A stretch of 54,601 bases of DNA, taken from Bacteroidota bacterium. Its GTDB lineage: Bacteria; Bacteroidota; Bacteroidia; Chitinophagales; Chitinophagaceae. Within the stretch, counting starts at the first letter, position 1. Every line of letters begins with the position of its first letter. The notes beneath the pieces were generated by a model. That model made no database searches. It was not told where the DNA came from and was given only the letters and a program-made list of their open reading frames with translations. Both the position numbers and the translations under genes were made by a program. The stretch is from NCBI GenBank assembly GCA_013288445.1, contig JABDBX010000004.1, positions 1 through 54,601 on the forward strand, read 5' to 3'. This document shows positions 1-54,601 of this stretch, in pieces.

Positions 1-3000
1 ACTGCCCGTAGTAATTGTGTGCGTTGTTGTGTTTGTTGCGCCAAATTTAACCCAGGGCAATGCACCGGTATATTCGCCCATGGAGATATTGGCCTCCGTG
101 CCTACGACGTCTGAAGTGATGTAGGTGGCAGATGCGGTATATGCCGGGCTGGTAACATTGTTGATCTGTATGCTCCAGTAACGGTTAATGTAATTGGTGG
201 TGTTGGCATTTTGCGGATGCTTGCTATTTGTAAGAGTAACAGCAACGCTGCCCGTAGTGCTAATGCTTCCGGCAGTAAAGTTTAGCGTGATGGGTGTATA
301 TCCTCCTGAATTATCTCCCATAGGCCAGAACACAGTACCCGAACTGGAACTATTTGCGGTCTTGTATAAACTGCCGCCACCATTGGCAATGATCATTTTC
401 GATGATGAGAAAGTGCCGGCTATTGCAGGCGCCGAAACATTGAGATTAAGGCTATTCGCGCCAATGTTCAGATTGCCCGCAGAAAGGGTAAGTGTGCCAT
501 TGATGGTAAGACTGTCTGTAAGACTGAAACCACCGGAATTGTTCAATGTAAGGTTGTTCAAGGTAATGCCTGATATGGTTTTACCCCCACTTCCCGTCAT
601 GCTTAAAGTACCTGTTCCGGTATAAGTGCCACCTGTTCCCATAATATTTCCGCCGAGCGCGATGTTAACGCCGTTATCGGCTAATGTAGAGCCGCCATTA
701 AGGGTAAGGTCGCCTGTTACATTCATTGTGGCGCCGGAGGCAATAGTGTTGGTGCCGCTTGTATTGCTGTTCGTGAGGCCCAGGCCGTAGGTTCCGCTTA
801 CAATAGTTTGGCCGCCGGTCGGGTTATAATATTCAATAGTTTGTGTCCAGGTTTTGCCGGTCGGTATCGCATTAACGGTTGTTGCACTCGATGTTCTGAT
901 GGTGCCAGCCCCCGATATAGAAGTCAATGTGCCACCTAAAGTAAACGTACCCATATCGAGAATGCCAGAATCAATTGCAGTGGTCAATGTACCATTGACT
1001 ATGGTGTTTGCGGCAGGGACATCAGTACCTGTAGTGTCGCCAAAAGCAAGGTTGTTATAAGCGGTTTCCGATACTACGGTTTGCCCACCGGCGCCTGCGC
1101 CATAAGTAATAGTGCCTGCCCAGGTTTTTCCGCTGGGTATTGGTGTTGCGCTCAGTGTTGTTGGTACTTCCGTACTGATATTGCCATTGTTGGTAAATGT
1201 ACCTGTGCCGCTTAAAATGCCGGTTGTACCCATGTCTAATGTGCCGCCGGCAGTGGTGGTCATGGTTCCTGTATTCACTATTATGTTTCCGGTGGCTGAG
1301 TTGATGCCGCTTGTATTGCTTAATGTAAGATTGGTATAGGTTCCGGTCATTATAGTTTGTGCCCCTGTAGTGGCACCGTAGATAATGGTGCCAGTCCAGG
1401 TGAGACCCGAGGGGATGGGCGTAGCACTGTAACTGGTGGGCACTGATGTTTTAATAGTGCCTCCATTGGTAAAGGTTCCCGAGCCGAGAAGCGCTGCTGC
1501 AGTGCCCATGTCCACCGTGCCACCCGCTGTGGTAGTAAATGTGCCGCTGCTGATGGTTATATCCCCCGTAGCTGTATTGGTGCCGCTGGTGTTCAGAAAT
1601 TTCAGGACCTTGTACGTGCCGGTTGGAACTGATTGGCCTCCGGTGAGCAGCGAATAAGTTACGCTGCCGGTTGTGCCCGTCCAGTTTTTACCCGCAGGTA
1701 TGGCTGGGGTTGCCGTGCAAGACGTGGTAAGGGCACCATTGTGTGTGGCAGAAAACGCACCAAGCAACTGAAACGTGGACATTGCCAATGTGCCTCCTGA
1801 TGTAGTGATCAAAGTAGTGCTTATATTAGGTACGCCTACAGCTGTATTTGTGCCGCTTGTATTGCTGCATTTCAAATTCTGATAAGTGCCGGCAGGTATG
1901 AATTGCCCTCCCGCTGCCGCCGAGAAAATGATGGTCCCGGTAGTGCCGGACCAGTTCTTGCCAGAGGGAATTGCCGGGTTAGTCGTTGACGATGTTGAAA
2001 TAGTACCATTGTTTACCGGGGTACCCGTTCCCGCCAGGGCCGATGAGCCCATAGACAGCGTGCCACCCGATGTGGTAGTTAGTGTTCCGTTTACGGTAAG
2101 TGTGTTGCTGGCAGTATTGGTGCCACTACTGTTGCCTATCGTAAGATTGCAGTTATAGGTGCCATACATTACGGTCTGCGCACCGGTGGCCGCCGCATAC
2201 AGTACGGTTCCTGTACCCCCCCAGGTTTTGCCAGAGGAAAATGGCGTGGCGCTGGTAGCCGTAAGCACAGATGTTTTGATGGTGCCGTTGTTTACGATAC
2301 TGTATCCCGATGAAAACGTGATGGTATAAGAACCGGTCATGTCCAATGTGCCGCCTGCTGTTGTAGTAAGGGCGCCACCAATCGTGAGGCTTGAGGTGGC
2401 GGTATTTGTGCCGCTTGAATTGCCGAGTGTAATGTTATTATAGGAGGTGGCAGCAACGATCGTTTGGCCGCCGGAAGCCGCCGCATAATTAATGGTTCCC
2501 GCCCATGCCTTGCCGGTAGGTAATGGCGTAGCGCTGGTGGATGTGAGTACGGATGTTTTGATAGTACCCTTATTGGTAAAGGTTGATGTACCACTCAGTA
2601 TGTAGGTGGACCCCATATCCAAGGTTCCGCCAGCTGTAGTGGTAAACGTACCTGAGTTCGCCACAATATTGCCGGCTGCCACGTTGGTGCCGCTGGTATT
2701 GCTTAGGGTCACAGATTTATAGGTTCCTGTCGGTATTGACATCCCCCCGGTAAGCAGTGCAAATGTAACCCCGCCTGTCGTGCCTGACCAGGTCAAGCCG
2801 GCGGGAATGCAGGGATTAACCGTACAAGTGGTGCTCACTATTCCATTATTAGTGGGTGTAAACGAACCCAGCAACTGGAAAGTGGTCATTGCCAATGTGC
2901 CTGCAGAGGTTGTAGTAAGCACATTATTCACCGTAAGTGTACCTACAGCGGTATTTGTGCCGGATGTATTGCCCGAAGTAAGGTTTTGAAAAGTGCTTGA

Positions 3001-6000
3001 TGGAATCGATTGCCCGCCATTGCTCGAATTAAAATTCACTGTGCCGCCCCAGGTTTTGCCTGCCGGTATTGCCGGATTGGTTTTGTTTTGCGTCAGCAGT
3101 GTACCGCTGGCAGATGGTGTACCTGTACCAAGAAGCTGGTAGGTAACCATATTCATGGTTCCGCCGGAAGAGGTAGTAAGCGTGCCATTCACTGTTAGGG
3201 TGCCGCCCGCAGTATTGGTTCCGCTGGTATTGCTTAATGTAAGGTTATTGTAAGTACCCGTGGATATCGTCTGCCCCCCGGTGGTGGCTCCGAATTTGAC
3301 CAGTCCTCCCCATGTTTTGCTGGTTGGGATGGGGTTGACAGATGTTGCTGTAACCATTTCCGTCTGGAATGTGCCGCTGTTGGAGATAGAAGTAAGCGTC
3401 CCGGCAAGTGTATAGGTAGCCATATCGAAAACAGCGCCGGAAGGGATAGTCAATACTGCATTAATAGTTACCGCAACAGCGGCAGTAAGGTTCGCGCTTG
3501 TATTACTGTTGGTGAGGTTATAAAACGAGGTAGTAGCTGTCCCGGCTATGCTTTGTGCTGCCGTGCCATAAAAATTCACAGTACCCGCATTATTCGTAAA
3601 AGTACCGCTATTTGAAAAAATCCCGCCAACCTGCAAGGTAGTGGACGGAGCCGTAACTGTACCAGCAGTTATTGTAAAGTTATTGAGTACATCGGCTGCA
3701 TTTGCGGCGAAAGACCAGGCCCCGCCAGTTCCATTAAAGGTTAAGTTGTAAAAATCATTCGTGGTACTCGTCATTGTGCCGGTCAGGGTTTTGCCGGTTG
3801 CTGTGGCGTTAAATATTACCGTTCCGGCTTCCGAATTAAATGTGCCGCTGTTTGCCCAGTTACCACCATCGGTGATAGTGTAGTTACCAGAAGAAGATAC
3901 ATCCAGCGTAGTGCTTGCCCCGATGGAAATACTAGTAAGTACTGTTATTGCCCCATCAAGTGTTTTTGTTCCGCTTGTGCTTGTTTTTAGCGTGCCATAA
4001 CTGCCTAGATCGCTATTGACGGTCTGGTCGCCTGCGCCGGTATAATCAACCGTCATACTTGTCAAAGTATTCGTTGAGAAGTTAAACTGGTTATCAAAGT
4101 CCGGTGAACCGGTTGTTATCCTGGTCACTTTTATTGTACCGGTACCTGAAATGGTTCCAGCCGCCGAGCCGCTATTTATAACCACTGCGGCTCCAGGATT
4201 CAAAACACTGTTTGCGCCATTCATGTTCAGGGTTCCACTTACATAGATATTGGTATTAACAGAAACGGCGGCGGTAACATTACTTATCGTAAGCCCGCTG
4301 AAGGAGGTCGTGGCGCTTCCGCCTATGTTTTCGGCAACGGTACCTGCAAATGTGACCGTACCTGTGCCTGCTGTAAAGGCCGAACTGCCGGAATTGTTGG
4401 TCCAGTCGGTGGTAAGCGATAACGCAAAATTGCCCGATGCAAGTGTTCCGGAAGTGAGCGTCACCGATCCTGTAAGGGTTTTGGCCGCGTTCAGCGTAAT
4501 GGTGGCGCTTGGTTTGTTCACTGTAATACTGCCCGTGAATGTAGCGGGCCATTCAAGGCCCACGGTTACAGCAGGTGCATTGTTCCCGAGATTTACATAG
4601 TTCAAATTGACGCCGGTATAAGTAGTAGGTGCAACAGCTAATGTGCCATTGTCGCGAAAAACCCACGAACCACTATTCATCACTAAGTTGCCGGCTGTAT
4701 TTGTAAGGATACCATTTATTAGTTCCAAAGTGTCGCCTGTGGCAAAAGACGTGGTGTTTGTAAGTGTAACCCCGGTGGTGCTGGTATTGTTTATGCTAAG
4801 GGAGCCAGGCGATACAAAGGCTGTTGGCAGCAGTGTGCCGGTATTTTGTGCGATCGTACCATAGAACTCATAATTGGCGCCTCCGCTAAATGTGGAGCCG
4901 GAAGCCGTGACCGAACCATTGATCCCAGTAGTGTTTGAAGTATTGAACGTGCCGCCGGAACTTACTATTACACCGCCACCCGTGGTGTGTCCTCCACTTA
5001 TCACATAGGACTGGCAATCCAATGTACCTCCGTTTGTTACGGTAAAACTGGAATAGGGCGTTGTGAGTGTACCTAAAGAAAGACTTGCAGTCAACTGCAC
5101 AAATGCGCCCGAACTCACTGAATAGGTGCAGCCGGTGCTGCCTGCGGAGCCGGTACTTGTATTGCTCAACTGCTGCGCGACTCCTGAGCTACTGTACGTG
5201 CCATTAAATATGATTCCCGGCGCTACAGATGTGGTAGAAGTAGTGGCGAGGAGCGCTAATCCGCTTATGGTCAGGTTGCCGCGCATCTGAAACTTGTTGC
5301 CGGTTACAACGCCTGTACCCCAGTCAATATACTTTGTGCCTGCGGCGGAAAATGTAACATTACCTGTTGCCTGGATAACTCCTGTTCCGGTGGTGCCCGT
5401 TGCCGACATGAAGTTTATGGCCGTTGCCGCAGTAGTGCTTACCGATGTAGTACCTGTGATATTAAGTGTTCCATTTCCTGCGGCATTGCTTGTAAGGATT
5501 AGCGCCCCGGAGCCCGATAAAGAGAAGTTTCCAGTCACGTTAACCACATTGGTTACCGCTGCATTTGCAATTGTTACGGTACCGGCAGTAATACCGAAAT
5601 TGCCGCTAATGTTTGTAGATGACGCAAAGTTAGAGGTAGTAGCTGTTGAAGAATAGATGAGATTGCCGTATGTTACAGTTGGTATGGTATAGGCTGTAGA
5701 TGTGCCGCTACCTATTGTTATTGTACTTGTGGAACCCTGTGCGGATGCAAGAGTAGGGATAGCTGATATAATAGATAGGAATGCGCCATTGTTCACCAGC
5801 ATAGATCCAACCGTTGGGGTAGTATTTACCGTTACTGTATTGGTTGTGGTGCCGTCTCCCACTTGCACCTGGCCGCTAACTGTCCACCCTGTATTGATAT
5901 TCACTCCGGTTCTGATGATCCAGACATCTGAGGAGCTTGCTGTAAAGGAAGATGCAGGTGTACCCGTGCCTCCGGAATTTGTATTCCAGTTGGTGACAGT

Positions 6001-6099
6001 AGTAAATGTGCCGCTGATGTAATAATAAGTAGTGGCTGATCCGGGGAAGCTGATAGCGCAAAGAAGAATCACGAGTAACAATGCCGCCTTCTTTATCAT
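1..6099 (-). CDS. Giant exported beta-strand repeat protein (C-terminus beyond window)
   Basis: The frame is open from an ATG at 6099 to base 1 (2033 codons, no stop) and continues off the window. The N-terminus is a signal peptide (MIKKAALLLVILL..., then AISFPGSA), so the product is exported. The rest is almost entirely Gly, Ser, Thr, Asn, Ala and Val, as in secreted parallel beta-helix or autotransporter-like adhesins. From about residue 870 to 1785 there are some 11 tandem units of about 91 residues, each with a signature like LSNTSGTNTA, then TTSGGTLDMG, then P-I-P-SGKTW. The DNA period is about 255-285 bp, with signatures near 3493, 3213, 2957, 2683, 2403, 2118, 1845, 1575, 1305, 1030 and 750. 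Near the left edge the pattern changes (an SIQINNVTSP-like segment), suggesting a C-terminal region with a different fold. A T9SS sorting domain would be expected beyond the edge but cannot be seen. Frame was checked at several points and holds. Role in surface attachment is inference. Confidence 0.85.
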   Translation of the reverse strand, partial: MIKKAALLLVILLCAISFPGSATTYYYISGTFTTVTNWNTNSGGTGTPASSFTASSSDVWIIRTGVNINTGWTVSGQVQVGDGTTTNTVTVNTTPTVGSMLVNNGAFLSIISAIPTLASAQGSTSTITIGSGTSTAYTIPTVTYGNLIYSSTATTSNFASSTNISGNFGITAGTVTIANAAVTNVVNVTGNFSLSGSGALILTSNAAGNGTLNITGTTSVSTTAATAINFMSATGTTGTGVIQATGNVTFSAAGTKYIDWGTGVVTGNKFQMRGNLTISGLALLATTSTTSVAPGIIFNGTYSSSGVAQQLSNTSTGSAGSTGCTYSVSSGAFVQLTASLSLGTLTTPYSSFTVTNGGTLDCQSYVISGGHTTGGGVIVSSGGTFNTSNTTGINGSVTASGSTFSGGANYEFYGTIAQNTGTLLPTAFVSPGSLSINNTSTTGVTLTNTTSFATGDTLELINGILTNTAGNLVMNSGSWVFRDNGTLAVAPTTYTGVNLNYVNLGNNAPAVTVGLEWPATFTGSITVNKPSATITLNAAKTLTGSVTLTSGTLASGNFALSLTTDWTNNSGSSAFTAGTGTVTFAGTVAENIGGSATTSFSGLTISNVTAAVSVNTNIYVSGTLNMNGANSVLNPGAAVVINSGSAAGTISGTGTIKVTRITTGSPDFDNQFNFSTNTLTSMTVDYTGAGDQTVNSDLGSYGTLKTSTSGTKTLDGAITVLTSISIGASTTLDVSSSGNYTITDGGNWANSGTFNSEAGTVIFNATATGKTLTGTMTSTTNDFYNLTFNGTGGAWSFAANAADVLNNFTITAGTVTAPSTTLQVGGIFSNSGTFTNNAGTVNFYGTAAQSIAGTATTSFYNLTNSNTSANLTAAVAVTINAVLTIPSGAVFDMATYTLAGTLTSISNSGTFQTEMVTATSVNPIPTSKTWGGLVKFGATTGGQTISTGTYNNLTLSNTSGTNTAGGTLTVNGTLTTSSGGTMNMVTYQLLGTGTPSASGTLLTQNKTNPAIPAGKTWGGTVNFNSSNGGQSIPSSTFQNLTSGNTSGTNTAVGTLTVNNVLTTTSAGTLAMTTFQLLGSFTPTNNGIVSTTCTVNPCIPAGLTWSGTTGGVTFALLTGGMSIPTGTYKSVTLSNTSGTNVAAGNIVANSGTFTTTAGGTLDMGSTYILSGTSTFTNKGTIKTSVLTSTSATPLPTGKAWAGTINYAAASGGQTIVAATSYNNITLGNSSGTNTATSSLTIGGALTTTAGGTLDMTGSYTITFSSGYSIVNNGTIKTSVLTATSATPFSSGKTWGGTGTVLYAAATGAQTVMYGTYNCNLTIGNSSGTNTASNTLTVNGTLTTTSGGTLSMGSSALAGTGTPVNNGTISTSSTTNPAIPSGKNWSGTTGTIIFSAAAGGQFIPAGTYQNLKCSNTSGTNTAVGVPNISTTLITTSGGTLAMSTFQLLGAFSATHNGALTTSCTATPAIPAGKNWTGTTGSVTYSLLTGGQSVPTGTYKVLKFLNTSGTNTATGDITISSGTFTTTAGGTVDMGTAAALLGSGTFTNGGTIKTSVPTSYSATPIPSGLTWTGTIIYGATTGAQTIMTGTYTNLTLSNTSGINSATGNIIVNTGTMTTTAGGTLDMGTTGILSGTGTFTNNGNISTEVPTTLSATPIPSGKTWAGTITYGAGAGGQTVVSETAYNNLAFGDTTGTDVPAANTIVNGTLTTAIDSGILDMGTFTLGGTLTSISGAGTIRTSSATTVNAIPTGKTWTQTIEYYNPTGGQTIVSGTYGLGLTNSNTSGTNTIASGATMNVTGDLTLNGGSTLADNGVNIALGGNIMGTGGTYTGTGTLSMTGSGGKTISGITLNNLTLNNSGGFSLTDSLTINGTLTLSAGNLNIGANSLNLNVSAPAIAGTFSSSKMIIANGGGSLYKTANSSSSGTVFWPMGDNSGGYTPITLNFTAGSISTTGSVAVTLTNSKHPQNANTTNYINRYWSIQINNVTSPAYTASATYITSDVVGTEANISMGEYTGALPWVKFGATNTTTHTITTGS

Positions 6100-6507
6100 G
6101 AGTTTTTAATTTTATTGTTTACTATTCTATGTCCTGTATATGCAATAATACTACCAAGTAAATACCGGTTGTTTTAACCTGCACTTACCTGGTAGCCCAG
6201 CCGGGAACTAAAATTATTTTATATGAATAACGCGTTTATCGATAATATATAGTATTTAGTTTTCAAATTTAATCTGTTTATCATTATTATTTTGGCGCAA
6301 ATTATCCACACTTGTTAATATCTCTAAAGTATGTTTTTTATAAAACGCATTAAAATTAATATCTTAACTATTAACAAAGGTAAATAATTAAATAGCAAGA
6401 ACAATTATTTTTTGTTTTTACAATCAGAATTTGAACCGAAATGATATTTTTAGAAAAATGTAATAAAGTCATGCCTGTAAATACTTATGTAGCAAACAAC
6501 ATTTTTT
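6100..6507. other. AT-rich divergent intergenic region
   Basis: This 408-base gap separates two divergently transcribed genes. It is strongly AT-rich, with many short poly-A and poly-T runs. I see no open frame worth calling and no strong hairpin. It holds the candidate promoter listed at 6375-6404 and presumably the promoter of the hydrolase operon on the other strand. Confidence 0.6.
6375..6404 (-). promoter_or_regulatory. Candidate Bacteroidota promoter for the giant repeat protein
   Basis: On the minus strand a TTG (6404-6402) is followed after 19 bases by TACCTTTG (6382-6375), matching the Bacteroidota -33/-7 pattern. It would give a leader of about 270 bases before the ATG at 6099. Only the motif match supports it. 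Confidence 0.4.
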
Positions 6508-7401
6508 ATGACCAGAATATTTTTCAGTTTATGGGTATTTATCTTCTGCTGTACCTTTTCAATTACGCCATCTTTTGCTGCTACTAAAAAGTATGATGCA
6601 TTCAACGTAAAAGTCAGCGGTAAAGGTCAGCCAATTATTTTTATTCCGGGGGCCACGTGCAGTGGGGATGAATGGAATGAAACGGTGGCGAGATATTCAG
6701 GCAAATACGAATGCCATGTGTTAACACTTGCCGGTTACGCGGGTGCGATGCCTTTGGCAAATGGGCCTTACCTGGAGGTTATTAAAAAGCAGATAGAAGA
6801 ATACATCATAGACCAGAAGCTGGAAAACGTGATCCTCGTGGGGCATTCCATAGGTGGGTTCCTGGCTATGTGCATAGCTTCTGAGATGAAGGACCATCTG
6901 CAAAAAATACTGATCGTTGACGCTATGCCTTTCTTTGCGGGCGCTAATAATCCGAATGCCGTGGATACCTTCAGTGAGGCCAAAGCGCAATACATGTATT
7001 CGTATTACAGCAAAATGGATGACGGTGAGTTAAAGAACAATCAGCGAATGACCGCAAAGTTCCTCTGCCGCGACTCCACGAAGTGGGATATGATCGCAAC
7101 ATGGGGCGCGAGGTCTGATCGTAAAACATTGGCCTATTCGCTTACAGAAATGATGTCAAACGATATGCGGAAAAAAATAGGCGATATACAAGTACCCGTA
7201 CTGGTGCTGGCTGCTTATTGTAAAAGCCCAGAATACCCCGATTTTACCAGGTCATCGGTAATTGCCACTTTTGCGGATCAATATAAAGCCTGTAAAACCT
7301 GCACGGTACATGTAGCCGACGATGGCGCAAAACACTTTATCATGTATGATGCGCCAGAATGGTATTTTAGCGAAACGGATGGGTTCTTAAGTAAGCAGTA
7401 A
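6508..7401 (+). CDS. Secreted alpha/beta hydrolase
   Basis: A 297-residue alpha/beta-hydrolase fold enzyme with an N-terminal signal peptide (hydrophobic stretch ending near SFA, residue 24), so probably periplasmic. The oxyanion strand is IIFIPGATCSGDEW (residues 43-56). The nucleophile elbow is GHSIGG (112-117), giving Ser114 as nucleophile. The late histidine is in AKHFIMYDAPEWY near the C-terminus, and the acid probably follows the VPVLVLAA strand. Several cysteines (CRDS, YCKS, KACKTC) could form disulfides. The natural substrate cannot be told; esterase or lipase-like activity is the family default. It is the first gene of an apparent operon with the ECF sigma factor that starts 10 bases downstream. 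Confidence 0.85.
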   Translation: MTRIFFSLWVFIFCCTFSITPSFAATKKYDAFNVKVSGKGQPIIFIPGATCSGDEWNETVARYSGKYECHVLTLAGYAGAMPLANGPYLEVIKKQIEEYIIDQKLENVILVGHSIGGFLAMCIASEMKDHLQKILIVDAMPFFAGANNPNAVDTFSEAKAQYMYSYYSKMDDGELKNNQRMTAKFLCRDSTKWDMIATWGARSDRKTLAYSLTEMMSNDMRKKIGDIQVPVLVLAAYCKSPEYPDFTRSSVIATFADQYKACKTCTVHVADDGAKHFIMYDAPEWYFSETDGFLSKQ

Positions 7402-7411
7402 AAGCCACGCA

Positions 7412-7918
7412 TTGGACAAGAACGATAAAATATTTAGCGACATAGTGCAGCAATGCCATGGCATTGTGTATCGTATATGCTATGCCTATCTTTATGACCG
7501 GTCTCATGCTGAGGACCTGTACCAGGAGATAATGCTACAAGTATGGAAAAGCTTGGACAGGTACAAAGGGGAGTCAAAGGTGAGTACGTGGGTTTACCGG
7601 ATAGCGGTGAATACGGCAATGACCTACAACCTGCAGCATAAAAAGGCCACACACGAGGAACTGCCGGAAACAATAAACATTGCTGCAGAGCCCCGGGATG
7701 GGACTAAGGAGGCGCAACTGGAGGCACTTACGAAAGCGATAAGCCAGCTTGATGAACCCGACAGGCTTATTATATCGCTGGTGCTGGAAGGCCTGAGTTA
7801 CAAAGAAATTGCGGAAATAACCGGGAGCAACACCAATAATACAGGTGTGAAGATAAACCGCATAAAAATAAAGTTGATAAAGCTAATGGATAATAAAATG
7901 AACGATGATAACATTTGA
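7412..7918 (+). CDS. ECF-type RNA polymerase sigma factor
   Basis: 168 residues with the two-domain layout of extracytoplasmic-function sigma-70 factors. Region 2 spans about residues 12-75 and contains the core-binding pattern AEDLYQEIMLQVWKSLDRY, followed by STWVYRIAVNTA for -10 recognition and melting. Region 4 spans about 100-165 with LSYKEIAEITGSNTNNTGVK as the -35 recognition helix-turn-helix. The start must be TTG at 7412: the frame has a stop at 7388-7390 and no ATG before region 2. The gene begins 10 bases after the hydrolase stop and overlaps the next gene by 14 bases, which indicates translational coupling. The downstream membrane protein is the candidate partner or anti-sigma factor. 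Confidence 0.9.
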   Translation: MDKNDKIFSDIVQQCHGIVYRICYAYLYDRSHAEDLYQEIMLQVWKSLDRYKGESKVSTWVYRIAVNTAMTYNLQHKKATHEELPETINIAAEPRDGTKEAQLEALTKAISQLDEPDRLIISLVLEGLSYKEIAEITGSNTNNTGVKINRIKIKLIKLMDNKMNDDNI

Positions 7919-8507
7919 GGAATTGCAGGAAAGCTGGCGGTCGCAACCTGTTGCGGCTGCGGAAGACACGGCATTGATGCAAAGGCGTTTTACGGAGAAA
8001 TGGAAAAAGCAGCAGCGCCGCGTGTTGTGGAGCAATATTGGTGTTACGGCAGCTTTTGCAGGCGTGATCGTAAACTTCGTATGGGTCTATGTGTCGTTTC
8101 ATGCCGGGCGCTCCCTGTTCTTTAGCGGGAGCCTCCTTTTTATGGTTTTGCTACTGCTGGTGTATCTGTGGGTCATGTGGAAGGGTATTTCACTGAAAAA
8201 GAATGATCCCGATGTTCCGGGAAATGAATATATAGTGCATTGTTTGCAGGTATTATATTGGCGCCGCAAGACAATTACTGTGTATTCCTGGATATATTGT
8301 ATTCTTCTTTGGCTGGCCCTTATGTGTTACTTTTATGATGTGCTGAAAGGCGCCAGTTTGCAATTGCAAGTAGGGGCAACTGCGGCGACCACTGCTTATA
8401 TTTTTGGTGTGCAGCTATTGACCAGGTTTACCAGTAAGAAAAAGCAATTGAAGAAGCTGGACGAATTGATCGGTGATTTGAAATTGCTTGAAGCTGCCAC
8501 TGAATAG
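7905..8507 (+). CDS. Membrane protein encoded with the ECF sigma factor (possible anti-sigma or regulator)
   Basis: A 200-residue protein. A short cytoplasmic N-terminus (FEELQESWRSQP, then a basic KWKKQQRR stretch) is followed by four predicted membrane segments: about 44-65, 70-90, 120-142 and 150-168. The tail is charged and helical (KKKQLKKLDELIGDLKLLEA). The ATG lies 14 bases inside the sigma-factor gene. Position suggests it controls that sigma factor, but I see no zinc anti-sigma motif (HxxxCxxC) and no FecR-like domain, so the role is inference from context. The N-terminal FEELQESWRSQ resembles the start of short hypothetical proteins that commonly sit beside Bacteroidota ECF sigma genes. 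Confidence 0.75.
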   Translation: MITFEELQESWRSQPVAAAEDTALMQRRFTEKWKKQQRRVLWSNIGVTAAFAGVIVNFVWVYVSFHAGRSLFFSGSLLFMVLLLLVYLWVMWKGISLKKNDPDVPGNEYIVHCLQVLYWRRKTITVYSWIYCILLWLALMCYFYDVLKGASLQLQVGATAATTAYIFGVQLLTRFTSKKKQLKKLDELIGDLKLLEAATE

Positions 8508-8564
8508 CTGATAAGTTATATTGACCGGCATATGGTGCATATGCCGGTCCATACCTCTTTGCGT

Positions 8565-9836
8565 TTATATCCCCACTTCCTGTTCCACAAAATCAAGCCC
8601 GGCATATTCCAGTTCATTTTTGCGCGGTTCATAATTGTCTATGATCCCATCTGGGTATAGCACAATGGAAATGCCTGGTTGCTTCCACCACTTATCTTCA
8701 ATCAGCCTTTCAAAATGGATAATACCAGTAACGTGGCAGCGTTTTTCATTGCTGCTCCATTCCAGTATTTGGTCGAAACGCTCGTGGGGTACCTGGAGAA
8801 GCCCCTTGAAGCTGACGCAAACCTTCAGGTAAAAGTCATTGCCCAATTTTGATGGCGCCTGGTAGTTGAGTTTCTTGTACTCATAGCGGTAATTGTACCG
8901 CAGGGCAGACAGGTCGCTTAGCACTGCCGATGCTGTTGGAAAGCCGCCGGCCCCCTTGCCGTAAAAGAACTGTTTGTCGGCAAGGCTGCTCTCAATGATC
9001 ACTCCGTTGTACTCGTTGCGCACCGTTGATAGTTGATCGTCCTTTGCCACGAACTGAGGCAGTACAAAGGCGGCAATGCTGCCATCGTGCAGCTTGTGCG
9101 CTTGCGCTACCAACTTTATTTCGTAGCCCTTTTCTTTCGCATAAATGGCATCCTGTTTATGCAGGCTTTGAATGCCCGTATGCAAGAGCGCATTTGGCGA
9201 TGAAAGGATACCATAGGCATGGGTTAGCAGAATGCTTAGTTTGTTTACAGCATCTATACCCTCTACATCAAGGCTGGGGTCGCTTTCGGCAAAACCGGCT
9301 ATTTGTGCCTGTAGCAAAGCCTCGTCAAAACTGACCTGCTCACAAAACACTTTTGTAAGAATGTAGTTGGTAGAGCCGTTCACAATCCCCCTTATGCCTT
9401 GTAGCAGGTCGTTGTCGTAATACTCTTCCAGGTTCCTGATCACCGGTATGCTGGCGCAGCAGGCCGCCTCGTAAAGAAAAGGCACATCATGCTTTTGCTG
9501 CAGGGCTATCAGTTCTTCAATATGCGTGGCTATCATTTTCTTGTTGGCACTCACCACAGCTCTTTTGCTGCGGAGAGCTGTGGTTACTATCCGGTAAGCA
9601 GCCTCCGCATCGTCAATGAGTTCGATGATAACGTTGATGTCCTCATCATCCAGTAGCTGTGCGGCATCAGTGGTAAACAGCGTTGCTGGTGCATTTCTTT
9701 TCTTTTCCGGGTGCTTGATGCACACTTTTTTAATTTGTGCATTGAGGGTGGGCGTGTGCTCCAATACTTTGTATAACCCTTCGCCTACTACGCCAAACCC
9801 GAAGAGGCCGATATTTAATTTCTTTTGTTGAGACAT
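8565..9836 (-). CDS. hom: Homoserine dehydrogenase
   Basis: Monofunctional homoserine dehydrogenase of 423 residues. It reduces aspartate semialdehyde to homoserine, the branch-point precursor of threonine and methionine. The Rossmann motif is NIGLFGFGVVGEG (8-20). SANKKMIA carries the conserved cofactor-contacting lysine. NGSTNYIL and SDPSLDVEGIDAVNKL are the signature substrate-binding and catalytic segments. There is no aspartokinase domain, unlike ThrA fusions. The C-terminal ~90 residues do not show a clear ACT domain. The gene lies downstream of the trans-sulfuration enzyme on the same strand, 224 bases away, and so may be co-transcribed under the SAM riboswitch. That gap is filled with small hairpins that might attenuate or process the message. 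Confidence 0.93.
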   Translation of the reverse strand: MSQQKKLNIGLFGFGVVGEGLYKVLEHTPTLNAQIKKVCIKHPEKKRNAPATLFTTDAAQLLDDEDINVIIELIDDAEAAYRIVTTALRSKRAVVSANKKMIATHIEELIALQQKHDVPFLYEAACCASIPVIRNLEEYYDNDLLQGIRGIVNGSTNYILTKVFCEQVSFDEALLQAQIAGFAESDPSLDVEGIDAVNKLSILLTHAYGILSSPNALLHTGIQSLHKQDAIYAKEKGYEIKLVAQAHKLHDGSIAAFVLPQFVAKDDQLSTVRNEYNGVIIESSLADKQFFYGKGAGGFPTASAVLSDLSALRYNYRYEYKKLNYQAPSKLGNDFYLKVCVSFKGLLQVPHERFDQILEWSSNEKRCHVTGIIHFERLIEDKWWKQPGISIVLYPDGIIDNYEPRKNELEYAGLDFVEQEVGI

Positions 9837-10060
9837 GTTAGTTCAATTTGTGCTAATGGGCGGAAGCCCATTAGCGGGTGAGAAAATGGATTTTGTTGCT
9901 TGGGTGCTGCTTTTAGTTGCCCCGGTCTTTGGACCAACGCTATTTAGTTAAACAATTTTTGCACTTTCAAAGTCACATTCAACCCCTGCGGGGTTGGCGC
10001 TTGTCAATGTTTCCGCCGGTTTCACCGGCGGCTATTTATATTGAAGTCCTCCGGACTTCC
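9837..10060. repeat. Cluster of short palindromes between hom and the trans-sulfuration gene
   Basis: At least four separate GC-rich inverted repeats lie in 224 bases: CTAATGGGCGGAAGCCCATTAG (arms around 9853-9875), a pair around AACCCCTGCGGGGTT (about 9979-9995), CCGCCGGTTTCACCGGCGG (about 10013-10031) and GAAGTCCTCCGGACTTC (about 10045-10061). They look like members of dispersed REP-like families rather than one terminator. No open frame is supported. Confidence 0.7.
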
Positions 10061-11236
10061 TTAACGACAAAACGATTCGGCAGTTGCTTGAACTCCCACC
10101 TTATTCAGCGCCAGACCAATATCATCCACCAGGTCTTCTACATCTTCAAGACCTACGCTTAGGCGTATAAGACTATCCGCTACGCCTGCGGCCTGGCGTT
10201 TTTCAGCGGGTATGCTCTTGTGGGTCATTGTGGCCGGATGGCAAAGCAGGCTTTTTACACCTCCAAGGCTTTCTGCCAACTTAAACAATTGCGTACTGCA
10301 TACCACGTTTTTAGCCGATTCTTCGGTGTCCTCTTTGAGTGTAAAGGAAACAACGCCACCAAAGCCGCTTTGCTGTTTTTGGGCTATGTCGTGGTTTTGG
10401 TGTGTGGCCAGGCCGGGATAATAAACCTTGTCAACGGCAGGGTGAGTTTGCAAAAATTCAGCAACGATCTGTGCATTTTTGCTGTGTTCCTTTACCCGTA
10501 GGTGCAACGTCTCCACACCGCGTATCACCAACCAGCTATCGTGCGGTGAGAGGATGGCGCCGCTTGCGTTTTGTATGAACTTGATCTTATCGCCAAGGTC
10601 TTTTGTGTTTGTCACAACCAGCCCGGCAATAAGGTCGCTATGCCCACCCAGGTACTTTGTGGCGCTGTGTACTACTATGTCGGCTCCCAGGCATATAGGT
10701 TGCTGCAGGGCGGGAGAGGCGAATGTATTGTCCACGCAAAGCAGAGCCCCGTTCTGGTGCGCTATTTTAGCAATCGCCTCAATATCGCTGATCTTCAGTG
10801 TGGGGTTGGTAGGCGTTTCCAGCCATACCAGTTTTGTTTTTGGGGTGATCGCATCCAGTACATTCACGGCATCGGTTGTGTCCACATAATTCACTTTGAT
10901 GCCAAACTTGGCGTATATGTGTGTGAACAGCCTAAAAGCGCCGCCGTAGATGTCGTCAACGGCAAGTATTTCATGGCCACTTTCTAATAATTTTATTACA
11001 GCATCAATGGCCGCAAGCCCGCTGGCAAAGGCGTAGCCACCCTTTCCGCCTTCGAGTTCGGCAATAATATTTTCAAGCACGGCGCGGGTTGGGTTATTGC
11101 TGCGGGCGTAGTCGTAGCCTTTATGTTCGCCAGGGGCGTCCTGAACAAATGTTGATGTCTGGTAAATGGGAACTGAAATGGACCCTGTAAGCGGGTCAAC
11201 GGGAATGCTGTGGATCAGTTTTGTTGCGGTGTTCAT
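10061..11236 (-). CDS. metB: Trans-sulfuration PLP enzyme (cystathionine gamma-synthase/lyase family)
   Basis: 391 residues of the Cys/Met-metabolism PLP family. The PLP phosphate-binding segment YARSNNPTR is near residue 45-53. FASGLAAIDAV, the strand VDNTFASPALQQP and the PLP-lysine motif SATKYLGGHSD (about 190-200) follow, and SLGGVKSLLCHPATMTH completes the signature. The family makes or splits cystathionine, linking homoserine to methionine and cysteine. The exact activity (gamma-synthase, beta-lyase or gamma-lyase) cannot be settled by eye. I favour MetB because the gene sits directly behind a SAM-I riboswitch and before homoserine dehydrogenase. The start is an ATG preceded by an A/T run. 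Confidence 0.85.
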   Translation of the reverse strand: MNTATKLIHSIPVDPLTGSISVPIYQTSTFVQDAPGEHKGYDYARSNNPTRAVLENIIAELEGGKGGYAFASGLAAIDAVIKLLESGHEILAVDDIYGGAFRLFTHIYAKFGIKVNYVDTTDAVNVLDAITPKTKLVWLETPTNPTLKISDIEAIAKIAHQNGALLCVDNTFASPALQQPICLGADIVVHSATKYLGGHSDLIAGLVVTNTKDLGDKIKFIQNASGAILSPHDSWLVIRGVETLHLRVKEHSKNAQIVAEFLQTHPAVDKVYYPGLATHQNHDIAQKQQSGFGGVVSFTLKEDTEESAKNVVCSTQLFKLAESLGGVKSLLCHPATMTHKSIPAEKRQAAGVADSLIRLSVGLEDVEDLVDDIGLALNKVGVQATAESFCR

Positions 11237-11334
11237 TTTTTTTTGATTTTAAGTGGTGACAAAATATTCCACGACCATTTATCAAAAAAGAGATTACCGG
11301 CGACACTTTTTCACGGCCCCTCCTCGAGTAGGGA

Positions 11335-11370
11335 CAATAAAAAAGCTCCACCGATAAATCAGAGGAGCTT
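11335..11370 (-). terminator. Riboswitch-controlled intrinsic terminator
   Basis: On the minus strand the arms AAGCTCC and GGAGCTT (outer bases 11370 and 11343) enclose a 14-base loop and are followed by a run of T at about 11342-11337. It sits about 50 bases after the SAM aptamer and about 100 bases before the metB start, as expected of a transcriptional-attenuation expression platform. Confidence 0.85.
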
Positions 11371-11419
11371 GAGTTATTTGAATCCCATAAAGGAGTTATC
11401 AACAAACTATTGCGTCTGA

Positions 11420-11530
11420 CCTATCTGTCCCGATTTTAGTCGGGATGGAATTAGCACCAGTTTTCCGCCTGCCGGCGGAAGAGGTTGCTAAGGCTTCACA
11501 GGGCCATGACCCTCTGCCTTTCTTGATAAG
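11420..11530 (-). promoter_or_regulatory. SAM-I (S box) riboswitch aptamer
   Basis: Read on the minus strand, the sequence matches the S-box consensus in order: the P1 5' strand CTTATC at 11530-11525; AAGAAAGGCAGAGGG; the conserved TGGCCCTGTGAAGCC and TAGCAACC segments; a GC-rich P3 hairpin (CCGCCGGCAGGCGG); GGTGCTAATTCC; a P4 hairpin (TCCCGACTAAAATCGGGA); and the P1 3' strand GATAGG at 11425-11420. P1 pairs as C-G, T-G, T-A, A-T, T-A, C-G. SAM binding should stabilise P1 and favour the terminator downstream, switching off metB and probably hom when methionine is plentiful. Confidence 0.95.
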
Positions 11531-11549
11531 TGATTGTAAAGAACTGATG

Positions 11550-11582
11550 CAAAGGTAACAGCAATGAAAATTATTTTCCAAA
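11550..11582 (-). promoter_or_regulatory. Promoter of the SAM riboswitch-metB transcript
   Basis: TTTG (11582-11579) and a perfect TACCTTTG (11557-11550) lie 21 bases apart on the minus strand, matching the Bacteroidota TTTG/TAnnTTTG promoter. Transcription would start about 11543, about 13 bases before the riboswitch P1 stem. Confidence 0.7.
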
Positions 11583-11659
11583 TTTATTTTTGAAAATAGA
11601 TATCCGCTGCCCGGGCAATAACGGCTGAAACACTTTACCGTGGCTGTTTTTAGGAGATG

Positions 11660-12382
11660 TTAAAATAACATGGCGACCATCACGGCGCTCATCACTACCA
11701 TCAACAAGTCTTCAAACAAAGTAACCTTGCTCAATGGCAATTTAATAATTGTGCCTAAACATGCACACTGAAAATCAACTTTTCTAATAAGGCTTTGCAC
11801 TACGCCTACGGTACTTATTCCCATTACTACCAGCGTTGCCATATTGGTAAATAACGGCATGAAATTGACCAGGTAAGCCAGCCCTAGCAGCAACTCAATG
11901 AACGGATAGATGAAACCGTAGCCGGGCACCTTTTTTGCTATGATATCGTAAGTGCTGTAACCTTCGGCAAATGCACTTAGATTGAGCAATTTAAAGAACG
12001 AAAACAACAGGAAAAAGCCAGCCATAAAGCTGCTCATCCAGCCCGTCAGGTTGAAACCGCCCCTGGCATACTGGATGAGCAATGTAATGCCTGTGATATA
12101 CCCGAAAATAAGCAGGATAGGGTAGTAGGAGACCTTTTCTGCTGTCGTTTCTTCTGTAACTAATGGGATTGCATTTGCAGCCTCAGCTATTGTATATTTT
12201 CCGGTCCCGATGGCTTGCTGCAGTGTAGTTGTCGGGATATGTTTTTCCATTGTGATGGTGGCCTGCGGCGCCTCCAGTTGCACCTCGGCAGAAGTAATGC
12301 CGCCGGTTTTCAGCAATTCACTTTTTACTTTTGCAACACATCCGCCGCAAGTCATGCCGGTGATGTTATAGGTATGGGTCAT
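11660..12382 (-). CDS. HMA domain fused to MauE/DoxX-like membrane protein
   Basis: 240 residues from the ATG at 12382. Residues 1-65 are a heavy-metal-associated ferredoxin-like domain with GMTCGGC (Cys12 and Cys15), the Cu(I)/metal-binding loop. A linker leads to membrane segments at roughly 90-110, 117-135, 155-175, 180-205 and 218-240. These resemble the MauE/DoxX-like redox-associated membrane family. FQCACLGT between the last helices carries a Cys-x-Cys pair. The product is predicted to be an inner-membrane protein that passes metal or thiol redox equivalents; the exact role is unknown. The longer frame would start with TTG at 12400, but that triplet is part of a TACCTTTG promoter box, so the ATG is preferred. 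Confidence 0.8.
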   Translation of the reverse strand: MTHTYNITGMTCGGCVAKVKSELLKTGGITSAEVQLEAPQATITMEKHIPTTTLQQAIGTGKYTIAEAANAIPLVTEETTAEKVSYYPILLIFGYITGITLLIQYARGGFNLTGWMSSFMAGFFLLFSFFKLLNLSAFAEGYSTYDIIAKKVPGYGFIYPFIELLLGLAYLVNFMPLFTNMATLVVMGISTVGVVQSLIRKVDFQCACLGTIIKLPLSKVTLFEDLLMVVMSAVMVAMLF

Positions 12383-12397
12383 TGAGTATTCTTTATG

Positions 12398-12405
12398 CAA
12401 AGGTA
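12398..12405 (-). promoter_or_regulatory. -7 box of the HMA-MauE gene
   Basis: TACCTTTG on the minus strand, 15 bases before the ATG at 12382. No good -33 box is seen. It is useful mainly because it rules out the TTG at 12400 as a start. Confidence 0.5.
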
Positions 12406-12437
12406 TCTCAATTTACAGCCGTAGGAATTATAGGATT

Positions 12438-13226
12438 ATGGAGAAAATTTATAACATTGTGGAAATGCCGATCATACAATATTGTTCAGACCTGCACCTG
12501 GAATTTGACCTGAACAGGAAATGGATACGCAAGTATCCGCTGGAAGTAAGGGGTGACATTCTTTTACTGGCAGGTGATATAATGCCTTTTACCCAACTGG
12601 GACAGCATGATGATTTCCTGGATTTTGTAGCCCGAAACTATAAGGCTGCTTACTGGATCCCTGGCAACCATGAATATTATGGCAGTGATATTGCTGCACG
12701 TAGCGGAACGGTGCATGAAGCTGTTAGGGATAACGTGTTTTTGGTGAACAATACAACCGTAACTATAGAGGATTCGGCCATTATATGCGCAACGCTCTGG
12801 AGCCATATTGATATAGCATACGAATGGGAGATAACCAGGGCTATGAGTGATTTTCATGTGATAAGAAGCGGGAACAGCAATCTGCGGATAGCGGACTACA
12901 ACAGATTGCATGAAGCGGCCCGGCAATATTTAGAGCAGGCTGTAGCCGGCAGCAAAGCTGCCCGTAAAATAGTAATGACGCACCATGTGCCCACATTTAT
13001 GAACTACCCCGAAAAATATAAGGGCGATGTACTCAACTACGCTTTTGCTACTGAACTGCATGATTTTATAGATGGTTCTGGCATCGACTGCTGGATATAT
13101 GGACACACCCATCACAATACACCTGATTTTAACATCGGTAAGACACAAGTACTCACCAACCAGCTTGGCTATGTGAAATATGGGGAGCATAGTAGTTTTC
13201 TAAAGGGTAAAGTTATTACACTATAA
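12438..13226 (+). CDS. Calcineurin-like metallophosphoesterase
   Basis: 262 residues with the full set of dimetal phosphoesterase motifs: SDLHLE (about 17-22), GDIMP (about 46-50), GNHEYY (about 75-80), MTHHVP (about 179-184) and GHTHHN (about 220-225). These supply the Asp, His and Asn ligands for two metal ions. Family members hydrolyse phosphomono- or diesters, but the substrate here is not deducible. There is no signal peptide, so it acts in the cytoplasm. A second possible start, ATG at 12465, begins just before the first motif (MPIIQYCSDLH) and would fit many relatives better. Its stop overlaps by 11 bases the end of a possible convergent gene remnant. Confidence 0.88.
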   Translation: MEKIYNIVEMPIIQYCSDLHLEFDLNRKWIRKYPLEVRGDILLLAGDIMPFTQLGQHDDFLDFVARNYKAAYWIPGNHEYYGSDIAARSGTVHEAVRDNVFLVNNTTVTIEDSAIICATLWSHIDIAYEWEITRAMSDFHVIRSGNSNLRIADYNRLHEAARQYLEQAVAGSKAARKIVMTHHVPTFMNYPEKYKGDVLNYAFATELHDFIDGSGIDCWIYGHTHHNTPDFNIGKTQVLTNQLGYVKYGEHSSFLKGKVITL

Positions 13227-13497
13227 AACAATTGTAATCGCCGCACAGCCCCAAATAGTATATCAACTTAGTGACGATGACAAAATAAATACCACCATCT
13301 GACTTGTTCTTTTTCATTTCTGCTTCGTCCCAAAAGTCCTTAAATAGCTCACTATTCGCGGATTTTGTGCCTTGCATAAACGAAAAATAACTTCGCCATA
13401 TAGTGGTATTTATTTCGTCAACGTCACTTAGAAGGAGAATAGTTACTGCTATGGCATGTTCTTTTGTATTCTTAGCAACTAAGAAGTTGAGACTTTG
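13216..13497 (-). pseudogene. Possible remnant of an unrecognised gene
   Basis: The minus strand carries 93 open codons that read like real protein (SELFKDFWDEAEMKKNKSD, then GGIYFVIVTKLIYYLGLCGD), ending at TAA 13218-13216. A stop at 13500-13498 closes it upstream and no usable start is present near it. The only ATG is at 13377, which would leave 53 residues. An ATG at about 13501 in another frame meets a stop after nine codons, as if a frameshift had separated start from body. I do not recognise a family. It is either a decayed gene or a short gene of 53 residues; the rest of the 13227-13659 gap is AT-rich with no other candidate. Confidence 0.4.
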
Positions 13498-13659
13498 TCA
13501 TATAGATGTTTCAGTATAATGCAAATGAAATTATGCTGTATTTATGACTTTTTCCAATCGCACAAATTAATATTAACCAACAAGTTACCATGAATTGTTA
13601 ATAATATGTGATTTTGTAAATAATAATTTATAAATTCGTAATCAATTAGCCCAAATACT

Positions 13660-13905
13660 ATGAAAATACTATTTGAAGTAGAAGTGGATGAATCAACAGG
13701 CGTTGCCTATGAACGGCTTAGTGCGGAAAACAAAAAACAATTCTATGAAGATGTTACTGCTATGCTGCAGAACACAACAGGAAATGCAAAATCCGAGAAA
13801 ATAAAAAAAATGCTGGAGGAGATATGGAATTGCCCGGCTCCCTGTGAGCTTAACCCAGATATTTTATACGAACTTTTGCGCGGCGCAGAAGAGGATGTTT
13901 CATAG
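13660..13905 (+). CDS. Small acidic hypothetical protein
   Basis: 81 residues, ATG start, rich in Glu and Lys, soluble and mostly helical by appearance. No motif is recognised apart from two cysteines in NCPAPCELNPD near residue 57-66. It stands alone between an AT-rich gap and the convergent iron-sulfur carrier gene. Composition and a clean start support a real gene, but nothing indicates function. Confidence 0.55.
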   Translation: MKILFEVEVDESTGVAYERLSAENKKQFYEDVTAMLQNTTGNAKSEKIKKMLEEIWNCPAPCELNPDILYELLRGAEEDVS

Positions 13906-13951
13906 CCTTTTCATTACCAATAACATACAAAACTACAATAACCGCTAAAAG

Positions 13952-14296
13952 CTATACACTAAAAGAGGTGCCGCAACCGCAAGTGCTGCTGGCATTGGGG
14001 TTTTTAAATACGAATCCCCGGGCATTTAAACCATCAGAAAAGTCAACTTCCATTCCAAACAGATAGATGCCATGGGCGGATTTTACAATTACTGGTACGC
14101 CTTCTATCTCAAATAATTCATCATCGCCTTCCTTTACATCGAAGCCCAGCACGTAACTTAAACCGGAACAGCCGCCGCCCTTAACACCAATGCGCAAATA
14201 CTGGCTCGCATCAAAGCCAGGCTCATTCATCAACCTTTTTACTTCAGCTACAGCGTTTGCAGTCAGTTTTACCGGGGCGCTTACTATCGTTTCCAT
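13952..14296 (-). CDS. A-type iron-sulfur cluster carrier (IscA/ErpA/HesB family)
   Basis: 114 residues from the ATG at 14296. It has the three conserved cysteines of A-type carriers: Cys43 in GGGCSGLSY, and Cys106 and Cys108 in the C-terminal STCGCGTSFSV. These proteins receive a [2Fe-2S] or [4Fe-4S] cluster and pass it to apo-enzymes such as lipoyl synthase, which is encoded elsewhere in this window. Length matches the family. The open frame extends two codons further to a TTG, which is less likely. The gene is single, with no suf or isc operon around it. Confidence 0.92.
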   Translation of the reverse strand: METIVSAPVKLTANAVAEVKRLMNEPGFDASQYLRIGVKGGGCSGLSYVLGFDVKEGDDELFEIEGVPVIVKSAHGIYLFGMEVDFSDGLNARGFVFKNPNASSTCGCGTSFSV

Positions 14297-14410
14297 GTTC
14301 AATAAATCCGTTTATGCAAAATTAACTAAAAAATGTCATCGCCCCATTAACAGGCTTTGTTAACAACTGATTCGAAGGAAATTCACTGTCATTAAAATTT
14401 ATGAGTCCAC

Positions 14411-14443
14411 TTTAGTGGTCAGGACATTTTTTATTTACATTTG
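14411..14443 (+). promoter_or_regulatory. Candidate promoter of frr
   Basis: TTTAG at 14411 and TACATTTG at 14436-14443 are 20 bases apart, close to the Bacteroidota consensus. Predicted transcription start is about 14450, leaving a short leader before the ATG at 14466 and excluding the upstream frame start at 14415. Confidence 0.5.
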
Positions 14444-14465
14444 CAGCCTGCAAAAATTACAATTT

Positions 14466-15029
14466 ATGATAGAATCATTGGAAGAAGTAATTGATGACAT
14501 GTCTGCCTCCATGAAAAAGGCGATTTCGCACCTTGAAGTGGAGATCAGTAAGATACGTGCCGGAAAGGCCACACCACAAATTGTGGATGGTGTAACGGTG
14601 GACTATTATGGCAATCCAACGCCGCTAAACCAGGTAGCAAACGTTACGGTAACAGATGCACGCACGATATCCATTCAGCCTTGGGAAAAGAAAATGATCT
14701 CTGCGATAGAAAAAGCCATAATGGCTTCGAACATAGGGCTGAACCCACAAAATGATGGTAATACCATCCGTTTATTTCTGCCGCCGCTTACCGAAGAGCG
14801 CCGTCGGGAACTATCAAAAAAAGTGTTCGGAGAAGGGGAGCAGGCAAAAGTATCGGTGCGCAGCATCAGGCGCGACAGCATAGAACATGTAAAGAAATTG
14901 CAGAAAGATGGCCTTAGCGAAGACATTGCAAAAGACGGCGAGACCAGGATACAGGGCATTACTGATAAATATATTGTACTCGTTGACCAGCACTGCAAGG
15001 ATAAGGAAAAGGAGATAATGACGGTTTAG
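14466..15029 (+). CDS. frr: Ribosome recycling factor
   Basis: 187 residues from ATG 14466, the usual family length (about 185). The product splits post-termination 70S ribosomes together with EF-G. Typical segments are present: the helical start SLEEVIDDMSASMKKAISHL, RAGKATPQIVDGVTVDYYG, TPLNQVANVTVTDARTI, QPWEKKMI, NDGNTIRLFLPPLTEERR and SIRRDSIEHVKKLQKDG. The frame is open upstream to 14415, but those codons cover the promoter and match nothing in the family. Usually frr follows pyrH in an operon; here it is a single transcription unit. Confidence 0.96.
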   Translation: MIESLEEVIDDMSASMKKAISHLEVEISKIRAGKATPQIVDGVTVDYYGNPTPLNQVANVTVTDARTISIQPWEKKMISAIEKAIMASNIGLNPQNDGNTIRLFLPPLTEERRRELSKKVFGEGEQAKVSVRSIRRDSIEHVKKLQKDGLSEDIAKDGETRIQGITDKYIVLVDQHCKDKEKEIMTV

Positions 15030-15258
15030 TTAGGTTAATAAGGTAATTGGTTAATAGGGTAATATGTCGTGAGACTCTTCATTTCTGACAGTTTCTTGTT
15101 GTGTCGTTTTGCTTTGCCCCTCAACAAAATAATTTATTAACTCCATTCAGGGTGTGATTACCCCAATATCGTATTAACCAATTACCCATTTAGGTAATTA
15201 ATCTGCTAATTAATCTATTGCCTAACTAACCTATTAACGTATTGCCCAATTAACCTTT
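15030..15258. repeat. AT-rich inverted repeat region
   Basis: The left end (about 15031-15065: GGTTAATAAGGTAATTGG, then TTAATAGGGTAAT) is mirrored by the right end (about 15170-15250: TATTAACCAATTACCC, then repeated TTAATCTGCTAATTAATC, CCTAACTAACCTATTAACG, TTGCCCAATTAACC). The unit is a degenerate TTAACCAATTACC-type word repeated directly and inverted. It may form a long imperfect stem. No coding frame is seen. Confidence 0.6.
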
Positions 15259-16158
15259 ATGGACCAGCTTCAAAAACAAATACTGCTGCTGTTTTCCATT
15301 CCTATCTATGCCATAATTATCCCGCTGGAGATATTGCTCAGTAATTTTAGAAAGCAAAAATTCTATACTTTCAAAGAGACTTTAGTAAATATTTACCTGA
15401 ACCTGCTCAATGCAGGTATTGATCTTGTATTACGGTTATTTATTGCATTTACAATCCTTAATTTCTTATACCAGTACCATTTATCAATCACTTGGAATCC
15501 AATAGTTTATTGGTTTGTGCTTTTGATAGGTGAAGACCTTCTTTTCTGGTTGGAGCATTATGTAGATCATAGCTGCCGGTTATTTTGGGCGGTACACGTT
15601 ACCCACCATTCATCACCGGAATACAATCTTTCCACGGGTTTCAGGTCTTCTGTGTTTATGCCGGTATATAAGTATCTTTATTTTATCCCGCTTGTGCTGC
15701 TGAACTTCCGGCCAATGGATGTCTTTTTCATGTATTCCTTCACACAGATATATGGGATATTGGTGCATACACAAGCTATAAAAAAGTTGCCGCGCTGGGT
15801 AGAGTATATATTCGTTACCCCATCTCATCACCGGGTGCATCACGCCAGCAATATCCCTTACCTCGACAGGAATATGGGCATGGTGTTCATCATCTGGGAC
15901 AGGTTATTCGGAACTTTTACTGAAGAGATGGAAAGCGAGATACCTCATTATGGCATCACCAAACCTATTGAAAGGCCGTTTCATCCCGTCCATATCGTTA
16001 CCCACGAATGGCAGGAATTAGGCAAAGACCTACGTAAAACAAACTCTCTGAAAACCAAGCTAAAGTACCTTTTCCAGCCCCCCGGCTGGAGCCATGACGG
16101 AAGTACGAAAACATCGAAAGACCTGCAGAAGGAAAGGAATGCGGGAAAGCATTCTTGA
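15259..16158 (+). CDS. Fatty acid hydroxylase / sterol desaturase family membrane enzyme
   Basis: 299 residues with about four membrane segments (about 8-28, 55-75, 85-105, 130-165). It carries the histidine clusters of the di-iron hydroxylase superfamily: EHYVDH, then HVTHHSSPEYN, then SHHRVHHA. These ligate the two irons. In Bacteroidota such enzymes hydroxylate or desaturate lipid chains or carotenoids; the substrate cannot be assigned here. The tail after about residue 240 is basic and soluble. It stands alone downstream of frr and the AT-rich repeat, and converges with the EVE-domain gene. Confidence 0.88.
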   Translation: MDQLQKQILLLFSIPIYAIIIPLEILLSNFRKQKFYTFKETLVNIYLNLLNAGIDLVLRLFIAFTILNFLYQYHLSITWNPIVYWFVLLIGEDLLFWLEHYVDHSCRLFWAVHVTHHSSPEYNLSTGFRSSVFMPVYKYLYFIPLVLLNFRPMDVFFMYSFTQIYGILVHTQAIKKLPRWVEYIFVTPSHHRVHHASNIPYLDRNMGMVFIIWDRLFGTFTEEMESEIPHYGITKPIERPFHPVHIVTHEWQELGKDLRKTNSLKTKLKYLFQPPGWSHDGSTKTSKDLQKERNAGKHS

Positions 16159-16189
16159 TTACCAGGTAATTGAGCCATTCAGCAATTAG

Positions 16190-16597
16190 TTACAGCCCTC
16201 CCATTTTCAGCACCTTCATATACTCTGCATCCGTCACAGCGCTTACAGAGAGCCTTCCCAGGCGTACCAGCTGCATTTCGGCAAGGGAAGGGTCGGCTTT
16301 AATATCGGCAAGTGTCACGGGGGTAGGGAGCGCCTTTGCCGGCTTTAGTTCTACCACCACCCAGTTAGTGTCTTCGGTCGTTGGGTCCTGGTAAGCTTCT
16401 TTCACCACCTCTGCTATGCCCACTATGGCAAGGCCCTCATTGCTGTGGTAGAAGAAAACCTGGTCGCCCTTTTTCATGGCCCTGAGATTATTGCGCGCAG
16501 CATAGTTGCGCACACCATCCCAAAAGGTTTTTTTATCCTTCACCAGTTGATCCCAACTGTATTTAAAAGGTTCTGATTTTACAAGCCAGTAGTTCAT
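16190..16597 (-). CDS. EVE domain protein
   Basis: 135 residues starting MNYWLVKSEPF, the hallmark of the EVE (thymocyte nuclear protein 1-like) fold, with WDGVRNYAARNNLRAMKKGD and FYHSNEGLAIVGIAEVV following. EVE domains belong to the PUA-like superfamily, which binds modified bases in nucleic acid, and this free-standing form is widespread in bacteria. Two extra codons upstream would give a GTG start, which is less likely. It lies just downstream of a Uma2-family gene on the same strand with 40 bases between. Confidence 0.9.
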   Translation of the reverse strand: MNYWLVKSEPFKYSWDQLVKDKKTFWDGVRNYAARNNLRAMKKGDQVFFYHSNEGLAIVGIAEVVKEAYQDPTTEDTNWVVVELKPAKALPTPVTLADIKADPSLAEMQLVRLGRLSVSAVTDAEYMKVLKMGGL

Positions 16598-16637
16598 GGG
16601 CACAAAAATAACAAGAGAAACACAAAAGTTATAGCTA

Positions 16638-17222
16638 TTAATTTATACTGTCAAACAACTCGGCAAGTTCTAGCGAAAAGCCTGGTAAAATAGAGGTTTC
16701 GACAATATCTCCGGCTACCATTAAACGCGATGCTTTATAGGAGCCGTCAAGCAAAGTATAGACTAGAAAAGTTTTGTCCTGTGGCGATACAACCCAATAT
16801 TCTGTTACCCCGGCACGTTCATATACATCATATTTATTCTTCAGTTCTACCACATTATTACTTGGCGAAAGTATTTCAACAACGATATCCGGCGCACCGA
16901 TACATCCTTTAAAATCAAGCTTCGACTCATCGCATATCACGCACAGATCTGGTTGCAACACATTTATCACATCCTTATCATCCTTGCTTTTTCCGGGCAG
17001 GCGCACATCAAATGGCGCGCAATATACCTTGCATTTTTTACCTCTGAGATGATTGTATAGAGTGTAGAACATGTAACCAGATAAGCCCTGATGCATCCGG
17101 TTAGGCGCAGGACTCATTTTAAAGAGTTTCCCCTTTATCAATTCTACGCGCTCTTTGAAAGTCCATTTCAAATAATCAGCGTAGGTATAGTTCCCATTTA
17201 TGTCCAGTGAGGCTAACTCCAT
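16638..17222 (-). CDS. Uma2 family (DUF820) putative endonuclease
   Basis: 194 residues with the Uma2 restriction-endonuclease-like fold: FKERVELIKGKLFKMSPAP at the start, APFDVRL, QPDLCVIC and GAPDIVVEILSPSN. The Asp in QPDL and the Glu in DIVVEILS form the PD-(D/E)xK-like core, followed by YWVVSPQDKTFLVYTL. These proteins are common in Bacteroidota and Cyanobacteria, and their biological role is unclear. It is not next to any recognised restriction, toxin or transposon gene, so mobility is not indicated beyond family habit. Confidence 0.9.
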   Translation of the reverse strand: MELASLDINGNYTYADYLKWTFKERVELIKGKLFKMSPAPNRMHQGLSGYMFYTLYNHLRGKKCKVYCAPFDVRLPGKSKDDKDVINVLQPDLCVICDESKLDFKGCIGAPDIVVEILSPSNNVVELKNKYDVYERAGVTEYWVVSPQDKTFLVYTLLDGSYKASRLMVAGDIVETSILPGFSLELAELFDSIN

Positions 17223-17266
17223 GTCAAGGGCGTTTAAGCAAAATTAAGAATTATGATAACATTCCG

Positions 17267-18232
17267 CTACTTTTCCCGCTCCAGCAAATATTCAGCCAGG
17301 TCATACAGCGGCTGCTTGCGTTTTGATGGAACTGCCACATCTTCAAGACATTCAAATGCCATTTTAGAATAGCTGGCGGCCGCCTCCCGGCAAGCCGTAT
17401 CAGCACCGGTAGCCGAGTAGATGGAACGCATTGCCTCTACCTTACTATCCGTGTCACTGTGTAACAAACGGTCTATTTCCTGGCGGGTTTCTGCATCAGC
17501 ATTTTCCATGGCTTTGAGCAGCAAATAGGTTTTCTTGTTTGCTTTTATATCGCCGCCGTTTTGCTTACCCAGCTTATTGGTATCTCCAAAGGCATCCAGG
17601 TAGTCGTCCTGTAGCTGGAAGGCAATACCCATGTTCCTGCCAAATGCATAGAGTTTGTTGGCATTGTCGCCCATCGCTCCACCCACCAGTGCGCCCATTT
17701 TCAGGGCACAGGCAAGCAGCACAGATGTTTTCAGCGTTATCATGTGCAGGTACTCATCAATAGTCACATCATTGCGGCTTTCAAAATCCATGTCTAATTG
17801 CTGGCCTTCGCAAACCTCTATCGCGGTTTTATTGAATAGCTGCAATGCCTGGGGTAGGGCAGTTTTAATTTTGCCCAGTTGGTCGTAAGCATAGATACTC
17901 ATTACATCACCACAAAGTATGCCTGCGGTAAGCCCATATTTAGCATGAATGGCTGGATTGCCGCGCCGAATTGGCGCATTGTCCATAATGTCATCGTGTA
18001 TCAGCGTGAAATTATGGAACAGCTCTATCCCGAAAGCAGCGTGCCAAGCATCTTCGCTGATCTCATTAAAAAGCTCGTTACCCATGAGGCAGAGGATGGG
18101 CCGGATGCGCTTGCCGCCAAGCCCCAGTAAATACCTGCAGGGCTCGTACAATGTGGCCGGAGACTGCGAAAATGGTAGTGAAGCTGTAAAACGGTTTTCA
18201 AAGGCGGCTGCCAGTTCTTTAAATGAGTGCAT
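17267..18232 (-). CDS. Polyprenyl diphosphate synthase
   Basis: 321 residues from the ATG at 18232. It has the trans-prenyltransferase signatures: GGKRIRPILCL, the first aspartate-rich motif LIHDDIMDNAPIRRG, and the second FQLQDDYLDAFGD, with GGDIKANKKTYLLLKA after it. It condenses isopentenyl diphosphate with an allylic diphosphate. Chain length (geranylgeranyl or shorter) cannot be read reliably, though the family includes GGPP/farnesyl synthases of Bacteroidota. The longest open frame would start with a GTG at 18280, but that codon lies in a dispersed palindrome, so the internal ATG (MHSFKELAAAFENRF) is the likely start. Confidence 0.92.
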   Translation of the reverse strand: MHSFKELAAAFENRFTASLPFSQSPATLYEPCRYLLGLGGKRIRPILCLMGNELFNEISEDAWHAAFGIELFHNFTLIHDDIMDNAPIRRGNPAIHAKYGLTAGILCGDVMSIYAYDQLGKIKTALPQALQLFNKTAIEVCEGQQLDMDFESRNDVTIDEYLHMITLKTSVLLACALKMGALVGGAMGDNANKLYAFGRNMGIAFQLQDDYLDAFGDTNKLGKQNGGDIKANKKTYLLLKAMENADAETRQEIDRLLHSDTDSKVEAMRSIYSATGADTACREAAASYSKMAFECLEDVAVPSKRKQPLYDLAEYLLEREK

Positions 18233-18265
18233 TTGGGTATTGTTGTGTTTATAAATTGCCTTTGT

Positions 18266-18312
18266 AGCGATGGGCTGCACCCATCGCTATTAGATCGCGC
18301 CCTTTCAGGGCT
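18266..18312 (-). repeat. Dispersed palindrome, GCGATGGG family
   Basis: AGCGATGGG-CTGCA-CCCATCGCT is a near-perfect inverted repeat, preceded on the minus strand by AGCCCTGAAAGGGCGCGATC. It is a member of the family at 26988, 37975, 45923 and 48805. It overlaps the spurious upstream start of the polyprenyl synthase frame. Confidence 0.75.
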
Positions 18313-18421
18313 GTCTGCGTATTGCCATCAGCAACGATTGGCGTTGCCATTGTTATTAGATTCAGGCCTTTATGGGCTTTGAGGTCTGTAAGATAAATCA
18401 ACTTTGGAAATCTTACTGTCG

Positions 18422-20491
18422 TTACCTTTTACGTTTCGTGCTTTTAGCTTTCGGTTTTTGTGGTTGCCCATAACGGGAGCCACCACGGGAACCGGAATTG
18501 CCCTTATAGGCAGTTATCCTTTTCTTTTTACCGGTTTGCTCAGGCAATTCCAGCACAGCATAGTCTATTTGCCGTTTTGCAAGGTTTGCTGCAACCACCC
18601 GCACCCTCACTTTATCGCCCATAGCAAAACGTAACCCCGTGCTTCGCCCAACCAAAGCGTACTCGCCCTCCTTAAATTCAAAATCATCGAAATCCGACAG
18701 ATCGCTTGCCGATACCATACCCTCGCATTTATGCTCTACAGTCTCTGCCCAAAAACCAAAATTAGCCACGCCGCTTATTATAGCATCAAAATCATCGCCT
18801 ATAAAGGCTTGCATAAACTCCACCTGCTTGTATTTATTGGCCGTGCGCTCGGTGTCCATAGCCCTGCGTTCCTGGTCGGAGCAATGGCGGCATTGGGTTT
18901 CCAGGTTCTTTATGGGGTGAATATCCTGCTCCAGGCATTGCTGCAAAATACGGTGTACAAGTACATCGGGGTATCGCCTGATGGGCGAAGTAAAGTGGCA
19001 ATAATGCGCAAAACCAAGCCCGTAATGGCCTATGTTTTCGGTTGTGTAGATAGCCTTCGACATGGTGCGGATACCCAATTGCTCCAGTACGTGTTGCTCC
19101 GGCTTGCCGCTCACGGTTTCCAGCATCTTATTAAATGAAGTGGAAATACCCTTGGGAGAGCCAAGATCGAATTTAACGCCGAAACGGGCGGCAAACAGCG
19201 AAAATATTTTCAATTTGTCCTCGTCAGGCACGTCGTGTACGCGGTAGGGAAATGGTACATGTTCGTCCTTAAACTTTATGCTACCCACATATTCGGCAAT
19301 TGTCCGGTTTGCCAGCAGCATAAACTCCTCTATTAGCTGGTGCGCTTCCTTACTTTCTTTTATTACTATACCAATAGGCTTGCCCGTTTCATCGAGCTTG
19401 AACCGGACCTCCTGCGACGAAAAATTGATAGCTCCTTTTTTGAAACGCTCGGCTCTCAGTTTTTGGGCTATTTCATTTAGCGATAGCAACACCTCTTTAT
19501 TATCGCCTGGTGCACCTTCTATCATCTCCTGCACGTCTTCGTAGCTATACCGCCTGTCGGAATGGATCACCGTTTTACCTATCCAATGCTCCTTTACCTT
19601 TCCGTGTCTATTCATTTGGAAAATGGCGGAGAAAGTGTATTTATCTTCATGCGGACGGAGGGAACACAGTTCATTAGACAGTCGCTCTGGGAGCATGGGC
19701 GAAACCCGGTCTGGCAGATATACACTGGTGGCCCTGCGGTAGGCTTCCTGGTCCAGCGCCGATCCGGGCGCTATATAATGGCTTACATCGGCAATATGCA
19801 CACCCACTTCATACATGTCATCGCCTAATTCGCGGAAAGAAATAGCATCATCAAAGTCCTTGGCATCCACCGGGTCTATGGTCACGGTCAGCACCTTTCG
19901 TATGTCCTTCCGTTTTTTTATTTCGTGCGTGTCCACACCTTCCGGGTAGCGGGCTGCATCTTCCAGTACATCATCAGGGAATGTAAGCGGAAAACCATTT
20001 TCTACCAATAAACTTTGCATGGCTATCTCGTTTACCGACTCATTGGTGAGTATGCTTACTATTTCGCCCTGTGGGTTCTTTGTTCTGCCCGTCCACTCGG
20101 TAATGCGGCCCATAGCGTGGTCGCCATGTTTAGCTCCGTTCAGTTTTTCCACCGGAATGAATATATCCACCGGCATTTTATCGCTTTCCGGCACCAGGAA
20201 AGCAAAATGTTCATGCACCTCTACCCGGCCGCTAAACTCCGATTGTTTGCGCCGCACTACTTCGGTTATCGTTCCTTCCAGGCGCCGGTTGTTATCGCGG
20301 TGTCCTCGTACTTCCACTTTTACCTCATCGCCATTCAGGGCAGTGAGCATATCACCGCGCTTCACTATTATATCATCTTCCCGGCCCGGTATCACTACAT
20401 ACCCCATACCGCTGCGGGTCACTTCCAGCTTTCCGGTGTATATATGCTTGCCTGTTTCCTGTTTGTTATTCTTCTTTGTATTTCCTCGCAT
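18422..20491 (-). CDS. rnr: Ribonuclease R
   Basis: 689 residues, an RNB-family 3'-5' exoribonuclease. Domain order is an N-terminal OB/cold-shock region (about 17-200), the RNB catalytic domain (about 215-545) with TIDPVDAKDFDDAISF supplying the metal-binding aspartates, HIADVSHYI, YPLDRVSPMLPERLSNELCSL-like motif, SPIRRYPDVLVHR, and a C-terminal S1 domain (about 575-655). A basic tail (KKKRITAYKGNSGS..., ending KSTKRKR) follows. It degrades structured RNA and ribosomal RNA fragments. It lies downstream of rpsA on the same strand but is separated by two hairpins, so is probably independently transcribed. Confidence 0.95.
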   Translation of the reverse strand: MRGNTKKNNKQETGKHIYTGKLEVTRSGMGYVVIPGREDDIIVKRGDMLTALNGDEVKVEVRGHRDNNRRLEGTITEVVRRKQSEFSGRVEVHEHFAFLVPESDKMPVDIFIPVEKLNGAKHGDHAMGRITEWTGRTKNPQGEIVSILTNESVNEIAMQSLLVENGFPLTFPDDVLEDAARYPEGVDTHEIKKRKDIRKVLTVTIDPVDAKDFDDAISFRELGDDMYEVGVHIADVSHYIAPGSALDQEAYRRATSVYLPDRVSPMLPERLSNELCSLRPHEDKYTFSAIFQMNRHGKVKEHWIGKTVIHSDRRYSYEDVQEMIEGAPGDNKEVLLSLNEIAQKLRAERFKKGAINFSSQEVRFKLDETGKPIGIVIKESKEAHQLIEEFMLLANRTIAEYVGSIKFKDEHVPFPYRVHDVPDEDKLKIFSLFAARFGVKFDLGSPKGISTSFNKMLETVSGKPEQHVLEQLGIRTMSKAIYTTENIGHYGLGFAHYCHFTSPIRRYPDVLVHRILQQCLEQDIHPIKNLETQCRHCSDQERRAMDTERTANKYKQVEFMQAFIGDDFDAIISGVANFGFWAETVEHKCEGMVSASDLSDFDDFEFKEGEYALVGRSTGLRFAMGDKVRVRVVAANLAKRQIDYAVLELPEQTGKKKRITAYKGNSGSRGGSRYGQPQKPKAKSTKRKR

Positions 20492-20531
20492 TTATTCCAT
20501 TTAACGATATAAAGATATACCTATAAAGTCA

Positions 20532-20557
20532 GTAAAAAAGCCACGTGGCTTTTTTAC
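20532..20557 (-). terminator. Terminator after rpsA
   Basis: A perfect 26-base palindrome, GTAAAAAAGCCAC and its complement, with a run of six T on either strand. It lies between the rpsA stop and the rnr start, so it would end rpsA transcription on the minus strand. Confidence 0.8.
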
Positions 20558-20572
20558 ATCTGGCTTTAAACA

Positions 20573-20603
20573 ATTGTGCCACACTTTTGGAGTGTGGCAC
20601 AAT
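20573..20603 (-). terminator. Second hairpin after rpsA
   Basis: ATTGTGCCACACT-TTTGG-AGTGTGGCACAAT, a 13-base perfect stem with no clear T run. It may stabilise the rpsA 3' end, and it resembles in architecture the GGTGTCCCACACC palindromes elsewhere in the window. Confidence 0.6.
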
Positions 20604-20628
20604 CATCTATTCCTTAGCATATAGCAGC

Positions 20629-22692
20629 TTATTCAGCGGCATCGTCTTCAGCTTTCTTCATCTTGTCCTTGATAGCAGCCAGTGCGCCGAGGTCGCCAAG
20701 TGTTGGCTTCTCTACTTTGCTCTGTATGTTCTTCACCGCTTTCTTGGTCTTGTCAGATTCTGCTGTAGCCTCTTTTCTTGCTACTTCTTTCTCTTCATTC
20801 TTCAGTTGTTCCCAAACCTTTGAATGAGATACCATGATGCGCTTGTCATTACGGTCGAATTCAATGATCATGAAAGGAAGTGTTTCTTCTGCTTCTACCA
20901 TTTCGCCATCTTCCTTGCGGAGGTGACGGGCCGGAGCGTAAGCTTCAAGGCCATATTGCAGTTGCACGGTAGCACCCTTTTCATCTTTACGGGTTACGCT
21001 GCCCTCGTGGATAGAACCGATAGGGAATACTGATTCAAATGTATTCCAGGGATCTTCTTCCAGTTGTTTGTGGCCCAGCGCCAGTTTACGGTTTTCCTTG
21101 TCTATAGACAGGATAGCCACATCTATTTTGTCGCCGGTCTTTACAAACTCACTTGGGTGATTGTAACGCTTTATCCAGCTAAGGTCGCTAATGTGTATCA
21201 TGCCACCAATACCTGTTTCCAGCTCCACGAATACACCATAAGGAGTGATATTCTTAACGGTACCCTGGTGACGGCTGTCAACCGGGAATTTGTTTTCGAT
21301 AGTATCCCATGGGTCTTCTGTAAGTTGCTTGATGGACAAGCTCATCTTACGTTCGTCCTTATCAAGGGTTACCACCACAGCTTCATGCTCTTCGCCAAGC
21401 TTAAAGAATTCCTTAGCGTTGATAGGCTGTGAAGACCAAGTGATCTCAGAAACGTGTACCAGGCCTTCTACGCCAGGCATAATTTCCAGGAATGCACCGT
21501 AATCTTCTATGTTCACTACTTTACCCTTAATGTGGGCGCCTTCTACTATTTCAGCAGGCAGGTTGTCCCACGGGTGAGGAGTAAGCTGTTTCAGACCGAG
21601 GCTGATACGTTTCTTCTCGTCATCGAAGTCAAGAACCACAACGTTCAGTTTCTGGCCGTTATGCAACACTTCGCTTGGGTGCGTTACGCGGCCCCAGCTA
21701 ATGTCGGTGATATACAGCAATCCGTCAACACCGCCAAGGTCAATGAACGCGCCGAAGTCGGTAACATTCTTAACAGTACCTTCCAGTACCTGTCCTTTTT
21801 CCAACTGGCCAATGATAACGCTACGCTGCTGCTCTATATCGCTTTCTATCAGCGCCTTGTGGCTCACCACGGCGTTGCGGATAGTTTCGTTGATCTTCAC
21901 AACCTTGAAGTCCATTGTCTTACCTACATACTGATCGTAATCGGTAACCGGCTTCACATCTATCTGCGAACCAGGTAAGAATGTTTCCAGGCCATAAACG
22001 TCCACAATAAGGCCGCCCTTGGTCTTAGAGGTAATGGTACCTGTAACCACTTCGCCTGTTTTGTAGAAGTCCACGATCTGCTGCCATGCGCGTGCAGCCC
22101 TTGCGAGCTTGCGGCTAAGGTGCAGGTGACCATGTTTGTCTTCTTTTTCCACAACCATCACTTCGATCTCATCACCGATCTTTACATCGGGCATATCGCG
22201 GAATTCGTTGAGAGAAACAAGACCATCGGATTTAAACCCGATATTGATAATTGCATCGGTCTTGGTAAGGCCAACGATAGAGCCATGCAGCAATTCAGAT
22301 TCTGCAATGGATTTGAATGTGCCACCATACATAGTGTCGAACTTCTGGCGTTCGTCTTCCTTGTAAGAAGCTACATTACGTTTATCCACGCTCCAGTCGA
22401 AATCGTCGTGCGACGTATCGGGTACGGAGGTGTAATACTGGCGCGGTGCACGGGTTTGCGCTACCTCTTCGTGCGCTTCTTCAGTTGCAGGTTGTGCCGC
22501 TTCGTGCGCTTCTTCAGCGCTCATGTGCGGGGCTGCTTCTTGTGCCGCTTCGGCCACAGGTGCTTCTTGTGCTGCTTCTTCAGCTGCAGGGGTAGTAGTA
22601 TCCTCAGATGCTGCTACATTGTTTACGGTTTCATCCTGCGATGTTTCCGTAGTTTCAGGATTAATTACTTGATCTTCCAAAATTGTACTCAC
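20629..22692 (-). CDS. rpsA: 30S ribosomal protein S1
   Basis: 687 residues. An acidic Ala/Glu-rich N-terminal extension of about 85 residues (AAQEAPVAEAAQEAA and similar repeats) precedes six S1 RNA-binding domains from about residue 130 to 640. Examples are GSIVGLTKTDAIINIGFKSDG, GTVKNVTDFGAFIDLGGVDG and GTVKNITPYGVFVELETGIG, with linkers such as SLGLKQLTPHPWD. S1 brings mRNA to the 30S subunit; in Bacteroidota, where Shine-Dalgarno sequences are rare, this is especially relevant. The C-terminus is charged. The start is GTG at 22692: there is no in-frame ATG between it and the upstream stop. Confidence 0.95.
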   Translation of the reverse strand: MSTILEDQVINPETTETSQDETVNNVAASEDTTTPAAEEAAQEAPVAEAAQEAAPHMSAEEAHEAAQPATEEAHEEVAQTRAPRQYYTSVPDTSHDDFDWSVDKRNVASYKEDERQKFDTMYGGTFKSIAESELLHGSIVGLTKTDAIINIGFKSDGLVSLNEFRDMPDVKIGDEIEVMVVEKEDKHGHLHLSRKLARAARAWQQIVDFYKTGEVVTGTITSKTKGGLIVDVYGLETFLPGSQIDVKPVTDYDQYVGKTMDFKVVKINETIRNAVVSHKALIESDIEQQRSVIIGQLEKGQVLEGTVKNVTDFGAFIDLGGVDGLLYITDISWGRVTHPSEVLHNGQKLNVVVLDFDDEKKRISLGLKQLTPHPWDNLPAEIVEGAHIKGKVVNIEDYGAFLEIMPGVEGLVHVSEITWSSQPINAKEFFKLGEEHEAVVVTLDKDERKMSLSIKQLTEDPWDTIENKFPVDSRHQGTVKNITPYGVFVELETGIGGMIHISDLSWIKRYNHPSEFVKTGDKIDVAILSIDKENRKLALGHKQLEEDPWNTFESVFPIGSIHEGSVTRKDEKGATVQLQYGLEAYAPARHLRKEDGEMVEAEETLPFMIIEFDRNDKRIMVSHSKVWEQLKNEEKEVARKEATAESDKTKKAVKNIQSKVEKPTLGDLGALAAIKDKMKKAEDDAAE

Positions 22693-22769
22693 TTCTTTTG
22701 TACGGACCCACCCTATAAGATGTTCCGGCGGTTAAAAATTAAATATACTATCCCATTTTTTTGGGAGTG

Positions 22770-22777
22770 CAAAGATA
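22770..22777 (-). promoter_or_regulatory. Candidate -7 box of rpsA
   Basis: TATCTTTG on the minus strand, 77 bases before the GTG start. No convincing -33 box is seen. The leader between it and the start holds a short hairpin (CTCCCAAAAAAATGGGA, about 22751-22767). Confidence 0.4.
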
Positions 22778-22903
22778 GGGGAATTAGTTGATAAGTGTGG
22801 CTGGGAAATGTGGCTGGGAAGAAATATTTTTGGGGAGTATTTCTACGGCAATCGGAGATTGCTTTCCACGACGACGTAGTCGGAGACTACGCCCAACTAT
22901 GCG

Positions 22904-23173
22904 TTATTTTTTTAAGTATAAACCGATAATTGCAGCCATTTGCGCTAACCAAAAGCCAACCATCCACTTTATCACATCCACCTTTGTTTCCGCAATCTTG
23001 GTTTCCAACCGTCCTTCAAGTTTAGCCAAATCTTCTTTTGTTGCAAGCGTCTGTTTGGCATCTTCAAATTTCGTATCCACCTTCCTTTCCAGTATTTCTA
23101 CAAACGCCTCAGCCTCTTGGTTTCCAATCCGGGCCTTTAATAATTCGTATAGTTTTATTTCTGAAACAATCAT
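22904..23173 (-). CDS. Small coiled-coil protein with C-terminal membrane anchor
   Basis: 89 residues starting MIVSEIKLYELLKARIG at 23173. Residues 18-65 form an amphipathic coiled coil (EAEAFVEILERKVDTKFED and LAKLEGRLETKIAETKVDV), ending in one membrane helix (VIKWMVGFWLAQMAAIIGLYL). This is the layout of the DUF1640/CCDC90-like family of short bacterial proteins often found near toxin or mobile loci; function is unknown. The frame is open much further upstream (to 23557), but that part reads as low-complexity nonsense and covers a real gene on the other strand. A TATATTTG box at 23201-23194 supports the short start. Confidence 0.75.
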   Translation of the reverse strand: MIVSEIKLYELLKARIGNQEAEAFVEILERKVDTKFEDAKQTLATKEDLAKLEGRLETKIAETKVDVIKWMVGFWLAQMAAIIGLYLKK

Positions 23174-23358
23174 TATATAGGATATTTCTAAGGCAAATAT
23201 AATGCATTCGAGACAAATGATTTTATCCTTTGGCGAAAACTGACGAAAACAGCAGATTTGATCCTGTGTTGCTTGCCCGGTGTGGTCGTTGTGGGTCAGA
23301 AGGTAAGACCTGCAACTGCGGAATAAATAACTATATTGTTTTTGGCAAATAATTATGA

Positions 23359-23388
23359 TTTGCGCCGATAACAATATATCTATCTTTA
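23359..23388 (+). promoter_or_regulatory. Promoter of the small acidic protein gene
   Basis: TTTG at 23359-23362 and TATCTTTA at 23381-23388 are 18 bases apart, one mismatch from the Bacteroidota consensus. The leader would be about 10 bases. Confidence 0.55.
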
Positions 23389-23405
23389 TAAAAACATCGT
23401 AACAA

Positions 23406-23567
23406 ATGGAAAACACAACAAACGAGCAAGACGAAGTAAAGAAAGTTGAAGAAACGACTCCGCAGCCAAACCAATACGCCACAGAGGACGGAAAAGAAGC
23501 GAAGCCAGAAACAGGAAAAGATGAAGGCAGAACGCATTCCGATGCATTTGACGACACCTTTGCCTAG
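23406..23567 (+). CDS. Small acidic hydrophilic protein
   Basis: 53 residues (MENTTNEQDEVKKVEETTPQ..., ending SDAFDDTFA), nearly all charged or polar and probably disordered. It is too short for ordinary gene-calling cut-offs. A promoter (23359-23388), an ATG start and an intrinsic terminator only seven bases after the stop frame it as a complete single-gene unit. No family is recognised. Confidence 0.7.
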   Translation: MENTTNEQDEVKKVEETTPQPNQYATEDGKEAKPETGKDEGRTHSDAFDDTFA

Positions 23568-23573
23568 TAGGAT

Positions 23574-23599
23574 AAAAAGCCCCCTAATTGGGGTTTTTT
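23574..23599 (+). terminator. Intrinsic terminator of the small acidic gene
   Basis: AAAAAGCCCC-CTAATT-GGGGTTTTTT: stem, short loop and six T, starting seven bases after the TAG at 23565-23567. Confidence 0.85.
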
Positions 23600-23602
23600 A
23601 TA

Positions 23603-24193
23603 TAGCTTTTCAATATATTCGCCGGTGGAGTTGTATATTTGAATTCCCCGATCTTCAAGATGTTCCGCTTTAGCGGGCATCTTGAAGCGCAAATAAAGCT
23701 CCTTCTCGGAAGGTATTCAATGAACCACAGTTGAATGGCCGCTGCCAAGTCTCGTTATGTTTAGGGTTTTGGAACAAACATCAGCAAACAACGAGATGGC
23801 ACTTCGATTTAGCTGTGTTAAGGTGAATTCCCGTTGCAAACGGGCTGAATTGCGCGACACGAGAGCGCTGCGCTAACGCTCGCGCCAGTTCTGTCCTGCC
23901 AAGGCACAGTTTCAGCTACAATATACTCGACAGAAAATTCCCAACTACGCCCATTTTTTTCCCGGACTGCAATGACGGAATATCCTGTTTTTATTGGCTG
24001 CCTAATCTTAATGGCTCAAAAGGGAACGTTTGGTTGCAGATACTCCAAAGGGTTCCACACAAAAAATCAAGAATAACGGCATACCAGTAGCTTTAGAATG
24101 GTGCTATCTAATAGCTACTGGCATCGACCATCGAATGTGCAATTGCTGATATGGCATGGTTTTTAGGCTCTGATATTCAAATAGAAACATTTT
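23603..24193. other. Gene-free region with several inverted repeats
   Basis: About 590 bases without a supportable coding frame on either strand. Structures seen: CTTCAAGATG...CATCTTGAAG (23652-23685); an imperfect inverted repeat TGCCA-AGTCTCGTT and AACGAGATGGCA (23743-23801); CCCGTTGCAAACGGG (about 23829-23843); a GC-rich set GCGCGA...TCGCGC enclosing AGCGCTGCGCT (about 23853-23885); and CCAGTAGCT...AGCTACTGG (24082-24123). It could be a structured RNA, a remnant element or a regulatory region for the MEDS gene. I do not recognise any known RNA family such as tmRNA or RNase P. Confidence 0.5.
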
Positions 24194-24823
24194 ATGCGGA
24201 TTGATAATGGGGCGGATTGGGAACAGAGCGATACAGACATTTTCTGGGGCGAAATATCCCCATGCGATCACGTTGTACAGATATATGAGAACGACAACAT
24301 TTTTCTTGATGCGCTATCTGGCTTTGCGGTTGGTGGCATTAATTCTGGGGACTGTGTTATAATCATAGCCACTAAAGGACATCTGGGTGCACTGGAAAGC
24401 CGGCTTTCATTGTTCGGGATAGATGTGGACGCTTTAATAGAAAAGGACCAATATATACCTCTTGATGCCGAGGAGACCCTGGCGAAATTTATGGTAAATG
24501 GATGGCCAAATGAAGAGCGGTTTATGAAAACCGTTTCCGGGCTGCTGAAGCGGGGACACAACAGCAGCAGGCGCGTACGCGCCTTCGGAGAAATGGTTGC
24601 TCTCCTTTGGGCGAAAGGCCATAGTGGCGCAACAATACACCTGGAACACCTATGGAACAAGTTTTGCGAAAAAGCTGCGTTCTGCCTTTTCTGCGCCTAT
24701 CCCAAAAGTGGTTTCACCGAAGATATGAATACCTCTATAGTGCACATTTGCGGCACCCACTCCCGGATAATCAACGGAACAAGCAGCACTCCTGCAGAAG
24801 TACGCTATCAAACCGTGGATTGA
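24194..24823 (+). CDS. MEDS domain protein (DcmR-like sensory domain)
   Basis: 209 residues that are essentially a single MEDS domain: SPCDHVVQIYENDNIFLDALSGF at the N-terminus, then GDCVIIIATKGHLGALESRL and GRAFGEMVALLW-like GEMVALLWAKGHSGATIHLEHLWNKF, ending with CLFCAYPKSGF. MEDS domains are sensory modules first noted in methylotroph regulators and are usually fused to kinases or DNA-binding domains. Here no output domain is attached, so it would have to act through a partner. No kinase or regulator lies beside it. A leading segment of 20 residues precedes the domain. Confidence 0.85.
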   Translation: MRIDNGADWEQSDTDIFWGEISPCDHVVQIYENDNIFLDALSGFAVGGINSGDCVIIIATKGHLGALESRLSLFGIDVDALIEKDQYIPLDAEETLAKFMVNGWPNEERFMKTVSGLLKRGHNSSRRVRAFGEMVALLWAKGHSGATIHLEHLWNKFCEKAAFCLFCAYPKSGFTEDMNTSIVHICGTHSRIINGTSSTPAEVRYQTVD

Positions 24824-24835
24824 TCCGGCGGGTCG

Positions 24836-25180
24836 CTATTCACCATCAATCAACTCCTCCCAAAACTCGGCACCCCGGCGCGTGTGTGGTATCACTATGG
24901 TGCCACCTACAATATTGGCCACGGCAAATATCTCATAAACCTGCTCGGTTGTAAGACCTTGCTCATGGCATTTGAGCAAGTGGTATTTTATGCAGTCATC
25001 GCAACGTAATACCATACTGGCCACCAACCCCAGCATTTCCTTTGTGCGCACATCCAGTGCTCCTTCGGCATAAGTATTAGTGTCGAGGTTATAAAGGCGG
25101 TTTATCACTTTGTTGTGCTTGCCCACGATCACATCGTTCATCTTGGCCCTATATTCATTAAATTCTGTTAGCTGGCTCAT
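24836..25180 (-). CDS. AhpD-like / carboxymuconolactone decarboxylase family protein
   Basis: 114 residues, all helical, with the redox motif CDDCIKYHL (Cys60 and Cys63 with nearby His) of AhpD-like alkyl-hydroperoxidase proteins. RTKEMLGLVASMVLRCDDCIKYH and the C-terminal VANIVGGTIVIPHTRR are typical. The family includes thiol peroxidase reductants and decarboxylases; the CxxC form points to thiol chemistry. It converges with the MEDS gene, with 12 bases between the stops. Confidence 0.88.
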   Translation of the reverse strand: MSQLTEFNEYRAKMNDVIVGKHNKVINRLYNLDTNTYAEGALDVRTKEMLGLVASMVLRCDDCIKYHLLKCHEQGLTTEQVYEIFAVANIVGGTIVIPHTRRGAEFWEELIDGE

Positions 25181-25303
25181 GTTTGATTAGTCTAAAGTAG
25201 AGAGTAGAAAGTCGAAAGTTCGCGGGTTAGTAGATTGCTGTTCGTAAATAGTCGTTAGTACAAAGTCATTGCTCGTCTGTAAATCGACGTTCAAAAGTAC
25301 AAA

Positions 25304-25331
25304 GCAGCCCCGAACTTTGGTTCAGGGCTGC
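25304..25331 (-). terminator. Possible terminator of amtB
   Basis: GCAGCCC and GGGCTGC form a 7-base stem around a 14-base loop. On the minus strand it is followed by a broken T run (TTTGTACTTTT). It lies about 90 bases beyond the amtB stop. Confidence 0.45.
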
Positions 25332-25370
25332 AAAAAAATCACACATCTTACTAATGTCAACAGGTAATTT

Positions 25371-25420
25371 AATAACTCCCTTTAGGGTTGGGGTTAATAG
25401 CTCCCTTTAGGGCCGGGGTT
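25371..25420. repeat. Two tandem copies of a 25-base CCCTTTAGGG repeat
   Basis: Unit one (25371-25395) and unit two (25396-25420) share AATA.CTCCCTTTAGGG..GGGGTT, differing at three positions. The second copy runs into the amtB stop codon. Related CCCTTTAGGG hairpins occur at 35820 and 43363. Confidence 0.75.
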
Positions 25421-26648
25421 ACACAACGCCTGCATCATATGCCTGCTCGCCATGCAACGCCATATCCAGGCCGGCAACTTCTTCTTCTTCACCCACCTTT
25501 ACTTTCGTCACCATATTGATGAGCGCCAGCATAACGTAGGTAAACACAAACGCATACACGCAAGCACCGACTACAGCCACCACCTGGCGTATGAAGAACG
25601 TACCACCGCCGAATTTAAGCCCATCGGCTGTGCCAGGGTTAATGGCTTTTGATGCAAAAACACCGAGCAATATAGTGCCCAGGCAACCGCCTATACCATG
25701 TACGCCCCACACATCAAGCGCATCGTCCCAGCCCATCTTATTTTTGAGGTGCACAGCCAGGTAACATACCATACCCGCCGCAACACCAATTGTAACGGCT
25801 GACCCAAGCGAGACATAGCCTGCCGCAGGGGTGATGGTAGCCAGACCAGCAACCGCACCAGTAAGCAGCCCTACGAATTTAGGTTTCTTCACCAGCGACC
25901 ATTCTATAACCAGCCACGTAATTGCTGCAAAGGACGCAGCAACATCGGTATTTATGAATGCCTGCCCGGTTATTGCGTCCACATCCAGCTCGCTGCCGGC
26001 ATTAAAGCCATACCAGCCAAACCACAGCAGACCAGTGCCGATAGCAATAAGCGGCACACTGTTGGGCGGCGATTCTCGGTCGCGGCGCTTGCCTACATAG
26101 ATAACCGAAGCGAGGGCAGCAAAGCCTGCGGTAGCATGAACTACGATGCCGCCTGCAAAATCGCGTACGCCCCACTGGAACAACAGGCCATTGCCCCACA
26201 CCATGTGCACGAACGGATAATACACTAATACTTGCCAAAGCACAAGGAAAACGAGGTAAGACTTGAAAGTAACCCGGTTCACGAACGCGCCCGTGATCAA
26301 CGCAGGAGTGATAATGGCAAACATCATCTGGTAGGCGAAGAACACAAATTCAGGCATTTTGTTATTGCCGGGGAACGGGGTGTTCAGGTCCACACCATTC
26401 ATAAACGCCTTATGAAAATCGCCTATGACCCCGCCCAGTTCATTACCACTGAAACAGAGCGAGTACCCAAACATATACCACAGTATAGTGGTAATACCCA
26501 TAGATACGAAACTCTGGATCATGATACCCAGGATGTTCCGCTTGCCTGCAAGGCCACCGTAGAAGAACGCGAGGCCAGGGGTCATTAACATTACAAGGCT
26601 TGTGGCGAGGAGCATAAAGCCCGTGGAGCCCGTGTCGAAGTTTGCCAT
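25419..26648 (-). CDS. amtB: Ammonium transporter
   Basis: 409 residues, Amt/MEP/Rh family, with about 11 membrane helices. Signatures: MLMTPGLAFFYGGL at the first helices; the twin histidines of the pore, in GIVVHATAGFAAL and in WGVHGIGGCLG; and WFGWYGFNAGSEL. It takes up ammonium at low external concentration. No glnK (P-II) gene adjoins it; the next gene upstream is a porin, after 470 bases of repeats. The short cytoplasmic tail (VGEEEEVAGLDMALHGEQAY) matches AmtB tails that bind P-II in relatives. Confidence 0.95.
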   Translation of the reverse strand: MANFDTGSTGFMLLATSLVMLMTPGLAFFYGGLAGKRNILGIMIQSFVSMGITTILWYMFGYSLCFSGNELGGVIGDFHKAFMNGVDLNTPFPGNNKMPEFVFFAYQMMFAIITPALITGAFVNRVTFKSYLVFLVLWQVLVYYPFVHMVWGNGLLFQWGVRDFAGGIVVHATAGFAALASVIYVGKRRDRESPPNSVPLIAIGTGLLWFGWYGFNAGSELDVDAITGQAFINTDVAASFAAITWLVIEWSLVKKPKFVGLLTGAVAGLATITPAAGYVSLGSAVTIGVAAGMVCYLAVHLKNKMGWDDALDVWGVHGIGGCLGTILLGVFASKAINPGTADGLKFGGGTFFIRQVVAVVGACVYAFVFTYVMLALINMVTKVKVGEEEEVAGLDMALHGEQAYDAGVV

Positions 26649-26689
26649 AGTTGTATATTATTAAGTGAAAAAATAACAAATTATTGGTC

Positions 26690-26722
26690 GGTGTCCCACA
26701 CCTTTTTCTGGTGTGGGACACC
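26690..26722. repeat. GGTGTCCCACACC palindrome, copy 1
   Basis: GGTGTCCCACACC-TTTTTCT-GGTGTGGGACACC: a 13-base perfect stem just upstream of amtB. Other copies are at 26927, 27070 and 32622. Confidence 0.85.
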
Positions 26723-26744
26723 TCTGTGTTACACTTTTTAATAC

Positions 26745-26900
26745 CATTGTCATTAACTTAAGTTCAAGTTGAGCATTGCCAAGTGTCAACGGCGTGTCGG
26801 GACATCCCCCTTCCCCCCCTTCGCCAGCGCACATCGCCTACGCGCAAGGGGGAATACACCCGGATATGTCATCAACTGTCTCATTCTACTCCACTTTTCC
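26745..26900 (-). mobile_element. Truncated inverted copy of the 175-bp inverted-repeat element
   Basis: Read on the minus strand, this stretch matches the elements at 37778-37952 and 48609-48782 across the core: GTAGAATGA, CAGTTGATGACATAT, CGGGTGTATTCCCCCTTGCG, GGCGAAGGGGGGAAGGGGG, ATGTCCCGACACG. It also keeps a terminal repeat CTTAAGTTAATGACAATG at 26762-26745. The other terminus (expected near 26890-26900) is replaced by unrelated sequence, so no target duplication can be seen. It is a decayed relic in the amtB-porin gap. Confidence 0.75.
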
Positions 26901-26926
26901 CTCCGCTCTGTTTCTTTGCTCTCAAC

Positions 26927-26961
26927 AGGTGTCCCACACCTTTTTTTGGTGTGGGACACCT
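26927..26961. repeat. GGTGTCCCACACC palindrome, copy 2
   Basis: AGGTGTCCCACACC, a poly-T loop, GGTGTGGGACACCT: 14-base perfect stem located at the truncated end of the inverted-repeat relic. Confidence 0.85.
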
Positions 26962-26987
26962 ACACGAAACACCTGCATTTCATGGGC

Positions 26988-27032
26988 AGCCCTGCAAGGG
27001 TGTAATCCAATAGCGATGGGCATCGCCCATCG
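26988..27032. repeat. GCGATGGG-family palindrome with intact AGCCCTGCAAGGG arm
   Basis: AGCCCTGCAAGGGTGTAATC followed by GCGATGGGCATCGCCCATCG (27013-27032). It corresponds to the unoccupied form of the site into which the 175-bp elements at 37.8 and 48.6 kb are inserted. Confidence 0.8.
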
Positions 27033-27069
27033 AACTCTCGCCGCTCTCCGCCCTGTTTCTCCGCTCTCC

Positions 27070-27108
27070 ATAGGTGTCCCACACCTTTTTTTGGTGTGGG
27101 ACACCTAT
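27070..27108. repeat. GGTGTCCCACACC palindrome, copy 3
   Basis: ATAGGTGTCCCACACC, loop TTTTTTT, GGTGTGGGACACCTAT: 16-base perfect stem, ten bases from the porin stop codon, where it could end porin transcription on the minus strand. Confidence 0.85.
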
Positions 27109-27117
27109 CAGTTACAC

Positions 27118-28284
27118 CTAATCCTCAATAGTTGGTTCCGGAGGGTTAGAAACCCTCGTCGCAAACCGCTTTATGAGGTCGAAGGTGACGCCGCCGTTTA
27201 TCATTATCTCGTATCTGTCGTTGTACCTGCTGCCGTTATAGTCAAAGATAAACTGCTCCTTATCCATTTGCAGCCTGCGCCCTTCCAGTCTTATATAAGA
27301 ATCGTCTGTTGGTTTGTATTCCACGCCTGCCGTCACGCCCCAGAGTTTGTAGCCTGTTCTTTTGCCGGTATTGTCCACTATTATGGTTGACATATAGCCA
27401 TCCGGGTCCTGGAAAATTTCTCCTCGCCCATATACCGAGAACTTACTTGTCCACTGATACTTTGCTGTAGCAAGAGCGCTATACATAGTGGCCGTTTTAG
27501 TGCCGGTAGCCAGGTCGGAATTTTGCTGCATACAATAATCGCCCCCCACCTGGAATTTGAACTTACGGTACTGGTAATTGAAAAATACATTCTGGTGAAA
27601 ACGCAAATGCGCCACCGAGCTATCCACCGGGGAGTCATCGCCTATATAGTTGGTATACCCTACGCCGCCATTGTCGCCAAGTGCGTAGGTGATACCCATA
27701 CCGGCACTCTTCTTATTGTTGTTGTCCACAAACATATTGTACCCATTGAGTAGGAACAGGTTTATCTCTAACTTCTTTGTCGGGTCAAAATTCAGCCGGA
27801 TGCCGCTTTCGTAATAAGGCTCGTAGTAAGTGCCCACAGCCACCGAGCTGGTCATATTCTCTACCGGTAGCAGGTACTCTGTGCCAAAATGTGTGCGGAA
27901 AAAACCTGCATCTATCCACAGCTTGCTATATACCTTGAAGCCTACGTGGGCCTCCATAATATTGTTATACGGGTGGGGCCAGGTAGCATTGGCTATATCG
28001 CCATAATGGAAGACGCCGGTCGCTCTTATTTTGTCGGAACTATAATTGATGGCCACCTGTATGGTATTGAGCGATGGGGTATTGCTGCGCGGCGATGTTG
28101 ATGGGAACTTCTGGTTGTTGTTTGGCCCTACGGAGTCGGTATAGTAGGCGTAGTAGGCATCCATATAAGTAGTAATGGAAAAGGTGGACACCGTATCCAG
28201 CTTTTGTGCATTGCTACCTGTGGGGTGCAAAGCCAGGGCCGCCGCCACCGCTAATAAAGTTCTTATCTTTTTTGGTATCGCCAT
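27118..28284 (-). CDS. Outer-membrane beta-barrel porin
   Basis: 388 residues from the ATG at 28284, with a signal peptide (MAIPKKIRTLLAVAAALAL, cleaved after about SNA). The mature part has alternating beta strands rich in Tyr, Gly and aromatic girdle residues (ITTYMDAYYAYYTD, IQVAINYSSDKIRATGVFHYGD, LWIDAGFFRTHFGTEYL, VYGRGEIFQDPDGY). It resembles the putative beta-barrel porin-2 type. It probably lets small solutes cross the outer membrane. Position upstream of amtB on the same strand hints at ammonium or nitrogen uptake, but the repeat-filled gap makes co-transcription doubtful. A TTG eight codons upstream (28308) is less likely. Confidence 0.82.
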   Translation of the reverse strand: MAIPKKIRTLLAVAAALALHPTGSNAQKLDTVSTFSITTYMDAYYAYYTDSVGPNNNQKFPSTSPRSNTPSLNTIQVAINYSSDKIRATGVFHYGDIANATWPHPYNNIMEAHVGFKVYSKLWIDAGFFRTHFGTEYLLPVENMTSSVAVGTYYEPYYESGIRLNFDPTKKLEINLFLLNGYNMFVDNNNKKSAGMGITYALGDNGGVGYTNYIGDDSPVDSSVAHLRFHQNVFFNYQYRKFKFQVGGDYCMQQNSDLATGTKTATMYSALATAKYQWTSKFSVYGRGEIFQDPDGYMSTIIVDNTGKRTGYKLWGVTAGVEYKPTDDSYIRLEGRRLQMDKEQFIFDYNGSRYNDRYEIMINGGVTFDLIKRFATRVSNPPEPTIED

Positions 28285-28405
28285 TATACAATTTGGAGTG
28301 TCTAACAAACATATTGAGAAAAGATTTAAAAGTCAAGTGAAAGGAGATTTATTTTATCAATATCGTAAATGGTATGTAACTTTGATATAAAACAAATGCA
28401 TCAAA

Positions 28406-28633
28406 ATGGATATTCACAGCGGGTTAACGGCAGTTTTTGAGCTACGTGGAAATGATTATATAGCCTATATTGAAGAGATACCCGGGGTAAATACCCAGGG
28501 AGCTACCCTGGAGGAGGCGCGTTCTAATCTTAAAGAAGCGCTAGAACTGATAATAGAAGTGAGGCGCGAAATAGCTAATGAGGAACAGGCTGGCAGAAAC
28601 ATCGTTAAAGAGGAAATAAAAATGGTAGCCTGA
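28406..28633 (+). CDS. HicB-like antitoxin domain protein (solitary)
   Basis: 75 residues with the HicB RNase-H-like fold: LTAVFELRGNDYIAYIEEIPGV, the GVNTQGATLEEARSNLKEALELI helix, then a charged tail. The family acts as antitoxin to HicA mRNA interferases. No hicA gene is adjacent: the next start downstream codes only nine residues, and the following gene is a secreted protein. It is therefore an orphan HicB-like protein or one whose partner is elsewhere. Its tail lacks a DNA-binding helix-turn-helix or ribbon-helix-helix. Confidence 0.85.
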   Translation: MDIHSGLTAVFELRGNDYIAYIEEIPGVNTQGATLEEARSNLKEALELIIEVRREIANEEQAGRNIVKEEIKMVA

Positions 28634-28694
28634 TGAGAGCAGTAACACTTCATAAACTTTAATTACGCAAATATTTCTGATACCATCACGCTAC

Positions 28695-30050
28695 ATGAAA
28701 TACCTCCTTTACATACTTATTCTATTCTGTACGTTTTCGGCTCATGCGCAGATAATTACCACTTTTGCTGGTAATGGTGCAGTAGGGGCCAACGGTGATG
28801 GCGGCGATGCCACCGCAGCTGCGATCGGTTATCCAGATGGGTGTGCGTTCGATTCAAAAGGCAATTTTTATTTTACTCAGGTTTCACCGGACAGAGTACG
28901 TAAAGTAACTCCTTCTGGTATTATCAGCACAATAGCGGGTACGGGAATGAGCAGTGGCTACAATGGTGACGGTATTCCCGCAACAGATGCTCAACTATAT
29001 TTTCCTGGGAGTATTGTATTCGACTCACAAGACAATATATATATAGCTGACGCCGGAAATGGCAGAATCCGAAAAATTGACGCGACGACAGGCATTATAA
29101 GTACTATTCTCGGTGGGGCGATTTCGGGTTTTAGCGGCGATGGGGGGCCTGCATCGGCGGCATCAATTAGCGGAGTTGCTGATATTTGGTTTGATTCACG
29201 TTATAATCTATATGTCTCAGATGGCGGCAATGAAAGAGTTCGCAAAATAAATACTTCAGGAATCATCACTACTGTTGCTGGGAATGGCACTGCGGGCTGG
29301 GGTGGAGACGGTGGTATGGCAACGGCTGCCACGATACAGTCGATAAATGGAATTTGTACAGATACTATCGGAAATCTGTATCTCGCCCAAACAAATGATG
29401 CAAGAGTGCGGAAAGTGGATGTAACAGGAAGAATAACTACTGTAGCGGGCAATGGTTCTATGGGCCCAACTGGCGATGGCGGCCCGTCAACGGCAGCTAC
29501 TTTAGACCCCGTTAGATTAGTCTGTGATAAAGCGGGCAATTTATTTATATCCTGTTACAGCAATAATAATATCCGTAAAATAGATAACGCTGGTATTATT
29601 CATACAATAGCAGGTACCGGGATCTCTGGTTTTAGCGGGGATGATAGCATTGCAACTGATGCCAAACTTCATATTTCTTTCGGCCTTGCATTTGACACCT
29701 GTGGCAACCTATACTTCGCAGATAAAGACAATAGTCGCATCCGTAAAGTAGCTTTCAACCCTCTTTGCTTAGATAACCTGGTTGTTGGTAGCGTGAAGGA
29801 TGCGACAATGAGTATTTACCCTAACCCAGCTTATGAAGTAGTGAATGTAGATAACCTAAAAGCCGCGGCCAGCTACCGCCTGCTAAATTTGGTGGGCGTT
29901 GTGCAGCAGCAAGGCTCTTTAAAAGAAGGCAATAATAGTATCTCTGTAGCATCGTTACCGCAGGGTGTGTACCTGCTGGAGCTTACCTCCCTCTCTTTTG
30001 GAGAGGGTCGGGGAGAGGTTAAAACAGTGACAAAAATCGTGAAGCAGTAA
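28695..30050 (+). CDS. NHL-repeat secreted protein with T9SS sorting tail
   Basis: 451 residues. A signal peptide (MKYLLYILILFCTFSAHAQ) precedes six NHL-like blades of about 55 residues: each has a TTxAGxG...GDGG-A box, then DSxGN-Y-AD...RVRKV (for example GITTVAGNGTAGWGGDGG). They should form a six-bladed beta-propeller. From about 370 the tail is a T9SS type A sorting domain (MSIYPNPAYEVVNVDNL..., ASLPQGVYLLELT, KIVKQ), so the protein is exported across the outer membrane. Between LELT and KTVTKIVKQ is SLSFGEGRGEV, encoded by a palindromic repeat and absent from normal tails. Function of the propeller is unknown. Confidence 0.9.
   Translation: MKYLLYILILFCTFSAHAQIITTFAGNGAVGANGDGGDATAAAIGYPDGCAFDSKGNFYFTQVSPDRVRKVTPSGIISTIAGTGMSSGYNGDGIPATDAQLYFPGSIVFDSQDNIYIADAGNGRIRKIDATTGIISTILGGAISGFSGDGGPASAASISGVADIWFDSRYNLYVSDGGNERVRKINTSGIITTVAGNGTAGWGGDGGMATAATIQSINGICTDTIGNLYLAQTNDARVRKVDVTGRITTVAGNGSMGPTGDGGPSTAATLDPVRLVCDKAGNLFISCYSNNNIRKIDNAGIIHTIAGTGISGFSGDDSIATDAKLHISFGLAFDTCGNLYFADKDNSRIRKVAFNPLCLDNLVVGSVKDATMSIYPNPAYEVVNVDNLKAAASYRLLNLVGVVQQQGSLKEGNNSISVASLPQGVYLLELTSLSFGEGRGEVKTVTKIVKQ
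29985..30024. repeat. Palindromic repeat inside a coding sequence
   Basis: CCTCCCTCTC-TTTTGGAGAG... GGTCGGGGAGAGG: arms CCTCTCCC/GGGAGAGG-like with a TTTTGG loop. It encodes SLSFGEGRGEV in frame. This is a palindrome type widely seen in intergenic DNA of Bacteroidota; here it has been retained in frame in the sorting domain. Confidence 0.7.
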
Positions 30051-30051
30051 A

Positions 30052-30337
30052 CATCCCCCTTGCCCCCTTCGGCTCTGCACAAAGCAAGCGCACAAGGGGG
30101 AATGCAATATCAAGGCCATTTGGCTATTGTCCGTTGCTTTGACAGTAGACCATGTGACGTACACACAAATTTAGGCAGCTAATAACTCCTCAAAATTCGG
30201 CCAAGTCTTATTTTGAAGTGCTATTTTTTTTTCGCAATCAGGAATGCCGAAGTAAGGGTTTTTGTTGAAAAATTGTTCTGGCGCAATCCCCCTTGTGCGA
30301 GCGCCTTTGTGCAGAGCCGAAGGGGGAAAGGGGGATG
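30052..30337. repeat. Pair of inverted CCCCCTT-GGGGG hairpins with 180-base spacer
   Basis: The left arm (30052-30102, CATCCCCCTTGCCCCCTTCG then CACAAGGGGGAAT) and the right arm (30285-30337, AATCCCCCTTGTGCGAGCGC then GAAGGGGGAAAGGGGGATG) are near-complementary over about 50 bases. The same core occurs inside the 175-bp elements at 37.8 and 48.6 kb. The spacer is AT-rich with no coding frame. The pair begins one base after the stop of the NHL gene and ends about 125 bases before the peptidase start. Confidence 0.75.
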
Positions 30338-30462
30338 TTCGCTCGTCGGGGCGTATCGCGCTTTACCAACTGTCGTGAAGATTTGAAATGTCACCTTACC
30401 AGTTCCTTGCTTTATATTCCCAAAAATACCCGTATTTTGAGGTCAATTCTAAACAGGCTACA

Positions 30463-32577
30463 ATGAAAGCAATAACTCTTTGCGCTTCTCTTTTAATGAC
30501 AGGTATGGCAGTACAGGCACAGGTAAAGGCTGATTTTACGGGGCACTACCCGGACACAAAACAAATAAACCAGGTTGACGAATACTTTGGTACAAAAGTA
30601 GCCGATCCCTATCGCTGGCTGGAGGATGACCGGTCGGAAGAAACAAAGGCATGGGTTATCGCCCAAAACAAGGTAACGAAGGACTACATTTCCAAGATAC
30701 CTTTCCGTGATTCTATTAAAAAGCGCATCACCGAATTGTGGAATTATGCCAAATACAGCGCCCCTTTTAAGGAAGGTGGCTACACTTATTACTACCTCAA
30801 TGACGGCCTGCAAAACCAAAGCGTACTGTATCGCCAAAAAGGCAATGATACCCCGCAGGTTTTCCTTGATCCTAATAAGTTTTCTGAGGACGGCACCTCC
30901 TCATTGCAGGGTATAGACTTTACTAAGGACGGTTCGCTGGCAGCATACCAGGTAAGCGAGGGTGGCAGCGACTGGCGCAAAGTGATAGTGATTGATACCA
31001 AGACGGGAGAAAAGAAGGATGATACGCTGCGCGATGTGAAGTTCAGCGGCATTTCGTGGTGGCACAACGAAGGTTTTTTTTACAGCAGCTACGAAAAGCC
31101 GAAGGGTAGTGCGCTTTCTGACAAGACACAAGAGCATATGCTGCTGTACCACAAACTGGGCACTCCGCAAAAAGAAGATATGCTCATATTCGGTGGCAGG
31201 TCTATACCGCGCCGGTATATAAGCGGGGGTGTAACCGAAGATGAAAATTTCCTCATCATCAGCGCTTCTAACGCCACTTACGGTAATGAACTGTACATTA
31301 AAGACCTGCGCACCAAGAATGCGCCCATAGTGCCTGTGGTCACCGGCTTCGATTATGAACAGGGTGTGGTGTATTCGCAATACGGCAAGCTGTTTATAGA
31401 AACCAACCAGGATGCGCCAAATCGCAGACTGGTAGTTGTGGATGCGGCCAACCCAACGAAGGAGCATTGGCGCACTGTGATACCGGAAACTAAATTCCCG
31501 TTGAGCATAAGCACCTGCGGCAATAAATTCTTTGCGCAATACCTGGAAGATGCGGTTTCAAAAGTTTACCAGTACAACCTGGAAGGGGTGCTGGAGAAAT
31601 CAATAACACTGCCGGGCCTCGGCACTGCGGGTGGCTTTAGCGGCAAAATGGACGATAAGGAAACCTACTACAACTATACATCCTACGTTTATCCATCTAC
31701 CATTTTTAAGTACGATCTTAATAGCGGGAAATCGGTGCTGTACAAAGCCTCAGAAGTGAAGTTCGACCCGTCGGGTTATGAGAGCAAGCAATTGTTCTAC
31801 ACCTCTAAGGACGGGCAAAAAGTGCCCATGATCATCACCTATAAAAAAGGGATAAAGCTGGACGACAAAAACCCGGTGATGCTCTATGGCTATGGTGGGT
31901 TCAACATAAGTCTTACGCCAAGTTTCAGCATCAGCAATATGGTGTTTATGGAGCATGGGGGCATCTATGCTGTTGCCAACCTGCGCGGCGGTGGCGAGTA
32001 TGGCGATGACTGGCACAATGCGGGTATAAAGATGAAGAAGCAAAACGTGTTCAACGACTTTATTGCTGCTGCCGAGTATCTTATCAAAGAGAAATACACG
32101 TCGAAACAATACTTAGCAATATCTGGTGGCTCGAATGGCGGCCTGCTCATAGGTGCGTGTATGACACAGCGCCCCGATCTCTTCCAGGTATGCTTCCCTG
32201 CGGTTGGTGTGCTGGATATGCTGCGTTATAATAAATTTACCGCCGGTGCTGGCTGGGCTTACGACTATGGCACCGCAGAGGACAGCAAAGAAATGTTTGA
32301 TTATCTCTATAAATATTCACCCGTCCATAACACCAGGAAGCAATGCTACCCGGCTACGCTCATCACCACCGGCGACCATGACGATAGGGTAGTGCCTGCG
32401 CACTCGTTTAAGTTTGCTTCATCGCTACAGTCGGCCCAATCTTGCAAGAACCCTGTGCTGATAAGCATAGAAACAAAAGCCGGTCATGGTGCAGGAAAAC
32501 CAACCGATATGGTGATCTCTGAGTATGCCGATAAATGGGCCTTCCTGTTTTGGAACATGGGGCTGACTTATAGGTAG
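30463..32577 (+). CDS. Prolyl oligopeptidase family serine peptidase (S9)
   Basis: 704 residues from the ATG at 30463, with a lipidless signal peptide (MKAITLCASLLMTGMAVQAQ). The N-terminal beta-propeller spans about residues 70-420; the C-terminal alpha/beta-hydrolase domain has the catalytic serine in ISGGSNGGLLIGA, the aspartate in TTGDHDDRVVPAHS and the histidine in TKAGHGAGKPT. It begins with the typical DPYRWLEDDRSEETKAWV. It cleaves short peptides after proline in the periplasm. The start was moved from an earlier ATG (30388) because the signal peptide begins at MKAIT. Confidence 0.93.
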   Translation: MKAITLCASLLMTGMAVQAQVKADFTGHYPDTKQINQVDEYFGTKVADPYRWLEDDRSEETKAWVIAQNKVTKDYISKIPFRDSIKKRITELWNYAKYSAPFKEGGYTYYYLNDGLQNQSVLYRQKGNDTPQVFLDPNKFSEDGTSSLQGIDFTKDGSLAAYQVSEGGSDWRKVIVIDTKTGEKKDDTLRDVKFSGISWWHNEGFFYSSYEKPKGSALSDKTQEHMLLYHKLGTPQKEDMLIFGGRSIPRRYISGGVTEDENFLIISASNATYGNELYIKDLRTKNAPIVPVVTGFDYEQGVVYSQYGKLFIETNQDAPNRRLVVVDAANPTKEHWRTVIPETKFPLSISTCGNKFFAQYLEDAVSKVYQYNLEGVLEKSITLPGLGTAGGFSGKMDDKETYYNYTSYVYPSTIFKYDLNSGKSVLYKASEVKFDPSGYESKQLFYTSKDGQKVPMIITYKKGIKLDDKNPVMLYGYGGFNISLTPSFSISNMVFMEHGGIYAVANLRGGGEYGDDWHNAGIKMKKQNVFNDFIAAAEYLIKEKYTSKQYLAISGGSNGGLLIGACMTQRPDLFQVCFPAVGVLDMLRYNKFTAGAGWAYDYGTAEDSKEMFDYLYKYSPVHNTRKQCYPATLITTGDHDDRVVPAHSFKFASSLQSAQSCKNPVLISIETKAGHGAGKPTDMVISEYADKWAFLFWNMGLTYR

Positions 32578-32621
32578 GAGTTTCGGTAAAATAGCTTCTT
32601 TAATATCTCCAGCGCGAGACA

Positions 32622-32654
32622 AGGTGTCCCACACCTCCGAGGTGTGGGACACCT
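32622..32654. repeat. GGTGTCCCACACC palindrome, copy 4
   Basis: AGGTGTCCCACACCT-CCG-AGGTGTGGGACACCT, a 15-base perfect stem with a three-base loop, between the peptidase and WbqC genes. It may terminate the peptidase transcript. The first open-frame ATG of the WbqC gene (32644) lies in its right arm. Confidence 0.85.
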
Positions 32655-32688
32655 ATCAAATCTCAATAGTTTGGTTAAGGCCATAGAC

Positions 32689-33288
32689 ATGACAATTGTA
32701 TCCTCATTCCTTACGTTCCCAAATATTAGTTGGTGGAAACAAGTGGCTAGTGCTGATACTTTAGTGTTTGATGCGGCCGAACATTTTCAGAAGATGGGTT
32801 ACCGGAACCGCTACCGGGTGGCAGGCGCCAACAACAGTATATTACTGAGCATACCCCTGGTAAACGGCCGCGACCAGCGCTTGCCGATGCACGATGTACT
32901 TATTCATAACGAAGAACACTGGCAAGTGCAGCATTGGCGCACCCTGGTTTCGGTTTATAAACGCTCACCTTATTTTGAGCACTTTGAGGATAGTTTACGA
33001 CCGCTCTATGAAACACAGTTTTTACACCTGGTGGATTTCAATAAGGCCGCTTTTGAATGGGTGAAAAAACAACTGAAATTAGACATTGAAGTACAGGAAA
33101 CTTCCGCCTTTATAAAAGAATATCCACCGGAAATTGCGGACCTGCGAAATGTAAAAATTGACTCTGCAAACATCCCGAAGTATTACCAGGTTTTTGAGGA
33201 CAGGGTGGGTTTTATACCACATCTGAGCATACTGGATCTGTTGTTTTGTGAAGGGCCGCAGGCAACGAGGATGCTAAAGGCAGGTTAG
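32689..33288 (+). CDS. WbqC family protein
   Basis: 199 residues from ATG 32689 (MTIVSSFLTFPNISWWKQV). It matches the WbqC-like family: FPNISWW near the N-terminus, FDAAEHFQKMGYRNRYRVAG, LSIPLVNGRDQRLPMHDVLI, HWRTLVSVYKRSPYFEHF and the ending FIPHLSILDLLFCEGPQA. These proteins are common in Bacteroidota and sometimes sit in O-antigen clusters; biochemical role is not established. The frame extends 15 codons upstream to a start inside a palindrome, which I reject. It converges with the next gene, one base between stops. Confidence 0.88.
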   Translation: MTIVSSFLTFPNISWWKQVASADTLVFDAAEHFQKMGYRNRYRVAGANNSILLSIPLVNGRDQRLPMHDVLIHNEEHWQVQHWRTLVSVYKRSPYFEHFEDSLRPLYETQFLHLVDFNKAAFEWVKKQLKLDIEVQETSAFIKEYPPEIADLRNVKIDSANIPKYYQVFEDRVGFIPHLSILDLLFCEGPQATRMLKAG

Positions 33289-33289
33289 T

Positions 33290-33826
33290 CTAACCCGCAA
33301 TAACCTCTCCTGATCGCAATACACTTATCTTGTATTTTGTTGGCGACATATCTGCCCACAGCCAGTTGTAATGGTCTATCACCGTTTGGGCGTCTATATG
33401 CGGTCTTGCGGCGGCGGTATGGGCATCTGCTATTACGGTCACTTTGTAGTCCTTGCTGAGGGCCGATTTTACAGTCGTATCCACACAAAAATCGGTAGCG
33501 CAACCTGTGATGAATAGTTCTGTTATACCATGCTCCGCAAGGGTATCAGCCAGCTTGGTTTTATAAAACGAATCGTTGGCTGTTTTTGAAATGGTTATAT
33601 CTGTTGGCTCACGGTTTAGTTCCGGCAGTATTTCCCAGTCGCTTGTGCCGGGCAGAAAGATGCTCTCGCTTGTTCCATCGTGCTGAATGAAAATGACCTT
33701 ATCGTTATTAGCCCTGAAATGGTGCGATAGGTTGTTTATGCGCTCTATCACTCCCATAGTATCATGCCGAAGCGAGTAGGGTTTAAAGCTACCGAGTTGC
33801 ATGTCTATTATGAGGAGGGCTTTCAA
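33290..33826 (-). CDS. Isochorismatase-like cysteine hydrolase
   Basis: 178 residues of the isochorismatase/nicotinamidase superfamily with the full triad: Asp8 in LLIIDMQ, Lys81 in TISKTANDSF and Cys114 in ATDFCVDTTV; the cis-peptide region GCATDFC is intact. Members hydrolyse nicotinamide, biuret, isochorismate and similar substrates. The substrate here is unknown. The start must be TTG at 33826 because an in-frame stop follows three codons upstream and the first ATG is Met9 inside the catalytic motif. Confidence 0.88.
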   Translation of the reverse strand: MKALLIIDMQLGSFKPYSLRHDTMGVIERINNLSHHFRANNDKVIFIQHDGTSESIFLPGTSDWEILPELNREPTDITISKTANDSFYKTKLADTLAEHGITELFITGCATDFCVDTTVKSALSKDYKVTVIADAHTAAARPHIDAQTVIDHYNWLWADMSPTKYKISVLRSGEVIAG

Positions 33827-33852
33827 AATATCTGCTCAGTTTTTAACCAAAG

Positions 33853-35748
33853 TCACCCCACCTCAACCCCCAATTCCTCAGCCAGATCCTTCTCTACACG
33901 CAGATTATCAATTATGAACACCTGTCGTTGCGGGGTATTCTTGCCCATGTAGTATTCTAGCAGCTTTTGTATTTGTGCGTCCTGGCTCAGCAGCACGGGG
34001 TCTTTGCGTATATCATCGCCTATGAACTGTGCAAATTCTTCGGGCGATATTTCACCAAGCCCTTTGAAGCGCGTTATCTCCGCCTTGGCGCCTATCTCCT
34101 GTATAGCACGCTGGCGCTCCTCATCGCTGTAGCAGTACATGGTCTTATGCTTGTTGCGCACCCTGAACAGGGGCGTTTGCAGGATGTAGATATGGTTGCC
34201 GCGCACCAGGTCGGGGAAGAACTGGAGGAAGAACGTCATTATCAGCAAGCGTATATGCATACCATCCACATCGGCATCGGTGGCTATCACTATGTTGTTG
34301 TAGCGCAGCCCTTCCAGCCCTTCCTCTATGTTTAGCGCATGTTGCAGCAGGTTGAATTCTTCATTCTCATACACCACCTTCTTGGTAAGCCCGTAACAGT
34401 TGAGTGGCTTACCCCGCAGGCTGAATACGGCCTGCGTTTCCACCTGGCGGCTCTTGGTGATGCTGCCGCTGGCACTGTCCCCTTCGGTAATGAAGATGGT
34501 TGATTCCAGTTGCTTCTGGTTGTATTCATCGCGGCCCTTGTTTGGCGGGTCGTCGTTCAGGTGTATGCGGCAATCGCGCAGTTTTTTGTTGTGCAGGTTG
34601 GCTTTTTTTGCACGCTCATTGGCCAGTTTTCGTATGCCAGATAGTTCTTTGCGCTCCCGCTCGCTCTGCTCTATGCGCTTTTTTAATGCATCGGCAACAG
34701 ATGGGTTTTTGTGCAGGTAGTTATCTAATTCTTTGCCTAGGAAGTCGCCAATGAACGCCTTCATAGAAGGGCCATTTTCCCACACGGTTTGCGAACCCAG
34801 CTTTGTTTTAGTCTGCGATTCAAATACCGGCTCCTGCACGCGCACAGATATGGCTGCGCATATGCTCTGCCGCACGTCCGAAGCATCGTAGTCCTTTTTA
34901 TAAAAATCGCGGATGGTCTTTACAAACATTTCACGGAAAGCACCCTGGTGGGTACCGCCCTGGGTTGTATGCTGCCCGTTTACAAACGAATATATATCCT
35001 CGCCATAGTCACCTGTATGCGTAAACGCCACCTCTATATCATTGCCTTTTAGGTGTATGATAGGGTAGCGCAGATTATCCGGGTTATTCTTACGGGTCAG
35101 CAGGTCCAGCAGTCCGTTTTTAGAAACATAGTTCCTGTTGTTGAAGTGTATGAGCAGACCGGCATTGAGGAAGCAGTAATTCCATACCTGGTTCTCTAAG
35201 TATTCGTGTAGAAAGTGGTAGTTGCGAAACACTGTTTCATCGGGCCGGAACACTACTAGGGTGCCATTAGCCTCGGTAGTATCTGTTTCTTTATGCTCTT
35301 TTATAAGTATCCCTCGTTCAAACTCTGCCACCTTCATTCTCCCTTCGCGGAACGCTGATACTTTAAAGTATTTGCTCAGGGCATTCACAGCCTTCGTACC
35401 CACACCATTCAGTCCCACCGACTTCTGGAAAGCCTTGCTGTCGTACTTGGCGCCAGTATTTATTTTGCTCACCACGTCCACCACCTTACCCAGCGGTATG
35501 CCCCGCCCGAAGTCGCGTACAGTTACGCCGCCTTCTGCTATAGTAAGCTCCACGCGCTTGCCATAGCCCATTGTGTATTCGTCAATGCAATTGTCCATTA
35601 CCTCTTTCACCAGCACATAGATTCCATCATCCACACTACTTCCATCGCCCAGCTTGCCTATGTACATGCCGGGGCGCAGGCGTATATGCTCCCGCCAGTC
35701 GAGCGATTTAATACTGTCTTCGTTATATTGGTTTAATAAATCGGCCAT
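33853..35748 (-). CDS. parE: DNA topoisomerase IV subunit B
   Basis: 631 residues, type IIA topoisomerase ATPase subunit. GHKL ATPase domain: [13 protein letters not shown] (Mg/ATP site), [11 protein letters not shown] and [14 protein letters not shown] (glycine-rich lid); transducer domain with [17 protein letters not shown] domain with EGDSASG and [13 protein letters not shown]-terminal RFKGLGEI and [11 protein letters not shown]. It decatenates chromosomes together with ParC. Compared with GyrB it lacks the long insertion, and its length fits ParE of Bacteroidota. No parC gene adjoins it here. Confidence 0.9.
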
Positions 35749-35817
35749 TTTTTAAATAAAAAATTAAAAATAAAACAAAAAATCACCACTACGATTTGTT
35801 GGTTTGTTCTCGTGATG

Positions 35818-35842
35818 AGAAAAGCCCCTTTAGGGGTTGGGG
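35818..35842 (-). terminator. Terminator of guaB
   Basis: On the minus strand AACCCCTAAAGGGGCTTTT gives a short stem CCCC/GGGG with a TAAA loop and a T run, just after the guaB stop. It belongs to the same CCCTTTAGGG family as the tandem repeat at 25371. Confidence 0.6.
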
Positions 35843-35843
35843 T

Positions 35844-37313
35844 TTACCTACTATAATTCGGTGCTTCTTTTGTGATCACCACATCGTGCGGATGGCTTTC
35901 TGCCATGCTTGCCGGGGTGATGCGTACAAACTGCGAATCGTTTTGCAATGCTGTAATATCCTTAGCGCCGCAGTAGCCCATGCCAGCGCGGAGGCCGCCG
36001 ACAAACTGCTGCACTACTTCGCTAAGTAAGCCTTTGTATGGCACGCGGCCCACGATGCCTTCCGGCACCAGTTTCTTAATATCCGCTTCCATGTCCTGGA
36101 AGTAACGGTCTTTAGATCCTTCCTGCATCGCCTCAACAGAACCCATGCCGCGGTACGATTTAAACTTACGGCCTTCGTAGATGATGGTCTCTCCCGGGCT
36201 TTCTTCTGTACCCGCAAATATTGATCCGGCCATTATGCAAGATGCACCTGCAGCTAGAGCTTTTACCATATCGCCCGTGTAGCGGATACCACCATCGGCA
36301 ATAACCGGTATGCCCGTTTTTTTAAGCGCTTGTGAAGCCTCTATTATTGCCGTGAGTTGAGGGGCACCCGCTCCGGTTACTACCCTGGTTGTGCATATGG
36401 AGCCCGGTCCTACGCCCACTTTCACGGCATCGGCCCCTGCATCGGCAAGTGCTTTTGCCCCGGCTGCTGTGGCCACATTGCCAGCAATGATGGGTATGTT
36501 TTTAAATGCTTTCTTTACCTTCTTTACTGCTTCTATTACGCCCTTTGAGTGGCCATGAGCACTATCCAACGTTATTACGTCAACACCTGCATTTTTAAGC
36601 GCCTCCACACGGTCCAGTATATCTGCGGTGATGCCGATTGCGGCACCGGCTACCAGGCGGCCCATAGTGTCCTTGCAGGAATCGGGATGGCTTTTCAGTT
36701 GCAACGTATCGCGGAAGGTGATGAGACCTATCAGCTTGTTTTTCTTATCAACAATCGGCAGCTTTTCTATTTTATATTCTTCCAATATCAGCTCGGCCTT
36801 TTTCATGTCTATGCCTGCAGATGCGGTTATCAACCGGTCTTTCGTCATTACCTCGCTTACCTTTTTCTTCATGTTCTTCTCAAAGCGCAGGTCGCGGTTA
36901 GTGAGCATACCCACCAGCAAGAAGTTATTGTCCACTATAGGTATGCCGCCTATTTTGTTGTCCTTCATTATTTTCAGGGCATCGGCTACTGTTGCGTCTG
37001 GCTTCAGCGTTATTGGGTCTGGTATCAGCCCGTTCTCAGAGCGTTTTACCTTGCGCACCTGGTCGGCCTGGCGCTCTATGCTCATGTTTTTGTGCAGGAT
37101 GCCAATGCCGCCTTCTCGCGACAGCGCTATAGCCAGCGGCGCTTCGGTTACAGTATCCATAGCCGCAGAGACCATCGGGATATTAATGCGTATGTCTTTT
37201 GTGAGGTTGGTAACAATACTTACTTCGCGAGGCAGGACTTCGGAGTAAGCCGGCATGAGCAGGACGTCATCAAATGTGAGTCCTTCGCCGTAAAATTTCG
37301 ATTTTATTGCCAT
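35844..37313 (-). CDS. guaB: IMP dehydrogenase
   Basis: 489 residues from ATG 37313. It oxidises IMP to XMP, the first committed step of GTP synthesis. Start [20 protein letters not shown]; two CBS domains between about residues 95 and 210 ([20 protein letters not shown], then [10 protein letters not shown]); the catalytic cysteine loop [13 protein letters not shown]; flap with the [31 protein letters not shown] and [10 protein letters not shown] segments. A promoter box ends only three bases before the ATG, suggesting a leaderless message. The TTG six codons upstream (37331) lies in the promoter spacer and is rejected. No guaA nearby. Confidence 0.96.
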
Positions 37314-37316
37314 GTG

Positions 37317-37348
37317 CAAAGATATGTCCAAAACCGAACATCTGCAAA
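37317..37348 (-). promoter_or_regulatory. guaB promoter (near-leaderless)
   Basis: TTTG (37348-37345), 20 bases, then TATCTTTG (37324-37317), a full match to the Bacteroidota consensus. Its last base is three bases before the ATG at 37313, so transcription would start at or next to the start codon. Confidence 0.7.
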
Positions 37349-37382
37349 TCTTGCGGCAAAGCGGAAAAATAACGCTGTGGAA

Positions 37383-37667
37383 CTAGGAAGCATTATCGTC
37401 CTGGCAAATGGTATGCTCTGCGTGTTTATGCAAAAAGAATCGTTGCCGCACCTTACGATACATCCACTCACCGCCATACATCAGTGCTACTAAAACAACC
37501 AGCGGGGATAGAAAAAGTAACCAGTCGGGTATCGGGCTGCCAGGCAGCATAAGCATTATAGCCATAACCAGTAATTTGTATTTAAAGTTATGGAATGTTA
37601 TTTGAGAAGCCAAAAAATAAATTAGTGGCATAACGTTAAGCCTCGCCGGCGCTTCGGATTCAGGCAT
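37383..37667 (-). CDS. Small membrane protein
   Basis: 94 residues with two hydrophobic segments (about 30-44 and 48-68) and a basic, histidine-containing tail (YRKVRQRFFLHKHAEHTI). An internal ATG at 37631 (MPLIYFLASQITF) could be the true start. The N-terminal 12 residues before it look unremarkable. It lies upstream of guaB on the same strand. No family is recognised; coding status is plausible but not certain. Confidence 0.45.
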   Translation of the reverse strand: MPESEAPARLNVMPLIYFLASQITFHNFKYKLLVMAIMLMLPGSPIPDWLLFLSPLVVLVALMYGGEWMYRKVRQRFFLHKHAEHTICQDDNAS

Positions 37668-37669
37668 TC

Positions 37670-38050
37670 ATACTTTGTCCGGCTCAGTTTTGTGCATTTG
37701 TTAAAAAGGGCTTTCGTTCATAAGTGTCCCGAACCTTCGATGCAATGGGCAGAGCTACATGGTCAAGCCCTGCAAGGCAATGTCATTAAGTTAAGGAAAA
37801 AGTAGAGTAGAATGATGCAGTTGATAGCATATTCGGGTGTATTCCCCCTTGCGCGTAGGCCATGTGCGCCGACGAAGGGGGAAAGGGGGATGTCCCGACA
37901 CGCGCTTGGAAGAAGGCAATACCCCTGACTTGCCCTTAACTTAACGACATTGCCTGCAAGGGCGGCATCTAATAGCGATGGGCATCGCCCATCGAACTTG
38001 CGTAGGGCACGAAACACGACACCAACTACACGAAACTGTCCCACATGCAG
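37670..38050. repeat. Composite dispersed repeat A carrying the inserted 175-bp element
   Basis: Order: a left module beginning ATACTTTG with GTTTTGTGCATTTGT; a middle module (TTTCGTTCATA, then CATGGTCAAGCCC); the inserted element; then GGGCGGCATCTAATAGCGATG, the palindrome GCGATGGGCATCGCCCATCG (37975-37994), and a right module (AACTTGCG, CACGAAAC, ACACGAAACTGTCCCACA). It is about 75% alike by eye to copy B at 48508-48884 over the whole length. The remaining bases to 38273 hold weak hairpins only (for example GATGCCTTCAGCATC) and no gene. Confidence 0.8.
37778..37952. mobile_element. Non-autonomous inverted-repeat element (MITE-like), copy A
   Basis: 175 bases bounded by 19-base terminal inverted repeats: CAATGTCATTAAGTTAAGG at the left and CAATGTCGTTAAGTTAAGG (reverse strand) at the right, 18 of 19 identical. 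It is flanked by a perfect 9-base direct repeat CCTGCAAGG (37769-37777 and 37953-37961), the expected target duplication. The interior holds a CCCCCTT...AAGGGGG hairpin but no coding frame, so movement would need a transposase from elsewhere. It sits in the AGCCCTGCAAGGG arm of the host repeat. Confidence 0.82.
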
Positions 38051-38273
38051 CATGAAAATTTTCGGATAAAGCTTGGATTATCCCACCAAACGTAGTTCGA
38101 TACCTTGCGCCACCGCTAAAGCTAAGGCGGCACGCGGTCGGCATCGGTACTCATTTTGTATCCGGTTTTCTATAAACGTTAGATGCCTTCAGCATCACCC
38201 AGCGCGATTCTTTCCTTAACTAAATGACATTGATCTAAAGGCCCGCGCAATTAGAAACAGCGCAATCTGAATC

Positions 38274-38732
38274 CTAAAGGTGGTAATAGGTAATATAGTC
38301 CGTCACTATATCGCCATTAATAACTACAGTGCTGGCGCTGGTAGTAAGGATCGCGGGACTTGGTTTAAGATTTAATTGGGAAAAAATGGAGTCCGTCAGA
38401 GGAAATGAAACATCGAAGGGGTATGAACCGGATGGGTCAGTGAAGTAGGCCGCCTGATCAGGTTGTTTACTTTTCAGGTCGCTGAGAAGGAAAGTGATCA
38501 TTAGTACATTATCGTTGTCAGGGGAAACCTGCACGGTCACCTGGATACCATCGTCAGATACTCCAGAATAATCCTTGCACACACCCCTCAACACACATAC
38601 GCCACCGTTAGATTGCGGAGTGCCAAAGGTTACTGTGGGATAAATTGCGGTAGAATAAGGGGCAAAACTGCTGCAAAACAATACGGCAGCGACTGAAATA
38701 ATAAGCAGGTTCAATGTACGGGTTGCCTTCAT
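38274..38732 (-). CDS. Exported hypothetical protein
   Basis: 152 residues with a signal peptide (NLLIISVAAVLFCSSFAPYS). The mature part has two cysteines (VCVLRGVC) and beta-rich, Ser/Thr/Asp-rich sequence (QVTVQVSPDNDNVLMITFLLSDLK, then DYITYYHL). I do not recognise a family. It stands alone upstream of the TPR gene, which is divergently oriented. Clean start and signal peptide support it as real. Confidence 0.7.
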   Translation of the reverse strand: MKATRTLNLLIISVAAVLFCSSFAPYSTAIYPTVTFGTPQSNGGVCVLRGVCKDYSGVSDDGIQVTVQVSPDNDNVLMITFLLSDLKSKQPDQAAYFTDPSGSYPFDVSFPLTDSIFSQLNLKPSPAILTTSASTVVINGDIVTDYITYYHL

Positions 38733-38976
38733 AAAATAATTATTAAAAGTGGCGGTATAAATAATTTGTAATACGCTGTTTTCCTATTCAGGAAAACAAG
38801 CAAATACAAATTTAGGACTAAACTACGATTCAAAGAAAAACCTAAACATATATTTATTAACTTCTATAATGATGATGTTTTATTGAGAAGCATAGTTTTT
38901 TATAAATTTTGCCTACATTAGCGAAAGAGATCTGGTATTTTATTTTTCAATTAAACTACCGTAATAAAGCGCGAAT

Positions 38977-40707
38977 ATGAAGATTTTTTTTGTTAATACT
39001 TTTGCTTTATTGGTGGTATTACTCTGTATTTCACATCATGTGCATGGACAGGTTGAAAAAGAAAGTGTGGATTCTATTAATGCATTAGTGCAGAAGCTGT
39101 CGTCTGATACAGAAAAAGTGAAGATGCTTATAGATAAGTCTTCTGTTATGTATTGTGAAGACTCGGCAAGCAAAATAATTATTGCTAAAGAAGCCAAACA
39201 ACTCGCGGAAAATATAGGTTGGCATGAAGGTATATATGCTGCAACAAGGAACTTAGGCCAGATCTATTTTAAATGTCAGAAAAATTACGCCAAGACCTTT
39301 GAGTACCTGCAGGAGAACGCCGTAACAGCGCGGAATTTCCATGATGTCATCAATGAAGCAATTGCGTTAGAGACCATAGCCAAATATTACCGGAAACTGC
39401 GCCAGTATGAGCGGTCGCTCGACTATTACGGACAGGTTTTGAAATTGAAGCCCGGTATTACGATAGAGCCCGGCATTTTGGGCGACATGGGGGTAGTGTA
39501 TAAGGAGATAGGGGATTATCCGCGGGCTCTTTCCTGGTTCGATAGCGCTATTCATTTACTTTCTGCCACCGGCAAGTCTAAAAAGATGAGCCTGCAGGAT
39601 ACGCTGATGATAACCGGGCTATTGCTAGACAAAGGCGATATATACCTGGCCTCTGCAAACCCTGACCCAGAAGAGGCGGCCTACTACTATACTAAGGCCA
39701 GGGACATCAGCCAATTGATACACGATACACAGTTCCTGATATGGAGCCTTAATGATATTGGGCGGTCATTCGCGCTGAAAAAAGATTATAAAAACGCCAT
39801 AGAAAATTATCAGAACGCTTTAAATAATTGTAGTGTAATTCACGATTTTGTGAGTACTGTAAATATCCAGAATGAACTTGCAAATACTTATTCTGAAACC
39901 TGGGACCTGGTGCGGGCGCTTGCATACGCCGATAGCGCCCGCAAACTTGCCGAAGACCAGCAATATGTGGACCTGCTGCCAAAAGCGTACACCACTGTTG
40001 GGAATATTTACCTGAAACAGGATAAATACGATCTTGCCATCAACAGCCTTCTGAAAGCATTGGATATATCGCGGCAAACGAATATACTTGAAGATCAGAA
40101 AAATGCGCTCTATTCATTGAGCGACGCTTATAGGCATAACGGGCAATGGAGAGAAGCATTTGATGCCTCGCAGAATTATTACGCGATCAGGGACAGCGTA
40201 TATAATATTGCGTTTCTAAACAGGCTCACCCGCAAGGAACTTGAAGTGAGCTTTAAAGATAATGAGGAAATAGAGCGGGCCAGGCAGGAGGGGGAGTATG
40301 GAAGAAAAATTGAACGGCAGAAGGTACTTACCTACTGCGCTATTGGCGGCATCGTGCTTGTGTTGTTGCTGGTGTTTTTCGTGTATAGGAACTACAACAT
40401 CCAGAAAAAATACAACGACCTTCTTTCAAAAGAAAAAAAGAGGCACCTGGAGCATATAGAAGCGCAGAGCAACATACTCAGCGACATAGCCCATACGCAG
40501 GCCCACGATGTCCGCGGGCCGTTGGCCACCATCCTGGGGCTGGTGCAAGTGTATAATTTCGATGATCCCGAAGATCCCATGAACAGGCAAGTGGTGGAGT
40601 GGGTGGGCGCTACCGCTGAGAAACTGGATGTAATAATAAAGGAAGTAATTATAAAGGAAAACAGGCTCCGCAACGAACAAAGAAAAAAAGGGGAGCTTGA
40701 TGCTTAG
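38977..40707 (+). CDS. TPR protein with membrane helix and lone histidine-kinase DHp domain
   Basis: 576 residues. Signal peptide (1-24), about eight TPR-like helical repeats (about 60-415; for example YERSLDYYGQVLKLKPG, GDYPRALSWFDSAIHLL, YDLAINSLLKALDIS), a coiled stretch, one membrane helix (about 446-467, AIGGIVLVLLLVFFVY), a second coiled coil and at 502-560 the H-box of Bacteroidota sensor kinases (SDIAHTQAHDVRGPLATILG, phospho-acceptor His510). The protein then stops after KGELDA: there is no N, G1 or G2 box and so no ATPase domain. It is 6 bases from the pyrF open frame and 12 from its ATG. Function: sensor-like dimer that could be phosphorylated in trans or act by conformation only. 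Confidence 0.88.
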   Translation: MKIFFVNTFALLVVLLCISHHVHGQVEKESVDSINALVQKLSSDTEKVKMLIDKSSVMYCEDSASKIIIAKEAKQLAENIGWHEGIYAATRNLGQIYFKCQKNYAKTFEYLQENAVTARNFHDVINEAIALETIAKYYRKLRQYERSLDYYGQVLKLKPGITIEPGILGDMGVVYKEIGDYPRALSWFDSAIHLLSATGKSKKMSLQDTLMITGLLLDKGDIYLASANPDPEEAAYYYTKARDISQLIHDTQFLIWSLNDIGRSFALKKDYKNAIENYQNALNNCSVIHDFVSTVNIQNELANTYSETWDLVRALAYADSARKLAEDQQYVDLLPKAYTTVGNIYLKQDKYDLAINSLLKALDISRQTNILEDQKNALYSLSDAYRHNGQWREAFDASQNYYAIRDSVYNIAFLNRLTRKELEVSFKDNEEIERARQEGEYGRKIERQKVLTYCAIGGIVLVLLLVFFVYRNYNIQKKYNDLLSKEKKRHLEHIEAQSNILSDIAHTQAHDVRGPLATILGLVQVYNFDDPEDPMNRQVVEWVGATAEKLDVIIKEVIIKENRLRNEQRKKGELDA

Positions 40708-40719
40708 AATCATTTGCAA

Positions 40720-41532
40720 ATGGAACGTTCACAATTAGTAGAAACAATATTTAAGAAAAGATCGGTATTATGTGTTGGGCTGGATACCGACCTTAGTAAA
40801 ATACCCACGCATCTTTTGCAGGAAGAGGATCCGGTATTTGCATTCAATAAAGCCATTATAGACGCCACAAAGGAATATACTGTAGCCTATAAGATTAATA
40901 CGGCTTTTTATGAAGCCCAGGGAATAAAAGGGTGGGTGAGTATGCAGAAGACGCTCGACTATATCCCCCGTGATATTTTTACAATAGCAGATGCAAAGCG
41001 AGGCGATATAGGCAACACATCAGAGCAGTACGCCCGTACGTTCTTTCACACTTACCCATTCGATAGCATTACTGTAGCGCCATACATGGGGCATGACAGT
41101 GTGAAGCCATTTTTGCAGTTTCCCGGCAAGTGGACCATCGTACTTGGCCTGACTTCTAATACGGGCAGCGCCGATTTCCAGTTGCAGCAATGTGGCGATG
41201 AATTGCTGTATCAAAAAGTGTTACGCACGGTGGCCTCATGGGGAACGCCCGAGAATATAATGTTTGTAATTGGCGCTACCCGCAAAGAGCAGTTGCAGGA
41301 AGTAAGGGCTATGTTGCCAGATCACTTTTTCTTAGTTCCCGGCGTAGGTGCGCAGGGTGGTGATGTGGATACGGTGTGCAGCAATGCCATGAATAAGGAT
41401 GGTGGTGTGCTTATAAATGTATCGCGCGGTATCATCTATGCAAGCAGCGGTGAAGACTTTGCCGAACGTGCAAATGAAGAAGCGAAGAAATACCAGGGGG
41501 AAATGGAACGGCATATTTTGGATTTGAAGTAG
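40720..41532 (+). CDS. pyrF: Orotidine 5'-phosphate decarboxylase
   Basis: 270 residues from ATG 40720. It decarboxylates OMP to UMP, the last step of de novo pyrimidine synthesis. The catalytic Asp-x-Lys is in FTIADAKRGDIGNTS (Asp91 and Lys93); other segments are LCVGLDTDLSKIP, VAYKINTAFYEA, VAPYMGHDSVKPF and LVPGVGAQGGD. The length and DAKRGDI form place it in the longer (type 2) bacterial class. The frame opens two codons earlier at a TTG; the ATG is preferred. It follows the TPR-kinase gene closely, so may be co-transcribed, though function is unrelated. Confidence 0.95.
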   Translation: MERSQLVETIFKKRSVLCVGLDTDLSKIPTHLLQEEDPVFAFNKAIIDATKEYTVAYKINTAFYEAQGIKGWVSMQKTLDYIPRDIFTIADAKRGDIGNTSEQYARTFFHTYPFDSITVAPYMGHDSVKPFLQFPGKWTIVLGLTSNTGSADFQLQQCGDELLYQKVLRTVASWGTPENIMFVIGATRKEQLQEVRAMLPDHFFLVPGVGAQGGDVDTVCSNAMNKDGGVLINVSRGIIYASSGEDFAERANEEAKKYQGEMERHILDLK

Positions 41533-41553
41533 CAGCATTTAATTAATTGATTT

Positions 41554-41859
41554 GTGAATTTTTTAAGGAGACATCCTAATTCAACCAGCTTTTTAGCGTT
41601 ATACTTTTTTGCGTGGGTGCTTAGCATATTATTTCTATGCTCTGAAAGTGCAAGTTATTCAGGCGGAAGTTGCGGTGCGGCAAATGGTGGTTTGATATTT
41701 TTGTTATTCTTGCTTTGTCTTTTATATACCGGTGCAATATTGATAAAAATTATTTTCACCAAGGATAAAATATACTTTGTGGTAGTATTGTTCTTAGTAT
41801 GGCTGCCGCTAATTCTATTTATCCTTTCCCTTTATATTTTTTCAACCGTTATTAGATAA
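41554..41859 (+). CDS. Small membrane protein
   Basis: 101 residues with three membrane segments (about 13-30, 45-65 and 73-97). The frame begins with GTG at 41554 (FLRRHPNSTSFLALYFF), 21 bases after the pyrF stop, and has no ATG start. A Gly/Ser/Cys-rich loop (SGGSCGAANGG) joins the first two helices. No family recognised. The clean membrane pattern and close spacing argue it is real. Confidence 0.6.
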   Translation: MNFLRRHPNSTSFLALYFFAWVLSILFLCSESASYSGGSCGAANGGLIFLLFLLCLLYTGAILIKIIFTKDKIYFVVVLFLVWLPLILFILSLYIFSTVIR

Positions 41860-41978
41860 TGCAGGCAGTGAAATATACGAAATTGTACATATTGCTGGAT
41901 CCTCTACTAATGATGCTCACGTGCGACTTTTAAAAAATAAAAGTATTTTTATGGCCTATCTCATTACCCACCTAACGT

Positions 41979-43250
41979 ATGAACGAAGCCTTACTCCAAT
42001 TCATCTGGCAATACAACCTGTACCAACTAACCGGCCTTCATACTGCTGATGGTGAGCCGCTGACCGTAATTCATGGCGGGCGGCTGAATAAGGACGCTGG
42101 CCCCGATTTTCTGGAGGCTAAGATAAAGGTGGGCAATACAATACTCGTGGGAAATATAGAGCTGCACATAAAAAGTAGCGACTGGCTTAGACACGGGCAC
42201 CAACACGACAAGGCTTATCAAAATCTTATACTTCATGTGGTGTACGAAAATGATGTACCGAACGTTGCCGGCAATACGCCGGTACTATCGCTTCACGACC
42301 ATATTCCGGCGCACATCTTCGATCATTACGTAAACCTGATGCAGGCGCCCCAGAAGCTACCCTGCGCCCGGCAGCATGAAACTGTAAGGCAGATAACGAA
42401 GGAAGGCTGGCTGAGCAGGCTGCTGGCCGAGCGCTGGGAACAAAAGCTGGGCGACTGGAATGTGCTGCTTGAAAATTCGGCTGAGGACTGGCGAAACCTG
42501 CTCTACTGGCGCATGGCGGCCAACTTCGGGTTTAAGACCAATGCTACTCCATTTCTCATGCTGGCGCAGTCACTACCGCTGAATATACCAGCAAAGCATC
42601 GCGAAAGCCTGTTGCAGGTAGAAGCATTATTTTTTGGGCAAGCTGGTATGCTCGAAGATGATTTTAAAGATGATTATCCTCGCGAATTGCAAAAGGAATA
42701 CGACTACCTCAGAAAAAAATACAAGCTAAAGCCGGTCACCGCGCATTTGTGGAAGTTCCTGCGGATGCGGCCCGCCAACTTCCCTACAATACGCATAGCT
42801 CAGTTTGCGGCGCTGGTACATAAGTCGGTTCATTTATTTTCGCAGGTCATAGAAACACATTCTATAAAAGAAATAGAGCCATTGCTGGAAGTGACTGCCA
42901 GCGAATACTGGAACACCCATTTCCAGTTCGATGTGGCACAGAAACAGGCTACACCAAAGTCTTTGGGGAAATCATCAGTTCAGAACGTTGTTATTAATAC
43001 CATTGCACCTATACAATTTTTGTATGCAGCCCGGCAAGACACTCATGCGCTACAAGAGAAGGCGCTGCAATTGCTCGAAGCCGTGCCTGCGGAAAAGAAC
43101 AACATCACTGCCCTCTGGGAAGACAACGGCTGGAAGGCCATCAACGCAGCCCAATCGCAGGCACTGTTACAACTATACAACAATTACTGCTCGGCAAAAC
43201 GCTGCCTCGATTGCACTATAGGGCTTAACATTATCCGCGCAAAAGAGTAA
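41979..43250 (+). CDS. DUF2851 family protein
   Basis: 423 residues, ATG start, beginning MNEALLQFIWQYNLYQ. It matches the DUF2851 family of Bacteroidota: LTVIHGGRLNKDAGPDFLEA, VGNIELHIKSSDWLRHGH, NLILHVVYENDV, WLSRLLAERWEQKL, LLYWRMAANFGFKTN, LRMRPANFPTIRIAQFAAL, NHIAPIQFLY-like INTIAPIQFLYAARQD. The N-terminal third has a restriction-endonuclease-like look (DAGPDFLEAKI and GNIELHIK). No activity is proven. It ends with a cysteine pair (SAKRCLDCTIGLNII), typical for the family. Confidence 0.88.
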   Translation: MNEALLQFIWQYNLYQLTGLHTADGEPLTVIHGGRLNKDAGPDFLEAKIKVGNTILVGNIELHIKSSDWLRHGHQHDKAYQNLILHVVYENDVPNVAGNTPVLSLHDHIPAHIFDHYVNLMQAPQKLPCARQHETVRQITKEGWLSRLLAERWEQKLGDWNVLLENSAEDWRNLLYWRMAANFGFKTNATPFLMLAQSLPLNIPAKHRESLLQVEALFFGQAGMLEDDFKDDYPRELQKEYDYLRKKYKLKPVTAHLWKFLRMRPANFPTIRIAQFAALVHKSVHLFSQVIETHSIKEIEPLLEVTASEYWNTHFQFDVAQKQATPKSLGKSSVQNVVINTIAPIQFLYAARQDTHALQEKALQLLEAVPAEKNNITALWEDNGWKAINAAQSQALLQLYNNYCSAKRCLDCTIGLNIIRAKE

Positions 43251-43362
43251 ATAACCGTTCTACATCCAGATGCTTTGACTGTGTAAGACTTATTGGCATG
43301 GCGAAATCAAAAGGCCGAATCATATTCCATAGCACGGAGAAAGTTATATAGCTCAATGCTTG

Positions 43363-43386
43363 GTCCCCTTTAGGGACAGGGTTTTT
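43363..43386 (+). terminator. Candidate terminator after DUF2851
   Basis: GTCCC-CTTTA-GGGAC followed by AGGGTTTTT: weak 5-base stem and T run. The T run touches the osmC stop codon on the other strand. Confidence 0.4.
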
Positions 43387-43789
43387 ATTCTGGCCAATTA
43401 AAGTTGAGCGTCCGCTTACAGTCTGGGTGCAGGGTTTGATGCACCGGGCAGGTAGTGGCTATATGCATTATCCGGCTTTTCTCCTCTTCCGTAAATGGTT
43501 CGCTATTGGGGAAGTCTATGGTCACAACTATCTCGCCAATTTTGCGAGGGTTGTTGGCCATTATTTTTTCCACGTTACACTCGGCTCCCTGAATGTTTAT
43601 TGTAGGGGCGAGGATGGCTATGGTCGTAAGGATGCAGGTGGCGAGGGCCACAGCCACAAGGTCGGTAGGGGAGAACCTTTCTCCTTTGCCGTGATTATCA
43701 ACAGGTGCATCTGTTTCTATTATAGTGCCGGAGCGCAGGTGCGTAGCCATAGTGCGCAGGTCGCCGGTATATACAACTTTTGAGGTCAT
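43385..43789 (-). CDS. OsmC family peroxiredoxin-like protein
   Basis: 134 residues with the OsmC/Ohr fold: YTGDLRTMATHLRSGTIIETDAP at the start, the helix SPTDLVAVALATCILTTIAILA carrying the first reactive cysteine, and TTCPVHQTLHPDC with the second. The two cysteines reduce organic hydroperoxides using thiols. It lacks Ohr-specific features that I can assign, so a general OsmC label is safer. It stands alone between two convergent genes. Confidence 0.9.
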   Translation of the reverse strand: MTSKVVYTGDLRTMATHLRSGTIIETDAPVDNHGKGERFSPTDLVAVALATCILTTIAILAPTINIQGAECNVEKIMANNPRKIGEIVVTIDFPNSEPFTEEEKSRIMHIATTCPVHQTLHPDCKRTLNFNWPE

Positions 43790-43888
43790 GGGATTATTTT
43801 TGTTAAAATTACGAAGTATCCTTTATTATCTGCCGGATAAGTGTTTTCCATATTGAATAATATGTGTAACTTACGCTTTGATTTCACT

Positions 43889-44701
43889 ATGAAGACGCTA
43901 TTAAAAACAGTTTTTTTGCTCCTGGCATCTGTTAATGTTGCTTCACATGCTTGTGGCCAAGTTGCTGCCCATTCCACGGATACTACCCAGAAGAAACTAC
44001 AGATAGCCACCTTCCCTAAACCTAAAGGTCCCAAGGCCATAACCAAAGAAATGAGTATAGGTTTCCGCCTCAATAGCGATGGGTGGAGCATATATGCCGA
44101 CCGGGGTAAGGTAAAACCTATTGATATGAAGCGGAGCGATATGTTCCATAATGTTCGCCTTTGGCAAATAGAGTTTACCGAAAAGAAAAATCCTAAAGAA
44201 TACAAGAGTACGAGCGTGGATGGCAGTGGCACCAATACTTATGTATATGGAAAGATCAACAATTTCTATGCCCTGAAATTGGGGTGGGGCTACCGCAAAA
44301 TGCTTGCAGGCAAGCCCGATCCGGGAACGGTTTCCATTCATTGGGTAAACACCGGTGGGCTGGCCATTGGTTTCTTAAAGCCATACTACCTCAATGTATA
44401 TAGCGATCCTGCTGCCATTAAGTACAGCGATGCCACGAAGCAGGACTTCCTGAACCAATCGCTTATAGAGGGTAATGCAGGTTTCAGCAAGGGGATCGGC
44501 GAGGTAAAAATAGTCCCCGGCTTTCACTTCAAATCTGCTATCCACTTCGATTTCTCCACCAACAAGAAAAACGTGATCGGCATTGAGACCGGTTTTAACG
44601 TGGAGTACTACACCACAGCTGTGCAGCTCATGGCCAACCAGCCCGCAGTACCTTACTTTGCCGACCTTTTCTTGGCGCTGCAGTTTGGTAAGAGATGGTA
44701 A
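43889..44701 (+). CDS. Exported beta-barrel-like hypothetical protein
   Basis: 270 residues from ATG 43889 with a signal peptide (MKTLLKTVFLLLASVNVA, cleaved near ACGQ). The rest is beta-rich with alternating hydrophobic residues (MSIGFRLNSDGWSIYADRG, YALKLGWGYRKMLAG, GGLAIGFLKPYYLNVYSD, FHFKSAIHFDFSTNKKNVIGIETGFNVEYY) and ends in Phe/Trp (FLALQFGKRW), as in outer-membrane barrels. Probably an outer-membrane protein of unknown role. Relatives are seen as hypothetical proteins in Bacteroidota. The frame extends to 43841, but the signal peptide decides the start. Confidence 0.8.
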   Translation: MKTLLKTVFLLLASVNVASHACGQVAAHSTDTTQKKLQIATFPKPKGPKAITKEMSIGFRLNSDGWSIYADRGKVKPIDMKRSDMFHNVRLWQIEFTEKKNPKEYKSTSVDGSGTNTYVYGKINNFYALKLGWGYRKMLAGKPDPGTVSIHWVNTGGLAIGFLKPYYLNVYSDPAAIKYSDATKQDFLNQSLIEGNAGFSKGIGEVKIVPGFHFKSAIHFDFSTNKKNVIGIETGFNVEYYTTAVQLMANQPAVPYFADLFLALQFGKRW

Positions 44702-44729
44702 GAGTATATCACAAAATTCGTTGTTTCTG

Positions 44730-44874
44730 GTTGCCCCGGCCTTTAGGTCGGGGACTAATGCAAAAATATAACAGGATTTAGCCGAAACTGCGCAATACGA
44801 GTAACAGAATACGAGTGGTTTCGGCTAAAGCCTAATATTACCTATTCTGTCCCCGACCAAAAGGTCGGGGCAAC
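44730..44874. repeat. Nested 145-base palindrome
   Basis: Two outer hairpins, GTTGCCCCGGCCTTTAGGTC-GGGGAC (44730-44755) and GTCCCCGACCAAAAGGTC-GGGGCAAC (44849-44874), are reverse complements of each other. An inner pair TTTAGCCGAAAC (44777-44788) and GTTTCGGCTAAA (44818-44829) is likewise complementary. The whole region can fold as one large cruciform or as three separate stems. A half copy is at 48887-48984. Confidence 0.8.
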
Positions 44875-44929
44875 TAAAATCCGGCACGTGCCATTTGTCA
44901 TATTCCCGGTGGTAATTGTGATTGTTCCT

Positions 44930-44937
44930 TACCTTTG
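44930..44937 (+). promoter_or_regulatory. lipA -7 box
   Basis: TACCTTTG, six bases before the ATG at 44944, so transcription would begin next to the start codon. No good -33 box is seen. The TTG at 44935, the start of the longest frame, is part of the box. Confidence 0.5.
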
Positions 44938-44943
44938 CTTATT

Positions 44944-45870
44944 ATGCAGGAGTTGCAAGTAATCAGTTCAGCAGAAATAAATACCGAAAAGCGTGTAAAA
45001 AAACCCGACTGGCTGCGTGTAAAGCTGCCTATGGGCGAGAATTATCGCCATGTGCGGGGGCTTGTGGATAAGAACAAGCTGCACACTATTTGCGAAAGCG
45101 GCAACTGCCCCAATATGGGTGAGTGCTGGGGCGAAGGTACTGCAACCTTCATGATATTGGGCAATATATGCACCCGCTCCTGCGGTTTTTGCAATGTGGC
45201 TACAGGCCGGCCTGAACCTGTGGACTGGGATGAGCCGCAGCGTGTGGCCGAGGCGATATTCCTGATGAAGGTGAAGCACGCCGTTATCACTTCTGTGGAC
45301 AGGGACGAGTTGAAAGACGGAGGCTCTATTATTTGGGCCAATACGATCAAAGCCGTACGTGCCCTAAACCCGGAGACTACGCTGGAAACCCTTATACCCG
45401 ATTTTAAAGGCGACTGGGAAAACCTGCAACGTATTATTGATGTTGCTCCAGAAGTTGTTTCCCATAATATAGAAACAGTAGAGCGTCTTACGCGCAAGGT
45501 GCGGATTCAGGCCAAATATCACAGAAGCCTTGAAGTGATACGCCGCCTGAAAGAAGGGGGTATGCGCACCAAAAGCGGCATCATGTTGGGGCTGGGTGAA
45601 GAAAAGGAAGAAGTATTGCAGTCGCTGCAAGACCTTGCCGACAACGGCTGCGATGTGGTGACCATGGGCCAATACCTGCAACCCACCCAAAAACACCTGC
45701 CCGTGGTGCGCTTCGTGCATCCCGATGAATTTGCGTTTTTCCGCGAAGAAGGTTATAAAATGGGCCTTGACTATGTGGAAAGCGGCCCGCTGGTGCGCTC
45801 CTCTTACCATAGCGAACGCCACGTTTTTGCAGGCGAAGGGAGGAAGAAGTGGAAGGAAAATTTAATGTAG
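44944..45870 (+). CDS. lipA: Lipoyl synthase
   Basis: 308 residues from ATG 44944. Radical-SAM enzyme that inserts sulfur into octanoyl groups to make lipoyl cofactors for pyruvate and 2-oxoglutarate dehydrogenases. The auxiliary cluster cysteines are Cys50, Cys55 and Cys61 ([12 protein letters not shown]) and the radical-SAM cluster cysteines Cys76, Cys80 and Cys83 (CTRSCGFC). [34 protein letters not shown] and [13 protein letters not shown] follow, and the C-terminal Ser-containing RSSYHSERH coordinates the auxiliary cluster. Complete and of normal length. No lipB adjoins. Confidence 0.97.
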
Positions 45871-45887
45871 TCGGAATTATACTTTGC

Positions 45888-45970
45888 GCGGCATAGTTTC
45901 GTGCATTGTTGAAAAAGGGGGCAGCCCTGAAAGGGTGTAATCTAATAGCGATGGGCATCGCCCATCGCAG
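45888..45970. repeat. Composite dispersed repeat, short copy without insertion
   Basis: The left module (ATACTTTG, GCATAGTTTCGTGCATTGTT) is joined directly to AGCCCTGAAAGGGTGTAATC and GCGATGGGCATCGCCCATCG (45948-45967). The middle module and the 175-bp element present in copies A and B are missing. Confidence 0.78.
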
Positions 45971-46029
45971 TGGGCGCAAGGTTTCCAACACTTTTTTCAG
46001 TATGTAACACCGGCAATACGCTCAACAGA

Positions 46030-46431
46030 ATGGAAAACAAGGATACCCGCTGGAAGCTGCGTTTTGAAAACTATTTAACCACGTTAGCTAATTTTGATCA
46101 GATAATTCCCGCTGATGGCTCTACATCGGAGTTCGAAAAATACGCGTTGGTTCAAAGGTTTGAATTTGCTTTTGATCTCTCATGGAAGGTAATGCAGGAT
46201 TACCTGAAATATGTGGGCTATTTCGACATAAGAGGCCCGCGGCCCTGTATAATGCAGATGGCGCAAGACGGATTGATTGATCCGTTCGTTTGGGAAGAAT
46301 TATTAAACGCAAGAAACGAATCAGGCGATTCATTTGATGATAGTAAGAACCAAATTTACTTTGACAAAATAGTTAATGATTTCCTTCCGGTGCTAAGGGA
46401 ATTCAAAGATAAAATGGTAGCTAAGCAATGA
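46030..46431 (+). CDS. HI0074-type nucleotidyltransferase partner protein
   Basis: 133 residues from ATG 46030 (MENKDTRWKLRFENYLTTL). All-helical protein of the HI0074 / nucleotidyltransferase substrate-binding family, related to HEPN: LVQRFEFAFDLSWKVMQDYLKYVG, ARNESGDSFDDSKNQIYFDKI. It is the partner of the small nucleotidyltransferase encoded next, whose start overlaps its stop by four bases (ATGA). The pair is widespread and resembles HEPN-MNT toxin-antitoxin modules, but this subfamily lacks a clear Rx4-6H RNase motif here, so a toxin role is unproven. Confidence 0.88.
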   Translation: MENKDTRWKLRFENYLTTLANFDQIIPADGSTSEFEKYALVQRFEFAFDLSWKVMQDYLKYVGYFDIRGPRPCIMQMAQDGLIDPFVWEELLNARNESGDSFDDSKNQIYFDKIVNDFLPVLREFKDKMVAKQ

Positions 46432-46763
46432 TAACCTATGTCGCTAATGAATATGGACTCCGGCAAAAAGACATGGACTACATGCGCCATCTTTTTGAAA
46501 CTATCCCGGCTATTGAAAAAGTAATATTGTACGGGAGCAGGGCAATGGGCAATTATGAGAAAGGCTCTGATATAGACCTTGCTATAGTCGGTGAAAAGGT
46601 CACGTATAGCGATATTGCCAAAATACATTACCTGCTCGAAAACGAAAGTCCAACACTGCTTTGGTTCGATGTATTGCATTACGAGCGGCTTAAAAATGAA
46701 AAGCTAAAGCAACAGATTGATGTTTATGGAAAGGTAATATTTACAGGAATTATATCCCGCTAA
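46428..46763 (+). CDS. Minimal nucleotidyltransferase (MNT/HI0073 type)
   Basis: 111 residues with the pol-beta nucleotidyltransferase motif: VILYGSRAMGNYEKGSDIDLAI (Gly36-Ser37, Asp48, Asp50), plus a third acidic residue in LLWFDVLHYE. Such proteins transfer AMP or similar groups, in some pairs to their HEPN partner. Translationally coupled to the partner gene through a four-base overlap. Length and order (partner first, enzyme second) match HI0074-HI0073 pairs. Confidence 0.9.
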   Translation: MITYVANEYGLRQKDMDYMRHLFETIPAIEKVILYGSRAMGNYEKGSDIDLAIVGEKVTYSDIAKIHYLLENESPTLLWFDVLHYERLKNEKLKQQIDVYGKVIFTGIISR

Positions 46764-46850
46764 CCTTTTTTAACATCAGAAATATTCTATCATCGTTCCT
46801 TATTTGCGCTGTATCAACTACATTCGCATCCTAAATCCTGATTAATTCAA

Positions 46851-48056
46851 ATGGTACAAACAGACTATATTCATGTGCCTTATGGCAAAACAGTGCATGG
46901 AGAGGAGGAAATAGCAGCGGTTGTAAACGTGTTGCGCACTTCAACACAAATGGGCAAGCACGTTCGCGAAATGGAAGACCGTGTTGCAGGGCTGTATAAT
47001 AAGAAGCACGGTATAATGGTGAACAGCGGCTCATCGGCACTTTACCTTGCCGCAGACCTTATGAACTATGAGGCCGGGGCCGAGATCATTACCCCCGCGC
47101 TTACTTTCTCCACAACGGTAGCTCCCATTGTGAAAAAAGGATGGCTGCCTGCATTCGTTGACGTGGAAGAAGGCACTTATAATGTGGACGCCAATAAAGT
47201 GGAGGAGATGATAACGCCAAATACAAAGGCGATGATCATACCGAACCTTATAGGCAACCTGCCCAACTGGAAACAACTAAGGGAGATAGCTGATAAACAC
47301 AATCTTTTTGTGCTCGAGGATTCGGCGGACACGCTGGGAGCCGAAATTGACGACCTGTCGTCTGGCCGGTTTACAGATATGAGCACTACCAGTTTTTATG
47401 GTTCTCACATCATTAACTGCGGTGGTAATGGCGGTATGCTTTGCGTGAACACCGATGAACATTACAATCGTGGCCGACTCCTACGTAGTTGGGGCCGCAG
47501 CTCTTCTCTTTTTGTGGAGTCAGAGAAAATAGAGAACCGGTTTAATGTAGAAATAGAAGGCATACCCTACGATGCCAAGTTTGTGTTTGAAGAGCCAGGC
47601 TATAACATAGAGCCGTCTGAAATGGGTGCCGCTTTTGGCATTGTTCAGCTCAACAAGCTGGGCAAGAATATAGATACCCGCACGGCCAACTACACCCGCA
47701 TGAGGGAGTTTTTCAGCCAGTACGAGGAGTTCTTTATATTACCAAAGCAGTTGCCAAACTCGCGCACGGGTTGGCTGGCATTCGCCACTACGCTACGTGA
47801 AAGCGCGCCCTTCATCCGCCGCGATCTGCAGATATTCTTAGAGAAAAGGAATATTATGACCCGCACGGTTTTTACTGGTAATATACTGCGCCAGCCGGGC
47901 TTTAAGAATTTGCCAAGTAAAGCATCAAAGAATGGCTACCCCGAGTCGGATAAAGTAATGCGCGGCGGCATGTTGCTGGCCTGCCATCACGGGCTGACGG
48001 ATGCACAGATCAGCCATATTATGGAAAGTGTCACAGAGTTTATGAAAAATATTTAA
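46851..48056 (+). CDS. DegT/DnrJ/EryC1 family PLP enzyme with His in place of the PLP lysine (RfbH/ColD-like)
   Basis: 401 residues of the sugar aminotransferase/dehydratase family. NSGSSALYLAADL binds PLP phosphate, PALTFSTTVAPIVKKG and VLEDSAD (Asp157) bind the cofactor. The position of the Schiff-base lysine (SF-Y-x-x-K) holds His186 in TSFYGSHIINCGGNGGMLC. That substitution is known in CDP-6-deoxyhexulose 3-dehydrase (E1/RfbH) and ColD. Downstream TRTVFTGNILRQPGF also resembles RfbH. The Cys-rich iron-sulfur segment of E1 (WGRDCYC...) reads WGRSSSLF here, so the cluster is absent. Predicted product: a PLP- or PMP-dependent dideoxysugar-type dehydratase. No other sugar genes adjoin it. Confidence 0.85.
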   Translation: MVQTDYIHVPYGKTVHGEEEIAAVVNVLRTSTQMGKHVREMEDRVAGLYNKKHGIMVNSGSSALYLAADLMNYEAGAEIITPALTFSTTVAPIVKKGWLPAFVDVEEGTYNVDANKVEEMITPNTKAMIIPNLIGNLPNWKQLREIADKHNLFVLEDSADTLGAEIDDLSSGRFTDMSTTSFYGSHIINCGGNGGMLCVNTDEHYNRGRLLRSWGRSSSLFVESEKIENRFNVEIEGIPYDAKFVFEEPGYNIEPSEMGAAFGIVQLNKLGKNIDTRTANYTRMREFFSQYEEFFILPKQLPNSRTGWLAFATTLRESAPFIRRDLQIFLEKRNIMTRTVFTGNILRQPGFKNLPSKASKNGYPESDKVMRGGMLLACHHGLTDAQISHIMESVTEFMKNI

Positions 48057-48059
48057 TTG

Positions 48060-48446
48060 ATGATCCAACTTTTAGTACTGGTTTACCTTGCCTACCGGAA
48101 TAGTGTGCTTGCAAAAGAAAAGGCGCTAAATGGGCTTCCCTGGGCTTTTTATACGGTTATCGCTTACTTCCTGGGTCTGTTCCTGGGCGTTTTTGTGGTT
48201 ATTTTTGCTTTCTGCAAGGATAGTATCAATTTGAACCAACTATCTGCTACCGATCCTAAAACGAGGGAAGCTGCAACCGCCCAGATGGTGGATGCGTTTT
48301 CGGCCAACCAGCTTAATATGCTTACAGTGATCCTCTTTGGCATTGGCGGTTACCTGCTGGTGCGCTATATCCTGGACAGGAAGCCCGGTAAAAAAGAGCC
48401 GGAGATCCACTGGATGGATAAGATGGGAAGCAACGATACGATGTAA
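48060..48446 (+). CDS. Small membrane protein downstream of the PLP enzyme
   Basis: 128 residues from ATG 48060 (a TTG three bases earlier is the frame opening), four bases after the stop of the PLP-enzyme gene, so clearly co-transcribed. Three hydrophobic segments: about 1-13, 30-52 and 86-104, with a loop of about 30 residues (DSINLNQLSATDPKTREAAT) and a charged tail (RKPGKKEPEIHWMDKM). No family recognised. Confidence 0.7.
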   Translation: MIQLLVLVYLAYRNSVLAKEKALNGLPWAFYTVIAYFLGLFLGVFVVIFAFCKDSINLNQLSATDPKTREAATAQMVDAFSANQLNMLTVILFGIGGYLLVRYILDRKPGKKEPEIHWMDKMGSNDTM

Positions 48447-48507
48447 GAGAAATTATGTTTATGCAATTCAATAGCCCCTGTCTGACGACCGGGGTTTGGC
48501 TGTAGTT

Positions 48508-48884
48508 ATACTTTGCACCGCATAGTTTTGTGCATTTGTAAACGGGGTTTTCGTTCATACCGAACGTTCGATGCATTAGACATCGTTACATGGTCAAGCC
48601 CTGTAAGGCAATGTCATTAAGTTAAGGAAAAAGTAGAGCCGAATGATGCAGTTGATAGCATATTCGGGTGCATTCCCCCTTGCGCGTAGGTGATGTGCGG
48701 CGGCGAAGGGGGTGAGGGGGATGTCCCGATACGCGCTTGGAAGAAGGCAATACCCAGACTTGAGCTTAACTTAACGACATTGCCTGTAAGGGCGAAATCT
48801 AATAGCGATGGGCATCGCCCATCGAACTTGCGCAGGACAGGAAACAATACACCGAATGCACGAAACTATCCCATTTGCAGTATA
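48508..48884. repeat. Composite dispersed repeat B carrying an inserted 174-bp element
   Basis: Same order as copy A at 37670-38050: left module (ATACTTTG, GTTTTGTGCATTTGT), middle (TTTCGTTCATA, ACATGGTCAAGCC), inserted element, GGGCGAAATCTAATAGCG, palindrome at 48805-48824, right module (AACTTGCGCAGGACAGGAAAC, ACGAAACTATCCCATTTGCAG). The surrounding 48447-49252 gap has no coding frame; the AT-rich last 260 bases precede the giant gene. Confidence 0.8.
48609..48782. mobile_element. Non-autonomous inverted-repeat element (MITE-like), copy B
   Basis: 174 bases with terminal inverted repeats CAATGTCATTAAGTTAAGG (left) and CAATGTCGTTAAGTTAAGC (right, reverse strand), 17 of 19 identical. It is flanked by a perfect 9-base duplication CCTGTAAGG (48600-48608 and 48783-48791). 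The duplication differs by one base from that of copy A (CCTGCAAGG), but is identical on both sides in each copy. Interior as in copy A; no coding frame. Confidence 0.82.
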
Positions 48885-48886
48885 AC

Positions 48887-48984
48887 AGGCTTTAGCCAAA
48901 CCTACATAACGCAAACTATCCGGCGAAAGTAGTTTCGGCTAAAGCCTGCATATTCCCGATTTTACCCCGGTCTGAAGACCGGGG
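48887..48984. repeat. Half copy of the nested palindrome
   Basis: AGGCTTTAGCCAAAC (48887-48901) and GTTTCGGCTAAAGCCT (48932-48947) match the inner arms of the 44730-44874 structure, followed by the hairpin CCCCGGTCTGAAGACCGGGG (48965-48984) matching one outer arm. Confidence 0.75.
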
Positions 48985-49252
48985 CTACTGAATAAGATCG
49001 TGCAATTTTGGCCGCTGTTGCGTATCTTTTTGGTAAAAATATTGCCCCGAAATTCTGGGGCAAGCAAGCGATAAATTCTGCCTCATTTATGAGGTATTAA
49101 CCATTGGTTACTAATTTATTATATTGCCTGCGAGTGATGCTGTTCTTATCAATTCTAACAGAAAATATTATACCTTAGCGGTATTTATTTATGTATTGTG
49201 CTTATTTCTTCGTGAATAGTTAATATATTTACTCTACTAATTGCTACAACTT

Positions 49253-52200
49253 ATGACAAGTATTTTTAGACAACTTCTATGCCTTACGATCCCGGTATTT
49301 TCCTGCCTGCAGCTACTGGCGTCACCTACCGTTTCAAAAACACAGCAAAAGCCCGCGCCCCTTTCTTTTATTGAAAACAAAGGGCAGGTAACCGACCAGA
49401 ACATGAACCCCAGGAACGATATCCAGTTCCGCCTTGGGGCTGCCAACGGGCTGAATATCTTCATTGGCAACGGCGCAATCCACTACCAGTTCAGCAAGGC
49501 CGATAAGCAGGTAACACAGCCTACAAAACAGCAGATGATGCATGGGGCAAAGGCCGAAAAGGTGTCTTATACCATGGACCGTATGGACGTGGAGCTTATC
49601 GGCGCTAACACACATGCAAAAATAATCACCGACCAAAAGCAACCATACTACCAGAATTTTATCAGGGATGCCAAGGATAAAAACGGCATTACTGCCCATT
49701 CTTTTGGTAAAGTGACCTATAAGGACATCTACCCGAATATTGACTGGGTACTTTATGTGAGCAACGGCCAGCTAAAGCACGAATTTGTGGTAAGGGCAGG
49801 TGGCAAGGTGAGCGATATTCAACTGAAATATGGCGGCACTGATGCGCTTACGATAAACAGTGATGGCAGCCTGACGGCAAAGACACCACTTGGAGAGATC
49901 ACAGAGCAGGCGCCAAATACATTTGAGACCGATGGCAAAAAGGTAAGCAGCTCTTTTAGATTAAATAATGATATCCTTAGCTACCAGACTGGTTCTTATA
50001 GCGGGAACCTCACTATAGACCCCACTTTGGCGTGGGCTACTTATTTTGGTGGCAGCGGTGATGAAATAGGGAGCGCAATATCCACTGACCCTTCCGGCAA
50101 TGTGTTTATGACTGGTTTTACAAACAGCAGTGGTTCTATTGCCACTGTTGGGGCACCTTTCGGTAGCTTTGCAGGATCCTGGGCCATTTACCTGGCAAAA
50201 TTCAGCAGCACGGGTACTCTTACATGGGGTACTTATTATGGTGGGGCAGGTAATGATGCTGGCACTGGCGTGGCAACAGATGCGTCGGGGAACGTTTATA
50301 TTAGTGGGGTTACCGATGGTACGGCGCCTACCAGCCTTGCGTCTGGTGCCAGCCCCTATATGCCATCGTATGCCGGTGGTATCGAAGACGCTTTTTTAGC
50401 TAAGTTCGATGCTAGCGGTTTATTGACGTGGAGTACTTATTTTGGAGGCACTGATGATGATGAGGGCTTTGGAGTTGCAACGGATGCATCTGGAAATGTA
50501 TATATGACTGGCCGCACAATGAGCACAGCCGGTGTTAGTACGTTAGTGTCAACATTCGGTGGTTCCGGTGGATTTCTCTATGGAGATGCCTTTCTGGTAA
50601 AATTCAATAGTTCGGGCGTTTTCCAATGGTCCACTTACTATGGAGGCGATGGCGATGATGTTGGGACAAGTGTAGCAACTGATCCATCAGGCAATTTATT
50701 TCTTACCGGGCTAACAAACAGTACCGTAGGTATATCCACAACCGGAGGTACTATGGGATTGGGGATATGGGCAGGCTTTTTAGCAAAATTCAGCAGTGCG
50801 GGTAGCCTCACATGGGGTAATTATTTTGGTGGCGATGATGATGAAGAAGGGTACGGTGTTACCACTGATGGTGCAGGAAATGTAATTATGACCGGCGTTA
50901 CCAGCGGTGTTTCGGCTATAACAGTACCCACAGGAACCTATGGAGGCGGAGCTTATGATGCTTATATTGCAAAAGTTGACGGCTCGTTAGGTACTGTTAC
51001 ATGGTGTAATTACTTTGGCGGTTCTGGTGACGATTATGGAGAGGGTGTAGCCACTGATCCAAGCGGTAATATTTTCGCGGTGGGATTTACCACCAGTTCA
51101 GCCGGTATTGCTACACCAACAGGGTATCAAACTGTTTACGGCGGATCTTTTTCTATTGGTACAGGGGATGCTTATTTTGCACAATTCACTTCGGGGGGCA
51201 CAGTTGCGTATGGCACATACTTTGGTGGGTCAGATGATGAAATGGGATTGGGCGTTGCGGTTAATGGCACTAATGTGTATATGTCTGGTAGCACTTTGAG
51301 TTCTGGTTTAGCTGTTTCAAGTTCTTCTGCGTATAGTGGCAGTAGTTTGACGTTTTCTCCTCCGTATCTTTCTCCTCCGTCTTTCGGTAGTGGCGGCTTC
51401 TTTCCAGGTCCTCCGTTCGGCGATGCATTTTTGGTGCAATTCACCAATTGCCCTCTTCCAGTTGTAAGCCCCATTGGTGGCCCGTCCACCGCATGTATTG
51501 GCGGCGCAGCGATCACTTTATTTGATGGTACTACCGGTGGCACGTGGAGCGCCACCAACACCAATGCATCTGTGGTTTCCGGTACATCCGGCACGGTGAC
51601 CGGCCTTGTTTCCGGCGCCGATACTATTATATACTCTGTTACCAATTCCTGCGGCACAACATCTGACTCATTTGTGGTGCATATCAACTCGGCACCGGTT
51701 GCCAGCCCGGTTACTGCAACAGCTATCAGCACTTGTGTGGGTACGTCAGTTACCGTGTCTGATGCGACGACAAGCGGCGTATGGAGCGTTACCAATTCCA
51801 AAGCTACCGTTACTGCTGGTGGCAGTGTTACCGGTGTTGCCGGGGGAGTGGATACCGTTATTTATACCGTCACCAATACCTGCGGCTCGGTCAAAGATTC
51901 TATAGAGATCACGCTTAACCCACTGCCTACGGTTGCCCCGGTTACCGGCGCGCTGCTCGTTTGTATGGGGGCCACATCTGCTACACCGTATCACGATGCA
52001 ACCCTCTTGGGTACCTGGAGCATTACTAATACCCATGCCACCATCACTAGTGGCGGCCTTGTTTCAGGGGGCACAACCGGCACGGATACCATAATTTATG
52101 GCCTAACGAATGCCTGTGGTACTACAAATGATTCTTTAGTAATCACCATCGGCACAACGCCTACGGTCAGCGGTATTGGTGGCCTGTCAAGTGTTTGTGC

Positions 52201-54601
52201 ACTTTCTTCTATTACTATGTTAGATGTCACTGGCGGTGGCACATGGAGCGTTTCCAATACAAATGCTACTAATGTTGGGGCGGTAATTACCGGCGCAGCG
52301 GCAGGTATAGACTCAGTGGAGTACACAGTGTCCAACACTTGTGGTAGCACTACCGCATACAAGGTGATTACGATCAATCCTGTGCCAGTCATAAGCCCTA
52401 TAGCCGGGCCATCTTTAGTATGTGTTGGGTCGTCTATCGTTTTGGTTGAAACTACCTCGGGTGGTACATGGGGTATTACCAACTCATCGGCTACAATGGC
52501 GGCAGCGGGAGCGGGAGAAAATATTACCGGTGTTACTGGCGGCAACCTGGATACCGTGACCTATTCGGTTACATCAGGCGGCTGCTCGGGCTCGGTGTCC
52601 TTAGCTGTAAGCGTTAACTCGCTGCCCTTTGCTGGCGCCATCACTGGTATTTCGGGTATATGTATAGGTACTACAACTACGTTAACCGATCCTGCACCAG
52701 GCGGTATTTGGCTGGCGACCAACGGTAATGCTTCGGTGTCTGGTGGGGTGGTTACAGGCGGATTGCTGGGCACAGATTCAATTTTATATGTTGTTACCAA
52801 TGCCTGTGGTTCAGATACTGCTGCATTTGTAGTAAACATTGTGACCTCACCAGATGCAGGAACAATTATAGGTCCCACGTATGTATGTGTGGGCACAAGT
52901 ATGACACTATTCGACGCTACTACCGGTGGCGTGTGGTCAACTACCTATGGTTATGCATCTGTTGACGCTTATGGCGATATACTTGGCGTAATGCCAGGCG
53001 TAGAAACTGTTAATTATACGGTTACCCTTTCGTGCGGCTCGGCTGTGGCTACCTATTTGGTTACCGTTAACCCAGCCACTTCTGCCGGTACTATTTCCGG
53101 CTCTTCCGGTGCATGTATCGGTTCTTCTGCTTCGGTAATTGATCCGGTAACTGGTGGCACCTGGGCAGTTACTAACGGTGATGCGTCTATTTCAACTACA
53201 GGTGTAGTAAACCCCCATTTTCCCGGAATAGATACTATAATGTATATTTATTCTGACGTTTGCGGTACTGACACAGCGATTTATCCCATTACAATAATCG
53301 CATTGCCAACTGCAGGATTTATCACAGGTCCATCGGTTGTGTGCGCGGCATCGTCCATCACTTTATCTGATCCGGCGCCTGGCGGCACATGGACCGTTAC
53401 CAATAGTACCGCCTCTGTTTTGGCAGGATTGGTTACCGGTGGCTCTGCCGGTCTTGATACGATAAAATATACGGTATCTAATGTGTGCGGAACGGCAGTT
53501 GCAAAATACCCTGTTACTATTAATCCACTACCGGTTTCAGGTGTTATTAATGGCGATTCGATAGTATGCGTTGCAGCCACTACTCCGCTTACAGATGCGG
53601 CAACCGGGGGCGTGTGGTCAAGGAACAATGGCAATGCAAGTATATCGGCCACCGGCGTACTCGGCGGGGTAGTTTCGGGTTTAGATACTATACTCTATTC
53701 CGTTACTAACTCATGTGGCACTTCAATTGCATCACGCCCGGTTACCGTGAACCCATTGCCTGTTGCTGGTACTGTTTTGGGCGACCCTAATGTTTGCGTT
53801 GGCGGCAGTCAACTACTTACGGAAACTATTCCCGGCGGTGTATGGACAAGTGGCAGCACAAGCCTGGCTACAGTGTCTATTGCAGGGGTGGTTACGGGCG
53901 TTTCTTTAGGCGGTACGCATATAACTTATACGGTCACTAACTCGTGTGGTTCTATTGCTACTTCCTATTTCATGAATATTATAGGCATTCCGGCTCCAGG
54001 GGCTATTACTGCCCCGCTGGCCGTTTGTGTTGGTAATTCCATTACCCTTGCAGAAACAAGCACAGGCGGTGTATGGACCAGTACCAGCGCAGCATCTATA
54101 ACTACCGGCGGCGTTGTTTCTGGAGTATCGCTGGGAGATGCAACGATCCATTATACCGTTACAAATGTCTGCGGCTCGGCCAATGTATCTGTTATTGTTA
54201 CCGTTAATACTGTACCTACGCCAAGTTCTATAACTGGCCTCACAACTATGTGCATGGAGCAATACAGCATTGTAACCGACCTGTATCCCGGTGGTATCTG
54301 GTCTATAACCAACACCAATGCTTTTGTTGATGCGGCTGGCGACCTTGTTGGTGTTCATCCTGGCCAGGATACGGTTATCTACACGTGTACCAATATGTGC
54401 GGTACGGCGGCTGTGCAATACACCATAACCGTACTGTCTGACAGTGAGTGTGGCGCGGAAAAAGTGGTAATAACACCACAGGATGCCGCAAACCTAAGCG
54501 TGTATCCTAACCCGAACACCGGGACTTTCTCTGTGAACCTCACATCAGACGTTACGGAAGATGCACACTTTATCATCACCAACGTGGTTGGTGAAAAAGT
54601 G
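49253..54601 (+). CDS. Giant secreted DUF7948-SBBP-Ig-like repeat protein with T9SS tail (3' end beyond window)
   Basis: The frame is open from ATG 49253 through the last base (1783 codons). Signal peptide (about 1-26); DUF7948-type region (about 40-255) starting SFIENKGQV; seven SBBP beta-propeller blades (about 262-680) each with TYFGGSGDD-G-GVATD and a GNVY-TG strand, enough for one seven-bladed propeller; a Ser/Pro/Gly-rich linker (about 690-720, FSPPYLSPPSFG); 13 Ig-like repeats of about 76 residues (about 740-1735), each with VCVG near the start and TN-CG about 45 residues later; and the beginning of a T9SS type A sorting domain (LSVYPNPNTGTFSVNL, about 1744). It is a surface-exposed or secreted adhesin-like protein; ligand unknown. 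The coding end is cut by the window edge. Confidence 0.9.
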   Translation, partial: MTSIFRQLLCLTIPVFSCLQLLASPTVSKTQQKPAPLSFIENKGQVTDQNMNPRNDIQFRLGAANGLNIFIGNGAIHYQFSKADKQVTQPTKQQMMHGAKAEKVSYTMDRMDVELIGANTHAKIITDQKQPYYQNFIRDAKDKNGITAHSFGKVTYKDIYPNIDWVLYVSNGQLKHEFVVRAGGKVSDIQLKYGGTDALTINSDGSLTAKTPLGEITEQAPNTFETDGKKVSSSFRLNNDILSYQTGSYSGNLTIDPTLAWATYFGGSGDEIGSAISTDPSGNVFMTGFTNSSGSIATVGAPFGSFAGSWAIYLAKFSSTGTLTWGTYYGGAGNDAGTGVATDASGNVYISGVTDGTAPTSLASGASPYMPSYAGGIEDAFLAKFDASGLLTWSTYFGGTDDDEGFGVATDASGNVYMTGRTMSTAGVSTLVSTFGGSGGFLYGDAFLVKFNSSGVFQWSTYYGGDGDDVGTSVATDPSGNLFLTGLTNSTVGISTTGGTMGLGIWAGFLAKFSSAGSLTWGNYFGGDDDEEGYGVTTDGAGNVIMTGVTSGVSAITVPTGTYGGGAYDAYIAKVDGSLGTVTWCNYFGGSGDDYGEGVATDPSGNIFAVGFTTSSAGIATPTGYQTVYGGSFSIGTGDAYFAQFTSGGTVAYGTYFGGSDDEMGLGVAVNGTNVYMSGSTLSSGLAVSSSSAYSGSSLTFSPPYLSPPSFGSGGFFPGPPFGDAFLVQFTNCPLPVVSPIGGPSTACIGGAAITLFDGTTGGTWSATNTNASVVSGTSGTVTGLVSGADTIIYSVTNSCGTTSDSFVVHINSAPVASPVTATAISTCVGTSVTVSDATTSGVWSVTNSKATVTAGGSVTGVAGGVDTVIYTVTNTCGSVKDSIEITLNPLPTVAPVTGALLVCMGATSATPYHDATLLGTWSITNTHATITSGGLVSGGTTGTDTIIYGLTNACGTTNDSLVITIGTTPTVSGIGGLSSVCALSSITMLDVTGGGTWSVSNTNATNVGAVITGAAAGIDSVEYTVSNTCGSTTAYKVITINPVPVISPIAGPSLVCVGSSIVLVETTSGGTWGITNSSATMAAAGAGENITGVTGGNLDTVTYSVTSGGCSGSVSLAVSVNSLPFAGAITGISGICIGTTTTLTDPAPGGIWLATNGNASVSGGVVTGGLLGTDSILYVVTNACGSDTAAFVVNIVTSPDAGTIIGPTYVCVGTSMTLFDATTGGVWSTTYGYASVDAYGDILGVMPGVETVNYTVTLSCGSAVATYLVTVNPATSAGTISGSSGACIGSSASVIDPVTGGTWAVTNGDASISTTGVVNPHFPGIDTIMYIYSDVCGTDTAIYPITIIALPTAGFITGPSVVCAASSITLSDPAPGGTWTVTNSTASVLAGLVTGGSAGLDTIKYTVSNVCGTAVAKYPVTINPLPVSGVINGDSIVCVAATTPLTDAATGGVWSRNNGNASISATGVLGGVVSGLDTILYSVTNSCGTSIASRPVTVNPLPVAGTVLGDPNVCVGGSQLLTETIPGGVWTSGSTSLATVSIAGVVTGVSLGGTHITYTVTNSCGSIATSYFMNIIGIPAPGAITAPLAVCVGNSITLAETSTGGVWTSTSAASITTGGVVSGVSLGDATIHYTVTNVCGSANVSVIVTVNTVPTPSSITGLTTMCMEQYSIVTDLYPGGIWSITNTNAFVDAAGDLVGVHPGQDTVIYTCTNMCGTAAVQYTITVLSDSECGAEKVVITPQDAANLSVYPNPNTGTFSVNLTSDVTEDAHFIITNVVGEKV

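Follow-up and report, generated by a model that had tools for sequence, protein, structure and literature searches.

Among the described elements closest to the one reported here, IS231A has as its target the gapped palindrome GGGN5CCC, and IS1111 is an IS of a family other than IS4. IS231A is a member of the IS4 family, and the sections of PMC2266710 that deal with insertion attribute to it a degree of specificity, and to some IS4 members a 'spectacular apparent insertion specificity'; it differs from the present element in its Bacillus host and in its ends. ISRm22, an IS4-family element of subgroup IS4Sa in Sinorhizobium meliloti, is described in the relevant part of PMC1525189 as having nine copies, in REP elements, and its target specificity is also mentioned in PMC2266710. 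Like the putative mobiliser discussed below, ISRm22 belongs to the IS4 family, and it enters REP palindromes; unlike copy B, it is an IS with its own transposase, resides in a proteobacterium, belongs to another subgroup and enters another REP. For subgroup IS4, the corresponding sections of PMC2266710 give ends of the form -AATR--------WTW----, a duplication of about one helix turn (10-13 bp in the table, against 7-13 bp across the IS4 subgroups and about 10 bp for the family), and transposases that carry a Y(2)R(3)E(6)K motif. The likeness of our element to this subgroup lies in its ends, to which CAATGTCATTAAGTTAAG fits by eye, in the duplication and in the motif, which is that of the transposases of ISs with the same ends, whereas the MITE duplications, at 9 (some 10) bp, fall short of 10-13 bp. 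In Coxiella, IS1111 entered a REP palindrome inside QMITE2, a MITE (PMC10969869, in the part concerned with these repeats); there, as here, a transposon entered the REP palindrome of another MITE, but the guest in Coxiella is an IS and the guest described here is also a MITE. Precedents exist for MITE status, for IS4-type ends, for a preference for palindromes and for nesting; what is added here is this element, which was undescribed in the titles or abstract openings of the open-licence literature searched, together with its host module and a bias against a GAA centre.

The window, that is, the whole stretch of 54,601 nucleotides that was analysed, is contig C4 of a 3.05-Mb assembly of a Chitinophagaceae bacterium (215 contigs, 65% complete), and contains two copies, A and B, of the element (Table 1). 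Direct reading bears out, exactly, the original prediction that one 9-mer stands on both sides of copy B and a different one on both sides of copy A. The 18-bp inverted ends of copy B are CAATGTCATTAAGTTAAG and CTTAACTTAACGACATTG, and the terminal inverted repeat (TIR) pattern, at three or fewer mismatches, occurs six times in the window, against 0.03 expected. The element was also considered as a structured RNA: as a single strand it folds better than shuffled sequences, both as RNA and as DNA (z -3.58), which may be explained by its long TIR stem. The AAGGGGGAAAGGGGGATGT part of the element also stands alone in the window, at 30050-30084 and 30305-30339, as a 97% inverted pair 220 bp apart.

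Table 1. Features of copies A and B, their host units and unoccupied target hairpins, in window coordinates.
Feature	Position	Strand	Basis
Outer repeat unit interrupted by copy B, inverted ends TTATACTTTGC.../...GCAGTATAA	48506..48885	+	
Left target duplication of copy B, CCTGTAAGG	48600..48608	+	read from sequence
Copy B, 174-bp MITE without transposase gene	48609..48782	+	
Left TIR of copy B, CAATGTCATTAAGTTAAG	48609..48626	+	TIR pattern
Right TIR of copy B, CAATGTCGTTAAGTTAAG	48765..48782	-	TIR pattern
Right target duplication of copy B, CCTGTAAGG	48783..48791	+	read from sequence
Rest of two-hairpin module after target hairpin, with GCGATGGGCATCGCCCATCG	48792..48824	+	
Outer repeat unit interrupted by copy A	37670..38053	+	
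Left target duplication of copy A, CCTGCAAGG	37769..37777	+	
Copy A, 175-bp MITE	37778..37952	+	
Right target duplication of copy A, CCTGCAAGG	37953..37961	+	
Decayed relative of A/B element, one recognisable TIR, 81% identical to B over query 26-183	26745..26902	-	
Unoccupied target hairpin, AGCCCTGAAAGGG	45923..45935	+	
Unoccupied target hairpin, AGCCCTGCAAGGG	26988..27000	+	
Unoccupied target hairpin, AGCCCTGAAAGGG	18300..18312	-	

A search of the genome with copy B gave 49 matches, and the TIR pattern, at two or fewer mismatches, gave 70 (37 + 33), with none for the reversed control. From the loci retrieved from this genome we extracted 27 distinct elements of 80-400 bp with both TIRs within three mismatches of the pattern, merging copies that were identical in the element and in 25-bp flanks (L006 into L005, and the second copy on contig C148 into the first). 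All but one of the 27 measure 143-180 bp, the exception being 304 bp, and the elements combine the features by which MITEs are recognised: they are short, lack a transposase gene, end in inverted repeats (of 18 bp) and, in most cases, have a target duplication. Several internal classes share these TIRs, among them a 174-180-bp class, to which A and B belong, and a 143-144-bp class. Exact flanking duplications of 9 or 10 bp accompany 16 of the 27 elements, and 20 when one mismatch is allowed; re-pairing left and right ends across copies yielded a mean of 0.95 exact pairs and a maximum of 6 in 10,000 shuffles. The duplications match within copies and differ between them, the duplicated sequences including CCTGTAAGG, CCTGCAAGG, CCTACAGGG, CCTATAGGG, CCTGAATGG, CCCGGCGGG, CCCTTATCC, CCCATTCGGG, CCCGATGGGG and others. 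At up to one mismatch, no flanking repeat was found for the remaining seven (L021, L022, L025, L039, L205, L209 and L217), which may be old, recombined or wrongly paired; the clearest contrary case is L039, which lies inside the target module described below and is flanked there by two different 9-mers, CCTGCGGCG and CCTACAGGG. The original prediction had named differing left and right 9-mers in other copies as evidence against itself, and such differences do occur, in these 7 of 27, and leave A and B untouched. Contig C148, of 6.5 kb, holds two 143-bp copies of the element in a perfect inverted duplication of at least 744 bp (G000:C148), which may be real or an assembly product, and this pair was counted once among the elements.

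The target had been read in the original prediction as one arm of a larger REP-like palindrome, for which the element would have a strong preference. The preference holds, but the larger palindrome does not, as the folds show the target to be a small, separate hairpin, GCCCT-GYA-AGGGC, centred on the duplicated 9-mer. Next to it is another and longer hairpin, GCGATGGGC-ATC-GCCCATCGC, and both fold in two unoccupied copies in the window (four stretches were folded and two were informative, the L145 stretch lying beside the module and an 11-nt stretch being half a hairpin). The usual target is a two-hairpin module, AGCCCTNNNAGGGYGNNATCYAATAGCGATGGGCATCGCCCATCG, of which the assembly holds 93 sites at three or fewer mismatches. 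Within the module, elements of the A/B class lie six in one orientation and one (L008) in the other, and those of the 143-144-bp class two and three; in both orientations the cut falls at the same module bases, centred on the dyad. Palindromes are used outside the module too, with L009 in GAACCCCGGCGGGGTTC, L023 in GCCCCGATGGGGC, and L043 and several others similarly placed, and the preference extends to short G+C-rich palindromes more widely than to AGCCCTGYAAGGG alone. Among 26 reconstructed empty sites, symmetry about the duplication centre ranks 19 in the top 5% of their own surroundings (16 of the 20 sites of this genome and three of the six complete ISs) and leaves seven outside it, although many of these sites share the module and they are thus not 26 independent tests; they represent 20 of the 27 elements and six ISs, and both the sites and the background were scored at the best of three adjacent centres.

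Could the clustering in this hairpin reflect selection or chance, only intergenic repeats being tolerated and no target being truly recognised? The modules do sit in dispersed repeats, and 12 of the 27 elements lie outside the module by script, which placed 15 within it (L007, one of the 12, is in a decayed module by eye). We nonetheless consider this improbable, given the constancy of the dyad-centred cut in both orientations, the palindromes occupied outside the module, and the similar targets of ISs in other genomes.

Nor are all variants of the hairpin taken alike. The commonest, CCTGAAAGG, accounts for none of 17 occupied and 31 of 60 empty module hairpins (Fisher p = 4e-5), a count from which 16 of the 93 sites, starting with neither AGC nor TTG, were omitted, and in which the 17 include both C148 copies and both L005 and L006; the more cautious count of eight distinct occupied 9-mers gives p = 0.006. 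Avoidance of the GAA centre as an absolute rule was rejected, since element L210, missed by the module pattern, lies in CCTTTCAGG, the reverse complement of CCTGAAAGG. A RAYT-type REP, in which copies of the repeat would flank a Y1 tyrosine transposase, was considered for the target module: two Y1_Tnp genes are present in the 65%-complete assembly, and a search of their 3.3-kb loci for six exact words, of which the module supplied five, found none. Tandem runs of the module occur with regular spacing at G000:C41:10765-11282 (121 bp) and G000:C38:31-497 (144-145 bp).

Both A and B interrupt an outer repeat unit, whose family recurs from position 45877 of the window onward and on contigs C43, C20, C57, C32 and C49, among others; flank searches gave 46 right-flank and 36 left-flank matches. 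The inverted ends of the unit have 31-nt arms, 77% complementary between two units, and several copies carry TATA at both ends; the outer unit is probably a TA-inserting MITE itself, perhaps of the IS630/mariner type. We compared outer units as joined flanks, using three occupied and 11 empty units chosen by hand. That of B is 97.4% identical to the unoccupied unit on C43, which has a single CCTGTAAGG, 95.4% identical to the occupied unit of L002, and 83.2% identical to that of A, the nearest to which are the empty units C57 (89.2%) and C20 (88.7%). The inner elements are related otherwise: element A is identical (100%) to L009, which lies in an unrelated palindrome; its identity to L003 and L008 is 99.4%, and to B 92.5%. 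The tree comprised 13 units, C63 having been left aside because its right part could not be aligned; it places B as the sister of the empty C43 (88/82) and A, weakly, among empty units (80/83). Over approximately 200 columns, the AU test rejected the forced grouping of the units of A and B (p-AU 0.008) and of A, B and L002 (p-AU 0.010), and did not reject that of B and L002 (p-AU 0.083); the first of these groups came from the finding itself, and the other two were picked after the identities and the tree were known. Further, L008 occupies the same module position as A and B in the opposite orientation.

The unoccupied sister of B, the discordant relationships of inner and outer sequences, the AU rejection and the opposite orientation of L008 together support A and B as separate insertions into two already diverged units. 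The original prediction, that the element had inserted twice, independently, in two variants of the same target, is thereby upheld, and on evidence stronger than the argument from the C/T difference between the duplications.

In favour of a single insertion in an ancestral outer unit, copied with its flanks and acquiring the C/T difference by two parallel changes or by gene conversion, A and B occupy matching positions in homologous units and point the same way. Carrying-along of this sort does seem to occur: L005 (G000:C105) and L006 (G000:C81) are identical elements whose outer units agree exactly over 74 bp on the left, from the outer end to the duplication, and 46 bp on the right, so that here the host unit and the element inside it were probably duplicated together. 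B and L002 may also derive from one insertion, as their elements share a CC dinucleotide and the AU test permits one event. Not every pair of insertions is then independent; A and B appear to be, L005 and L006 were probably carried along, and B and L002 perhaps represent one event. For A and B themselves, we regard a common insertion as very improbable, as it conflicts with the rejected A and B grouping and with the identity of A to L009 in an unrelated site, and would require the element to have been lost precisely, and more than once, with a single 9-mer left behind. Unoccupied sisters on both lineages would tell against such a history, and there are such units in C43 for B and, at lower identity, in C57 and C20 for A. 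Gene conversion between the two loci was considered and is not indicated by the sequences, the outer units being only 83% identical, element A matching a copy elsewhere, and no sign being seen of a shared tract spanning both 9-mers.

The source of the transposase is indicated by ISs of other genomes that have the same ends. In G025, a genome of the same order, a perfect TIR adjoins a C-terminal transposase piece that is interrupted by an IS1634-family IS; a further piece of that transposase scored 61 bits against the IS4-family model, below the cut-off of 115. Seven of 396 genomes of the order that were searched gave matches, including full-length relatives in which one end or both carry the TIR with 1-4 mismatches, and a scan of named genomes returned 26 loci. 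One of these, L226, from a Chitinophagaceae MAG, measures 1437 bp, with a perfect TIR at either end and CCCTTATAGGG as its flanking duplication, and L224, L225, L227, L228 and L229 have TIRs at both ends with 1-3 mismatches. Exact duplications of 10-11 bp flank L225 (TGGGCAATCC, in a Flavipsychrobacter stenotrophus MAG), L226, L227 (CCCCTTATTC, in a target that is not palindromic), L229/L136 (GCGTTTAGGG for L229), L137 and L142, and a 10-bp repeat was seen by eye at L140; no matching duplication was found at L139 (G409), L228 (Pedobacter alluvionis) or L250 (G008). All five transposases scanned (L135-L139) exceed the NCBIfam IS4-family cut-off (NF033592), and the Y(2)R(3)E(6)K motif is visible by eye in L135, L136 and L138; L224 is apparently the same record as L138, and L229 the same as L136. 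A further 16 incomplete IS copies were seen by their right end only, and by eye seven of these lie next to CCCTNNAGGG and six next to GGCTNNAGCC, five of the latter six being from one genome.

Closer to the host, the transposase model matched four of the 40 nearest genomes (this genome, G008, G025 and, weakly, G038). The IS of G008 (L250), in the same genus, has TIRs with two mismatches at both ends, and in this genome a broken IS4-family relic (C10:32515 to 33420) has a right TIR with three mismatches and adjoins CCCTTTTGGG. Other repeat units interrupt the relic gene (L252/L258, G000:C10:32515-33420), among them a TATA-ended unit and one whose ends resemble GTGACG-TTGACGAAATAAATACC. The 65%-complete genome yielded this relic and no intact IS4-family transposase bounded by the ends of the MITE, and no TIR was detected within three mismatches at the PF01609 genes L061-L063 or the NF033559 gene L099 (the C99 place of L062). 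The MITE has little in common with the ISs beyond the first 18-19 bp, and it is accordingly not a simple deletion of any IS found; duplication lengths also differ, at mostly 9 bp for the MITEs versus 10-11 bp for the ISs. Autonomous ISs with the ends of the MITE do exist, however, with no mismatches in L226, 1-3 in others and two within the same genus, and judging from these sequences the MITE is most likely moved by an IS4-family transposase.

An IS1634-family transposase might be proposed instead, as an IS1634-family frame lies downstream of the perfect TIR in G025 (L089/L112), but we give this almost no credence. The IS1634 copy of G025 has its own inverted ends (L112 1399-1419 / 3461-3481), the piece between it and the TIR is the C-terminal part of another transposase, and full-length relatives pass the IS4-family cut-off; in other genomes, IS4-family genes do lie between these ends. 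In addition, the relevant sections of PMC2266710 give duplications of about 5 bp for the split-off families, IS1634 included, and long variable repeats for two members. IS1634 was rejected as the mobiliser, the ends of the G025 copy lacking this TIR, and at the IS1634-type remnant of this genome (L099) no TIR was found within four mismatches. The IS1634-family IS of L112 (G025:C105) has the ends TTAAACCAACTTGGCTATTTT and lies inside the transposase gene that adjoins the TIR.

Returning to the IS4-family transposase, we propose that an enzyme resembling those of subgroup IS4 would act in trans, binding the 18-bp ends and excising the element, which would then be joined to the two target strands 9-10 bp apart, with repair of the gaps generating the duplication. 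Short palindromes rich in G+C would be its preferred targets, CCC-T-NN(N)-A-GGG foremost among them, and cuts symmetric about the dyad would make the duplicated 9-mer the centre of the palindrome. The older repeat family TTATACTTTGC...GCAGTATAA and its two-hairpin module carry the palindrome, which is why the genome is full of such sites. The sequences themselves show the anatomy of the element, its duplications, the unoccupied sister units, the discordance of inner and outer relationships, insertion in both orientations, and IS4-family ISs that share the ends and have similar targets; from these we infer that the element is mobilised in trans, that it moves by cut-and-paste chemistry and that the transposase recognises the palindrome. 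The explanation as a whole, a trans-acting IS4-family enzyme that moves the MITE into palindromes, with A and B as separate insertions, is one that we hold with considerable confidence, slightly lowered because a host unit and the element inserted in it can be duplicated together. A broader reading is more tentative, and in our estimation somewhat likelier to fail than to hold: that a Bacteroidota-wide group of IS4-family transposases reads the dyad of small G+C-rich hairpins, taking GYA, ACA and ATA centres and mostly refusing GAA, and that its MITEs nest in the hairpins of older MITEs to form layered units movable as one. Were it true, the order of insertions would be readable from unoccupied sisters. 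The 93 module sites in one assembly, with a measurable subset occupied, provide a natural record of target choice, in which one mobile family supplies the landing sites for the next; together with the empty sister unit of one insertion and the ISs of other genomes that share these ends, they allow a test of whether IS4-family transposases read the sequence of a palindrome or its extrudable structure.

Other repeats are also present in the window. A 35-nt inverted repeat (86%) of the type CTTAGTGACGATGACAAAATAAATACC lies at 13267-13301 and 13397-13431, and similar sequence recurs in other loci (L021, L252); it may represent a third MITE family. Three copies of a hairpin, GGTGTCCCACACC...GGTGTGGGACACC, occur at 26690-26734, 26928-26972 and 27073-27117, and the same hairpin appears in flanks elsewhere in the genome (L003, L008). 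Diverged repeat runs at 746-6031 and 51524-54327, with start-to-start spacings of approximately 270 bp and 230 bp, respectively, perhaps encode large repetitive surface proteins.
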